From NCBI RefSeq assembly GCF_026210795.1, contig NC_089456.1, forward strand, positions 560,501-624,500: 64,000 nt of DNA. The letters run 5' to 3'. The DNA comes from Rhizophagus irregularis (Eukaryota > Glomeromycota > Glomeromycetes > Glomerales > Glomeraceae). A program made the translations under genes and the position numbers. Below are positions 1-64,000 of this stretch, piece by piece (positions within the stretch are counted from its first letter, which is position 1; every line of letters starts with the position of its first letter). Under the pieces are notes generated by a model. The model saw only the letters and a program-made list of their open reading frames with translations, was not told where the DNA came from and did not search any database.

Positions 1-911
1 ATTGATAATTTAAGGTTGCTAATTCTTCTGGGATTTTGACTTCATCAGACGCAAGCTGCGCCATTTCGAGATCATACTCCTTTGTAGCCCAATTGTGAGC
101 CAAAGTTAAAATTCGATCCTGAGAAATGTTAAAATTGGTACGAAGAGCACGTTGATTACTGAGACGTTGTGCAGGTCGGAGTATCAAACGTAATAACACC
201 TCTAAAACACCCAAGTCACTTGTATTTAACAAGTCATTAAGATGCTACAAGAAGATTAATTTAATTAATTCCACTTTTATTCTTTTGATACGAATGAAGA
301 TGAATAAATAAGTTTAGATTATTAAATGACATACTTCGTATGAACTATATAAGTTTCTGTTTGTGCAGTTTTCCAGTAACATTCGCGAAAATTTTAGTAT
401 AGAAAGTAAAGTACTGCGCGTTCCTTCGGTAAAGTTTACTGTCTGCAATTTTTTAAGTTTGTAAGTTTGACAAATATTCTCAAGAATGTTATCAAAGCGG
501 TTTAGTACAGCAATCCAGTGAAAGAGATCTCCTCGTGGATAATTCCATTCTTTAATAGAATCCACCGTGGCTGTTATTTCCTCTTCGTGACATTCGGTGA
601 GCTTTTGAATAAGACTTTTGATAGGCGGTATCTATGAAGAAAAAATACGTAGTTATAAAAAAAAAATTTTTTTTAAATATTATATTTTATTGCTAAAGCA
701 AGAAGAAAACTTTGATCCGTCAATCCATTAATGCACAAGACTAGCTAAAAACTTTACTATTTTCACGCAGCTAGCTTAAAAATTTTTTTTTAAATGTGGA
801 AACTAACACTAAAGAAAATTCTTTGAAGTATTACACTCATAAGCAAAGAAAAAAAAAAGAAGTACTCACTGGTGCCGCTAATTTCTTTGGTGGGGTTTTT
901 TTGATTTTCAT
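1..911 (-). CDS. HUWE1/TOM1-like HECT E3 ubiquitin ligase, N-terminal part (runs off window)
   Basis: Three exons can be read on the minus strand: 870-911 (start ATG at 911, first residues MKIKKTPPKKLAAP), 335-631, and 244 down to base 1, where the gene leaves the window. Introns have GTGAGT and GTATGT donors and TAG acceptors, and the reading frame is kept across both. The spliced peptide (about 190 residues) contains WNYPRGDLFHW, VLNRFDNILE, then LYSSYEHLNDLLNTSDL and LRPAQRLSNQRALRTNF. I recognise this as the DUF908 region that opens the very large HUWE1/Tom1/Ptr1 ubiquitin ligases. These enzymes transfer ubiquitin through a C-terminal HECT domain and act in protein quality control and mRNA export. 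The HECT domain would lie outside the window, so catalytic function is inferred from the N-terminus only. Confidence 0.85.
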
Positions 912-3403
912 TATTATTGCTTGATCTAAACAAGCTATTTGTTAATAAAGAGTAGAAATTAAAAAACTTTTTAGAAATATCGTCAAAAACTGTTTTGCAC
1001 GCGTGTTTGTGTTAATCAAAATAACATAAAGGTAGAATCAAGTTTTCCAAGTTTCCCAACCCTTAGAAAGACACAAACGACTACGAGCTTGGTAAGATAA
1101 TAAACGAACCAGTGTTGTAGTCAGTTCATATATGGCAAGTGTGTAGGTGATGCTTGATTGAACGTAGTAACTTACGTAACCGTTTAATGATAACAATAGC
1201 AGATAGAAAAATATCTTGGTGTAATGATTATGTCGAATCAAATGATTTATAGTCCATTTTTCGGAACATTTGATGTTTTTTTAATCCGATAAATTTCTTT
1301 TGTTACTGAAAATGGCAAATTTCTTAAAGAATTACCTCATATATTTCCATATGATAATAAATTAATAATACTTTTCTACCATAATTTCATTTAGAAAAAA
1401 ATGTCAATTTAATAACAAGATTATTAAAATTTAGTTACCAAAGCCAATTTTTATTAAATTTTTGATAACAAAGTTATTATCATTTAATATTATGTTGTAT
1501 TTTACCTTTTTATAATTACTAAATGTTAAATAATTTAATAAAAACATATATATTAATATTTAAAATACTTATATATTTATCTGGAAGTTATAGTTGTAAG
1601 TTGTACTTAATTTTATGTAATTAAACACTAAAATACTTATATTATCAGTTATATACTGAAAATAAGTAATGCAATAATGGTATTAACTTAAGCAAATATT
1701 CAAATATTTTTGTATTATAATTATAACTTAAACTGAAATTCATATCTTGAGTATGATTCAGTTCAAAAGCTCGGTTCAGTAAACTGAACTGAATTGGTTT
1801 ATTTCAAAAGCTTAATTTGAAGTTTGAACCAAATTATAGAATATTTATATTATTAAATTATATAATATCTAATTAAAATTTTACAATTTAGATCTTTAAG
1901 AATCATAGTAAAAAATAAAATTAAATAATATCAATCATATAATTCTCATTAAATAAATATTAAGAATATATTAGTATATATATATTTAAATTAAAGAAAT
2001 ATTTTATATTGAAAACTACTAGTAAATATATATTTTAGTAAATAAGAATTTAATATATATATGATATTAAATATAATATAATAACTTATTATAAATAAAG
2101 AAAGTATTAAATACATAAATAATTTAATTGCCAGTTTACCACTCAATAAAACAGACTTTTATATGTTAAATACTATTTCTTTAGAATAATATTTAAAATG
2201 TATTATAACAATATAAATACTTCAAAAATTTGCTAGAAAAAAGTATTACATTATCCAGATATGTTTTCAAAACTGGTAGAATCAAAAAAAACTAAAAAAA
2301 AAAAAATTTTTTTTATTATTTTATTAATAAAATTTGTAAAATTTATGTATAAAAAATCTTAATTTAAGGTGAAATGATAACTTTCTTTAAAGATAAACTT
2401 TGTTAATTTTATATTAAAATTCCAAATAATAAAAAATTTTTTTTATAACTTATTCATATTTAATATTATTGATTAGTGAATCATCATTATATTTAAATAT
2501 GATCTAATCTTGTAAAACAAAATTAGCATCAAAATATACCAATTAATATAATTTATATAAAATTTATGACATTAATATTCTTTGTATTACTTTAAAGTCC
2601 AAAATATCAGAAACTATTTAACAGGCATTTTTTTTAATAGAGCAATTCAAACTTCATTATTTCAATTCTGCAAAATCCATTTATTAAAATCAATTAACAT
2701 GATTACCATTATATATTTCTTTTGCATTTTAATTTTTATCACAATAAGATATCCTTATTTTACTAGATTCATCAAGATGTTGAGTTACATCATAATAAAA
2801 GGATATTATAAACAATAATTTTGCAAATATTAACTTTACTTATTAATAAATATTCAGTCATAACTGTTGAAATATTTTTTATTAGTACAAGTTCAGATTT
2901 CTTAATCTTCTACTGCTGCAATTTTTGTAATGCATGACTTTTCTTAAAAAACGTAAATAACATAAGTCAGAAATTATTAGAATTTAATCTAGTGATAATC
3001 TTAGTATAAATGACCTATTTCTTGCTTTTTGAGATAAACAGCTGGATTTGTATATTAAGGAGTTTTATTTGTATCGCAGATGGTATAACTGATAATTGGT
3101 ATATTGATTTTAGATGTTTTTTGCAATGATTGGCTTATATTGACTGGAGTTATTATTCCGATAGATTCGTATGATTTCTTTTCACCAATCATCTCAAACG
3201 TATGATAAGATTTTATTTTTAAATATTAGTAAAAGTGAAAAAAAAACTAAAAAAAACTGTCTAAAAAGTCCATTTAAAATTTAAAACTTTAAGTTTTTAA
3301 ATATATCGAATCCCACCGTTAACCTGTTACTTTGCAATGGTATATATATATATAAAAAAGCGTGACCTACATGTAACAATTAATTCTGGCCAGAATTATA
3401 TGA
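912..3403. other. AT-rich intergenic region, no gene seen
   Basis: The upstream flank of the E3 ligase gene is extremely AT-rich with homopolymer runs. Short open frames here (for example 1038-1241 minus and 2582-2818 plus) lack recognisable motifs and lie in low-complexity sequence. A stretch at 1740-1840 is a degenerate repetition of gttcagt/actgaac words, like stretches near 7370-7450 and 56030-56160. At about 2128 there is a single half-copy of the terminus seen at 9443 (ttgccagtttaccactc). Confidence 0.5.
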
Positions 3404-3835
3404 TCAGATGCAGAAACTTCCAACAACAAAAAGAAAATACGGCAAGAAGTTAAACGTCTTGCTTACGATAAGACCTTTATCGAAGCAAAGCCTTCAAAGA
3501 TTTCCTCCAACCGTATAGAATTCCGTGAAGAAATGTGTAAAGATCTTAGTAATTTTCAAGATCATTTCCACAAGAAAATCACCCCCCTTATTGACCGTCG
3601 TTCCGTCCTTCAAAATAGACTTACACAAAAGAAAAACATATACAAAACTAACAAACAATTGCTCCAACTAGAGTATGAATTAGGTCGTTTTAATATCGAC
3701 TATTTTTCGGTCATAGTATGACAACGACCCCATTATCGTTACAGCGACACACGTCGAAGACACAAAATTACTTGAACTCGTACCACACAAACGTCTTCCT
3801 AACCTATCTACAAATATGATAGACACCGTGTAGAT
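3404..3835 (+). pseudogene. Unidentified coding relic with one frame change
   Basis: A frame open from 3404 to 3721 has a base and codon composition unlike the surrounding DNA (many C-ending codons). It reads KIRQEVKRLAYDKTF, KISSNRIEFREE and later ITPLIDRRSVLQNRL, a charged helix-like sequence. After 3721 the coding character continues in another frame to about 3835 (YDNDPIIVTATHVEDTKLLE). I see no start with context, no introns and no family motif. It may be a fragment of a host or mobile-element gene; I do not recognise it. The change of frame suggests decay. Confidence 0.35.
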
Positions 3836-6800
3836 CAAAAAATTGAGACAGATATCACGCTCCCGATGACTCTAAAGTCTTCACTTCGCCTTAACCCCAT
3901 TCAGATACAACTATCAGTTTTCTTTTTTTTTTTTTTACAGACGCTGATAGTCATAGACTCACAATATTTTGCCACACATTTTTACCTTAGACTTGTATTT
4001 TATTACATCTTTTTTTTTTTGAGTAACCCCCACGTACAACTTTTATACCAACGTACAACAATTAGAATAGTGTGAACCACTCCACCTATTACAGTATTTA
4101 CAGGTGGCGGTCTTTAATGACCGAAAGAAAAATACGGATCGTTTTTTGTTTCTTTAGATGCGATTGTCAAAAGCCTTTACTTTGGTTATTAGGGATGTGA
4201 TGTCGTGTTAGGGACTCCCCCGGATTCGTCAAAAGTACCAGAGTGGCGCTGTCCTCAGGCGATTTGATTATAGCTTAGTATCAGATAGCGTTCGACATTT
4301 GTATTATCTTTTGTTCTTGTCTATCTTTCTATAATCTTGTTCACGTGGTTTTAAAAATAAAAATAAAAATAAAAATAAAATCAGTGCAGAAACTTCCTTT
4401 TTTAGAATATTTGTGAAACCAAATCCCCTATTTTTGTGAGAAGCAAAATTTCCTTTTTTGGAAGTTGGTGTAATGTCACGTGATAAAGTACCCAATGGGA
4501 ACGATGTTATACAATTCAAATTTATTTATACAGAGTAGTCTAAACGTTACAGTTACACACAAAAACAATTATTATATAGTATAAATATCGATATTTGTCA
4601 AATAATGTAAAAAAATATTCATATAGCTCTTGAAAAAGCTCACACTATAGGGTTTGATATTTTCCAGTCAAGCTAGTATTGCAAAAGTTTTTCAGTAATA
4701 CTTTAAAAGCCTTTATAAGATCTTTCCTATTAAGTTCACCTATAAATTCTAAAATTCCATCAAAGGTGAAAGTGATATTGTTAACAAAGGAACTTATTTT
4801 TTATAGTTTTATATTTAATAAAAATGTTTGCTAAAATTTTGTAAAAAAAAATGGTCTATATAATTAGCGAAAAGAATTCTCTCATTTTTAATAATATCTT
4901 TTATTTATTATAATTTATATTTTTTGAAAATTTAGGTAAAATTATATAATTATATAAAAATTATTAGTATTTAAATTAAATTATGTTAAAATTAATTTTA
5001 TATAAAAATATAAATAAAACTTTATATAAGCCAATTTAAACTAAATTAAATTAAAGTTTAAATCAGTTATAATAATCAAGTTTAATTTATTTTAAACTAA
5101 TTTCAAATGAAATTTTAAATATAAAATAAATTATAATTTAATTAAAATTTTTTTTATATATTTATATAAAATATAAAGATATATAAAATTTTATATTTTT
5201 TTAATTGCAGCACATTTGCAATTTTATTAAAGTAGATAAATAAAAAGAATATAAATACAAAGTATTATTCTAAAACTACCTTAATATAATTAAACTACAA
5301 ATTACTCATCATACGTAAAGTACCTTATATGTGTACTGTCAAGTGATCGTTAGACTTTGTAAGTAAATTATATTTATAATACATTATCTTAGCCTTAAGG
5401 CCCTATTTTCAATATCAAGTGATCACAGGATCCACTATGCTGCAAATTTAATTTTAGTATTAGATGTAGATTCATGTTATACTGCGATTTTCCTGAATTT
5501 CTAAACTGACAAAATCCCAATAATGAATAATTAAAATAAATATTTCTTGCATTTACTCATACATTCCTTAAAGCTTAATAATTTTTGGTCATATAAGAAC
5601 CCTGAACATTACTAAAAAACTCAAATCTGAATTTGTATAAACTTTATAATTAATTTCTATTCCAAATGTATAAAGTTATATGTAGATTTTAGCTTCAAAT
5701 TTTTGCTATCTTGGAATTCAGTAATTGGATTTTAATGATCTTTGGCTTGTTAAATTCGTCTCAACAAGATGACATTTTGATATATAATTTATCTTTTTAA
5801 GTATAATATTAATTGAAATATCACATTTTAAAATTTTAATTACACAGAATTTGGGTTGTTTTAGTAATGTTTGGGGTTCTGTTACATATATCCATAAACT
5901 GGTATTAATAAGATGCAAGTTGCATATGTGGATTATTATTTAATGACTTCATCAATTTAATATTTGTCAGATGGATTTATATTTATTAAAATTTCAAGTT
6001 CCAACATTTTTGTACATCATGATTTCTATGCAAATTTCCTGAAAACTATTTGGAAGTATTTAATGATTTTTAATGTTAAGGATCTAGTTATAGATCTTAA
6101 TGTAAATATTCTTGATTTTTAATGATCATATGCAAAATTAATTCTTTTAAAAGTTCACATCTATTTCTTTATTTGAGTTTGAGAAAGGCTGAATTACGGT
6201 ATTCAAAAATGCTATAGTTGAGATTCATGATGGTGAAAGAATGGTTACATTTAAATCATTTAAGATATTTTTATATTTTATTTGTAACTTTTTCTTCTAC
6301 AAGTATGAACCCTGTTCTGAATCTGAGCATATCACCAAGTGTTTTAAAGTTTCATCATGATCATAGTATATTAGACATGAAAAATCCTTATAATATATAT
6401 TATTATGCTTTTTGAGATTATCAACTGTAAGTAATAAATTATTTAAAAAATTAATTAAAGTGTTATTAGTATTAAAATTATTGCAGTGTTCTTTGTTAAT
6501 ATTATTAAGATAATGCCAGTGAGAGGATCATTTCCATTTACCAAATTCATTTTGCTGATAATCAAATATATTTCTCCAATGTAAATGCAATATATTTTTT
6601 CTTTATATAATTCTTTAATAATAATATAATTATTTATAAACATATGAGCTGATTTATTTATTCTGCATTAAAAAGAATTATTGATTTAATTTTCACAATT
6701 TTCATTACATAAAATTGTTTTGTAATATCAAAAATCATCTGATTAATGATCACTTGACTAAATAATAAGTTGAACAAAAATTTACATTTGCAAAACTTAA

Positions 6801-8103
6801 ATTATTAAATGTAAAAGAGATGTGAAAAACCCCATTTTACTAATAAAAATCCATCTCTTATATATATGAAATTTTTAATATATATTATTAAAAAGTAAGT
6901 ATATTTTAATAAAATATAAAGTAAAATAAAAATTTATATAGTTTTAGTAGCTATAAATGTTTATAAAAGTATAATAAAAACATCATATAAAAGATAGTAT
7001 CATAATAGATATTTTTAAATAATAAAAATAATTATTTTATATCAGAGTTTGTATTACCATCTTTAAATGCAAATATATCAAAATTCGCTGATCCATTTTC
7101 TATAATTTTAGATTCATTAGAAAGCCTTTTTTTCAGACTTTATAGGCGAAAAAAAGCTTGCCAATTGCGTCTGAGTGTATATACCAATGTATACATTACC
7201 GTATTCGCATTTTGATTGAATTTACATTTTGTTTTATAGTGTAACCCTAGTAAATTAGTTGATAATAATACACTTATTAGTGTTTAATATAGTTTATTTC
7301 ACTATGCGTTATTTAACATTTAATTTATTCATTAATCCTTTTACTTGCTATATTTATATATAGTGTTTTGAACAGATCAAATCAAATCAGATTTGAGATG
7401 AATTTGATCTAATCCAAATTAGGATCAAAAATAATTGGAAGTTTGAAAGTGATCCGATCTGAATCAGAAATTAAAAAAACATTTTACAACATTTTTTTAA
7501 AGATTTATTTAATAAAAAATGTTGCACAACAGTTTTTATTAAATTCGTTAAAAAACTATTTTGCAACAGTTTTTTAAATCATTAGATTCAGAGATATTTA
7601 CATCTAAAGTTAAGATATAAACTTTTTAACATGCTTAAATGCAAATATCTTGAGATCCACTAATTTGTTTTTTATAAATTTAGGCTTTTTAAAAAGCCCT
7701 TAATCTGGATTATATGAGTGAAAAAAGAGCTTGCCAATTGTATTATTGAATCTGGAGATATTTACGTTTAAAGTTGAGATACAAATTTTTAATATATATA
7801 GTAAATGCTAAGAGCCAATTATATTATTTTAAAAGAAATATTTACCAAATTATAGTATAATAATATTAAATAAAATTTTTAATACTTACCCCCAATTTAC
7901 TATATATTATATAGTATTTTGTATAATAAAAATGTAACAAAATCAATATTTTAATTAAAGATAAACAAATCAGCTTATATGAAATAAAATATTAAATAAT
8001 ATATTTATCATATTGGCACATTTGCATAATTATATATCATTTAACTATAATAAATTTATTATAGAAATATAAAAATTCAGTTCTTTAATTAATTTACTAT
8101 ATT
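3836..8103. other. AT-rich intergenic region, no gene seen
   Basis: There is no convincing coding sequence. A short patch of mixed composition at 4080-4290 is unexplained. A run of aaaat repeats lies at 4353-4379. Two related patches at about 7095-7185 and 7665-7760 share gcttgccaattg and flanking words, so they are copies of one small dispersed repeat. The open frames at 4304-4519, 5718-5918, 6218-6415 and 6455-6643 look like chance. Confidence 0.45.
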
Positions 8104-8275
8104 TATATAGGCTTTTTGCAATAAAAAGGGAGGAAATTGCTAAAAAAAAATTTTTTTAGTTAATATTAATTTTGAACAAATTATAATATTTGAAGCATTT
8201 TTAGTATATAAATATAAATTTAATTTTTTTGGTAGTTTCCTTTTTTCCTCTCTTTCTATTGTAAAGAATCTATAT
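8104..8275. mobile_element. Small inverted-repeat (MITE-like) element
   Basis: The left arm begins tatataggctttttgcaata and runs through aaagggaggaaa. The right arm, read on the other strand, begins tatatagattctttacaata and runs through aaagagaggaaa. The arms are an imperfect inverted repeat of about 35 bp around an AT-rich centre. No coding capacity is visible, and I cannot define a target duplication with confidence. This fits a non-autonomous DNA element or a stable foldback. Confidence 0.5.
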
Positions 8276-9442
8276 AATTAAAGTTAACAATTATTATAAA
8301 TGTTAATTAACTAGAATTGTTTACCTAAACTTATTTAGGATTTAGCTAAATATCTAATTTTATTTGTCTTTCATTATAATTTTACTAAATAAAAAAAACT
8401 TTTAATTAAACTATTTTCAAATAATTAATTTTATCAATAAATCTTTAAATATTATATCTGAATTTTTGTAATTAATCATTTATTAAATATTTCTTTTAAA
8501 TAAAATTAATTGTAATTTATATTATTAAATTTATATCTGAAAATCATAAATTTATTTTTTGTAAAAATTTACTTAACTGTATTACATCATATTCTAAAAT
8601 ATCATAAAAAAAATCTATAAATGTCAAAATTTTCCAAAATATTAATTTATTATATAATTCTAGTTCTCTATCATTTTTCACTTCTTTAAAAATTTGCAAT
8701 AATGCAAAAATTGAATTACAAATATTTTCAGTTTTACATATTTTTTAACTGCAGATTTTTTGAAATATTTGCTGCTCTTTCTGTAGTAATTAATGATACA
8801 AATTATATAAAATATTTTTTTATTATTATTATCATAATATAACTAAAAAAATTCTATCTAATAACTATTTAATTTTAAATGTTTTATTAAAATTAAAATT
8901 TTTTGAATCTACTTAAAGATTTTTAGGATTCTGCTTATCTTTTTAAATAAAAGTATTATTATTTTTTTGATGTTTAAAGCTGTATTGTAACAAAGATATA
9001 ATAAATTATTATCGATAAAAAAAAAAGAATAAGTAAATCTAAAAAAAAATCTAAAAAAATTTTATTGGTTTCAGTAAAATTTTTTTATTTCAGTTATATA
9101 TTCTATTAAAAAAAATAAATTTCTGAAATTTTTAAATTTTCAAGAAAATTTCTGAAATTTTTTCAAAAACTTTTTATATACTAATATAAAGGTTGCTAAC
9201 TAAATGATAAAAAGTTAATAAAAAAATTACAACTGCTACTTCAATAAAAACTGTCTATTATTAACTTATATAAATAGAATTTTTAAATATTAAAATAATT
9301 CAGATATTAGAATAATCAAAAATATTATAAAAATCAGAAACTATACATTGAATAATGAAATTATAACACCAAATAAAATCAAATTTAATCCATCTGATAT
9401 AATCAATATATATACAGATGATTCACTAATAAATTGCTTTAA
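8276..9442. other. AT-rich intergenic region, no gene seen
   Basis: There are long A/T runs and no open frame of note. I see nothing functional here. Confidence 0.5.
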
Positions 9443-10059
9443 TAATTAATTGCCAATCCGCCACTCAACAATACAAAATTGATTAGTAGATCTGTCGCAA
9501 GTTCTTATATGAATGACATCGATCGGCACATTTCAACTCCGATTTTGTCCTACATAAGTCATGCTTAATGTAACCATACTTTACCAATCAATAATGCAAA
9601 ACGTGAATATGTCACAAAAAAAAAATTTTTTTTCGTTTGCTATAAAATTTAAAGAATTTACTTTGGAGGAAGTCACCATTCCAGCTCATATTTTAGGTAA
9701 CTTTACACCAATTATTCGCGAATTTTGCAAATTTTACAAGGTTTTTTTGTATTATTATATAATATATGGTATATTCTTGCTTAGATTAACAAAATAATGT
9801 TTAAAAAAAAATAAAATAAAATAAATTTTTTTTTTTTTTTTGGCAATGTTTTAGTTTTACCAGTTTTATAAAACTATATCTAAGTAATGTAACACCCTTT
9901 TTTAATGTATTTTTAGGGCATTTATATTACAACAAAACGTTTTCAAACTTGTGCAAATACCATTCAGAAGCAATAGTATTTAATATAAAAATGTCCGACG
10001 AGATTAATTATAGATTGCCGATCATTTTGTATCGCTAAGTGGCGAATCGGCAATTAATA
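9443..10059. mobile_element. 617-bp non-autonomous element with terminal inverted repeats
   Basis: The left end reads taattaattgccaatccgcc and the right end, on the opposite strand, tattaattgccgattcgcc. Directly outside both ends is the word GCTTTAA (9436-9442 and 10060-10066), a candidate 7-bp target duplication. The interior carries a 78-codon open frame that looks accidental. A hAT-like or related non-autonomous element is possible. The class is uncertain because the duplication is 7 bp and AT-rich. Confidence 0.55.
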
Positions 10060-10207
10060 GCTTTAACATTTTTACAAAATACATAAATACAGATTAAATA
10101 ATACTGAATGGTAAAGATGAAGTAATATTGAAATGTAGTATTTAATCATAGATTGGCCTTCATTTATATATATAGAACTAGGAGGTATCTTATCAGCTAT
10201 ATGTAAA

Positions 10208-10330
10208 GGGTCTGGTTCACATTACTGATAATCATATTACCGATAATCATTTTACCGATAATCCTTTTACCAACAGGTACATTTTACCGATAATCATATT
10301 ACTGACAATCATTTTACTGACAAAATAATA
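10208..10330 (+). repeat. Left terminal inverted repeat of element Y
   Basis: This terminus consists of repeated attaccgataatcatttt words (with variants attactgacaatc and taccaacaggtac). Its inverted counterpart lies at 51846-51965. Confidence 0.7.
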
Positions 10331-10654
10331 ATTATTTTTAAGTTACAAAAAAAGCAAATTATATAAACTAAATTAAGAAAATTATTAAGAACAATTCTAA
10401 GTACAGTCAACTCCCTCTATAGTCACTCCCGTTATAGTCACATTCTACTATATACTTTACTGAAACTTGGAGTTTACAATCGATATTGATTAGATATTGC
10501 AATGATATCATTACGATATCATTACGATATTTTGATAAAAAATAGATTCGACGTCGTTAAGTTAGTCGTAACTATATTTATTCGACATTGATTAGTTCGA
10601 TATCTCTGCGATATCGCAGCGATCATTATGCGATGTAAATATTATCACGTAATC

Positions 10655-11430
10655 ACATCGTAGTGATGTCGTATTAACATTGAATTAATATTACAAAAAT
10701 ATTTGACATTTATTTGATATCGTAACCATGTCGTATTAACATTGAATTAATATTACAAAATATTTGACATTTTATTTGATATCGTAACCACATCGTAGTG
10801 ATATCATATTAACATCGAATTAATATTGCAAAAATATTTTACATCTATTTGATATCGTAACCACATCGTAGTGATGTCGTATTAACATTGAATTAATATT
10901 ACAAAATATTTGACATTTTATTTGATATCGTAATCACATCGTATTGATATCATATTAACATCGAATTAATATTCAAAAATATTTTATCTATTTGATATCG
11001 TAACCACATCGTAGTGATGTCGTATTAATATTGAATTAATATTACAAAATATTTGACATTTTATTTGATATCGTAACCACATCGTAGTGATATCATATTA
11101 ACATCGAATTAATATTGCAAAATATTTGACATTTTATTTGATATCGTAACCACATCGTAGCCATATCGTAGTGATATCATATTAACATCGAATTAATATT
11201 GCAAAAATATTAAAAATATTTTACATCTATTTGATATCGTAGCCACATCGTAGTGATGTCGTATTAACATTGAATTAATATTACAATTTTATTTGATATC
11301 GTAACTACATCATAATAATATCATATTAATATCGAATTAATATTACAAAAAATGTTTTACATTTATTTAATATCGTAACTACATCGTAATGATATTATAT
11401 TAACACCGAATTAACATCACAAAAATATTT
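10655..11430. repeat. Subterminal satellite, about 73-bp unit
   Basis: Roughly ten units of about 73 bp carry the words gaattaatattacaaaatat, tttgatatcgtaaccacatc and gtagtgatatcatattaac. Units differ by point changes and short indels. The array lies just inside the left end of element X and is rich in the near-palindrome gatatc. It resembles the transposase-binding subterminal repeats of CACTA elements, but binding is not shown. Confidence 0.75.
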
Positions 11431-12739
11431 TTATTGTAATATATGTTTATTATTTATTATACATTAATAATAATAATTTTTTATTAGTGGATTATTATGG
11501 GTGAGTGGAGTACGTTTCTTTTCTTCCTTTTTTTTTATTCTTTTCTTCTCTTTTTTATTCTTTTCTTCTCGTATGTGAGTGGATGGATACGTCATTTTCA
11601 ATTTTAAAATATATATATATATATATATAAAAAATAAAAAAAACAATCATGATTAATAAAATGTACTCTTTGTAAAATATATTTAAAATTTAATACATAA
11701 CCTTGGGATAATAGTTAGAGCAGGTAATTCCGGGATTTTGTAAAGAATAATAAAAATGATAATATTTTTAAGTTAGTTCTTTCTTTAAATTTTTTTGAAA
11801 GTGTTTTGTTTCTTAAAATCATAATATTGTAAAAAAATGCTGGTTGCTACGACTGACGGACAACGACAAATTGTCAGGCTACCCCCGGACAAAGTAATTG
11901 GAAGGCGGAAAATGCCATAAATATCCAGCCCTATTTTACAACATTTTCTTCCAGGCTAAAGCAAATATTACAAAAGAAATTGCAAATATATTTAACAAGC
12001 AATAGATACATGGCCGTTGAAAAATATATTCACACTTCATATTGTAATACCACAGTCTAACAAAGAAATTGCAAATATATTTAACAAGCAATAGATACAT
12101 GGCCGTTGAAAAATATATTCACATTTATACCACAGTCTAACAAAAAAATACTCAAACCACAACATATTGTAAAAAAAATATGAAAAATACGCGTATATCC
12201 TATTTTCATACCTTGCTTAACAGCTCCACTATTTATTTAAAAAACGGCTTTTTTCTCTTTTGTATGTGGGTAGGTGGGTACATTTTTCCTTTCTTTTATT
12301 CTTTTCTTTCGTATGTGAGTGGCGGGTACATTTTCTTTTCTTTATTCTTGCTTTTATTCTTGCTTTTCGTATGTGGGTGTCTTACTATGTTGAATATATA
12401 AACTAAAGTGTCCCAAAGTATTGTTAATATTGTAAAAAGATAATTAAAGTATACTTTAAAAAGAAAAAAGAAGAGACGAACTAAAATACCGTAAAGTATT
12501 AATATAAAAGACAAGAGAAAAGCGTATTTTTGAAAATAAACAAAAAAAATCTCATTAATAAACGCGAATTTTAGCTATTTTTAGATATCACATGCATGAT
12601 ATCACATGCATGTAATTAAAGTGATTTTAATTGGTTAATTTTAATTTATTATTACATCATGCATATGATTTTATTGGTTAAAATTTTATACGATACAAAT
12701 TAAAATAATTATTTTATTATATTTATATAATTAATATAA
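11431..12739. other. Low-complexity interval inside element X
   Basis: Two related pyrimidine-rich patches (11510-11590 and 12255-12380) share cgtatgtgagtgg and ttcttttctt words. An 84-bp direct duplication is visible (gaaattgcaaatatatttaa at about 11977 and again at 12063). Open frames at 11464-11646, 12180-12401 and 12296-12514 are by-products of the low complexity. No gene is seen. Confidence 0.5.
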
Positions 12740-15700
12740 TTATATGGCTGTAAAATAAAAATTATTTTTTATCCAAATTCTATTTGTAGTATCATGATTT
12801 GGTAGTTGGCACCTTTCTGAATTACAATTATGAATAAAATGTACTTTTTGAACATTATCTATTACAGTAATTGGAAAAATACGTCTCCATTTATCTCCTG
12901 TTCTTGGAGACGGTAAAGTGGACATTTTAATACTGAATGTTCAACCATAGTATCTTCAAACCAATCTACAACAATAAATGCATAATATTTGTTATTGTTA
13001 CCCTTATGTTGAAAGATACCTTTGATTATTGCATAAGATTCTTCATGATCTTCTTCATAAATTGTGATAAAATCATCGAGATGTAGGTGAACTTTTGAAA
13101 GGATACCATTTTCTTCTTCAATCATATATGATGCAAATTTGTACCAACTAATTGAAGAGTTTATAAGTGCCGCCTCAAACTTCATATCCACATAAGATAA
13201 AAACAATTCAGTTTTAAAATTATGTAAAGTTAAAAGAAGTTTATCACGTTCCTCGCTTTGGCATTCTTTTTTTTAATGAAATATTGGAAATAAAGTTTAC
13301 TGGAGATATAACTAAATTAAAAGATTAGTAAATATAAATATCAAACATGTACTATTATATGCAATAAAATACTTACTTTTTGTATCATCATCATCGTCTT
13401 GAACTTGTTCAGTTGCTTCAGTTGAATATTTATCTTCTGTAACATACCAATTTAAAAATAATTGTCCAAAATTTGAATTTGTAAATCCAGTACAAGATCT
13501 ATTAAATCTTGGATCAATACCACCATCTGCTAAATGTCGAATTGCAAATAAAGTATTGTAACGCTTTAATAAATCTAAATCTATGTTTTTGCAATTAGTT
13601 TTTGGTACCATCACCCCTTAAAAATACGATGGACCATTTCTTTTATACCAACTTGGGTATTAATAAAAGTGTTCCAAAGGTTTTAGCATGCATCAAAAGA
13701 TGCATATTAACGTGTATGTTTGGTAAATTAACAAAATTTACAAAAACCTATAAAAAGTAAAATATTGTTAATTATTTGAAATTATTCCACATTTCAATAT
13801 CAAATTTGTAACTATACCTTTGGAAGGATTGAAAACTCTTCTTCAAGACATTGTTGCAATTCCTCATAGCTATCTGATGTAAATTTCTTGTTAAAAACCG
13901 CTTTCATAGTTTTTGCAACATGTATCCAACAAGATATAATAATTTTTGGAACTGAACTAACTCGAAATGCATCAATTCTTTGTCGAATCAGTCGGCTGTT
14001 TCATTACGTTTCGATACTTGATTCTTTTAAAAACTGGTTTAACAAAAATGGCATAATCATAGCTAATCTAAGTAAATCCGACATCATAAAACTATTGTAG
14101 TGAGTAATCGGATTTGGTAAGCGAGACCATCTTTTTGGGATTTCAAAATTTTTCCAAATTTCGATAAAATTATCTTCTCCTTCTCGTGAAAATAATTCAC
14201 AAGTTAATTTTAGTAGCCGCCCAATCTTTCCTGCAGTCGCATGATAAACATCCTGCGGCGTCTGTAAATGTCTTTCCCTTTTTAATTTATCTAAAATACT
14301 AGGTAATGATCGTAAACCATATTCCGTACAAAGTTGATCTCTTCGACATTATAGTCTCATGAGAAATTTTTAAGATTTCTTCGTCTGTAATATGATGATA
14401 ACGTAATGTTGTTACGATATCCCTGATTGTGAGCACTCAATGATTCTTTAGTAGTTTTACAAGTACGACAACCCTTATTTGCATTATGTCTAAATTTATT
14501 TTTTAAACAATTTTAATAGTTGTCATAAAATTATATTATTATATTATTAACTAAGTTGAAAAAATACCTTAAGATCTCTGTCATATCGTTACCTTGAGGT
14601 AAATCTGCCGTAACAACGCCTAAACCAGCAATTATCCATGCATCTTGTCCTTGGACAGTCATCACCTTTCCTTTCTCTAATTCCTTCATTTCTGAAATGA
14701 ATGGTATCATAAATTCGTCAAATTTTCCTCCAAATGGGATAAACCCAATAACAAAATGGTTCTTTATTAGCTTTCTTTGATGTGCTGGCATATTTCCAAA
14801 CTGTACATAAACACCACCTAGAGAATGGTATACATTTCTAAATGTACCAAAATCATCATAATAAAGATCTAAAAACAGCTTATAGATTGGCATAGATGAT
14901 GATGGTGGATTTCTAATAGAAATGTAATCAGATGGATGTAGGTATGAAAGCTTTACATTACGAACGTGCCAACGGTCATTACATTTATAAATTATTTCAC
15001 TAATCCGCAATGAACCATCAGGAATATTTTGATGTTGAAACATCATCAATATAGTTACTTTTTCTAAAATTTGAGAAGTCATTATAATTAAAAATGGTTC
15101 GTCTTGTAACCATACTTCACCGGTAATAGAACGACGTTGTCTTGGTAACCCTTTTAAATTTCCGGGTAAATCACTATATTCCAAAATTTTTTGAATTCGT
15201 AACTGATAATATCCATCATGATTTTTTAAAATTGATCTTAATCTTCCAAGTTTTTTTTGACCATTATCATCACGATAGTAAACAAAATCACCAGATCGGT
15301 ACAATACTATTTATTAAAAATAAATAACTTTAATAAATATTATCAATGATAATAAATTATAATTGTATCAAAGTGTATTAATTTATAACCTTCTGATATT
15401 AATATTTCGTGTTGTCCAAAAAGTGGGGATTCCCCCCATAAATTTCCATGCCAAAATTCTGATTTTTCTTCAGAATTAATGCCGGGTCCAAAATACATAT
15501 GCTTCATTAGCATCGGATTATTAAGAACACGCCATATAATTTCACTAATTGAGAGTTGATACGAAAGTTTTGATCCTCGTGAGGTTGATGGAGTTTTTTT
15601 TGGTGAAATTTTAATAGACTTTGTTATTATTGGTAGGAGAGGAAGACGTTTTCTCCATGATTGGAATCTTCGGATATTTTTTACCACATGGGTAGGTTCA

Positions 15701-16399
15701 AATTGAGAATTGTGAATGATATCGACAAGATCTTCATATGCTTTCGTACATTATGTTTCGAAGCCAGCAAAATAATGCCGTAGTTGTATAATTATCAAAG
15801 TACGGTGCAAATTGACCATTGCAGAACGGTATCTTGTCTTCATCTAACGCTTCAACGATTTGATGTATTTCTTCCTCTTCGTTATTACGTTCCTCTTCAT
15901 CGTTATTACGTTCCTCTTCATCGTTATTACGTTCCTCTTCATCGTAATTACGTTCCTCTTCATCGTTATTACGTTCCTCTTCCACTTGATTATTATTATC
16001 ATCATTATTACCTTCATCCTCCTCCTCTTCGTCATTGTTTTCATTATTATCTTCCTCCTCTTCCTCCTCTTCATAATTGTATTCGTTATCACTTTCTTCT
16101 TCCTCTTCAGTATCAGATGAATTGACATTATCTTGCGAAAATATCATCTCATCATTGTAGTCTTGAGGATTAATTGATCCATATGCATTATCGTCATCAT
16201 TAATGTCTTGAAAACTTAAATCATCTTTATGATCATACTGAAAGTCCATGTCATCGTTATCATTATCAGGTGAACGTACAGGCGAACGAATTGCCACTCT
16301 CTCGTCAGAATCTGTTGTCTCATTAGGTTTGCTGTAAGAAAACCGATTTCGAATTCGAATTGGCTCTATTGGCTTGTTGTGACTATATCGTCTTCTCAT
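12740..16399 (-). pseudogene. Plavaka-type (CACTA-like, Tnp2) transposase, frameshifted
   Basis: The reading starts at 16399 (MRRRYSHNKPIEPIRIRNR) with a long acidic region containing about five 7-residue NNDEEER repeats (15882-15985). It continues through TTALFCWLR, YEDLVDIIHN, WRRYSH-distal NIRRFQSWRKRLPLLPI, and the core DLYYDDFGTFRNVYHSLGG, IKNHFVIGFIPFGG, GLGVVTADLPQGND, then RHNANKGCRTCK and LQTPQDVYHATAGKIGRLL. The tail has IKGIFQHKGNNNKYYAFIVV and WRRIFPITVIDNVQKVHF. I know these as the conserved blocks of Plavaka transposases common in fungi. Two introns are plausible (15307-15389; 14490-14567). Frame changes near 15755, 14431, 14365 and 12885 disrupt it, so the enzyme is very probably inactive. 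Confidence 0.75.
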
Positions 16400-16662
16400 C
16401 TTTATAACAATTTAAAATAATTCAAATTTAATTAGAACATAATTACCAGTGGTACCACTACCACAGTATCTGTTATAAATTCAATTAGAACTAAATTTAT
16501 TAAATACTATTAGTGTGTCGGCAAAAAAAAAATGCAATTAAGTAATCAATTCGGTTAAATTACTGCCGATTTGGCTACACAAAATTTAGGGTCAATTATA
16601 CCGGTTAATGACAATTGGTATGACAAATAATATTATCGAAAATAGTCATTTATTGAATCAGA

Positions 16663-16838
16663 AAATAAAATAAAATATATAATAATATAAAACATAATAA
16701 TAATTAAATAAAATAAAACATATAATAAAATAAAACATATAATAATAAAATAAAATAAAACATAATATTAAAATAAAATAAAACATAATAATAAAATAAA
16801 ATAAAATATATTAAAATAATAAAATAAAAAATAAAAAA
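16663..16838. repeat. AT simple repeat
   Basis: Imperfect iterations of aaaataaaacataataat lie between the 3' end of the SANT-like gene and the transposase pseudogene. This is low-complexity sequence with no coding capacity. Confidence 0.7.
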
Positions 16839-17417
16839 TCAATGACGTCGGTGAGACGCCCGCTCTAGTGTAGAGTCGAAAGCGAGACGCCTGCGCTCTC
16901 GGTGGTAGTAGGGGGATCGGGAGCGAGAGCGCCTGCGCTCTCTATACTCGTATGTCCTACGATCCATCCTATTTCTCCGGGCGGCCCGGACTAATGCTTA
17001 AAACAAAGCAAGTATTAATATAAATGCAATGAATTAATGAAAAAATCAGTTAAATAATAAATACTTACGCTCCACTCTCCAAAACTCGTCAGAGAGTTCC
17101 TGGTGGAATCTCTCGTCATGCAAAGTCGGGGTACGAGTGGGATATCCTTCAGGATTTCTGTTTATTAATCTCTCTAAATTCTCGTACCCCGACTTTAGCG
17201 CATTCCATTTCTCTCTACATTGTTTTCTAGTTGGCCTGAATATGTGGTTGTTTCGTATATCACGAGCAATTCCACGCCATAATTGGTTTTGGTTATGTAA
17301 CCTCGTTGTGGTGAATAAGGGCTGATAGGCCCGACGACGCTGAATTAAGGTCAAAGCAGCGTCATCGGGCCATTGAATGTATACTGGAAGATTTGCGTTT
17401 AAGTTTAATGCTGCCAT
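16839..17417 (-). CDS. SANT/Myb-like DNA-binding protein with arginine-serine-rich tail
   Basis: Exon 1 is 17069-17417 (ATG at 17417) and exon 2 is 16839-16990, separated by a 78-nt intron with a GTAAGT donor and TAG acceptor. The total is 501 nt, giving 166 residues with no frame break. Residues about 15-110 hold a Myb/SANT (trihelix-like) fold pattern: WPDDAALTLIQRRRAY, then NQLWRGIARDIRNN, then TRKQCREKWNALKSGYENL and DEFWRVE. The C-terminal exon is very basic (RERRRSRSRSPYYHRERRR) and its DNA is a GC-rich island in AT-rich surroundings. It sits head-to-tail behind the Plavaka-type transposase inside element X. I infer a DNA-binding accessory protein, perhaps binding the subterminal repeats; a captured host gene is the alternative. 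Confidence 0.7.
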
Positions 17418-17485
17418 TATTAAATATTATTAGTTTGATGGGGAAAATGTCAAGAAAAGGCTCTATATTTATAATAAATTTATTA

Positions 17486-17885
17486 TGATTTCTTTGAGTT
17501 TATTTTTACGATCTTGTCTAAATTTTTTAGTTCTAATGCAATCATCCTTAATTAATTTATTTAACATTGAATACACACATAATTTTTTTTTGATTTCTTT
17601 GAGTTTATTTTTACGATCTTGTCTAAATTTTTTAGTTCTAATGCAATCATCCTTAATTAATTTATTTAACAATGAATACACACATAATTTTTTTTTGATT
17701 TCTTTGAGTTTATTTTTACGATCTTGTCTAGTTCTAATGCAATCATCTTTAATTAATTTATTTAACATTGAATACACACATATTTTTTTTTGATTTCTTT
17801 GAGTTTATTTTTACGATCTTGCCTAAATTTTTTAGTTCTAATGCAATCATCTTTAATTAATTTATTTAACATTGAATACACTCAA
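17486..17885. repeat. Tandem repeat, 105-bp unit, four copies
   Basis: Copies start at 17486, 17591, 17696 and 17791. The third copy lacks about 9 bp (aaatttttt), which shortens that period to about 95. Because 105 is divisible by three, both strands show long repetitive open frames (17469-17777 minus and 17485-17793 plus); I regard these as by-products, not genes. It lies just upstream of the SANT-like gene. Confidence 0.85.
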
Positions 17886-18552
17886 TTTTTTGATTTATCA
17901 ATTTATTTTAAAAATATAATTATAGTAATACTGCATTAATTAATATATATAAATAAAAATAAATAAACAAATTCTATTAATAAAAAATGAGTTAAAATGT
18001 TATCTTTATACTTTATAATTATAAAATATAATATTTTAAATCACGCATGTCCTTCCTTGATTATATTTCATATTACACTGCGATGATATATTACAATTAT
18101 ACTGAATTTTAAGCTAACCTTAATTTACACCGTAACGAACTTAATTCGATCTTAATTTACTCCGTTTTAGGAATATTATCGAACAATTAAACAAATGATT
18201 AGTTGCACATGACTTGTATTATTTGAATAGTTGATACTTTATATACCGATATTTGATTACACCAATATGTATTAAAACTCTTTCCTATCAGTAATTTCAC
18301 AATTTCAATCAATATATCGGTATTTTTCAAATATCGTTGTAAGTCTACTACTGTAGATCCCATCTATTTTTTATGTAATCAATCCAGAGGCTTACACTAA
18401 ATAGATATGGCTTAGTTAGATAGGATCATCACATGGTTCATTGGCTCAGTTATTTTTCCGTCAAGAGTACCAGGATCTTATAAATTTTTTTTTCTTGCAT
18501 GTCATCGTATCACACATAAAAATGGAAATTCAAAACGTAATATTCCATTAAT

Positions 18553-18690
18553 TTCTTCTCACTCCTTTTCTTCTACCGATCATTTTTCTTCTCACTCCTT
18601 TTCTTCTACCGATCATTTTTCTTCTCACTCCTTTTCTTCTACCGATCATTTTTCTTCTCACTCCTTTTCTTCTACCGATCATTTTTCTTC
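18553..18690. repeat. Tandem repeat, 33-bp unit, just over four copies
   Basis: The unit contains ttcttctcactccttttctt followed by ctaccgatcattt. Copies are almost identical, which implies recent expansion. The last copy degenerates into cttctcacctttcc. No gene overlaps. Confidence 0.85.
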
Positions 18691-19178
18691 TCACCTTTCC
18701 ATTATTTTTCTTCTCATTCCACGTATAGCCTGAAAAATATAATAAATTTGAAACCGTAAAATCGATTTGCGGTAATCTTCCATGTAAAAAAAAATTTCAC
18801 TGAATGAAATTCGATATTGTAATAATTTATTTATATTAATTAAATTTAATTTTCGATCTTCTAGAAATCATAATTTTTAGTTTTCCCATCTCCTGATATT
18901 TTTAACTGATCCTGCATTCTACACGATACACAATGATATTAAGATCACGTATATTTTCCAATTAAATACTACAATCATAATTACAATAGCTAAAATCTCA
19001 AAATTATATCACGATAACTCGCCCTTTTTTTGTTCATTCAATATTTATCATCTACTTTTTTGAGCAAGAAAGTTGCTCTACATTTTTTATTCATTCATAT
19101 TTTCTCGATAAATATCACCTACTTTTAAACAAAAAGGTTGTTCCACTTTTTTTTTCGCTCATATTTTTTTTTTATATT

Positions 19179-19490
19179 ATGACGACTAAACGTAAATTAC
19201 CTAATAAATCGTCTGATGATAATCAAGAAATGGAAGTTGAAGGAGGTATGTAGATATAACTCTTTTGTAAATTTATAGTAAGTTTTGCTTATATAGTTAT
19301 ATGTAAGAAGAATAATTAATAAATACCAAAAATATGTATAATAGGATCGAAAAGAAAACAAATTACGAAAAAAGAAGAGATATTGACATTGAGAAAGCCA
19401 ATCAGTTGATGAAAAAAAGTAAAAATAGTAATAAAGAAGCTGCCGAATCTGCTGATAAAGAAGTTATAGTAGTAAATGAAAAAAGAAGTA

Positions 19491-19534
<44 letters not shown>

Positions 19535-20455
19535 AATGATGATGATGATGAGAGTAAGACGGAAGATCATAAAAAACCCGAAGTATTTCAATCAAAGTCA
19601 AATTTAGAAATAGTTGCTTGGCTCGTCGACCATCCGGAAATTTTAAGATTGGCACTAGAAATGAACAATACGGATGTTGCTATCTCATCATCCAGTAAAA
19701 TTACGGACGTAAGTATTAAATTAACATGATTTTATTATGTCTAAATCTTTTAAATAATGTATTTTTAATATTTTAGGATAAAATTCGTCTATGGGACGAA
19801 AGTGTCAAGTGTCTTTTTTTACGTGCAAGAAGTCCGCGTGGTGAAGTTTTTGATGAGTTGATAACAAAAATTTTCAAAATAAAAATACATTCGAACGAAG
19901 CTTAAAAGCTACCTCGAAAAAACCCGAAAATTTTTTATCGATTTCAGAAATAAGTTTAACCAAATTATTTTAACTTCTGTAGAAGAATTTAAAGAAATAA
20001 GAAAAAACAGGTATTTATTTAATTGTTTCGTAGCTAACCAAATAGTGCTGTTTGTATTAATTATTAATTTAATTATAGAGCATCTACTGGAAGTTTATCT
20101 CAAAAGGAACTTATAGATTACGTTGATGAAGAATTTGTCCAAAAGATTTTAAGCCGACAGCTTGTAGCTGTTAATATTTCAGAATTAACAAGAAATGGAG
20201 GATTCAATACCTTGGTTGATTTCGTAAGAGAAACCTTTAAGGTTTCGTGGAACGGAAAAAATTTGTCCGCCGTTAAAGAATTAGATAATATGACCAAAAA
20301 ATTAACGATCCCTTCTAGGAGCGGAAATAAGATCGTTGATTCTTTATCGGTAAGTTATTTTATTTATACTGTACCGATACTTCATATCCTTTAATCATAG
20401 TTATTAATAATAATATTAAATTATACATAGTTATAAATCTTAGCAAACGCTCTAA
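19179..20455 (+). CDS. Unidentified acidic protein gene, multi-exon, with one frameshift
   Basis: Exon 1 starts at ATG 19179 (MTTKRKLPNKSSDDNQEMEV). The next exon (from about 19345) encodes IEKKTNYEKRRDIDIEKANQ, a run of 14 aspartates from a gat repeat (19493-19545), and SNLEIVAWLVDHPEILRLA, ending at a GTAAGT donor after ITD. The third exon encodes DKIRLWDESVKCLFLRARS and YLEKTRKFFIDFRNKFNQ, and the fourth ELIDYVDEEFVQKILSR and VDFVRETFKVSWNGKN, with a GTAAGT donor at 20350 and a tiny last exon (QTL, stop at 20455). One extra A near 19881 breaks the frame inside exon 3, and joining exon 1 in phase needs a weak donor. The WDES...LFL pattern recalls Myb-like domains, but I do not recognise the family. 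It lies inside element X. Confidence 0.5.
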
Positions 20456-22309
20456 TTTTTTTATAAAATTATGCATTTTATAACGATATTACATTGAATA
20501 AATTTAGTAAATTTTACAAGCAAATGATAATATGAAACATCATTATTCTAAACATTATACCGTAATGTCGAGTGATAATAATATAAAATAAAATGGATGT
20601 ATAAAACTATAAAATGTTTGTCTAAGATATAACATTTTCAAGTTTAAAAAGTAATTGTTGTTTTGTTAAAAATGGAATGGTTATTATATGACGTTTCTTC
20701 TTTAGTATATACGGCCTAAATATCTCTATATATTTGACGTTCTTATACAGATCAAAAAGAATACATTTGCGTAACATTTGCGTAAAGTAAGAACTTTAAA
20801 GTTTAAGCCAATTCTGACTGGTAATTTACAAAATAACAAACACATTTCTTAAAAAAAAATTCTGAATCAGAATACTTTTCCGGTTTCCATCTTCGATTCC
20901 CTGCAAAAAATTGAAAAGTTCAGGTGCGATAATTTAAGAAATATCCACCTATAAAGAGACTAAACAATTATCAGGTTGATCAAGTTCGTGTAATACCAAA
21001 TTTAATAAATTGTCTGATTAAATGATCGCGTATATTAAATGATCGCGTATATTATAAGGCTATAAGGCCTATTAATTCCTAAAAAGTCAATTTAACCACT
21101 ATTTTATTTAACCGCTATTTATTTGTACGTTTTTTTTTTTTTGAAAAAAAAAACTTTCTTTCTGAAAGTAGAGTCTTCCTCCTATACCGTTTGCCGTCGT
21201 GCATAGTGTGTTATAGGAAAAGGCGGACTTGAATTATATAGGTGTAAGCTTATGTTATATAGGCGTAAAGCTTATATAATTAACGCAACGAAAATCCTTT
21301 AATCAAAGGTTAAAATAGGCATGATGGGATATTCTCATATATCATGAGCTCTGTCTGTTCGAAGTGTCGTTTTATATATAATTAAGTAGGCTTAAGTCGT
21401 AAGTAACTTTTTTATAACATTGATTATTGGAGAATTAAGTGGCAAAAATAATTTTTAGTTTGTAAGACTTTTAACTCCATACCAACTTGTGTGTGTTTGG
21501 CGTGTAATTAATTCCCTAACCCGCCCACCCACTCGTGGGTTATGTGAGGTTGCTTTGCACTTCTTGCAGCCTACCTTATAATGGGTTTTAGGTCCACGTT
21601 TGCCCATTTAAAATTTATTAAACAGGATGTCATTCGTCCAAACACATTGCAACGTTTGTTGATGAAGCTATAGTTGTCTAATAAAAGTTCGCTTTGCCAG
21701 GCAATTTATGGTGGATTCAATGGATCAAATTACAAACAACAATAATGCAGTCATATGAGAATTCCAGGCCAAAGAATAAGGGTGAATTGTCAAAGTTGAG
21801 AATATATTTGTATTTTTTTTTTAAAGCCGTCATTCTCATGAACTTTTTCATTGTATCCCTAAATTCAATGATTTTGGTAATGATGAAACTGCAGTTGTTT
21901 ATAGGGGTTTCCCGCCAAACTTCTGAGGTGAATTTATGTCTGGTGTTTTCGAATATACTTATCCTTTTTGCAATAGAGTCGTAGCGAGTATTCTTAAAGC
22001 GTACCTGTGACACCCCATCCAACTTGGGCAGTGTCGCTGAATCTAAAGCAAGGTACCCGGTTAATCCTCAACTTTGGGTTGATGAGTTATGATTCTGGAG
22101 TATTAAGGCATAATGTTTTGACTTACATCACCAATTTAACTCATAATTCTAATTTATTGAATTAGTTTATTATAGATTTATTGATATTTTTTTTATCTGT
22201 TATATAATATTTAAACTAATGTATACTTTATCTGTAATTAAAATTGTTATTGTAATAAATAACCGGTAACTTAAATCTATTGAAATTAACTTTTAAATTA
22301 GATTACAAA
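20456..22309. other. Gene-free interval inside element X
   Basis: A less AT-rich patch at 21480-21700 (cccgcccacccactcgtggg and flanks) and another at 22010-22080 look like fragments of an unidentified repeat. A short direct duplication, attaaatgatcgcgtat, occurs twice at about 21017-21055. Overlapping open frames at 21694-21984 and 21717-22022 are on opposite strands and show no motif. No gene is seen. Confidence 0.4.
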
Positions 22310-23130
22310 TTATTAAAATATTATAAAACGATATTTGATTGATTTGATATTTTTATAGATAATATCATTTTGATATTATTTTGATACTGAATTAATATTA
22401 AAATAATATTATATTGATATTGCATTTATTAAAAAAAATCATTATTGTTATAACAATATCAAAATGATATCGTTTCGTTATTTGTCAATATCGATTAGAT
22501 AATTATAAAGTGATATCTTTACGATATCATATTGATATTGAATTAATGTTAGAACGATATCATATTAATATCGTATTTACTTTCTATTTTTCATTATTGT
22601 TATAACAATATCGAAATATCGATATGATATCGATTTGATGTTTCGTCAATATCGTTATGACGTCGATTAGATAATTATAAAGTGATATCTTTACGATATC
22701 ATATTGATATTGAATTAATGTTGGAACGATATCATATTAATATCGTATTTACTTTCTATTTTTCATTATTGTTATAACAATATCGAAATATCGATATGAT
22801 ATCGATTTGATGTTTCGTCAATATCGTTATGATGTCGATTAGATAATTATAAAGTGATATCTTTACGATATCATATTGATATTGAATTAATGTTGGAACG
22901 ATATCATATTAATATCGTATTTACTTCCCATTTTTCAAAAAATTCATTGTTGTTATAACAATATCGAAATGATATCGATCTGATATTTTTTCAAACAAAT
23001 ATCTTTACGATATCATTTCGATATATTGAATTAATATTGAAATGATATCATTGCGATATCATAATGATATCATTTGCAAATCGATATCGCCACGATATTT
23101 ATTTAACATCATTATTATATCAATTCGGTA
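22310..23130. repeat. Right subterminal satellite with about 172-bp units
   Basis: Three units of about 172 bp begin near 22581, 22753 and 22923 and carry ttgttataacaatatcgaaa, gatatcgatttgatgtttcg and gtgatatctttacgatatc. Flanking sequence is also built from gatatc, atcgatat and related near-palindromes. The array lies just inside the right end of element X and mirrors the left array in word content, though not in unit length. Confidence 0.75.
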
Positions 23131-23159
23131 TTGTTTAAAAATTCAAGGTTTCTGTAAAG

Positions 23160-23405
23160 TAGTCATACCAGTTGAATGTTCAAAACACTTTATTATTAAA
23201 ATCTATCCTATATAGTTACAATCTAGCTATAGTCACTATCACACCTATCCTCAAAAATCTTATATTAAAAAGAACCGTTTATAATTACAGTTATATAAAG
23301 AATATATTAAATAACTTGGCATCTAATAATCGTACAAAGATATATCATAGCTTGTTAGAATCGTCTCACTGAGACGAATCGAATGGTGGTAGTTTTATCC
23401 TTTCC
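23160..23405 (-). mobile_element. Segment of pogo-like element P
   Basis: Reading agtcataccagttgaatg through gaatggtggtagttttatcc, this is the reverse complement of 45280-45525 in the intact P copy. It ends at the word TAGTTTTATCC(T)TTTCC, after which three retroposons and LINE copy 1 intervene before P resumes at 33911. Confidence 0.85.
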
Positions 23406-24382
23406 TTTGCAAGTGTTTACGGCCAGATCACCCATTGCCTCTTATGAGACTAATCTCGGGTCTGTGTCCTATCATCTTCAATGGGCAACCATTATACTGA
23501 GTACTTAATTCCTCAGGTAACAGCACCACTATAGAAGACATCCCCCATCGGGCCACTTTAGGCTGATCTGAAGCTAGGTACACGCCACCTACTCATCCTA
23601 TACCCATTGCATGATACTTATACTCAATTTATTTAACGACCTTTAGAGAACATCTACTTTCATGGAGGACTTTCGACAAGTAACATCAACCATCTAGTAC
23701 CCTTCCATACCACCATTTTAGGTACTAAGTCTCACTCAAAGGCCACTACAGCCCGCGATTACCTAGCACCGATAATACAGTTGTTTACCCCAAGTGGTAT
23801 ACTTTGTAGTGACCACTCGGACAGGAAGTAGCAGGCATCTGTTCAGGATCACCCCTTATGGTGGGTATCAACCACCAGGGATCACCAACCAGAATCCAAG
23901 GAGTAGGGAATCGAACCCCATAGCCATGCTACCTGTTCTGTGCACGAACACCTTGGTTGGTCTAAGACCTAACAGAAGGTCTAACTACCACTAAGACATT
24001 GCACCCTCAGCTTTACCATCTAGGACGACCATCTAGCCATTACTGACCCCAAGCGGTATCATAGAGTGACCACCCGGACAGGAAGTCCCCCCAAGGTATA
24101 GTAGTGACCCCAAGGACAGGACTGCGCACATGCCAATGGCCTCATAGGGAACGTTAGAAGGACACTACGACCCCTCTGAAATGTGCGGCCTAACCGTACA
24201 CACTAATTCACCATGATGCAGTCCAACTACACTAATCCCTGTACCTTCACGCTATTGGTTGTAACGTTTGCAGTAAAATTCTTTTTATTTCCGTGGTCAT
24301 GGGAATCGAACCTGCGACCTCACCATACTCAGGCTTAATGAGGGTCTCAGCGACTAACCACCGAAATAGGGTGACCAACCCC
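23406..24382 (-). mobile_element. SINE-like retroposon, unit 1 (about 977 bp)
   Basis: On the minus strand the unit starts ggttggtcaccctat and ends cacttgcaaa. It is flanked by TAGTTTTATCCTTTCC (23390-23405) and AGTTTTATCCTTTTCC (24383-24398). Near its 5' end is a tRNA-like stretch with a perfect Pol III B box, GGTTCGATTCC (about 24304-24314), and upstream tggttagtc as a possible A box. A second tRNA-like stretch with the same B box lies about 400 bp further in (around 23900). No long open frame is present. This fits a tRNA-derived non-autonomous retroposon. Confidence 0.65.
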
Positions 24383-24398
24383 AGTTTTATCCTTTTCC

Positions 24399-25045
24399 TT
24401 TGCAAGTGTTTACGGCCAGACCACCCATTGCCTCTTATGAGACTAATCTCGGGTCTGTGTCCTATCATCTTCAATGGGCAACCATTATACCGAGTACTTA
24501 ATTCCTCAGGTAACAGCATCACTATAGAAGACATCCCCCATCGGGCCATTTGCACTGATTCAAGCAGACACGCCGCCTACTCATCCTATACCCATTGCAC
24601 GATATCCGATACTCAATTTATTTAACGACCTTTAGAGAGCATCTACTTTCATGGAGGACTTTCGACAGGTAACATCAACCATCTAGTACCCTTCCATACC
24701 ACCATTTTAGGTACTAAGTCTCACTCAAAGGCCACTACAGCCTGCGATTACCTAGCACCGATAGTACAGTTGTTTACCCCAAGTGGTATACTTTGTAGTG
24801 ACCACTCGGACGTAGCAGGCATCTGTCCAGGATCACCCCTTATGATGGGTATCAACCACCAGGATCACCAACCAGATCCAAGAGTAGGGAATCCGAACCC
24901 CATAGCCACGCTACCTGTTCTGTGCACGAACACCTTGGTTGGTCTAAGACCTAACAGAAGGTCTAACTACCACTAAGACATTGCACCCTCAACTTTACCA
25001 TCTAGGACGACCATCTAGCCATTACTGACCCCAAGCGGTATCGTA
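24399..25045 (-). mobile_element. SINE-like retroposon, unit 2 (5'-truncated)
   Basis: Nearly the same sequence as unit 1, but it stops at ccccaagcggtatcgta, so in the minus orientation the 5' third, including the tRNA-like head, is missing. It is flanked by AGTTTTATCCTTTTCC copies on both sides (24383-24398 and 25046-25060). 5' truncation with target duplications is the signature of LINE-driven retroposition. Confidence 0.65.
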
Positions 25046-25060
25046 AGTTTTATCCTTTTC

Positions 25061-26038
25061 TTTGCAAGTGTTTACGGCCAGACCACCCATTGCCTCTTAT
25101 GAGACTAATCTCGGGTCTGTGTCCTATCATCTTCAATGGGCAACCATTATACTGAGTACTTAATTCCTCATAACAGCACCACTATAGAAGACATCCCCCA
25201 TCGGGCCATTTTAGGCTGATCTGAAGCTAGGTACACGCCGCCTACTCATCCTATACCCATTGTACGATACCGATACTCAATTTATTTAACGACCTTTAGA
25301 GAAGCATCTACTTTTATGGAGGACTTTCGACAGGTAACATCAACCATCTAAGTACCCTTCCATACCACCATTTTAGGTACTAAGTCTCATTCAAAGGCCA
25401 CTACAGCCCGCGATTACCTAGCACCGATAGTACAGTTGTTTACCCCAAGTGGTATACTTTGTAGTGACCACTCAGACAGGAAGTAGCAGGCATCTGTCCA
25501 GGATCACCCCTTATGGTAGGTATCAACCACCAGGGATCACCAACCAGAACCCAAGAAGTGGGGAATCGAACCCCATAACCATGCTACCTGTTCTGTGCAC
25601 GAACACCTTGGTTGGTCTAAGACCTAACAGAAGGTCAAACTACCACTAAGACATTGCACCCTCAGCTTTACCATCTAGGACGACCATCTAGCCATTACTG
25701 ACCCCAAGTGGTATCGTGGAGCTGACCACCTGAACAGGAAGTCCCCCAAGGTATAGTAGCGACCTCAAGGACAGGACTGCGCACATACCAATGGCCTCAT
25801 AGGGAACGTTAGAAGGACACCACGACCCTTAGTTGAAATGTGCGGCCTAACCGTACACACTAATTCACCATGATGCAGTCCAACTACACTAATCCCTGTA
25901 CCTTCACGCTATTGGTTGTAGCGTCCGCAGTAAAATTCTTTTTATTTCTGTGGTCATGGGAATCGAACCTGCGACCTCACCATACTCAGGCTTAATGAGG
26001 GTCTCAGTGACTAACCACCGAGATAGGGTGACCAACCC
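25061..26038 (-). mobile_element. SINE-like retroposon, unit 3 (full length)
   Basis: A 978-bp copy colinear with unit 1, with the tRNA-like head (B box GGTTCGATTCC at about 25965) and the internal tRNA-like stretch (about 25565). It ends at 26038, directly against the TAGTTTTATCCTTTTCC word that also marks the 3' end of LINE copy 1. Confidence 0.65.
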
Positions 26039-26307
26039 TAGTTTTATCCTTTTCCGTGCAAACAGTCTTGTGACTTTATCTTTTATTTATATTTTGAGTT
26101 TCGAAAAATAATCGAACAATATTATAAAAATAAGAAAATAAACTAATAAAAAATAAAAAGAGTAGCTTCACGACTCATACAAGTAAAGAAATCTAAACTA
26201 AAATAAAATTAAAGCAAAGAAAAACTGAACTATTACAGAATCGCATACCCCAACTTTACCCGAAGGCCAGTGTGAGTCAACTATCCAACATCCAAAAATC
26301 CAGTCCG

Positions 26308-29300
26308 TTACCAGAAAGAGATCCTAAGAGGTTGAACTGTTAAGCGGCGCAGAAAATCCAGGTGCGAGATCCAAGATCCACCCCGAATTATAGAAGAGGA
26401 TATCCAAGAAATCCAGGAATCCTGAGAAACTGACGCCAAAGAAGAGTTGTGTTGTTGTGGAGGAGTAGTATTAGGGAAAGAATTTGTAGATGGGCCACGT
26501 AATTTGGAAGCAGCCGAGATACCCTGCGACTCCTCCCAAGCATGGAAAAGAACATTCCGACACAGCCAAATTTCACCATATAATTCGACTTGGAAGTCAT
26601 TAAGAAGGGGAGAAATAGTCTTGTATATAACAGAGAGAGGAAAGTATCGATTCAAAAATGCCGTTAAATGCGCAGGCAACAATCCTCGAGTAAGCCAAAG
26701 ACAAGATGAAGAAGGAGCTTCATAGTTCCAGCAATCCAAAGCAAAGAAATTGGTATGAAAGGAATTATCCAAAGATTTTAAGGAAAGGAAAGAAGATAAA
26801 CAAGAATCTCTAAATTTAATGACTTCAGACCGGTGCGTTAAACAGGGATTTAGTTCCGGTAAAATATAAGGACAAGTCCAAAGATGATTCAAATCTTCAG
26901 GAGCAGAATTACACTGCGGACAGAGCCAGTCAGGAGAATATAAGTAAGGTTTACGTTGTTGAAGAGTAGTTAAGGTAGGCAACATATCCAGAAGAAGTTT
27001 AATGCGGAAGATCCAAAATTCAGGACGACCATTCCTATGTGAAGCAAAACCTTTAATTTGTGAAAGGCAAAAATATATACCAGCCCAATCAAAAAGTAAA
27101 GGAGCACCAAGAGCAGTAAAACGCGCAAGTGAACAGAAAGATAAAAGAGCACGAGCATCTGCAATAGAGCGGAGAAAATGTCGAATATTCACGTCAATAG
27201 GCAAGGAGTTAAAAGTCAACACGCATGGAGCATAACAAAATGTTGAAAGTAGAGTAGTGGGTTTTAAGGACGAATGAGCATCTTTTGCCAAAGAATCCGC
27301 TTGTATATTGTAGATATCATCGCCATGAGCAGGGACTTTAATCAAATCGACATGAAGATTACGCTCCATGATAAGTTGTCGAATAGAAAGCCAAAGAAGA
27401 TGATTAGGTTCTCGGAGCAACTTCGGTGAGAAGGGAGCATCAACAAACCGTGTCCACAGTGAAATTAACTGACTACAATCAGTATGAATAGAGATTGATG
27501 AATCACGGGAAAGGGCGTTCAATCCTAAAAGTACAGCAGAAATTTCGGAACGCAAAGCGGAAGAAAAGTAAGAAGGGAGATGCATGGAAGAAGATTCCAG
27601 AACAAATCCATCATCATCAAGAGCAATCCAAGCAGAAGTCATGGAAGAAGGCGAAGAATCATTGGCAGGATGGAACGAACCATCTGTGTACAAAGATTGC
27701 ACCGAAAATGGTAAAATAGTATCTTCAATTCTATCGATTCTATCCTTAAAGAGAGGAGAAAGAGCGGGAGAAGCGTTTGAAAAATGAACAAGAGCCAAGG
27801 AAGTCGCATAACTCCATGAAGTAGATAGAGTAATGGGAAGATAAGCCGCGAAAACTTTGGCATTTCTCGTAGGGTAGCCCACAGTTTCTGATAGGGTAAC
27901 ATTGAAAAAACACTTTTCGCTGTTACAGCGCTGTTTAATGGCAGATTTCTTGGATAAGGCGGGAATGTTAACCGCACAACCAGGACAAGGGTTATAGGAT
28001 CGTTCATCAGCCTCAGTAGAAACAGGAAGCCAATGAGACATGATAGCCGAGTTTTGTTTCTTATAAGTGATACACACACGACCAACAGATAAAGTTTGAG
28101 TAACAGAGTCAAGATTAATAGCCCATTGAGGATAAAAAGAATAATCTTTAACAGTATGATCTAATAAACAAGGAGAAGCTAAAGTAAAAGAAGAATTAAT
28201 AAAATATGAAGATAAAAGTAAAGTAGAAGAGGAAGAAGAAAGAAAATTATTATTAATAAAAGTAAACCAATTAGGAATCCGTCCTTTACGACCAACGATG
28301 CCAAGATAACGAAGGTCAGGCCAATTCATAAGATAACGTCCACAAGGAGAAACCAATTGAGCAAGCACAAATATATTCAAGTTTTTCCAAAGTTTCCAAC
28401 TTGTTTGAAAAATAGAATGTGGTAGAATAGATCGGAGTGGTAAAGCAGGTTGTAAATCACGTCTCGGAGGCCGGAAGGAGAAAGACCACGTGATGTTCAA
28501 ACGCGAAGAAAACAAAAGCGAATTAAACAAGGTATGCGTTCGTAAAGAAACAATATGCGACCATGGTTCTAGGTTAATAGTAGTCGGGCAACTTTCAGCA
28601 CCCAAGTATCCTTGAAGATAGGAAATAGCATAAAGGGCAAAATCTGTAAAATCAGGATGAGTGAAAATTTTTTGCCAAGATGCGATATGGGAAGATAGGA
28701 ATCGATAAAAAGCATTCTGAAGCGAAAATGGAAGTTTGAGAAATAATAAGGCCAACGGGGTAGTCGCAGCAAGACCAGCTTTTCTTCGAAGTACTGAAAA
28801 CATAGGCTTGACTATTGATTGAATAGTACTTTCAGAGAAAAGTGTAGTTTGAAGACGAAATTCCAATCGCGGAAGAAGGACAGCATTATAAAGATAGGCC
28901 ACATGTTGTGCTAATAATTTCTTCGGTCCCAAGAGAGCAGCCATATCTTTAACCATGGAGCGAGCTTGTTTCAGAACAAAATCAGAAGAGGCGGACAAAG
29001 AAAACCAAACTCCTAAAAAACGAAATGAAGTTTTAAGAGGTAAAGAAGAAAGGGAAAGAGATATATCGGAAATTAAAAGGGAAGGTGAAAGCTCAAAAGT
29101 AATCTCCGAAGAAGGCGAAGAGGAAGAAAGAAGAACATATTTTGCTGAATTGGCTTGAACATTATTCAAAGTATAAAATTCAGCAGTAATAGAAAGACGG
29201 TCTTCTATTCCAGATTTTGAGGAAGCAATAAGTGTAGAATCATCCATAAACGTTAAATGAGAAATTGGTAAAGAATGTTGTTCAAATTCAAGTGGGGAGT

Positions 29301-30264
29301 AATTTAAAAGAGCTGAAGATTTTAAAATAAAAGGATCTCGTGCTTCTTGATTCAAAACAGTAAGTAAGGGATCCAAATAAATAACCCAAAGAAGAGGGGA
29401 AATGATTTCTCCTTGATCGATACCAACACGTACTCTATAAGCAGCTGTATCGCCACGACAAGTAATTATCTTATTATTTCGTCGTGTAAAAAGATTTAAA
29501 ATAAATCGCACTAAAAGTGCAGGGATATGTAACCTATCTAAAGCTAATTTAAGCATATTTAAATCCATAGAATCAAAAGCTTTAGAGATATCTTGAGAAA
29601 CGATCCATAGTTCCTGATCATCAGTAGAGTCATGTTTATGTTGATGGATAATCGCATCAAGCATTTTGATAGGGACATCAGTAGAACCACCAGGTAAACC
29701 AGCAAAATTACCACCTTGGAGAACTTTATTATCAGCAAGAATGTTGGAGAGACGATTCGTGATGACCTTAACAACACATTTTCGAACTGTTTCCAGAAGA
29801 GTAATAGGTCGAGTGTTCTTAAGTTGAGCATCAAAGTCATGAGGTTTAGGAATAGGATAAACCACAGCTTCACGCCAGTCAGCAGGAATATCACCGCGAG
29901 AAAGGCAGGTATTGGCCAATAAAAGAGAGAAATCCAAGGCTTCACCGGACAGATGTTTAATCATCTCATAAGAAATTTTTGAAGGGCCGGAAGCTTTGTT
30001 ATTTGGCATGGAGGAAATCACAGCAGACCATTCTTGTAGAGAAATAGGCGCCAAAACAGGATCATATAGTGAAGCAGACACATTAGCAAGAGGAGTGTAA
30101 GCTTGTTGCCATCGGGCGGGAAATGAAATGATGGAAGAGTAACGGGTCAACGGAGGAGAAACAATTGATTGAAAATGAGAAACAGCTGCATGTTTAATAT
30201 CCGAAGGATCCGTTAATAAAGTAGGAGTTGAGTCCAAAACGACCAGAACACGGTCAAAGAACAA
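26308..30264 (-). CDS. LINE copy 1 ORF2 main part: reverse transcriptase, RNase H, zinc finger
   Basis: A single 1318-residue open frame. Reverse transcriptase motifs run from about residue 90 to 420: SGPSKISYEMIKHL, motif A SQDISKAFDS (D225, D231), GIDQGEIISPLLW, and the catalytic FMDDS (D341, D342) in place of the common YxDD. A CX2CX16CX4C cluster (residues 760-785) lies between the domains. RNase H follows with YTDGSF (D861), LRSEISAVLLGL (E907), HTDCSQL (D929) and KVPAHGDD...ADSLAK. A C-terminal CPQC...HLWTC finger (CX2CX8HX3C, residues 1115-1131) ends the domain part. The frame begins mid-protein because of a frameshift at about 30265, so the endonuclease is separated. Catalytic residues of RT and RNase H appear intact. 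Confidence 0.9.
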   Translation of the reverse strand: MFFDRVLVVLDSTPTLLTDPSDIKHAAVSHFQSIVSPPLTRYSSIISFPARWQQAYTPLANVSASLYDPVLAPISLQEWSAVISSMPNNKASGPSKISYEMIKHLSGEALDFSLLLANTCLSRGDIPADWREAVVYPIPKPHDFDAQLKNTRPITLLETVRKCVVKVITNRLSNILADNKVLQGGNFAGLPGGSTDVPIKMLDAIIHQHKHDSTDDQELWIVSQDISKAFDSMDLNMLKLALDRLHIPALLVRFILNLFTRRNNKIITCRGDTAAYRVRVGIDQGEIISPLLWVIYLDPLLTVLNQEARDPFILKSSALLNYSPLEFEQHSLPISHLTFMDDSTLIASSKSGIEDRLSITAEFYTLNNVQANSAKYVLLSSSSPSSEITFELSPSLLISDISLSLSSLPLKTSFRFLGVWFSLSASSDFVLKQARSMVKDMAALLGPKKLLAQHVAYLYNAVLLPRLEFRLQTTLFSESTIQSIVKPMFSVLRRKAGLAATTPLALLFLKLPFSLQNAFYRFLSSHIASWQKIFTHPDFTDFALYAISYLQGYLGAESCPTTINLEPWSHIVSLRTHTLFNSLLFSSRLNITWSFSFRPPRRDLQPALPLRSILPHSIFQTSWKLWKNLNIFVLAQLVSPCGRYLMNWPDLRYLGIVGRKGRIPNWFTFINNNFLSSSSSTLLLSSYFINSSFTLASPCLLDHTVKDYSFYPQWAINLDSVTQTLSVGRVCITYKKQNSAIMSHWLPVSTEADERSYNPCPGCAVNIPALSKKSAIKQRCNSEKCFFNVTLSETVGYPTRNAKVFAAYLPITLSTSWSYATSLALVHFSNASPALSPLFKDRIDRIEDTILPFSVQSLYTDGSFHPANDSSPSSMTSAWIALDDDGFVLESSSMHLPSYFSSALRSEISAVLLGLNALSRDSSISIHTDCSQLISLWTRFVDAPFSPKLLREPNHLLWLSIRQLIMERNLHVDLIKVPAHGDDIYNIQADSLAKDAHSSLKPTTLLSTFCYAPCVLTFNSLPIDVNIRHFLRSIADARALLSFCSLARFTALGAPLLFDWAGIYFCLSQIKGFASHRNGRPEFWIFRIKLLLDMLPTLTTLQQRKPYLYSPDWLCPQCNSAPEDLNHLWTCPYILPELNPCLTHRSEVIKFRDSCLSSFLSLKSLDNSFHTNFFALDCWNYEAPSSSCLWLTRGLLPAHLTAFLNRYFPLSVIYKTISPLLNDFQVELYGEIWLCRNVLFHAWEESQGISAASKLRGPSTNSFPNTTPPQQHNSSLASVSQDSWISWISSSIIRGGSWISHLDFLRRLTVQPLRISFW

Positions 30265-30276
30265 TTGAACGTTTTT

Positions 30277-31650
30277 CTACTGATAAGGCAGAATCGATAA
30301 AGGTGCCGAGCGAGTTCGAAAAGTGTTCATCACGTAGTGCAGTATAATATTCCACTGAAAGTCCGTAAGATGTGGGGCGAATTTAGGAGATAAAAAGGCA
30401 GAAACTAAATCTTTCTGTGATCGTAAAAACGATTTAAATACAGATACAGGGGTTGTAGAATAGATAGGAACTGAGTAATCAGGGAGTAAGGATGCAAGAT
30501 TTTCAAGATGGGAGGGCAAAGCGGCAGTCATTTGCGCAATCTGAGTAGGCCGATTAGAACGACGAGTAGTAAGGCGATATAAAAATCGATCTAAAAACTT
30601 GTTAATAGCAATAAGTTTAGTTAATTCAGGAGAGTACGAATGTCGGTGTGTGTTGGAGACTTTTTGAAAGGGTAAAGTTTCAATTGCAGCACTAATTATG
30701 GCAGCTTTCAATGCATGCCACATACGATCAAGAGAAAGAGAGGAGAAATCAAAATTAGGGTGATATTGTCTATCTAAATAAACTCCAAGAGAATCATCTA
30801 CTTCAGTGGTAAAATTATTCCATTGTTCAACTGAAGTGGAAGCGTAAGAGAAAATAGTACGCAATTCTTGTTTTTGTTTAAGACGAGATTTAGCCAAAAT
30901 AGCCAGGCAAGAACTGAAGTCAAAAACAGTTGAAAGAACTTTATGATCTGTAAAAGGACGATCAAGGAGATCCGGGCAAGTAACCACTTGCGAAAAAAGA
31001 CCAGGGGCAGGAAAACCAGGTGAAGACCAAATATAATCCAGTCTAGAAGATCCATTATCATGAAAGAAAGTAGGATCAGGACCATTTGTAGAGGAGTGAG
31101 CTTGATGATCGGTAAAAAACCGAGAAGAAAGCAAGCGAAGAAGCTTAAAATGATTAGGTGAATAAGTAGAATGAGCGATTGCATCAACATTGAAGTCGCC
31201 AAGAATAACTACAAAATAATTATTAGTTCGGGCATAATCGAGCCAAGAAAGAAGTTTGGCAATAAGATCATTGCAAATAGATTGATGAACAGAACCAGAG
31301 GGGGATAATATATAGAGATAATAGAAATTTTTGTTTGATGAAAAAACAAATCTAATTTAAGAAGTCGACCGTTCCAAGGATCAATCGTTTGAACATGTTT
31401 ATGAAGGGGATTACGTAACAAAATGCCAACACCATCATGAGGGCGAGAAGAAGAAGATGAACAAGCCCAATAGGACTTAAAGTGATGTTGGGAGTGTTCA
31501 TTTTTGAAAATAAATTTAGCATTTGAAGGGGAAAGACGCGTATCATTAATAGATAAAGCACCAAAAGAGGAATGGAGAAAAAAATTAAGCAAATGTTGTT
31601 GTCGAACTGGGGAACATAAACCATTAACATTTAATTGACCAAATTTAATA
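30277..31650 (-). pseudogene. LINE copy 1 ORF2 N-terminal part: APE-type endonuclease, frameshifted
   Basis: Pieces in different frames read LNVNGLCSPVRQQHLLNFF, SSFGALSINDTRLS, RPHDGVGILLRNPLHKH, LLKLDLFFHQTKISIISI, then SSRLDYIWSSPGFPAPG and FTDHKVLSTVFDFSS. These are the apurinic-endonuclease blocks of LINEs; the final ones correspond to the RxDYI and SDH (here TDH) motifs. Frame changes are needed near 31300, 31140, 30340 and 30265 relative to copy 2, so this copy cannot make a full ORF2 protein. The usual glutamate of the ET motif is aspartate (NDTRL), as in the other copies. Confidence 0.8.
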
Positions 31651-31740
31651 AGGGGAGAGGGGTGAGGGGAAAATTATGTTTATTGTTGTCCATCATTATT
31701 ACACACTGATAAATCGGTAATAAAGAAGAAAAGAGAACAA

Positions 31741-33760
31741 TTATTGATTAGCTTGGCCTTGTTGCCGAGCTAAGATGAGGTTGTTTTGTTGGATTCCTTC
31801 TCTAATCGAGCCAGCCAAAGAGGCAACAGTATCAGAAAGAGAGGAGAGACGCTGTTCCATATCAATAGGGGGGGAAGGAGCGACGTCGTAAGGCTAACGG
31901 AGCAAAACGAGAATCGGTGAAAAACCACTTGTTGATTGCAAAGGAGGAGAATTAACATCAACGAGGATATTATTACGTTCGATTCACTGTATCATCCCAT
32001 CCTTGCATGAGGAAGGGATGTAGGAAGGAGGTTTAGCGACAAAAGGTCCATAATAGGAGTACGAGCAGCCATAGCAGATTCCAAATTAGTGATGCGGCTG
32101 TTCATAGAAGCAAATTGTGTGGTAAGAAGGCCTAATTCTTCAACTACTTTTTCAAGAGCAGCACCAATAGATTTCCAATCAGTAAGCACAGTAGGAGGAG
32201 CAGGGTATGTAACATCCATGCCATTAGCATAGTGATCAAGTTCCTTTTCATCAGGAATGCGACGACGTTGATCATTATTATTATTATTGAGATTATCGCG
32301 ATTCCATGGTCGGCGTTGAGAACGAGAACGAGATTGTTGTCGGTTATTAGTTCTGGATTTAGAACGATGGCGAGAAGCATTGGTACGGCTTTGTCCATCA
32401 TTAGTGTTATCAGGGCGGGCAAAACGGTTATGTCGTTTAGCAGGATGAGAAGGAGGTAGATGCTTGTTATATAAAGCACGTAATTTATCATTAGATTGCC
32501 AAGGGCGAGAAGGGCGATTAGGTCTCAGATGAAGAACCACATCGATCTGGGGGGTTACAATTAGGGCGACCACATCGATGACAAAGAGAAGTGACTTCAT
32601 CCGGAGAATGCCAGGTAAGTCCAACTTTCTTGAGGGCACATGAAATAGATTTAGCATTTTCCATAGCCGTTTCAGAGGCAAAATGGCAATAGGCGTAAGG
32701 TTTGGGATTGTAGGAATTCTAGAGAGAAGGGAACATTGATAGATTTAGCGGAAATTTCATCGGCAATTTCAGCAAGATCGGCCGCTATAGTACCACGTGG
32801 AAGACCGGCAAGTAAAGCAACATAAGCGCGTCTTTCAGCACGTTGGTCGAGAGAAAGAAGCGGGGCAAATTCGCAAACAATGTCCTCCACAAACGCCCAC
32901 GCCCAGTAGAGCTTGTTCTGTAAAGCACCAGTAGATTCAAAGGTAATGTATGCAGTACGATAAAGTTTAGATAAACGGGTATGGCAGCGAACAATATTGC
33001 CGTAACGGGAAAAGGTACCACGCAAAAGAGCGTCAGTTATAAAAAGGGGGATGTCAGTAACCACCAGGGTACGCGCGTGTTCATCTGCTTTAATAGCCTG
33101 GGGGTCATATGCATGGAAATGCAAGCCAAACAAAGAATCCATAGGGGAAGCTGTGGCTGTATCAAGATCATCCTTTTTTCGGAAGTGGACGATGATCCTC
33201 TTCAAATCGTTGGATCCACTACACGTGGCACGACTACCATAAGAGGAGAACAAGGAAAGTTGTCGATCAACCGCGTCGCACGCGTCGCGGTTCGAAGCGA
33301 AGTGATTCCAAAAGCCATCGACGTCATTAGGAGCGGCCGAGGCATAGAAAAGTGTAGGTTGAGATTGTATTGCAGCTTGGGACGCGTCCGGAGAGGCAGC
33401 ACGTTCAGGGAAGGGCGGCACTGCGGGAGTAATTTCAGGGCTTTTGCCTTTATCGTTGTTGTTAGCAGGGGCGTGTTGCGAGGCATCGAGAGAGGAGGTA
33501 TCGGGTTGAGAAGGTATCTCAGCGGAAGTTGTCTCAACAGGGCTAGGAGGCGTGAGAGGTTTGTCAACATCCATGACAGAGTCTTCAGCACTGACTCTGG
33601 TACGTTTATTAGTAGAGGTGGTCGAAGGTGGAGTGTTCGAAGGACCAGACATAGAGGAACCTTGACCAGAAACGTTGCCAGTTGGAGAGCTAGAGGCAGG
33701 ACGTTTAGAAGTAGTATCTTTGTTAGACTGGTTATTTTTCTTTTTGTTATCTTTACCCAT
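31741..33760 (-). pseudogene. LINE copy 1 ORF1: RRM and zinc-knuckle protein, frameshifted
   Basis: The start is taken at 33760 (MGKDNKKKNNQSNKD). Residues 1-170 are low complexity and Ser/Pro/Thr-rich. An RNA-recognition-like fold follows, with RTLVVTDIPLFITDALLRG and AYITFESTGAL (RNP2 and RNP1 positions). After a frame change near 32720 comes KPYAYCHFASETAMENAKS and a zinc knuckle, CHRCGRPNCNPPDRC; after a second change near 32540 comes a basic RS-like region (RSKSRTNNRQQSRSRSQRR). The end (ILARQQGQANQ, stop at 31741) is again in another frame. Such ORF1 proteins bind element RNA; function is inferred from domain order. Confidence 0.75.
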
Positions 33761-33910
33761 TTGTAAAGTGTCGTAGTAGTTATCTAAAATAAAGAAATTA
33801 TAAAGAAAAAGTAATAAAAAACTCCGAAAAAATTTTTTATTTTTTTCGTAAATATTGTCAAGTGAGCAGAACGGGAGAGAGTTATGGTTTTTTTTAGTTT
33901 TATCCTTTTT

Positions 33911-34556
33911 TAGTTTTATCCTTTTCCGATCACTGGCTGACGAGTTATTCAACAAAATGTTAAACATCAGCATTATAATATTTCTTGATTTACGTTTACT
34001 GCGCCATTTAACATTTTACTAGATTTCTCGGTACCTAGTGATTGTGAAAAGACGATTTATAGCTCGTTGGAATCGCCTCATCGAGACGAATCGAATGGTG
34101 GTAAGCTCATCTCTCTGTGATCAATATTGACGGAGTTATTACTTAAAAACCATTTAATATTTTTTAATTTCGGAAATTGATCTAGTGATTGGATTTCGAT
34201 GTATCTTATACCATTAGATTCGTCTCATCAAGACGAATCGAATGGTAGTAAGATCGTCTTTCTAGGATCAATATTGGTAGAGTTATTACACAAAAACCAT
34301 TAATATTTTTTTAATTTCGAAAATTAATCTAGTGATTGGATTTCGATGTATTTTATACCATTAGATTCGTCTCATCAAGACGAATCGAATGGCGGTAAGA
34401 TCATCTCTCTACGATTAATATTAGCGAAGTTACGATACACTAAAGTTTTAAGTATAATTCTGGCTAAAATTATGTTAATTTTTGGCCGGAATTATGATAT
34501 ACAAATATAAGAAATTTTTTATATAGTCACATCTCTTTATAATCACCAAATATGAG
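33911..34556 (-). mobile_element. Segment of pogo-like element P with internal 147-bp tandem repeat
   Basis: This resumes P exactly where 23405 left it and runs to the LINE copy 2 insertion. Between 34075 and 34420 an internal repeat has a period of 147 bp (agacgaatcgaatgg starts at 34084, 34231 and 34378). Each unit contains the palindrome attcgtctcatcaagacgaat and a shared gatcaatattg block. The same repeat occurs inverted at 44800-45140 in the intact copy. Confidence 0.8.
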
Positions 34557-34694
34557 GATCATCGCAACTCTTTCCTGAATTTTTGAAAATACTAATAAAA
34601 ATTTATTTTTGAAATTTTCGTTCGAAAATTTCTAAGTGCTCGTTCTAAATACTAATATTTCTTCAGTTGCCTTCCTCTTTACTGAGCTTCTACT

Positions 34695-36817
34695 ATGTCT
34701 TCACCTCCAGCTCCTTCTGTTATTAACCCGGATATTCCGCCACCACCACGTCCTATTACTTCTACTCCTTCTGGAGACCGACCTTTGTCTCCCACGACTA
34801 CCACTGGCGCGCCTAATAAACGTTCACGTATTGTCACTGATGATGCTATGAATGTTGATATAACTTTGCCCTCTGCTCCGCTCCCACCCTTACTTCTTCC
34901 GTTCCTTCTGGTCTTCCTGTCAACAAAGTCCAAGTGATTACCTCTCCTCATACTACTACTACTCCTGTTGAAACTGTTGACGCTTCTATCCATGCTCCCT
35001 CCAACACCGATGGTAAAGGCAAAGCTGTTGCCTTTGATATTCCAGAACGCCAACCATCCCCTGATGGTAATGCTGCTGCTATCAAATTCGCACCCTCTCG
35101 TTACCATGCTGTGGCTTACCTACGCGACGCGCCTGACGCGTTCAAAGCTAAATTTACCACCAATCGCTCCATGTGTGACGAAGTGGATTGTTCACTCTTC
35201 CGATATTCCTCATATGGTGCCCACGCACGCTGCGATGGATCAGGAGATAACAAAAAGATCCTTGTCTTCTTTAATGATCAGCATGATTATACCGATTGTG
35301 TCAGCTCCCCACATGCAGATCTTCTCAATTTAGCCTTTATGCATTATTCCCCTGCAGATGCCAAACTCAATGACGAAGCAAAGTCTTTGTTTGTTACCGA
35401 CATCCCACTTTTCCTTACTGAGACTCAAGTCCGTCAGGCATTTTCCCGATATGGTACCGTAATCAAGTGCAAACTTACCCCTAGAAACCATTACTATAAT
35501 AGACATATCCAGTTTTCTTCCACGGATGCAATTACCCAATTTAATGATATTTGGGCGATTATTTGCCTTGGTAATTCTTTACGTGTCTCGCCCGGCATCT
35601 TTTTCAAAATCCCAACGCGATAGCCGCAGAGAACATGTTGCTATTCTTGCCGGCATTCCGAAGAATATTAAAGAAGCTGATCTGTTAGAAATTGCTACTC
35701 AAGTCAATGCTAAGGCCCTTAATGTCCCCTTGTCTATCAGTTCTTACAAGCCTAAACCCTATGTATATTTGAATTTCTCCTCGTTTGAATCTCTTGAAGC
35801 TGCGCAAAGAAATGACCGTGGCTTTCCGCGGCAAAGGACTAACATGGCACCCTCCTAATGAAGCACAAATTTTATGCCACGTTTGTGGGCGTCCTGGTTG
35901 TTCTCCCTCTAAGTGCAATCCCCGTCCCACACGGAAAGTGGACGATCGCCTCAACAAACTTTACTCTCGCTTCAATGCTGGCCCTGTATGACGACTGTCA
36001 GGACTCACGACAATCACGTGACAATTCTAATTCCCGTTCAAGATCGCGTTCCAATTCTCGATCTCGCAATAATAATTCCTCTTCATCTCGCTCTAATAAC
36101 AGCCATAATAATTCTAACACTTCTCGTCCCAATACTCCTCGAAATAGCAACCGGACCAACAATACTAATAATAATCCCAGGAACAATGATAATTCTTCCG
36201 GATCTACTCAACCTCCGCACAGACCTCATTCTATCGTTTCTACAACACCTACTTCTTCATCTGACAATCCTGCCCTTACACTTCCTCAGCATGTTATTGA
36301 TGAATTAAAGGCGCAGATCAAAGAGATCGCTAACACCCTCCATACTCTCAAGGAAATTGTCTCTTGGATGAATGATACTATCACGGCTCATGAGTATAGG
36401 CTATCTGAGCTGGAATCAATGATGAATTATGATGCCCCTGACGACTCTAAATTGCATTCGCCTCCAAATGATCATGACCATTATAATCATTCTTAGGACA
36501 ATGGATGGGATGACGCTCCAATCCAAGACACGAATTCTGGATTCAATCTTCCTCCCCACACTTCCTCTTCTCTTATGGACATTTCTCCTGATGCCTCCTT
36601 CTCAGCTTTGGATCCTAGCTCTATCCTTTCAAACCGACATGTCCCCTTACCTGTCTCCCGCCCTATTAATATCACTCCTGACGCTAACACTTCCCGTTTG
36701 CAATCAGAAATTTTTAATGTTACTAATACACAAAAGAATCTTTCTGCCCAACTTGGTTCGATTATGGAAAAATTGGACTCCTTCTCTCCCTCAAAACCCT
36801 CCCCTTCTAATGATTGA
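34695..36817 (+). pseudogene. LINE copy 2 ORF1: RRM and zinc-knuckle protein, frameshifted
   Basis: It begins MSSPPAPSVINPDIPPPPRP at 34695. A frame change near 34930 leads to the main piece 34934-35623, with FDIPERQPSPDGNAAAIK, KSLFVTDIPLFLTETQVRQ and an RRM-like second half HYYNRHIQFSS. Further pieces give REHVAILAGIPKNIKEADLL, the zinc knuckle CHVCGRPGCSPSKC, a basic SR-like stretch (NSRSRSRSNSRSR), a helix with LPQHVIDELKAQIKEIANTL, and a tail ending GSIMEKLDSFSPSKPSPSND (stop 36817). An in-frame TAG lies near 36496. The ORF2 ATG (36810) overlaps the ORF1 stop in ATGATTGA. Confidence 0.75.
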
Positions 36818-39800
36818 ACACCAATTTATATTGGGTGCATCACAGGGATTTCACCCCCCTAATAGTGCGTTACCTAATAATAATAGTTTTAATAATCCCT
36901 CTTCTCCTTCTCTTTCCTCCCCTCTTATTAACTTTGGGCAAATCAATGTTAATGGTTTGTGCTCCCCTGTTTGACAATTGCATTTGTTAAATTATTTTTT
37001 GCATTCTTCCTTTGGCGTTTTATCTTTAAATGATACTCGTCTTACTTCTTTTGGTGCTAAATTTATTTATCAGAATGAACATTCCCATTATAATTTTAAA
37101 TCCTATTGGGCACCTTCCCCTTCTAATTCACGACCTCATGATGGTGTTGGTCTTTTACTGCGCCATCCTTTACACAAACATGTTCAGAAGATTGATCCTT
37201 GGAAAGGTCATCTTTTAAAATTGGATCTTTTTTTCCATCAAAAAAAAATTTCTATTATTTCTGTTTATATTCCTCCTTATCACTCTATTCATTATAAAGA
37301 ACGAGATGCTATTTTTGCACAACTTAATTTATGGCTTGATAAAGCCCGTTCTAATAATTATCATGTAGTAATCCTTGGTGATTTTAATGCAGATGAACTT
37401 TCACATTCACACCTTCCTCAACATCATTTAAAAATTTTGCGATCACTCTCCTCTCGATATTTTACGGATCATCAATCCCATATTTCTTCATTTTCAGGTC
37501 CTAGTCCTACTTTTTATCATCAGAATGGTTCTTCAAGACTTGATTATATTTGGTCATCCCCTGGTTTTCCTGCTCCCGGTCTTTTCTCTCATGTTGAATC
37601 TTGTCCTAAGTTAAATGACAATCCATTTACTGATCACCGTGTACTTATAACGGCTTTTGATTTTAGCTCCTGTTTCGCTACTCTAGCTAAAGCTAGATTA
37701 AAACAAAAAAGCGAACAACGCACCATTTTTCTTTACAAGAATTTGAACGATGATACTTGGGACAAATTTTCTATTGAAGTAAACTCGCGTCTTGAGTTGT
37801 ATTTGACCACACATCATCCTTCTATATCTTCACTTTCAGCTCTTTCTTTGGACAAACTTTGGTACGCTCTTAAACGTTCTATTCTTGGTGGTGCCATTGA
37901 TTCTCTACCATTTCAACATGTATCCAATACCCATCACCATAAACATCCTCCTGAGCTTACGATGCTTATTGCTATCAACAAATTTTTGGATAGATTATTA
38001 TTCAAACTGACCACGTCTCGGCCTAGTCGTCCAGCTCAAATTTCACAGATGATTAACTCTTTGTCTACACAATTATCTCTTCTCAAATCTCTTTTGAAAG
38101 ATTATACTATACCTAATTATAGTACAACACCACTTCCCGCTTTTATCAAATTTTTGCGTTCGCAGAAAACTTTGGTCTCTGCATATCTTTCCACGCAATT
38201 TCAGCAACATCGTGTAGATTCCATTGAATATTATACTGCTCTTAGAGATGAACATTTCTCTACGTCCCCGGGCTCTTTTATTTCTTCAGCCCTATCAGTG
38301 GAACATCGTTCTATCGTTCTAGATAGAGTTTTGGTTGTTATTGACTCTAAACCCACTTTACTTACTGATCCTTCAGATATCAAGCAAGCTGCTATTAACC
38401 ACTTCCAATCGGTTGTTACTCCTCCTTTGGTCCAGTATTCTTCTATGGATTCATTTCCTCCACGATGGCAAAGAGCATATACTCCTCTTTCTGATATTGA
38501 TTCGTCGTTATATATCTCGGTCATGTCTCCTATTTTGGAAGATGAATGGAAAAACATTCTCAATTCTATGCCCAATAACAAAGCCTCTGGTCCTTCAAAA
38601 ATTTCTTATGAGATGCTCAAACATTTAACTGGCGAAGCTTTCAATTTATCCCTTATTTTAGCTAATGCCTGCCTCATTCATGGAGATATTCCTGCTGATT
38701 GGCGTGAAGCGCTTGTTTATCCCATTTCAAAGCCTCATGAATTTGACGCACAATTAAAGAATACGCGACCTATCACTTTGTTGGAAACTGTACGAAAATG
38801 TGTGGTTAAGGTCGTTACAACTCGTCTTTCAAATATCCTAGCTGACAACCAAGTGCTCCAAGGTGGTAATTTTGCTGGATTGCCAGGTGGTTCCACTGAC
38901 ATTCCTATTAAGATGCTTGATGCTATTATTCATCAACGACGCTTTGATAAAAGCTACGATGCCAAGAGTTATGGATTGTTTCTTGGGACATTTCTAAGGC
39001 CTTTGACTCAATTGATTTAAACATGCTTAGACTAGCTTTAATCCGTCTGCATATACCGTCTTTATTGATTAAATTTATTATCAACCTTTTTACAAGACGT
39101 AATAATAAAATTATTACCCATTATGGTGATACTTCTGGATATAGAGTTAGAATTGGTATTGACCAGGGTGAAATCATTTCTCCATTATTATGGGTCATTT
39201 ATTTGGATTCTTTGCTTACCACACTTAATCGAGAAGCCTGTGATCCCTTTATTTTGAAATCTTCTGCACTATTGGATTATTCTCCAACTGAATATGAACA
39301 ACATAATCTCCCTGTTTCGCATATTACATTTATGGACGACTCCACTTTGATTGCTTCATCTAAACGAGGAATTGAAGATCGCCTTTCCATTACTGCTGAA
39401 TTTTATACTTTAAATAATACTCAAGCAAATTCAGCAAAATATATCCTTCTTTCTTCTGAACGATTCTCTCAACTTATAATGTTTGATCTTTCTCCATCTT
39501 CCTTGATTACAACTTCTACCCTCACTTTAAAGGCTTTAGCCTTATCAAAATCTTTCCGTTTTTTAGGTGTTTGGTTCTGCCTGTCAGCTTCTTCTCACTT
39601 TGTTCACAACCAAACTACTTCCATGGTCAAAGATATGGCTGCTTTACTTAGTCCTAAAAAGCTTTTGGCTCAACATGTGGCTTATCTTTATAATGTTGTC
39701 CTGCTTCCGAGGCTAGAATTTCGCCTACAAACCACATTGTTTGCGGAATCTACCATTAATCGCATGGTTTCTCCAATGCTTTCTTTTATTCGACAAAAGG

Positions 39801-42294
39801 CTGGTCTGGCCTCAGTTACTCCTCTTTCTGCGCTTTTCACATTATTACCATTTTCAAGCCAACAAGCATTTGGTCGTTTTCTTTCATCCCATGTGGCTTC
39901 GCTGGCAGAAAATTTTTTCTCGCCTTGTATAAACCTTTTGCCAATTATATGATTACTTATCTTCAAAGTTTTTTAGACTGTGATACCTGCCCTTCTACTA
40001 TTAATTTAGAACCATGGTCTCATACCTTTTCCCTGCGAACACATTCTTTATTCAATTCTTTACTGTTCTTTTCTCGTTTAAATATCACGTGGTCTTTAAT
40101 GTTCCGACCTCCGAGGAAAGATTTATGTCCGGCGATCTCACTCCGGTCTATTTTACCAAAAGACTTATTTACTTCCATGAAAAATGTCCGGAAAAATTTC
40201 AGCACTCGTTTTCTTGCTCAACTGATTACGCCGTGTGGCTCTCGACTTCTCTCGTGGAAAGATTTATGCTTTCTTAAACGAGTATCAAACAAAGGATCTG
40301 TGCCTGCTTGGTTTAATTATTTGTTCAATCTTATTGTTATTCCTAATTCGCCTTCCTTTTTTATTTTACAACAATTTAGAATTCCTAGTTCTCATACTGT
40401 AGCTTCTATTTCCTTTATAGATATTAGTCGAAATTATTAGTTTAACCCTCAATGGGCTATTTCTTTTAATCGTAATACTAACTCTTTTCTTGTTGGCCGT
40501 GTGATTACTACCTATCCTGCTCCACGTAATGAAGCTCTTATTTCACATTGGATTGCGTCTTCGGTTGATGACTTGCTTTCTGATTTTAAAGCGTGTCAAG
40601 GTTGTGCCTCTGCTCTCCCGCGATCCTCTACCTTTAAGACTCTGCTTAAACGGTGTCCCTCTGAAAGATGTTTCTCTTATGTTCCATTATCAAGTTTGAT
40701 CCGTTATCCTACGAAACCTCGTACTTATATACATGCGGACACTCGTTCGGTTTCACTCTCTGCCTCGTTAGGTTATGCCAAATCTCTTTTACTATTCCAT
40801 CTTTTTGCTCCGGATCGGTTACCTTCTATAAATGAACAAATGCCCAGGATTTCTGATATCCAACTTCCTTTATCGGTGTATACACTTTATATTGATGGTT
40901 CCTTCCTTCCTCCTTCTAATCATCCGGTATCCTCGATGGCTTATGCATCGGACTGCTATAGATTCTGATGGATTTATTTTGGAATCTCATTATAATATTA
41001 TTTCTTCTATTTTTCCTTCTGCTTTACGTTCAGAAGTTTTTGCTTTATTGCATGGACTGGACTCCCTCCCTCTGAATTCCAAGATTACTGTCGCCACTGA
41101 TTGTGCCCAATTACTTTCCCTATGGTCCTCATACGTGAATGCTCCTTTTATTCCCAGAATGCTTAAAGAATTTAACCATCTCTTATGGTCCTCTATACGA
41201 GTTATAAAGTCACATAAGAATCTGGATGTTACCTTGATCAAGGTTCCTGCTCACGCTGATGACACTTTGAATAATCATGTGGATGCATTAGCTAAAGCCG
41301 CTCATACGGACTCACACCTTTCTTCTCGTCCATCATTGGAATTGTTAGCTCCTTGCATATTACTATTTAATTCTTTACCTGTGGATATGAACATCCAGAA
41401 ATTCATCAGAGATATTTTTGACGCTAAAACTCTTTTAACTCTTGCTTTATTACCAAGATTTAATTCCTCTTCTTCAACTTCTGATATTGATTGGGCTTGT
41501 ACTAAATTTTGTCTCATTAATGATAAGCAATTTGTCTCCCATCGGAATGGTCGTTCCGAGTTTTGTGGTTTCCGTATCAAACTACTATTAGATATGCTTC
41601 TGACGCTGACAACTCTTCAGAGACGAAAGCCTCATCTTTATAATCCAAGTTGGCTTTGTCCCTCAATGTAACTCTTTTCCCGAGACTTTAGACCACTTGT
41701 GGACTTGTCCTTATATCTTACCGGAATTTAGCCCTTTAAATACTTTTAAAACACTTCTATTGGCTCTTCGGACTAATTATCTTGATAAATTCCTTTCCGC
41801 GTCATTTTTAATACCTTTGCCGACTTCTTTTGCTGCTGAATTTATAGCTCTTCGATTGTTGGGATTGTGACCCTCCTTCATTTTCTTGCCTGAGACTCGC
41901 ACGAGGACTTATACCGTTATCCCTTACTGAATTCCTTGGAATTTATTTCTCTTCACCTACCATATGGTCTATCTTAGATACACCTTTGCACGACTTTCAT
42001 TTTGACCTTTATGTTCAGATCTGGTTGTGCCGTTCTATTTTCTTTCATCATTGGGAATCAGCTCAAGGCATTACTAAAAAAATGAAATTGTCAGCTCTTG
42101 ATCCTTCTTCTATTTCACGCACTTCCTTTAACATTCCTCCTGATTCTTCAATACCTTCCCTGGCGACAGTTTCCTCGGATTCCTGGATTTCTTGGGTTTC
42201 CTCTTCTATAATCCGTGGGGGATCTTGGATTTCACATTTGGATTTTTGGCGCCGCTTAACAGTTCAGCCTCTACTTAGGATTTCTTTTTGGTAA
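36810..42294 (+). pseudogene. LINE copy 2 ORF2: endonuclease, reverse transcriptase, RNase H, broken
   Basis: After MIEHQFILGASQGFHPPNSA and FGQINVNGLCSPV comes a TGA (36972-36974) where copy 3 has CGA. The endonuclease and first half of RT are open to 39020 (LGDFNADELSHSH, SSRLDYIWSSPG, FTDHRVLIT, SGPSKISYEMLKHLTGEA). RT continues in a new frame from 39023 (GIDQGEIISPLLW, FMDDSTLIASS). Later pieces include the CQGC...CPSERC cluster, LYIDGSFLPP and ALRSEVFALLHGLDSL of RNase H, KVPAHADD, and the terminal WISWVSSSIIRGGSWISHLD (stop 42294). At least five frame changes and a TAG at about 40438 make it non-functional. Confidence 0.85.
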
Positions 42295-42571
42295 CGGATC
42301 GGATCTTAGGGTATGCTGGATAGTTGACTCACACTGGCCTTCGGGTAAAGATGGGGTATGCGTTTCTGTAATAGTTTAGTTTTTCTTTACTTAATTTTAT
42401 TTTGTTTAGATTTCTTTACTTGTATGAATCGTGAAGCTAGTTTTTTTTATTTTATTTTTGTTTAAATTTTATATATTCTGTAATATAGTTCGATTTGTTT
42501 CTTGTACTTTTCGTTTAAATTTTAATAAAAGATAAAGTCATAAGACTGTTTGCTCATAATCACCAAATATG

Positions 42572-42611
42572 GACTGTCCCAAATGTGTGACTATAAAGAG
42601 AGTTGACTGTA
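42572..42611 (-). mobile_element. Terminal 40 bp of pogo-like element P (intact end)
   Basis: The sequence gactgtcccaaatgtgtgac to gagttgactg, followed by TA, is the reverse complement of the end seen at 44617. It follows the target duplication of LINE copy 2 directly. Confidence 0.8.
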
Positions 42612-42658
42612 TTCGTTTAAAATTATAATAAAAGATAAAGTCATAAAACTGTTTGCTC
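42612..42658 (+). mobile_element. Orphan 47-bp LINE 3' tail
   Basis: The sequence ttcgtttaaaattataataa to aaaactgtttgctc matches the extreme 3' end of LINE copy 3 (51549-51595) but has no LINE body before it; a P terminus abuts it instead. ATAATCACCAAATATG follows, then LINE copy 3. It is best read as the remnant of a lost LINE copy. Confidence 0.7.
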
Positions 42659-42782
42659 ATAATCACCAAATATGAGGATCATCGCAACTCTTGCCTGAAT
42701 TTTTGAAAAACATATAGTTCGAAATTTACAAGTTTAAAATATTCTTTCCTCGTTGCTTTCCTCTTACTAAATTTGCGTTACT

Positions 42783-45700
42783 ATGACAACACCCAAAGCT
42801 AACCCTGATATACCACTGCCACCACTTCCTGGACCTACTATTCCTCCTAGAAATCGCTTGTTATCTCCCGATAACTCTAGTGGCGCGTCCACTAAGTGTT
42901 CGCGTACTGCCCATAAAAACGCTATGGACATTGAAACAACTTATACTCCTGCCCCCTGGTTTTAGACCTGGTCCTACTGCTCCAACCGGCCTTCCTGTCA
43001 ATAAAGTTGCTGTAATTATGCAACCACTTGTTACTAATACAAACTCTTTAGACTTTTCTATCCACGCACAACCCCTTCCTGCTCCTTCAACTGTTGCCTC
43101 ACAGGGCGACAAAGGTAAATCTGTTGCCTTTGATATCCCGGAACGTCAACCATCCCCCGATGGTAATGCTGCCGCTATTAAATCTACACCTTCTCGCTTT
43201 CATGCTGCAGCCTATCTACGTGATGCGCCTGACGCGTTCAAAGTTAAATTCACCACCAATCGCTCCATGTGTGATGAAGTGGATTGTTCGCTCTCCTGTT
43301 ATTCTTCCTATGGTGCCCGCATACGCTGTGATGGATCAGGCGATAACAAAAAAATCCTTGTTTTCTTCAATAATCAAGATGATTTTACCGATTGTGTCAA
43401 CTTCCCACGTGCTAATCTCCTCGATTTGGCCTTCACCCATTATTCCCCTACAGATGTTAAACTCAGTGATGAAGCGAAGTCTTTATTTGTCACTGACATC
43501 CCACTTTTCCTAAACAAGACGCAAGTCTGTCAGGCATTTTTCCGTTATGGCACTGTAATTAAGAGTAAACTTACCCCTAGGAAACATTATTATAATGGAT
43601 ATATCCAATTCTCCTCTGCGGATGCAGTTACCCAATTTAACGATATCTGGGTGATCATTTGCCTAGGTAATTTTTTACGTGTCTGCCTGGCATCTTTCTC
43701 AAAATCCCAACGTGATAGCCATAGAGAACATGTCGCTATTCTTGCTGGCATTCCAAAAAATATTGAGGAAGCTGATCTTTTAGAAATTGCTACTCAAGTC
43801 AATACTAAAGCTCTTAACATCCTTTATCTATCAGCTCTTACAAGCCTAAACCTATGTGTATTTGAATTTCTCCTCGTTCGATACTCTTGAGGCCGCTAAA
43901 GAGATGACCGTAGCTTTCCGCGGCAAAGGGTTGACATAGCACCCTCCTAATGAAGCTCACACTTTATGCCACGTCTGTGGGCGTTCTGGTTGTTCCCCTT
44001 CTATATGTAATCCTCGTTCCACACGCAAAGTGGATGATCGCTTTAACAAACTATATTCACGCTTTAATGCTGGTCCTTGACGTGATCGTCAGGATTCGCT
44101 CCAATCACGTGATAAATCCAATTCCCGTTCAAGATCGCGATCCACCTTTAGATCCCGCAATAACTCCTCCTCATCTAGATCCAACAATAACAATAATAAC
44201 AATAATAATATTAACACTTTCCGTCTTAATGTTCCGAACTGTAACAATCAGTTCAATAACAATAACACCAATTCTAGAAACAATGTAAAACCTTCCGGTT
44301 CTACTCAATCTCCACACATGCTTCCTCCTAATAGTTCTATATCTACTTCTCTGAGTAATAATTCTACTTATACACTTCCTCAACATATCATTGATGAATT
44401 ACGATCACAGATTAAGAAGATTGCTGACACCCTTAGTACTCTCGATGCAACTGTCTCCTGGATGCAGGATACCATTTCGCTACATGAGTATAGGCTAACA
44501 GAGCTTAAATCAATGATGGGCTATGATAACCTAACGACGTTGATTCATATTCGCCTCCTGATGATATTGCACCTATTCCCAAGATGTTGGATGGGATAAT
44601 GAACCATCTCATAATACAGTCAACTCTCTTTATAGTCACACATTTGGGACAGTCCATATTTGGTGATTATAAAGAGATGTGACTATATAAAAAATTTCTT
44701 ATATTTGTATATCATAATTCCGGCCAAAAATTAACATAATTTTAGCCAGAATTATACTTAAAACTTTATTGTTTCGTAACTTCGCCAATATTAATCGTAG
44801 AGAGATGATCTTACCGCCATTCGATTCGTCTTGATGAGACGGTTCTAATGGTATAAAATACATAGAAATCCAATCACTAGATTAATTTCCGAAATTAAAA
44901 AAATATTAATAGTTTTTGTGTAATAACTCTGCCAATATTGATCCTAGAGAGACGATCTTACTACCATTCGATTCGTCTTGATGAGACGAATCTAATGGTA
45001 TAAGATACATCGAAATCCAATCACTAGATCAATTTCCGAAATTAAAAAATATTAAATGGTTTTTAAGTAATAACTCCGCCAATATTGATCACAGAGAGAT
45101 GAGCTTACCACCATTCGATTCGTCTCGATGAGGCGATTCCAACGAGCTATATATCGTCTTTTTACAATCACTAGGTACCGAGAAATCTAGCAAAATGTTA
45201 AATGGCGCAGTAAACGTAAATCAAGAAATATTATAATGCCGATGTTTAACATTTTGTTGAATAACTCGTCAGCCAGTGGTTGGAAAAGGATAAAACTACC
45301 ACCATTCGATTCGTCTCAGTGAGACGATTCTAACTAGCTATGATACATCTTTGTACGATTATTAGATGCCAAGTTATTTAATATATTCTTTATATAACTG
45401 TGATTATAAACGGTTCTTTTTAATATAAGATTTTTGAGGATAGGTGTGATAGTGACTATAGATAGATTGTGACTATATAGGATAGATTTTAATAATAAAG
45501 TGTTTTGAACATTCAACTGGTGTGACTATATAGTAGAATGTGACTATAACGGGAGTGACTATAGAGGGAGTTGACTGTACGAGTTCACGATCCAATCTTT
45601 CTTCCTATACTTCTTCTTTTCTTATAGACACATTCCCAGATGCTTCCTTTTCAGCTTTGGATCCTAACTCCGTCTTGTCCCAAAGACATGTTCCCTTACC

Positions 45701-45866
45701 ACCCTCACGACCCAATACTAGTGTCTCTAATTCTACTGCTTCCTGCCTGCAATTGGAAATTTCTAATGTTACTAACGTCCATAAAAATCTTTCTGTTCAA
45801 CTTGGTTCGATAATGGAAAAATTGGACTTCTTCTCTCCCCCACACCCCTCCCCTTCTAATGATTGA
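42783..45866 (+). pseudogene. LINE copy 3 ORF1, frameshifted and split by a DNA transposon
   Basis: It begins MTTPKANPDIPLPPLPGPTI. The main open part (42880-43890) has FDIPERQPSPDGNAAAIKS, SLFVTDIPLFLNKTQVCQ, YYNGYIQFSS and HVAILAGIPKNIEEADLLE. The zinc-knuckle region follows in other frames near 43965 (CHVCGRSGC). The Asn-rich and LPQHIIDELRSQIKKIADTL segments run to about 44600, where the 961-bp element intervenes. The tail resumes at 45580 and ends GSIMEKLDFFSPPHPSPSND (stop 45866). The ORF1 stop and ORF2 ATG again overlap as ATGATTGA. Confidence 0.75.
44617..45577 (+). mobile_element. Complete pogo-like non-autonomous element (reference copy of P)
   Basis: Termini are CAGTCAACTCTCTTTATAGT (left) and, inverted, CAGTCAACTCCCTCTATAGT (right), each next to TA. 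Removing it and one TA rejoins LINE ORF1 (ccatctcataa, then TA, then cgagttcacga) in register with copy 2, which proves the boundaries. The interior holds the 147-bp repeat with the gattcgtc/gacgaatc palindrome. There is no transposase frame; the 60-codon open frame at the right end is accidental. It would need a pogo/Tc1-type transposase in trans. Confidence 0.85.
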
Positions 45867-48800
45867 ACACCACTTTATATCGGGTGTATCACAGGGACTT
45901 CACCCCCCTAATAGTGCGATACCTAATAATAATATTCCTAATAGTCATTCCTTTTCTCCTTCTCCTCTTATCAATTTTGGACAAATCAATGTTAATGGTT
46001 TGTGTTCTCCTGTTCGACAATTGCATTTATTAAATTATTTCCTTTATTCCTCTTTTGGCGTTTTATCTTTAAATGATACTCATCTTACCCCTTCTAGTGC
46101 TAAATTTATTTATCAAAATGAACATTCTCAAAATAATTTTAAGTCCTATTGGGCTCCTTTCCCTTTTAATTCACGACCTCATGATGGTGTTAGTCTTTTA
46201 CTTCGCCATCCATTACACAAACATGTTCAGAAGATTGATCCTTGGAAAAGTCGTCTTTTAAAATTAGATCTTTTTTTTTCATCAAACAAAAATTTCTATT
46301 ATTTCTGTCTATATTCCTCCTTATCATTCTATTCATTATAAAAAACGCGATGCTATTTTTGCACAACTTAATTTATGGCTTGATAAAGCCCGTTCTAATA
46401 ATTATCATGTAGTCATCCTTGGTGACTTTAATGCAGATGAACTTTCACATTCACATCTTCCTCAACATCATTTGAAAATTTTACGATCACTTTCTTCTTG
46501 ATATTTTACAGATCATCAATCCCATATTTCTTCAATTTCAGGTCCTAGTTCTACCTTTTATTATCAAAATGGTTCTTCTAGACTTGATTATATTTGGTCA
46601 TCCCCTGGATTTCCTGCTCCTGGTCTTTTCTCTTATGTTGAAACCTGTCCTAAGTTGAACAATAAACAATTTACTGATCACCATGTACTTATAACGGCAT
46701 TTGACTTCAGCTCTTGTTTCGCTACTCTAGCTAAAGCTAGATTAAAACAAAAAAGCGAACAGCGCACCATTTTTCTTTACAAAAATTTGAAGGATGATAT
46801 TTGGAATGCATTTTCCAATGAAATAAATTCACGTCTTGAGCTTTATTTAGCCACACACCATCCTTCTATATCTTCACTTTCCGTTCTTCCTGTGGACAAA
46901 CTTTAGCACGCTCTTAAACGTTCTATTCTTGAAGGTGCCATCGATTCTTTTCCGTTTCAACACGTATCCAATACCCATCATTATAAATATTCTCCCGAGC
47001 TAATGAAGCTTATTGCTATCAACAAATTCTTGGATAGATTATTGTTTAAATTGACTACGTTTCGGACTAGTCGTCTGGCTCAAATTTTACAAATGATTAA
47101 TTCTTTACCTACACAATTAATTCTTTTGAAATCTCTTTTAACAGATTATACTATACCTATTTATAGTACTACACCTTTTCCTGCTTTTGTCAAATTTTTG
47201 CGTTCACAAAAAGCTTTGGTCTCTGCTTATCTTTCCATGCAATTTCATCAACATCGTGTGGATTCCATTGAATATTATACTGCTCTTAGAGACGAACATT
47301 TCTCTATGTCACCGGGTTCTTTTATTTCTTCAGCTCTGTTAGTGGAACATCGCTCTATCGTTCTTGATAGAGTTTTGGTTATAATTGACTCCAAACCCAC
47401 ATTACTTACTGATCCTTTAAATATCAAACAAGCTGCTATTAAACATTTCCAATCGGTTGTCACTCCTCCTTTGGTCCAGCATTCTTCTACTGATTCCTTT
47501 TCTCCACGCTGGCAAAGAGCATATACTCCTATTTCTGACATTGACTCGTCTTTATATAACTCGGTCATGTCTCCTATTCTGGAAGACGAATGGAAAAACA
47601 CTATCCAGTTTATGCCTAATAACAAAGCCTCTGGTCCTTCTAAGATCTTTTATGTGATGCTCAAACATTTAACTGGAGAAGCTTTTAATTTGTCCCTTGT
47701 TTTAGCCAATGTCTGCCTTATTCATGGAGATATTCCTGCTGATTGGTGTGAAGCGCTTGTTTATCCCATTCTGAAGCCTCATGAATTTGACGCCCAATTA
47801 AAGAATACGCGACCAATTACTCTGTTAGAAACTGTACGAAAATGTGTGGTTAAGGTCGTTACAACTCGACTTTTAAAAATCTTAGCTGATAACCATGTGC
47901 TGCAAGGTGGTAATTTTGCTGGATTACCTGGCGGGTCTACTGACATTCCCATTAAGATGCTTGATGCTATTATTCATCAACGCCGCTTTGACAAAACTGA
48001 TGACCAAGAATTATGGATTGTCTCCTAAGATATTTCTAAAGCCTTTGATTCGATTGATTTAAGCATGCTTAAATTGGCTTTAATTCGTTTGCATATCCCG
48101 TCTTTGTTGATTAAATTTATCATCAATCTTTTTACACGACGTAATAATAAAATTATTACCCATTATGGTGATACTATTGGATATAGAGTTAGAATTGGTA
48201 TTGACCAGGGTGAAATTATTTCTCCATTATTATGGGTGATTTATTTAGATCCTCTGCTTACAACACTTAATCAAGAAGCTTGTGATCCCTTTATTTTGAA
48301 ATCTTCTGCATTATTGGATTATTCTCCGATCGAATATGAACAACATAATCTTCCTGTTTCACATATTACATTTATGGATGACTCTACTTTGATTGCTTCA
48401 TCTAAAAGAGGAATTGAAGATCGCCTTTCCATCACTGCTGAATTCTATACTTTAAATAATACTCAAGCGAATTCCGCAAAATATATCCTTCTCTCTTCTG
48501 AACAATTTTCTCAAACCGTAGTGTTTGATCTTTTTCCTTCTCCTTTAATTTCAATTTGTACCCTTACTTTAAAAGCTTTAGCTTTGTCTACCTCTTTCCA
48601 TTTTTTAGGTGTCTGGTTTGTCTTTTGGCTTCTTCTCGCTTTGTGTATAATTAAGCTACTTCCATGGTCAAAGACATGGCTGCTTTACTCAGCCCTAAAA
48701 AGCTTTTGGCACAACATGTGGCCTATCTTTATAATGTTGTCCTACTTCTGAGACTGGAATTTCGCTTACAAACTACATTATTTACTGAATCTACGATTAA

Positions 48801-51329
48801 TCGTATATTTTTCCCAATGCTTTCCCTTATTTGACAGAAGGCTGGTTTTGCTTCAGTCACTTCTCTTTCTGCGCTTTTCACAAAGTTGCCATTCTCAATC
48901 CAACAAGCATTTGGCCGATTTTTATCATCTCATGTGGCTTCATGGCAAAGAATTTTTTCCCATCCTTCATATAAACTCTTTGCCAATTATATGATTACTT
49001 ATCTCCAAGGCTTCCTGGATTGTGATGCCTGTCCTTTTACTATTGATTTGGAACCATGGTCTCATACCTTTTCCTTTCGAACGCATTCTTTATTTAATTC
49101 TTTATTGTTCTCTTCTCGATTGAATATCATGTGGTCATTATTGTTCCGACCTCCGAAGAAAGATCTACATCCGGTGATTCCACTCCGGTCTATTTTACCA
49201 AAAAAATTATTTACTTCCATGAAAAATGTTCAGAAGAATTTCGGCACTCGTTTCCTTGCTCAATTGGTTACTCTGTATGGCTCTCGACTTTTCTCATAGA
49301 AAAATTTACATTTTCTTAAACGAGTTTCGAACAAAGGATCTGTGCCTGCTTGGTTTAATTATTTATTTAATTTTGTTGTTATTTCTAATTCTTCTTCCTT
49401 TTTTGTTTTACCGCAATTTAGAATACCTAATTCCCACACTGTAGCTTCTATCTCTTTTATAGATATTAGTCGAAATTATTTGTTTAATCCTCAATGGGCT
49501 ATTTCTTTTAATCGTAATACTAACTCTTTCCTTGTTGGCCGTGTGATTATTACCTATCCTGCTCCGCGAAATGAAGCTCTTATTTCACATTGGATTGCGT
49601 CATCTGTTGATGACTTATTGTCCGAATTCACAGCATGTCAAGGTTGTGTTTCTGCTATTCCTCGATCCTTTACCTCCAAAATATTGATTAAACGATGTCT
49701 TTCTGAAGAGTGTTTTTCTTATGTGCCTTTATCAAATCTTATCCGTTACCCTACGAAGCCTCGTACTTATATACATGCGAACACTCGTTCGGTTTTACTT
49801 TCTGCCTCGTTAGGCTATGCCAAATCTCTATTATTATTTCATCTTTTTGCCTCGATTCGATCATTTCCTACGAATGATCAGTGACTAGGATTTCTGATAT
49901 TCAACTTGCTTCGGTTAGTCATACTTTATATTGATGGCTCTTTCCTTTCTCTCTCTAATCATTCGACACCTTCAATGGCTTATGCATGGACTGCTATCGA
50001 TCCTGATGGATTTATTCTTGAATCTCATTATAATACCATTTCTTCTCTTTTTCCTTCTGCATTGCGTTCAGAAGTTTTTGCTTTATTACATGGACTGGAC
50101 TCCCTCCCTCGGAATTCCAAGATCACTGTCGCTACTGATTGTGCCCAATTGCTTTCTTTGTGGTCTTTATACGTGGAAGTTCCTTTTATTCCTCGAATAC
50201 TTAAAGAATCCAACCACCTTTTGTGGTCCTCTGTGAGATATATTGTCTCACAAAAAAGTTTAGATGTTACTTTGATCAAAGTTCCTGCTCATGCTGACGA
50301 CACCTTGAATAATCATGTAGATGTATTAGTTAAAGCTGCTCATACAGACTCACAAACTTCCTCTCAGGGGTTGTCTGAACCTTTAGCCCCTTGCATTTTA
50401 CAATTTAATTCTTTATCTGTGGATATGAATATCCGGAAATTTATTAGAGACATTTTTGACGCTAAGAGTCTTTTAACTCTTGCTGTATTACCAAGATTTA
50501 ATTTTAACTCTTCTATTTTTGATATCAATTGGGCTTGTACCAAATTTTGTTTTAATAACAACAAACAAATTTTTTCCCATCGGAATAGCCGTTCTGAATT
50601 TTGTGCATTCTGTATCAAATTACTATTAGATATGCTTCCGACACTTACAACTCTTCAGAAACGAAAGCCTCATTTCTATGATCCGAGTTGGCTTTGTCCT
50701 CAGTGCAACTCCTTTCCAGAAACTTTAGACCACTTGTGGACTTGTCCTTATATTTTACCTGAATTTAGTCCTCTTAATACTTTTAAAACACTTTTACTGG
50801 ATCTTCGGACTAATTATCTTGATAGCCTTCTTTTCGCGACTCCTTTAATATCTTTACCGGATTCTTTTGTTGATGAATTTACGGCTATTGATTGTTGGAA
50901 ATGTGATCCTCCTTCGATTTCCTGCCTGCGACTCACACATGGACTTATACCGTTGTCTCTTACCGGTTTCCTTAGAACCTATTTTTCACCATCCACTATT
51001 GGTCTATCTTAGATACACCTTTGCACAACTTTCATTTTGACCTTTATGTTCAAATCTGGTTGTGCCGTTCCATTTTCTTTTATTATTGGGAATTAGCTCA
51101 AGGCATCACTAATAAAATGAAATCGTCTGCCTTTGGGCATTCTCCTATTTTTCACCCTTTCTCTATAAATTCTCCTGATTCTTCGACACCTTCCCTGGCG
51201 ACAGTTTCCTTGGATTCCTGGGTTTCTTGGGTTTCCTCTTATATAATCCGTGGTGGATCTTGGATCTCGCACTTAGATTTTTGGCGCCGCTTAACAGTTC
51301 AGCTTCTACTTAGGATTTCTTTTGGGTAA
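45859..51329 (+). pseudogene. LINE copy 3 ORF2: endonuclease, reverse transcriptase, RNase H, broken
   Basis: It starts MIEHHFISGVSQGLHPPNSA. The endonuclease (INVNGLCSPVRQLHLLNYF, SLNDTHLTPSS, RPHDGVSLLLRHPLHKH) is cut by a frameshift near 46280, a TGA at 46499-46501 (CGA in copy 2) and a TAG near 46904. RT runs 47003-48028 (SGPSKIFYVMLKHLTGEA, NFAGLPGGSTDIPIKM), has a TAA at about 48026 inside motif A, then continues from 48065 (GIDQGEIISPLLW, FMDDSTLIASS) with a TGA at 48832-48834. The 49906-51012 piece carries RNase H (LYIDGSF, LRSEVFALLHGLDS, ATDCAQLLSLW, KVPAHADD) and CPQCNSFPETLDHLWTCP. The ending matches copy 2. Confidence 0.85.
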
Positions 51330-51611
51330 CGGATTGGATCTTAGGGTATGCTGGATAGTTGACTCACACTGGCCTTCGGGTAAAGTTGGGGTATGCGTAT
51401 TCTGTAATAGTTTAGTTTTTCTTTACTTAATTTTATTTTGTTTAGATTTCTTTACTTGTATGAATCGTGAAGCTAGTTCTTTTTATTTTTTATGTTTATT
51501 TTTAGATATTTCTTGTTTGTAATATTGTTTGATTTGACTATTGTACTTTTCGTTTAAAATTATAATAAAAGATAAAGTCATAAGACTGTTTGCTCATAAT
51601 CACCAAATATG

Positions 51612-51649
51612 GACTGTCCCTTTAACGTATGATATATAGAGTTGGACTG
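51612..51649 (-). mobile_element. Decayed right terminus of pogo-like element P
   Basis: The sequence gactgtccctttaacgtatg to gagttggactg, followed by TA, resembles the P end at 42572-42611 but has diverged. It follows the target duplication of LINE copy 3, so that LINE entered the same word of an older P copy. Confidence 0.6.
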
Positions 51650-51845
51650 TACAATATATTATGAAGCTGAAATAAATTTTTTAAAAAATAAAATTGATAA
51701 AATTGTATTTTACATTTTGTTATATATTAATCAATTTTTTATTTTATATATTATGGTAAATTCTTTTATATTAAATATGTATTTTAATTTTCATAACTGA
51801 AGTGGGTAGTGAAATAGTAATAAATACTGTAAGTGTTGATGGTAA

Positions 51846-51965
51846 AATGGGTGTTAGTAAAATGAGTGTCGGTAAAGTGTACCTGTCGGTAAAATGATTG
51901 TCAGTAATATAAGTGTTGGTAAAATGATTGTCGGTAATATGATTATCGGTAATGTAAACAGGTCC
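51846..51965 (-). repeat. Right terminal inverted repeat of element Y
   Basis: It is made of gtcggtaaaatgattgtcag and related words, the inverse of those at 10208-10330. It ends gtaatgtaaacaggtcc and is followed by the 9-bp duplication ATATGTAAA. Confidence 0.7.
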
Positions 51966-51974
51966 ATATGTAAA

Positions 51975-53385
51975 TATTCTTACAGACTTATAAATTTATA
52001 ATAAATAACATCAATTATGTAAGAACAATAAATTAAAAACAAAACACAAATATGGTGTAAATGTAATAATTACAGCATAATCATTAGTATAATTAATTTT
52101 ATTGATAGCAAACAGTTAGAAATAAAATTAGTAAAAATTAAAGGTCATTTAGAAGTCAAAGATAATAAAAAAGTAAATAGAGTAGCAAAAAAAACACAAA
52201 GAAATCAACTTGCATTAAAATTAAAGATTCATAATAAAAGGATTTAATATATAATATTTACTGAAATGGTAAAAGAGTTGATAGATATATCAGAAAATTT
52301 ATAGATAATCTGTATGAGTTTAAATTAGATGCAGTATGGTCAGGACCCCGAAAAATACATATAAAGGTCACATGTAGTAAGTTTGTTTAACCATATTAGT
52401 AAAATTTCCAAAAGTCATAAAATTTTATTTGCATAGATTTTGAGATTTTTTAAAAGGTTATATATATAGTTTGCATAATAACAATCATTTTTATATATGT
52501 CATATATTTTAATTTGCGTAGTTAACGGTATTTTTTAATAAAATATATATATATATATAATTCCAGCAGTCTTCTACTAATTAGCAGCATAACGCCTTGG
52601 AATTCCAGCAATTTTCTACTAATTAGCAGCATAACACCTTGAAATTCTGGCGATTTTCTACTAATTAGCAGCATAATGCCTTGAAATTCCCTAATAAGTA
52701 GCATTATGCATATAAATTTTTGAAAATACGTAATTGACGGCTAATCTAATTGATAATAGATAAATTTTTTGACTTTTAACAGACTGTTTTATTGAAAGAA
52801 AAAATAAAATAATTTTTTTTGGTCTGTAACAAACCGTTTTATTCAATAAAAATTTTTTTTTGGCCTTTACTGTTATATTTTTTTTAACAACAGGCCATTT
52901 TATTAAAAAAAAATATTTGGTTTAGAATGTTATTAATATTCCTTTTTATTATTTTTCTTTAAAAGTAACTTCTTAAATCTAAAATTTATTATTTTAGATA
53001 CCAATATCTTGGAAAAATATGAGTTAAGAAAAAGTATAGTCAATTTTTTTGGAAATATTACCATACTAATATTCCTTTTACTTTTTTCTTAGGAACTTGA
53101 AATTCAGACTGGAACTCCAATGCTCACTGTAAGTAAAGAATTTTTTAGCTTTATTTTGTTTATTTTAGAAGTATTATTAACATTTCTATTGTTTTTTCTA
53201 TTAGAAATGGTTTCTAGATTAAAAACTAAACTGAAATTTTTAGTAAGTTGAGAATAAGGTGGAATTTTTTTTGTTTTATATGTGAAAGTAGTATTAATAT
53301 TTTTTTTCTTTAGAAATAGGATCTTCTTTTAGAAATGATTTTATAAATTATATTGACTTTTCTTTAACTTTAAGGATAAATCTAA
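51975..53385. other. AT-rich interval, no gene
   Basis: Apart from the 42-bp tandem repeat listed separately, this is A/T-rich sequence with dispersed runs (tttaacagactgttttattg and similar near 52780-52900). No coding sequence is recognised. Confidence 0.45.
52561..52725. repeat. Tandem repeat, 42-bp unit, about 3.5 copies
   Basis: The unit contains aattccagca, ttctactaattagcagcata and ccttgg/ccttga. Copies start about 52560, 52602 and 52644, followed by a partial unit. The 60-codon minus-strand open frame over it is periodic because 42 is a multiple of three; I do not call it a gene. Confidence 0.8.
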
Positions 53386-53699
53386 TTGTAACAGCCTGTT
53401 ACGCGTCTTATTTGTAACAACCCCAATTTTATCCAATTAAAATTTAAGATCAGGCGTAATGTAAACAAAAACAAAAGATCAGTCGTGTAACTAAGACAAA
53501 AGAATTTTTTTAAAAATTTCAAGAAACTGCTTATAACTTAAAATTTTGTCTATGAAACTGTCTTAAATACATTAAGTAAAAGTTTTCCAAATTAAATTTT
53601 GCATATAAAAATTTTATTTGTAAAACACATATTAAATTTATTATTAAAAAAAAATAAAAAAAAGATGTTACAAATAAGATATGTAACAGGCTGTTACAA
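53386..53699. mobile_element. 314-bp MITE-like element with about 34-bp termini
   Basis: The left end reads TTGTAACAGCCTGTTAC then gcgtcttatttgtaaca. The inverted right end reads TTGTAACAGCCTGTTAC then atatcttatttgtaaca. The outer 17 bp are identical and are nearly palindromic themselves. The interior is non-coding. No clear target duplication is visible. Confidence 0.7.
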
Positions 53700-54466
53700 A
53701 TACATTTTTTCTAACTTTAAAATGTTATCAATATTCTAAGTTTTTGTTATAATTTATAAAAAAATAATGAACAATCTTTTTGTTTTAGTGTTAATACTTG
53801 AATTATCAAATAATTAAATATAGTAGTATAAATGAATACGTCAGTACAAATTAATTTATGCAATTTGGCATTATGCTAGCAATTGAAAATCAATTATACT
53901 GGAAGTATATTCTAAATACAACCAATCAAATTAAAAAAAAAGCCATGATTTCATTTTTTTAATATACAAATGTCATAAAAAAAATTTGCTTATTCTAATA
54001 TAAATTATAAAGTCAGAAGTCAACTTTGCGTATTGATCTTAATAAAAATATTTGCTTATTTTAAGATAAAATTTTGCTAATTATCTCTGACTTTTATATG
54101 TATTTTTTGGGTTCTGTATGGTCTTTTAACTATATATACAGATTAATCTTTTTAAATACAACCAATACAATAGAAGAAAAGATTACCTAGTATTATTCAA
54201 GAAAAATATAAAACTCAATTGTATAATATTACTAATAAATAACAGATTTATTAAATATTTGAAACTTTTAAATTATTTATTTCTAACATTAAAAATCATA
54301 AAAAAAAGAAAATATGACTTATATAGAGATGCAAAGTATAAGTTTTACCTTAAAGAAAATGAAGATAATAAACATATATTATATTATCAACAGCTTAAAA
54401 ATAAATGAATAATTATAGCCAACAATACTATATATAAATATGATTAAATATTCAAGAATTACTATA
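53700..54466. other. AT-rich interval, no gene
   Basis: Nothing recognisable. Short repeated phrases (tttgcttattttaagata and similar) suggest old decayed repeats. Confidence 0.45.
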
Positions 54467-55985
54467 TATACTACTTATTCAAAAGTTTAGGACCACCCAG
54501 TAAATTAACAAAAATTATGATTTTTTTATCATTCCGTATTTTAATATATTACTGAAAAATTATATATGATAATTTTATTAAATAAATTATAATTTTTCAC
54601 AATTAAATAATATATTTTATAAATTATTAGACAATTTGTTATATTAACAATTTTTTTAGCTGTTTTTTAATAAAATAAATAAAATTAATTAGCTTAATAA
54701 TGAAATTTTTTTCTATAAGTTTTATTATATAAAATTATACTTATTGAAGAGCTATTGTCATGTACAGCTTAATAAAAAAAATCCAGCTCATAATTTGCAT
54801 ATTTAAGAATTTAACTCATTACTAAAGTTGCTTAATGAAAAAATCATTATTTTTTAAAGAAAAACGAAAATAAAAATTAATTTTATATAAAAAATTTTAT
54901 CATCAATACCTTGTAAGATAGCCACGAGCCTTTATTATTGCAATTACTCGATGATTCATGCTCTCACCAAGTTTTTGATAGACTTCACGTTGAATTTGTG
55001 ACCAGCATTCCTGAAGAAGTAACTCTAATTCTTCCAAATTCTTTGAACTATTTGTTCTTGTTCGAATACAGCATTCAAGTTCATCCCACATGTGTTCAAT
55101 CGGGTTTAAGTCAGGGCTTTGTCCTGGCCATGGAAGTTGAGTTATCATCACATCTTCCATGAAAGTTCGTATCTTTAAATTTGTGTGTATTGGAGCGTTG
55201 TCTTGTTGAAAAAAATACTCCCATTTTCTTCTTCAAATTGCTCTAAAAATGGTATTACATGATAGCCAAGGATCTTTTGTATGTATCTTTCACTATCAAC
55301 CCGACCATCAATTCTTACTAGAGGGCTCAACCCATACTAGCTAAAACACCCCCACATCATTATACCACCACCACCATGTTTTATGGTCAGAACAAGGCAA
55401 CTTACATCATGACTTTCCTTTGGAAGACACCATACGTGAATTTTTTTATCACTTTGAAACAAAGTAAACCTAGATTCATCACTCCACACAACCTTCTTCC
55501 AGTCATTTATTGTCCAAGAACGTCTTTCACAAGCCCAAGATAAACGAATTAGTCGGTTAGATTCACTTATAAGAGGTTTACTGAGAGCAGCACGACTATG
55601 ATATCCCATTTCATACAGTGTACGCTTTACAGTACTTTTGCTTACTTCTTTTCCAGTTGATTCAATAAATTCTTTTTGCATTTTTTCTGCTGAAGCATGA
55701 CGATTTTGGGTAAGAACAAATTTAAGATGACGCTTATCATGTTCATTTAATTTTTTTGGACGTCCACTTCATAAAGCAACAGTTAAAGCACCTGTTTTAT
55801 GATATTTTGTTATAATATTATGGATAGTAGTCTTTTCATAACCAGTTTTTCTTGAAATTGTTTTTTCTGAGTCTCCAGCTTCATGAAGACCAATAATCCT
55901 TCCACGCTCAAAATTTGATAGTTCTTTTGTTTTGACCATTTTATCTCACTTAACGAAGAAATAAAGAAAAAATAAACATTACGCT
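54467..55985 (-). mobile_element. Tc1/mariner element, 5' end lost
   Basis: The 3' terminus is recognisable as actacttattcaaaagttta followed by ggaccaccc at about 54471, a typical Tc1-type end after TA. The matching inverted end is not found upstream of the transposase. Sequence beyond 55985 instead turns into degenerate tgatcagttt/gttcagttt words, so the 5' side is truncated or overwritten. Confidence 0.6.
54903..55939 (-). pseudogene. Tc1-like DDE transposase, inactivated
   Basis: It starts at 55939 (MVKTKELSNFERGRIIGLHE) with a helix-turn-helix N-terminus (SEKTISRKTGYEKTTIHNII). A TGA near 55771 sits where the family has the basic GRPKK linker. Then come LKFVLTQNRHASAEKMQKEF, SKSTVKRTLYEMGYHSRAA, WKKVVWSDESRFTLFQSDKK (first catalytic Asp), GGGGIMMWGCFS, a TAG near 55338, GSIFF with one T missing (frame loss at about 55215) and the DNAP region, then LPWPGQSPDLNPIEHMWDEL (the NPIEHxWD block with the last acidic residue). 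At least two stops and a frameshift prevent a functional enzyme. Confidence 0.85.
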
Positions 55986-56889
55986 GAACCAATAATGAAT
56001 TGGTAAATCAGTTTAGTTTTTGGTATTTACTGGTTAGTTTTAGTATTAATGATTATCAAAACTGATCAGTTTCAATAATAACAATACTGATACTGATCAA
56101 TTTGGTTCAGTTTCAGTTTTGGCAAAAACTATACTGAACTGAACTAATTAGAGCCCTACTTCTGAATTAAGTCATTTGATTTGAAAAATGAAAAACATAA
56201 AATTTAATTTGTCTGGCCTTATAAACTTAATTATTAAAAAATTACTAAGATAAATTCCATATTAATTTATTATTGATAAAATCTATGAGTTGTTATTTTT
56301 CAAATAAGTTATTTTAGGATTCCATTTACTTATAAGATAGATTACTTTCAGGCTTAAAGTAAAAATCATATATAAAATTTTTTGCAGATTCTATTATAAA
56401 AAAATTATATTATTATAATTTTTTTCTTTTTAGATAATTAACCAATAGAATTAAAAAAAAAGTAAGGTAAAAATCATTAGTAAAGGCTAATTTTTTATGG
56501 TAATCTTTATTATAAGTAAGTAAAATCCTGCTATTTCACATATAATTTGGTAAGATTATATGGTATTATAATCAATTTTTTAATTCCAGTTTTTTTTGCA
56601 ATACATTATATATTATAAGTATATTACAAATTAAAATTGATATACATTTTAAGTATTTATAAGGTAACTGATATTTTAGTATAATTAGATGTACAGCTTT
56701 ATTGTAATGAAAGTTATGTTATATTGTAGATTGGTAGAAAAGACATGCCAAAATAAGTTCCAATTAATACAACTGTTTTGATTGGCATTAAGGAAGTAAA
56801 TGAATTTGAAACACAAGAGAAATAAAAATTTTTCATTATATACATTTGGAAAGTTATTTAAAGAACTTTTGAGAATTAGATTCACAAAT
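55986..56889. other. AT-rich interval, degenerate repeats
   Basis: At 56030-56160 the sequence is a loose reiteration of actgatca, gttcagttt and tactgaactgaac words, like 1740-1840. The rest is AT-rich with no gene. Confidence 0.45.
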
Positions 56890-57400
56890 TATTTATCATC
56901 ATAGTAAAATACAAAATCATGTGCACAAATCTTATTAATATCAGAAATCAAGATAGCAGAATCTAAATTATATGCAGTATCAGCCAAGGAATTGGCAAAA
57001 TCATTCCAGTAATTTTTTAAATGTGCTTTAACTTTGCAAGAAAAGACAGAAAGGTGATTAACAATAATAATCTTTTCTATAGTGAACCAAAGTTCATTTT
57101 ATAATAGTTTGCTATTGCTATATATGTGAAATGAGTATTGCTTAAGATAAACAATCACAGCTTGTGAGTCTGTAAATATGGAAATTGTAGAATTTAGTGG
57201 AAAACCATTAGAGCTGCATATATAGCAACAGCTTTGCATGTGTAAAGGAAGGCCAATGATGATGGTACTATGAGTATACAAAGTGACAGAGTTTAAGAAA
57301 CTATCTTGAACCTGCATCTAACTCCATCCCATGGAGACATCAGAAGTACCTAGATTGATCAAAGAACTATCAGTATAGAAAGTATAATGGGCACTTTTAT
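56890..57400 (-). pseudogene. RNase H relic of a non-LTR element
   Basis: Minus-strand translation gives FYTDSSLINLGTSDVSMGWS, a stop (near 57316), then LPLHMQSCCYICSSNGFPLN, STISIFTDSQAVIVYLKQYS and, after a frame/stop break near 57100, NELWFTIEKIIIVNHLSVFS, KVKAHLKNYWNDFANSLAD. The spacing of YTDSS, FTDSQA and KVKAH...N..AN.LAD matches an RNase H domain of the type fused to LINE reverse transcriptases. It is distinct from the three LINE copies in the window. No RT is present, so it is a fragment. Confidence 0.65.
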
Positions 57401-57794
57401 GTAAAATTTATAATATACTAATTATAATAATTATAATAAGTATTATTAAAAATTATAGTAAGTAATTGTCTAATATATAAGACTGACTAATTTTAACCTG
57501 ATTTAACCTAACCTACTAGTAAATTTTATAATTTTGCCCAAATTTTCAAAATTTTTTTGATCATCTTACAAAAATTAAAATTAAAATTTATTTATCTAAT
57601 GTCTTCCATTTTTATGATTTCTAAATAGCTTATTTTGATGTCGTCATTGTCGGAAGTGCTTCGCAAGTTCGCATAGTATAACTACTTTTAGGCTAACGTC
57701 CCCAAAAGACACTTGTTATCAGACTAGTAAAGTGTAGTCAATCTGATAACTCTGATTAATTAATCTATTAAAAGATTTTATTTGATATGACAAT
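57401..57794. other. Downstream flank of the carrier gene
   Basis: AT-rich, with a short mixed-composition patch at 57625-57740 (gtcggaagtgcttcgcaag and flanks). No gene is recognised. Confidence 0.4.
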
Positions 57795-58716
57795 TTAAGA
57801 TGAAATTCTTTTTCTTTTATTTTTTAGAATTTCGTATATCGTCATGCTGATAGAGGAACTTGGCACCATCCATAGCACTCTAGCCCCCATGCCTTTAGTA
57901 AAAGCGCGTAATCCTCCTTCATTTTTATACATATTTTTCATGATCTTTAAAGGAGTTTCCTTACTGAAAGAAACTTGCCATCTAGTTTTAATAATATCTA
58001 AAACATTAGAAATAGAACCTGCAATCGAGCATGCAGCTGCTGAATTAATTAAATAGTCATTGTTTGTTAATTTTCTCTCGCTTTTTGTCCATATTTTAAA
58101 TTTTTCATACAATACAAAATAAATCATTGTATGTGGTATGAAAACAACTAAAGATAGTAAATATCCGCGAAAAAAACCTTTAATTCCTTCATTTTCTAAA
58201 ATTAATTTTGACATTTGTAAAGTATTGATTCTATTCATTTCATTGCTCGTACCACAAGTTTGTAATTTGCTTTTTAAAACTTCCATTGGGGTCCAAAACA
58301 CTCCACTACATATTTCTGCTATAGCTGCACTTGCCATATAATTTAACGCGCTGGTATCTTTAATATTTAGTCTATTCGATAAAAAATATTTTGTTTTATC
58401 ATAAACGAAAAGATAAGAGGATAATGCTGGTATACCTAAACTTGCTGCTATTGCAAGTCCATTATAATAACTTTTAATCGGAGTTTTTCGGATTAATTGA
58501 ATAAATAAATTATTAACTAATTTGCCGTTTGAACGTGAAAACGTATTTGTTGTGTTTGCTTGAAGACGAACGCGAATGGTGTCAACTGTAAGAATACAAA
58601 AGATAAATTATTTTATCAAATGACGATAAAAACATATTATCAAACTTACGAGGATGTGTACATAATCTAGAAATCACTGCAGCTATGCTTGAATCGACAA
58701 TATTCGTATTAGACAT
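57795..58716 (-). CDS. Mitochondrial carrier family (SLC25) protein
   Basis: Exon 1 is 58650-58716 (MSNTNIVDSSIAAVISRLCT) and exon 2 is 57795-58585, with a GTAAGT donor and CAG acceptor; the spliced length is 285 residues, normal for the family. The three repeats show the carrier signature: P22-L-D-T-I-R-V-R, P122-M-E-V-L-K-S-K, and N216-V-L-D-I-I-K-T-R. The third lacks the usual proline, which is unusual. Each is followed by glycine-rich helix pairs (EGIKGFFRGYLLSL; EGGLRAFTKGMGARVLWMVP). Such proteins have six membrane helices and exchange metabolites across the inner mitochondrial membrane. I cannot assign the substrate. It lies downstream of EAF7 on the same strand, with 708 bp between. 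Confidence 0.85.
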
Positions 58717-59424
58717 AAATTTTTTGCTAAGAAAAAATGTCAAAATATGATTTTTATGTAATCAGTAAAAATCCGTTGATCATTTCCATGATTATTTATC
58801 AAATAATTTTTACGACGCGTCCGTCAGTAATTTAGACTTACTCTCTAGTAAAACAAATTGATTGATTCTCTGATTTGCGAATAATTTATAAAGAATTTGA
58901 GGGGGTATTAGATTAAAACGAGATCTGCATAGTATATTAATTTTCTCGAATTTTAGATTTTAATATCTTTATTTTCATTAGTCATATTTAAATCCTCTAG
59001 ATTATATTTTATATATCAGAACTTGTATTATATTTTATTGGTCAGTCTAATAGGATCATGCAGATTTTGACGGACTGATATTTTTTGTTGATGGCTAAAT
59101 ATCAAATATATTTGCAGTTTAGTTATACTCTTACTATAATAATAGCATGATCTTGCGTGACTGACGCAATAATCTAGTTATTGGTTATGTTGGATAAAAT
59201 ATCGTGTCACCCCTTCGGGGTGACCGATATTTTACCCCCTAACCAATAACTATTATATACATATAGATTGTATTTTATGAAATATACCAATCAACATCAC
59301 ATACATAGCACATTACGTATATATTAATTATATTAATTAAACTAGGCAATTTTCAGAAATCCAGCCCTTATATGCCTAATCTATAAATTTTAGTTTGTGC
59401 AATGTATATATACTTTTGGAAAAA
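58717..59424. other. Intergenic region between EAF7 and carrier gene
   Basis: It contains the 5' flank of the carrier gene and, at 59175-59252, a strong inverted repeat listed separately. Nothing else is recognised. Confidence 0.5.
59175..59252. repeat. 78-bp near-perfect hairpin with TTCG loop
   Basis: Outer arms TAGTTATTGGTTA and TAACCAATAACTA, middle arms TAAAATATCG and CGATATTTTA, and inner stem TCACCCC-TTCG-GGGTGA fold into one stem interrupted by two small bulges. The inner C(TTCG)G would form an exceptionally stable RNA tetraloop. It lies about 170 bp past the EAF7 stop. It may be a tiny foldback element, a terminator or a processed RNA hairpin. Confidence 0.75.
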
Positions 59425-60361
59425 TTACTTTTGCTTTCTGCGACCACCACGTTTGGAAGGTCCAGTTGACGTTGGTATAGCATCTGATGTCTTTCTAGCC
59501 CTACCGCGCTTTGCTGGTGCAGGTGTTCTTACGGTTTCAGAAGCATCTGATTTTCTTGCATTCCTCGTTCTTCTGCTTTTCTTTGTATCTACATATTGTC
59601 AAAAAGAATAAAGCTTGAGTGAAAAATGTAATAAAAATATAAATTCTTATATTATCATCTGATACATAACCTTCAGGTTCAGGTGAAGTCTCAATTGAAG
59701 CAGTATGTGATGGAGTTGAAGAAGGTTCTCTTTTTCCTTTTTGAGATTTTGAAGGTGCTGGTGAGGGTGAAGCACCGCGTGAAGAACCAGCTTTTCGATG
59801 TTCAGCGATGAGGTTATAATATTCTTCCATAGGTAGAGTGAATTCTGCATGTGGGCCATCCTCATCACCTTCATCATCAAATTCACGTTCCTAAAAAGAT
59901 ACCAATAGTAATTAGTTAATGAAATGAAAAAATATATCGACGTACATTTATTACTTACTAATTCTTCAAGTTTTTCTATATTATAATATTTACTAAATTG
60001 TTCCCATAGTTCCGGTATTGAACATTTTACTGGACTATTTGCGTTAAAGTCGCGATGTATGTTCACCATACGAAAATGTCTATGGATACCTATAATTCAC
60101 ATAAGAATTTTATAGCAACAATAGAAATTAAAGTAAGTTCTGTTACTTACCAACTGGCCTATTCTTCATAATGGCCCGGCAAAATTCTATTTCCATTATA
60201 GCATCCCATTCTACACGAGAACCAGACGCGGATCGTGAATGTCCTGCGACGGCACTATTGCCTTGCGCTTCGCCAAGCTGTTGATCTGACTCTCCAATTG
60301 CGGCGGAGTTTGAATCGACGGCTGACGATCGCGTTTGTTCCCTTAAATTAGCTTGAGGCAT
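59425..60361 (-). CDS. EAF7: EAF7/MRGBP-like subunit of the NuA4 histone acetyltransferase
   Basis: Four exons: 60151-60361 (start MPQANLREQTRSSAVDSNS), 59959-60089, 59671-59890 and 59425-59588; the spliced length is 241 residues. Donors are GTAAGT, GTAAGT and a weaker GTTATG. The EAF7/CT20 core spans about residues 50-140: EWDAIMEIEFCRAIMKNRPV, GIHRHFRMVNIHRDFN, SIPELWEQFSKYYNIEKLEE, and FTLPMEEYYNLI. The C-terminus is basic with PAPAKRGRARK and SKRGGRRKQK, an AT-hook-like tail. The family belongs to NuA4/TIP60, acetylating H4 and H2A in the nucleus. It is divergent from DGAT2, sharing 415 bp of upstream DNA. The third intron boundary is the least certain part. Confidence 0.85.
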
Positions 60362-60776
60362 GGTTCACTAAATATGAAGCGTATGATAAAAAGAAACGAT
60401 ATATATTGTCTCTATTGAAGATATTGGTCTCGTGGAAAGTGTTTGTTTTCGTCACGTTGTTCATAACCAATATGAATGCGCAGTAGTCACGTGAAATCCG
60501 ATTTAGGAAAATAAATAAACATGACCCCCCTTTTTGTTCGTTGATAATCACCTGCTTTTTACTCTTATATGGGCATTCATGAGAGATTTAGTTATCAATT
60601 GGTTAACATCCTAATCTGGAATTTTTTGTATTACGATTGATATTTAGCAAGATGTCCTTTTTTATCTATAAAAGTCTCGTTTTTCAAATTACAAAAAATT
60701 AATTATTATTGAGTAAAAAAACCTTTTAATTAAATAACATTCCTTTCTATTTATTTCTCATTTTTATTAAAGAAGA
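60362..60776. promoter_or_regulatory. Shared upstream region of EAF7 and DGAT2
   Basis: This 415-bp interval separates two divergent starts. A TATA-like tatctataaaag lies at about 60662, some 110 bp before the DGAT2 ATG. A short run of less AT-rich sequence (cacgtgaaatccg) lies at about 60488. No transcription start can be fixed from sequence alone. Confidence 0.4.
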
Positions 60777-62017
60777 ATGGCAGATAATACCGCTACGAAG
60801 AGTTCAGAAACACCTCTTGTTCGTTTAGCACCATTTAATGTACCGTTTATAAGAAGACGTCAAACAGCGGCGGTTGCGTTGTGGCTAGTTTCTTTACCGA
60901 CAACGCTTTTTTTTTTCTTCATAACTTGTACAATAGTGTTCTTTTTGCCTTGGATTATTGCTTATCTATTATTTGTGCTTTTTGATATTGCACCAGAAAA
61001 TGGCGGAAGGAGATTTGAGTTTGCTCGAAGGGCTAAATTCTGGAAATGGTATTCTGAATACTTTCCGATAAAGCTAATTAAGGTTCGTATAAAATTAATT
61101 CTAAATTTTGATAGTTAAATAAGCTAATTATATTATTATGTTTATGTAGCAAGCAGATTTAGATCCATCAAAAAATTACGTGTTTGGATATCATCCACAT
61201 GGAGTTATTTCAGTTGGAGCGTGGACAAATTTTGCTACAGAAGCAAACAATTTTTCTAAAGTATTTCCTGGAATTACATGTCGATTATTAACTCTTACAT
61301 CTAATTTCAATATCCCACTTTATCGTGATTATTTAATGGCCCAAGGATGCGCTTCAGTATCAAGACAATCATGTGAAAATATTTTAAAGAAAGGCCCTGG
61401 ACATTCTATTATAATTGTAGTTGGTGGTGCTGGTGAGAGTTTAAATGCGCGTCCTGGTGTTTATGATTTAGTTTTAAAAAGAAGATTAGGTTTTATTAAA
61501 TTAGCTGTTCGTAATGGGTAAGTCAAAGAAAGTGGTATTTTCTTTATAAATGTTCTATCAAATGAAAATTTATTTTCTTTATGTATTTGTGTAATAGTGC
61601 CTGTCTGTGTCCTGTATTTTCTTTTGGAGAAAACGATATATGGGACCAGGCTGATAATCCAAAAGGAAGCAAAATTTGGAAGGTCCAAAAGACAATACAA
61701 AAATTATCTGGTTGGACAATGCCTCTATTTCACGGCCGTGGTGTCTTTAATTGTAAGTGAAACTTAAGTGGAATAAATTTCTATATTTATTTATTAATGT
61801 GATGTTTTTTTCAGATGATTATGGTGTTTTACCTCACAGGAGACCGATCACAACAATTGTCGGAAGACCAATTGAAGTTAAAAAAATCGAAAATCCAACA
61901 GAAGAACAACTTCGCGAAGTACAAGAGAAATATATTAAAGAATTATATAATATTTGGGATGAATATAAAGATATTTATGCAACAAATAGAGTAAGAGAAC
62001 TAACTCTTGTCGAGTGA
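60777..62017 (+). CDS. DGAT2: Diacylglycerol O-acyltransferase, DGAT2 family
   Basis: Exons 60777-61082, 61150-61517, 61598-61752 and 61815-62017 join in frame to 343 residues, with consensus introns of 62-80 nt. A hydrophobic segment (about residues 35-70, VALWLVSLPTTLFFFFITCT onward) anchors the protein in the ER or lipid-droplet membrane. The catalytic block YVFGYHPHG has HPHG at residues 117-120. Further family blocks are RDYLMAQGCASVSRQS, IIVVGGAGESLNARPGVYDL, RLGFIKLAVRNGACLCPVFS, FGENDIWDQ and the C-terminal PITTIVGRPIEV. The enzyme adds acyl-CoA to diacylglycerol to make storage triacylglycerol, central to arbuscular mycorrhizal fungi. A monoacylglycerol acyltransferase of the same family is the alternative. 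Confidence 0.93.
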
Positions 62018-62109
62018 GAAAAAAAAAAATTTTTTTACCAAAAATTTTTAGTATTTATTAATAAAGATTTTTAGTCAATATAGAGTTACTTGTTTTAATG
62101 TTTAATTAA

Positions 62110-63657
62110 TTATAAATCGGCGAAAAATGAATTTGTTTCGTTGCCTATATTTTTTCCTACTCCATTATTTCTACTTCCGCCTCTGCTTGGATTTTCATCC
62201 ATATCCATGTTATCATTAATATTTTTGTCATCACCATTCTCCTCCTCTTCATAAAGATATCTTATATTCCAAAATTTTACGGTATTATCATGAGAGCTAC
62301 TCGCTAATAAATTATCATCATGAGATAATCTTAAACATTCAATAGGAAATTCGTCATGATCTCCTATTACACCTAAAAACTTATTTGGTAATATACCAAC
62401 AAGCCTAACAATACCGTCAGAAGAACCTGTACAAATTAAATTATCATTAATTTTAACTAATGTATCAATTGATTGTGGATGACCTATGATTCTATCAGAT
62501 GTATCTCCCCAATCATTCCATGTATATAAATTCACTATTCCTTCTTGCGTTCCTACTACAACTTTTCTTCCATCCTGAGGGAGATGTGAAGGATTTGATA
62601 AGATTACAGTGACATATATGCATACATTTAAAATGATATTCACCTTGACTACTGCGATAGACAGTAATTCATCATCTTGGTTATCTGACATTGCAACTAA
62701 ACCCGGTCTGCGAATATCATATACTGATAATGTTCCATCCCCACTTTAATAAAAATGAACTTTAAAATGAATATTAAAGAATATTTTAATAAAGGAAAGA
62801 ACTTAACGTACCTTGTGGATAAAAGAGTTTTTGTATCTAAACGAAATGCAAAATCAGAAATGAAATCGAGATGTTCAGAGTATTTCATAATTTCATTTCC
62901 ATTTCTTATATCCCATAACTAAATATAAAATTTTTTTTAGAAAGAAGTATTTTAAATATATTATTAATTCTTTAAATTGTACTTTGATTATTCCGTTATC
63001 ATCTCCAGTTGCTAGCGTAGTTTCATTTAATCGTAATATACAATTAATCGGATAACTAATTGTAAATAAAAATTAGAAATTTTAATTGCTGAACGATGAT
63101 ATGACGATAACATAAAAAAATACTTTACTCGTGCGAATCAGCTTTCTTTACGAAAATTTTACCAGTTTCAAGGTTTATTACTTGTATTGATCTATCTTTT
63201 GATACACTAAACAAAGCTTAAATAATTAAAAGAAATTTTCTTAATGATATCATATACTGGATATATTTTTTCTTAAAAAAATAAATATAACATACAAGCA
63301 CCATCATGATTAAATTCTAATCCACGACAGGATTTTTTATGTGGACGAATTGACAACACATTTATATTTTCATTTGTATTATCAACTGTATATCGATGAC
63401 TAAATATAGAAAAGTTAGAATGAATAGAGGTTTTTTTCATTTTTTTTTCTCGTTTTTTAAAAGGTACCAGAATACTTCTCCAGTTATTAATCCTGTTGCA
63501 ACGATATTTTCAGATGGGTGAAATGCTAAATCGAAAATTTGATTATCGAATTCTATTGGATCTGGTTGTAAGTGAATTTGCGAGGCCTTATAATGTTTTT
63601 TTTCGTAAATAATAATTATTATATACAAACAAAATTAATTATTATATAATTTACCAT
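62110..63657 (-). CDS. JIP5: WD40-repeat protein JIP5/WDR55
   Basis: Eight exons join in frame to 352 residues: 63655-63657 (ATG alone), 63468-63586, 63296-63399, 63129-63216, 62983-63055, 62812-62918, 62644-62743 and 62110-62574. WD-type blades include IFDLAFHPSENIVATGLITG, KKSCRGLEFNHDGA..SVSKDRSIQVINLETG, ILRLNETTLATGDDNGIIK, STSGDGTLSVYDIRRPGLVA, GTQEGIVNLYTWNDWGD, SSDGIVRLVGILPNKFLGVI and SSHDNTVKFWNIRYL. HKKSC and SKDRSIQVI are typical of JIP5/WDR55, nucleolar proteins needed for 60S ribosome biogenesis. The tail is acidic (YEEEENGDDKNIND). The 69-nt seventh intron (62575-62643) is in frame and stop-free, so its retention would add 23 residues. The one-codon first exon is the least certain part. 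Confidence 0.88.
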
Positions 63658-63794
63658 TTTAAAAATGAAAGTCGCGAAGGTTTTGTCTTAAAAAAAAAAA
63701 AATATCTAATCTCAAAAATTTCATGATCATGAGATCATGACCATTTATATCATTTATTTAATCAAATGTTTGATTAGACTAGATCGGCACAGAA
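63658..63794. promoter_or_regulatory. Compact bidirectional promoter of JIP5 and RIB7
   Basis: Only 137 bp separate the two divergent ATGs. The interval holds two short palindromic clusters, tcatgatcatgagatcatga (about 63719) and aatcaaatgtttgatta (about 63760), which could be binding sites. This is inference from position and symmetry. Confidence 0.45.
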
Positions 63795-64000
63795 ATGTCA
63801 ATTCATGAAAAAGTCAAATCATTTTTATCTCCCTATTACTCAAATGAAACATTCCTAAGCAATAATAGACCGTTTGTTACTCTAACATACGCTCAAAGCT
63901 TAGATGGTAAAATATCTGGAAAAGGTGGGAAACAACTTCGCTTAAGCTGCGAAGAATCAATGATAATGACTCATAGGTATGTAAAAGGGTAGATTTTTAA
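63795..64000 (+). CDS. RIB7: RIB7, 2,5-diamino-6-ribosylamino-pyrimidinone 5'-phosphate reductase, first exon
   Basis: Exon 1 is 63795-63976 and ends at a GTATGT donor after ACT CAT AG; the rest of the gene is outside the window. The 60 visible residues contain NNRPFVTLTYAQSLDGKISG and LSCEESMIMTHR. I recognise the RibD C-terminal/RIB7 reductase start, in which the TYAQSLDG block contributes to the NADPH-binding core. The enzyme performs the NADPH-dependent reduction step of fungal riboflavin synthesis. Assignment rests on this N-terminal block only. Confidence 0.85.

Follow-up and report, generated by a model that had tools for sequence, protein, structure and literature searches.

Boundaries, ends and copies of the element

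Positions 10455..23159 of a 64,000-nucleotide stretch of Rhizophagus irregularis DNA (the window) were confirmed to be a complete 12.7-kb cut-and-paste transposon (12,705 bp, no strand assigned), on the evidence of an empty site in the same window and 27 paired copies in the genome. Its limits and inverted ends are as an earlier sequence-only reading had described them. The element is bounded by two copies of a 2-bp target duplication, TA (10453..10454 and 23160..23161, neither assigned a strand), and by terminal inverted repeats reading CTTTACTGAAAC at 10455..10466 (plus strand; CTTTGCTGAAAC in most copies) and CTTTACAGAAAC at 23148..23159 (minus strand). The pre-insertion site is represented by an intact host-repeat copy at 45285..45580 (minus strand): joined so that a single TA remains, the flanks align right across the junction with 45580-45285 (98%, 296 bp), and the left and right flank matches to this repeat, taken separately, share exactly 2 bp. 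As a bare 12-mer with up to two mismatches, the terminal motif occurs 22 times in the window versus 17.1 expected, a count that 9 of 100 shuffles reach; the motif is thus not clearly above chance, and the proof lies in the empty site and the genome copies.

Searches with the outer 200 bp of each end returned at least 40 strong genome matches for the left end and at least 42 for the right, counts that are lower bounds because the best 40 candidates were scored per end (one of 41 left-end rows was dropped as a fragment, and 42 full-length right-end rows were kept). A right end lies within 40 kb of 29 of the 40 left ends, giving at least 27 distinct elements with differing flanks; 11/40 left and 15/42 right ends are unpaired. 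Identical 2-bp flank duplications were found in 22 of the 27 pairs (mean 10.1 and maximum 18 in 10,000 shuffles of the right flanks), and identical 3-bp duplications in none (0/27). TA accounts for 14 of these 22 and non-TA dinucleotides for eight (AA, AT, TT and AC also occur), so that the earlier claim of TA on either side holds for the window copy and fails as a general rule. Among the five pairs without an identical duplication as printed is C22, which shows TA after its left end is realigned by eye; at C6:5152737, where two right ends lie 316 bp apart, the inner was used for pairing and the outer for reading the duplication. CTTTRC stands at 27/27 right ends and, as printed, at 25/27 left ends, the exceptions being C22, where it is displaced by an internal change of the end, and C6:5589119, where the first C is missing. 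A 17-base end pattern has 158 exact matches in the genome, and its reversed control has none. Over their longest alignments with the window copy, six full copies reach 95.8-98.6% identity, and matches to the transposase, SANT and partner genes are all present in 21 of the 27 paired copies. Seeking copies by their ends and checking their gene set, as had been proposed, thus recovered more than short geneless copies or ends that never pair, and the proposal of a large TIR element that has subterminal satellites and 2-bp duplications and whose genes move as a set is supported; short derivatives may still exist among the ends left unpaired or unscored. These same ends, again accompanied by 2-bp duplications, also flank two copies of a family whose transposase is 52-53% identical, and in a 42% family one such end was seen in both copies.

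Beside both ends lie the GATATC-rich arrays that had been noted: a left subterminal satellite of 9.4 units of 73 bp (10734..11430) and a right one of 2.6 units of 172 bp (22491..22937), both without assigned strand. The density of GATATC is 17 per kb in one subterminal region and 20 per kb in the other, versus 0.5 in the middle of the element and 0.3 elsewhere in the window. The idea of a clade-wide subterminal motif was rejected, since both ends of the 52% family, and the single end tested in a 42% family, show no GATATC enrichment.

Genes carried by the element

On the minus strand, ORFs and homology to relatives place a transposase gene of several exons at 12740..16399 (outer ends read by eye). 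Its acidic N-terminal part (15734..16399, minus strand) had been taken for a separate minus-strand acidic protein; it is the transposase N-terminus, since single ORFs in the C7 relative (337 aa) and the C13 relative (352 aa) fuse it to the next transposase block. The core exon, placed by alignment of members (14531..15310, minus strand), encodes a BAH-like stretch followed by two conserved aspartates. Across ten aligned members D152 and D240 are invariant, and C259, C262, H326 and H335 are conserved at ≥90%, with a histidine spacing that departs from the group definition used for comparison; the last acidic residue of DDE (E) was not located in this alignment. From the conserved aspartates, the C..C pair and the two histidines, we infer that the protein would act by DDE catalysis. 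The BAH match in relative L074 (E 4.3e-5, 23.8 bits) falls below the cut-off of 30.8, and a second, C-terminal BAH-like region gave weak matches, in 2/6 members with a best E of 0.041; a comparison of the two regions yielded next to no match (3.5%). PDB searches with the transposase and both BAH-like regions returned nothing convincing, and no paper in the literature searched joins 'Plavaka' and 'BAH domain'.

The transposase family has at least 149 genome matches among those listed (147 of 275 candidates scored), corresponding to 135 loci after 14 of the 149 rows were dropped as further fragments of a locus. Its dN/dS is 0.08-0.31 between families; within the close family it is undefined, 0 or up to 1.3, and therefore uninformative there. 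The five tested transposase segments are all open in 2/7 copies, a test that excludes the acidic N-terminus (the first 158 residues of the C7 query), and in these two copies the transposase looks open. In the window copy it is frame-broken, and this copy does not look like the autonomous element that had been proposed.

A SANT-like protein had also been claimed, and it is indeed present: the SANT-RS gene (16839..17417, minus strand) comprises an exon with Myb_DNA-bind_4 (17069-17417, minus strand; PF13837, E 9.2e-11) and an Arg/Ser-rich exon (16839-16996, minus strand), which together give an open 168-aa splice model with predicted splice sites. This gene type was found beside two unrelated transposases, the other being a hAT of the same genome. 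The earlier gene list, right about the SANT gene, missed a divergent plus-strand gene at about 19179..20360 (exon ends approximate). This partner gene, 'ACC', is placed by blocks conserved in related families and by co-location with the transposase.

Relatives and candidate partner proteins

CACTA/EnSpm elements have termini that begin CACTA and a 3-bp target duplication. The element resembles them (maize Spm) in its short TIRs, subterminal arrays, large size, remotely related transposase core and second element gene. It differs in its CTTTRC ends and 2-bp duplication, which set aside the proposal of CACTA-type ends, and in the lack of a tnp2 (PF02992) match in Pfam scans of window ORFs and relatives; the window locus is likewise not among the matches listed in a tnp2 genome search. 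Its partner core also differs, having no informative Pfam or PDB match and no match to the tnp2 proteins of the same genome. With PIF/Harbinger the element shares a Myb/SANT gene beside the transposase, whereas the transposase itself is different (no Harbinger domain in Pfam scans of window ORFs and relatives) and only some families here carry the SANT gene. In the available text of PMC12730594, fungal EnSpm has a 3-bp target duplication, Plavaka has termini TGT..ACA or CATCA..TGATG, PlavakaA has a 2-bp duplication, the broad CMC/CMCT group has 5'-CA..TG-3' termini 'in most cases', and ESTA denotes EnSpm-like elements with TA duplications. The present termini, 5'-CT..AG-3' (CTTT..AAAG, with ends CTTTRCWGAAAC), are unlike those of CACTA, Plavaka and CMC/CMCT. 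ESTA, compared by its description in that text only, is alike in being CMC-like with a 2-bp duplication that is often TA, and unlike in that 8/22 identical duplications here are non-TA.

The transposase had been called Plavaka-type, and the element might be an ordinary but divergent Plavaka member for which the Pfam model is too narrow, a reading that we regard as possible though doubtful. It would account for sub-threshold Plavaka matches in 2/10 relatives (E 0.006 and 0.046; best 16.2 bits against a cut-off of 26.3) and for a profile match between our clade and six Pfam-positive Plavaka loci (94.9%, E 4.6e-8), and it fits a fungal element with a CMC-like transposase and the 2-bp duplication that the available text of PMC12730594 gives for PlavakaA. 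However, PF18759 had no match at E≤1 among ten window ORFs, which tells against the Plavaka-type label, and the Plavaka model picks out 123 loci in this genome, the window transposase not among them; the model is therefore not blind to this fungus. Further, the clade matches tnp2 as closely (95.4%, E 1.9e-8, 18% identity) as Plavaka (10% identity), and comparison of tnp2 with Plavaka gives 96.1%, so the transposase appears about equally distant from both. In the controls, which were few in number, transposase against partner gave 0.1% and partner against tnp2 0.2%. The CTTT..AAAG ends fit neither form of Plavaka terminus described in that text; to compare termini, two copies from a Pfam-positive Plavaka family were aligned, and the alignment runs across the full 8 kb without reaching an end. 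Our best reading is that the block belongs to a third lineage of CACTA/Plavaka-like elements, one that has its own dedicated partner protein.

As to which protein that partner would be, the sequence-only reading suggested a TnpA-like binding partner; in this model the SANT protein would bind the GATATC satellites, and transposition would require it. Its Myb/SANT fold, a dN/dS of 0.13 (against the C7 family), its match in 21/27 full elements and the location of 44/49 kept matches at ≥70% identity within 10 kb of a clade transposase all speak for this. Its distribution led us to reject it as the core partner: SANT lies beside 42 of the 135 listed transposase loci, only one of them below 76% identity, and upstream of 1/20 transposases at 60-75% and 0/48 below 60%, with the best 150 of 253 SANT candidates scored (62 of 150 rows dropped as fragments or weak matches), so that its absence is not absolute. 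SANT was also not found in the 71% family, which has GATATC-rich arrays at both ends. Because of this scarcity below 76% identity and the satellite-bearing 71% family, a core role for SANT is improbable; the gene appears confined to the closest families and would be a later, family-specific addition. The divergent plus-strand gene seems the better candidate for a TnpA-like partner. It lies divergently within 9 kb upstream of 76 of the 135 transposase loci listed (against a mean of 0.57 and at most 4 in 200 random placements, for which some contigs were set at 4 Mb), from a search in which 138 of 138 candidates were scored and 13 of 128 rows were dropped as further fragments of a locus. All seven of the families opened contain its blocks, although the match is weak in the most distant one; five of them supplied the profiles, and the independent matches come from the other two, the 42% families L075/L076 (E 4.6e-9) and L077/L078 (marginal, E 6e-6 to 0.002). 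Distances between partner genes track those between transposases (Mantel r 0.77, 19/5040 permutations), and defined partner dN/dS values are 0.26-0.35, dS being saturated in several pairs. In the C4-type subfamily both genes are on the same strand. A divergent partner was not detected at 59/135 listed loci, including 27/30 in the 30-48% bin, for which decay, sensitivity or real absence are alternatives. The gene could instead be a travelling anti-silencing or host-interaction gene outside the transposition machinery, in line with its lack of an informative Pfam or PDB match and with the TET/JBP genes that, according to the available text of PMC12730594, are carried by DNA transposons of other fungi. 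We consider such a cargo role unlikely, as its presence at 76/135 loci and in 7/7 families opened and its co-diversification with the transposase fit core machinery better, and cargo-like behaviour is seen for SANT and less for the partner.

Proposed mechanism and significance

TnpA of maize Spm has an end-binding or assembly role. Taken as a whole, the element probably belongs to a cut-and-paste lineage of the broad CACTA/Plavaka (CMC) group with a transposase and a divergent partner, to which SANT-RS would be a later addition. The ends, the duplication, the varied insertion sites and the empty site behind the cut-and-paste reading are shown directly. The DDE transposase would recognise ends beginning CTTTRCWGAAAC, excise the element and insert it at 2-bp, TA-favouring targets. 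The partner protein, which appears to have stayed with the transposase while both diverged, would most likely aid it as an end-binding or assembly factor in a TnpA-like role, and SANT-RS may act by binding the subterminal satellite arrays or by aiding expression. As its own transposase is broken, the window copy would need moving in trans. More tentatively, these elements, 8 to 24 kb in length, may form a third major CACTA/Plavaka-like lineage. Their transposase would then depend on an obligate second protein, without a recognised fold, that co-evolves with it, and a BAH-like module next to its catalytic core would read chromatin when targets are chosen or avoided; younger members would have recruited a SANT-RS gene of a type carried by hAT transposons of this genome as well.

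The family may already be present in published repeat libraries of Rhizophagus irregularis; the literature searched on this element type in the species yielded general TE surveys. Pfam does not recognise the transposase family in the members tested. TET/JBP genes have been reported to move between transposons in fungi, and the SANT-RS type, which sits next to two unrelated transposases, presents a parallel. Comparing families that have SANT and satellites with families that lack them distinguishes core from optional parts, and the conservation of a partner over wide divergence makes it possible to ask, in a natural setting, whether CACTA-like transposition outside plants needs two proteins.

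Insertion and copies of the element

The transposon at 10455-23159 inserted as a whole unit with a 2-bp duplication, and it has conserved ends and a conserved gene pair. Its junctions read TATA followed by CTTTACTGAAAC (10454/10455) and GTTTCTGTAAAG followed by TA (23159/23160), and the flanks, joined minus one TA, give an unbroken 296-bp match (98%) to an intact copy of the host repeat at 45580-45285, on which the left and right flanks, matched separately, share exactly 2 bp. This empty site and overlap directly show both the insertion and the target duplication, in agreement with the sequence-only reading of a transposon inserted with TA on either side. Two further repeats were seen in the window. 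Inverted repeats of 644 bp (33911-34554/44655-45298; 97% complementary, 10.1 kb apart, with 147-bp tandem units within) perhaps belong to a second large element or to the repeat that hosts the transposon, and a direct repeat of about 5.7 kb (36530-42264/45579-51299) has a spacing of about 9.04 kb and sampled blocks 77-92% identical.

Searching the genome (146.7 Mb, 32 contigs) with the outer 200 bp returned at least 40 strong left-end and at least 42 strong right-end matches. Among those listed, 29/40 left ends pair with an opposite-orientation right end within 40 kb; with two right ends used twice, these make 27 distinct elements, window copy included, leaving 11 left and 15 right ends unpaired. 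Most are 12.5-14.5 kb long (18/27), and transposase and partner-gene matches occur in 25, while the two lacking a transposase (8.2 and 8.8 kb) retain the partner gene. The copies are thus not all short and geneless, and the two ends do occur as pairs. With flanks read for all 27, an identical 2-bp duplication was found in 22 (TA 14, AA 4, AT 2, TT 1, AC 1), compared with 10.1 on average and at most 18 when right flanks were shuffled 10,000 times, and an identical 3-bp duplication in none. Realigned by eye, the C22 left end also has a TA duplication; the remaining four elements lack identical 2 bp. The proposed TA duplication is seen in 14 of the 22, but AA, AT, TT and AC also occur. Because six full copies are 95.8-98.6% identical to the window copy over their longest blocks, the expansion looks fairly recent. 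Three element ends (C8:13503, C22:10125, C2:11592) lie less than 15 kb from the contig start, perhaps subtelomerically.

Transposase and partner gene

The multi-exon transposase gene occupies about 16399-12740 of the minus strand. What had been taken for a separate acidic protein (15734-16411, minus) is its N-terminus, since in the C7 (79% identical core) and C13 (53%) relatives the end stretch of this ORF and the transposase block that follows share a single uninterrupted reading frame. The window copy has frame changes in 4/5 tested transposase segments; all five are open in 2/7 copies examined (C19:408779, C20:1440555), in which the acidic part is not alignable.

The partner gene, a multi-exon plus-strand gene at about 19179-20360, encodes an acidic stretch and conserved blocks, and no informative Pfam or PDB match to its core was found. 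In a genome-wide search with its last block, it lies divergently upstream within 9 kb at 76 of 135 transposase loci kept from the listed matches, versus 0.57 on average and at most 4 under random placement, and on the transposase's strand at 5/135. By transposase identity, divergent partners accompany 34/45 loci at 86-100%, 17/22 at 76-85%, 12/20 at 60-75%, 10/18 at 49-59% and 3/30 below 49%. Three-block profiles built from five families also match beside two further 42% families; last-block matches reach E 4.6e-9 in loci L075/L076 and, marginally, 6e-6 to 0.002 in L078 and L077. Across seven families, partner distances are correlated with transposase distances (Mantel r 0.77; 19 of 5040 permutations). 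In the C4-type subfamily (L061, C4:4100501-4107500), the partner is on the transposase's strand rather than divergent.

SANT gene, ends and satellites

Upstream of the transposase, on the same strand, lies the predicted SANT-like gene, identified by a Myb_DNA-bind_4 match (E 9.2e-11); its second exon is Arg/Ser-rich and the inferred splice model is open over 168 codons. The expectation that transposase, SANT and acidic genes travel together holds for the first two, matched with the partner gene in 21/27 elements, but the acidic part is not a gene of its own. Same-strand upstream SANT genes occur at 26/45 loci with 86-100% transposase identity, 15/22 at 76-85% and 1/20 at 60-75%, and, among the SANT matches listed, at 0/18 at 49-59% and 0/30 below. 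Weaker relatives at 38-39% identity are numerous in the genome; 2/30 of those kept have a transposase of the present clade no more than 10 kb away. Two such loci (L062, L063) have a common 2-kb repeat (98%), and at one a hAT dimerisation domain (E 1.8e-5) is on the SANT gene's strand. In this repeat the SANT gene and Arg/Ser-rich stretch adjoin a transposase of an unrelated superfamily. A 61% relative at C18:427079 has the Arg/Ser-type exon, and no clade transposase was found within 10 kb. The best reading is that the SANT gene was acquired later and is a relative of one that a hAT element carries too.

The 17-base end pattern has 158 exact genome occurrences, its reverse none. Two copies of the 52-53% family (about 8 kb) have CTTTGCAGAAAC ends with TA and TT duplications, and this end is also found on one side of a 42% family. 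A 71% family copy (L079, L053, L054; C16:4039871-4063467, 23.6 kb) has TA on both sides and CTTTGCTGAAATC as second end; it contains extra ORFs, one of 315 aa with diverged copies inside the same element, a relative in the C4 family and no window match. GATATC is enriched at tested ends of the window, C7 and 71% families, bearing out the gatatc-rich arrays described beside the window element's ends; enrichment was found neither at the two ends of the 52% family nor at the one tested end of a 42% family. Subterminal satellites are therefore an optional feature, and their presence does not track that of the SANT gene.

Placement of the transposase

Pfam did not support the label "Plavaka-type" for this transposase. 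No Pfam transposase model exceeded threshold in the members tested, and its place in the window is absent both from the 123 loci of the home genome fitted by the Plavaka model PF18759 and from the listed matches to the tnp2 (CACTA) model PF02992, which fits at least 155. Profile comparison with same-genome Plavaka and tnp2 scored 94.9% (E 4.6e-8) and 95.4% (E 1.9e-8), respectively; Plavaka against tnp2 scored 96.1%, and two controls 0.1% and 0.2%. The alignment retains two aspartates, a C..C pair and two histidines. From these results the clade appears to be a third branch, about equally far from Plavaka and tnp2. A BAH-like domain may precede the core, a lead rather than proof (seen in 1/10 members; E 9.3e-6 when the region is scanned alone, 23.8 bits where the cut-off is 30.8).

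Transposase and SANT are under purifying selection between families. The transposase would act by DDE catalysis, the partner protein might bind the ends or help assembly, SANT-RS (the Arg/Ser-rich SANT protein) might play an auxiliary role, and the BAH-like domain might read chromatin. Since Plavaka elements are described as prevalent in R. irregularis (PMC11075540) and its recent expansions as including CMC elements (PMC8647823), published R. irregularis libraries may already contain copies under Plavaka/CMC labels.
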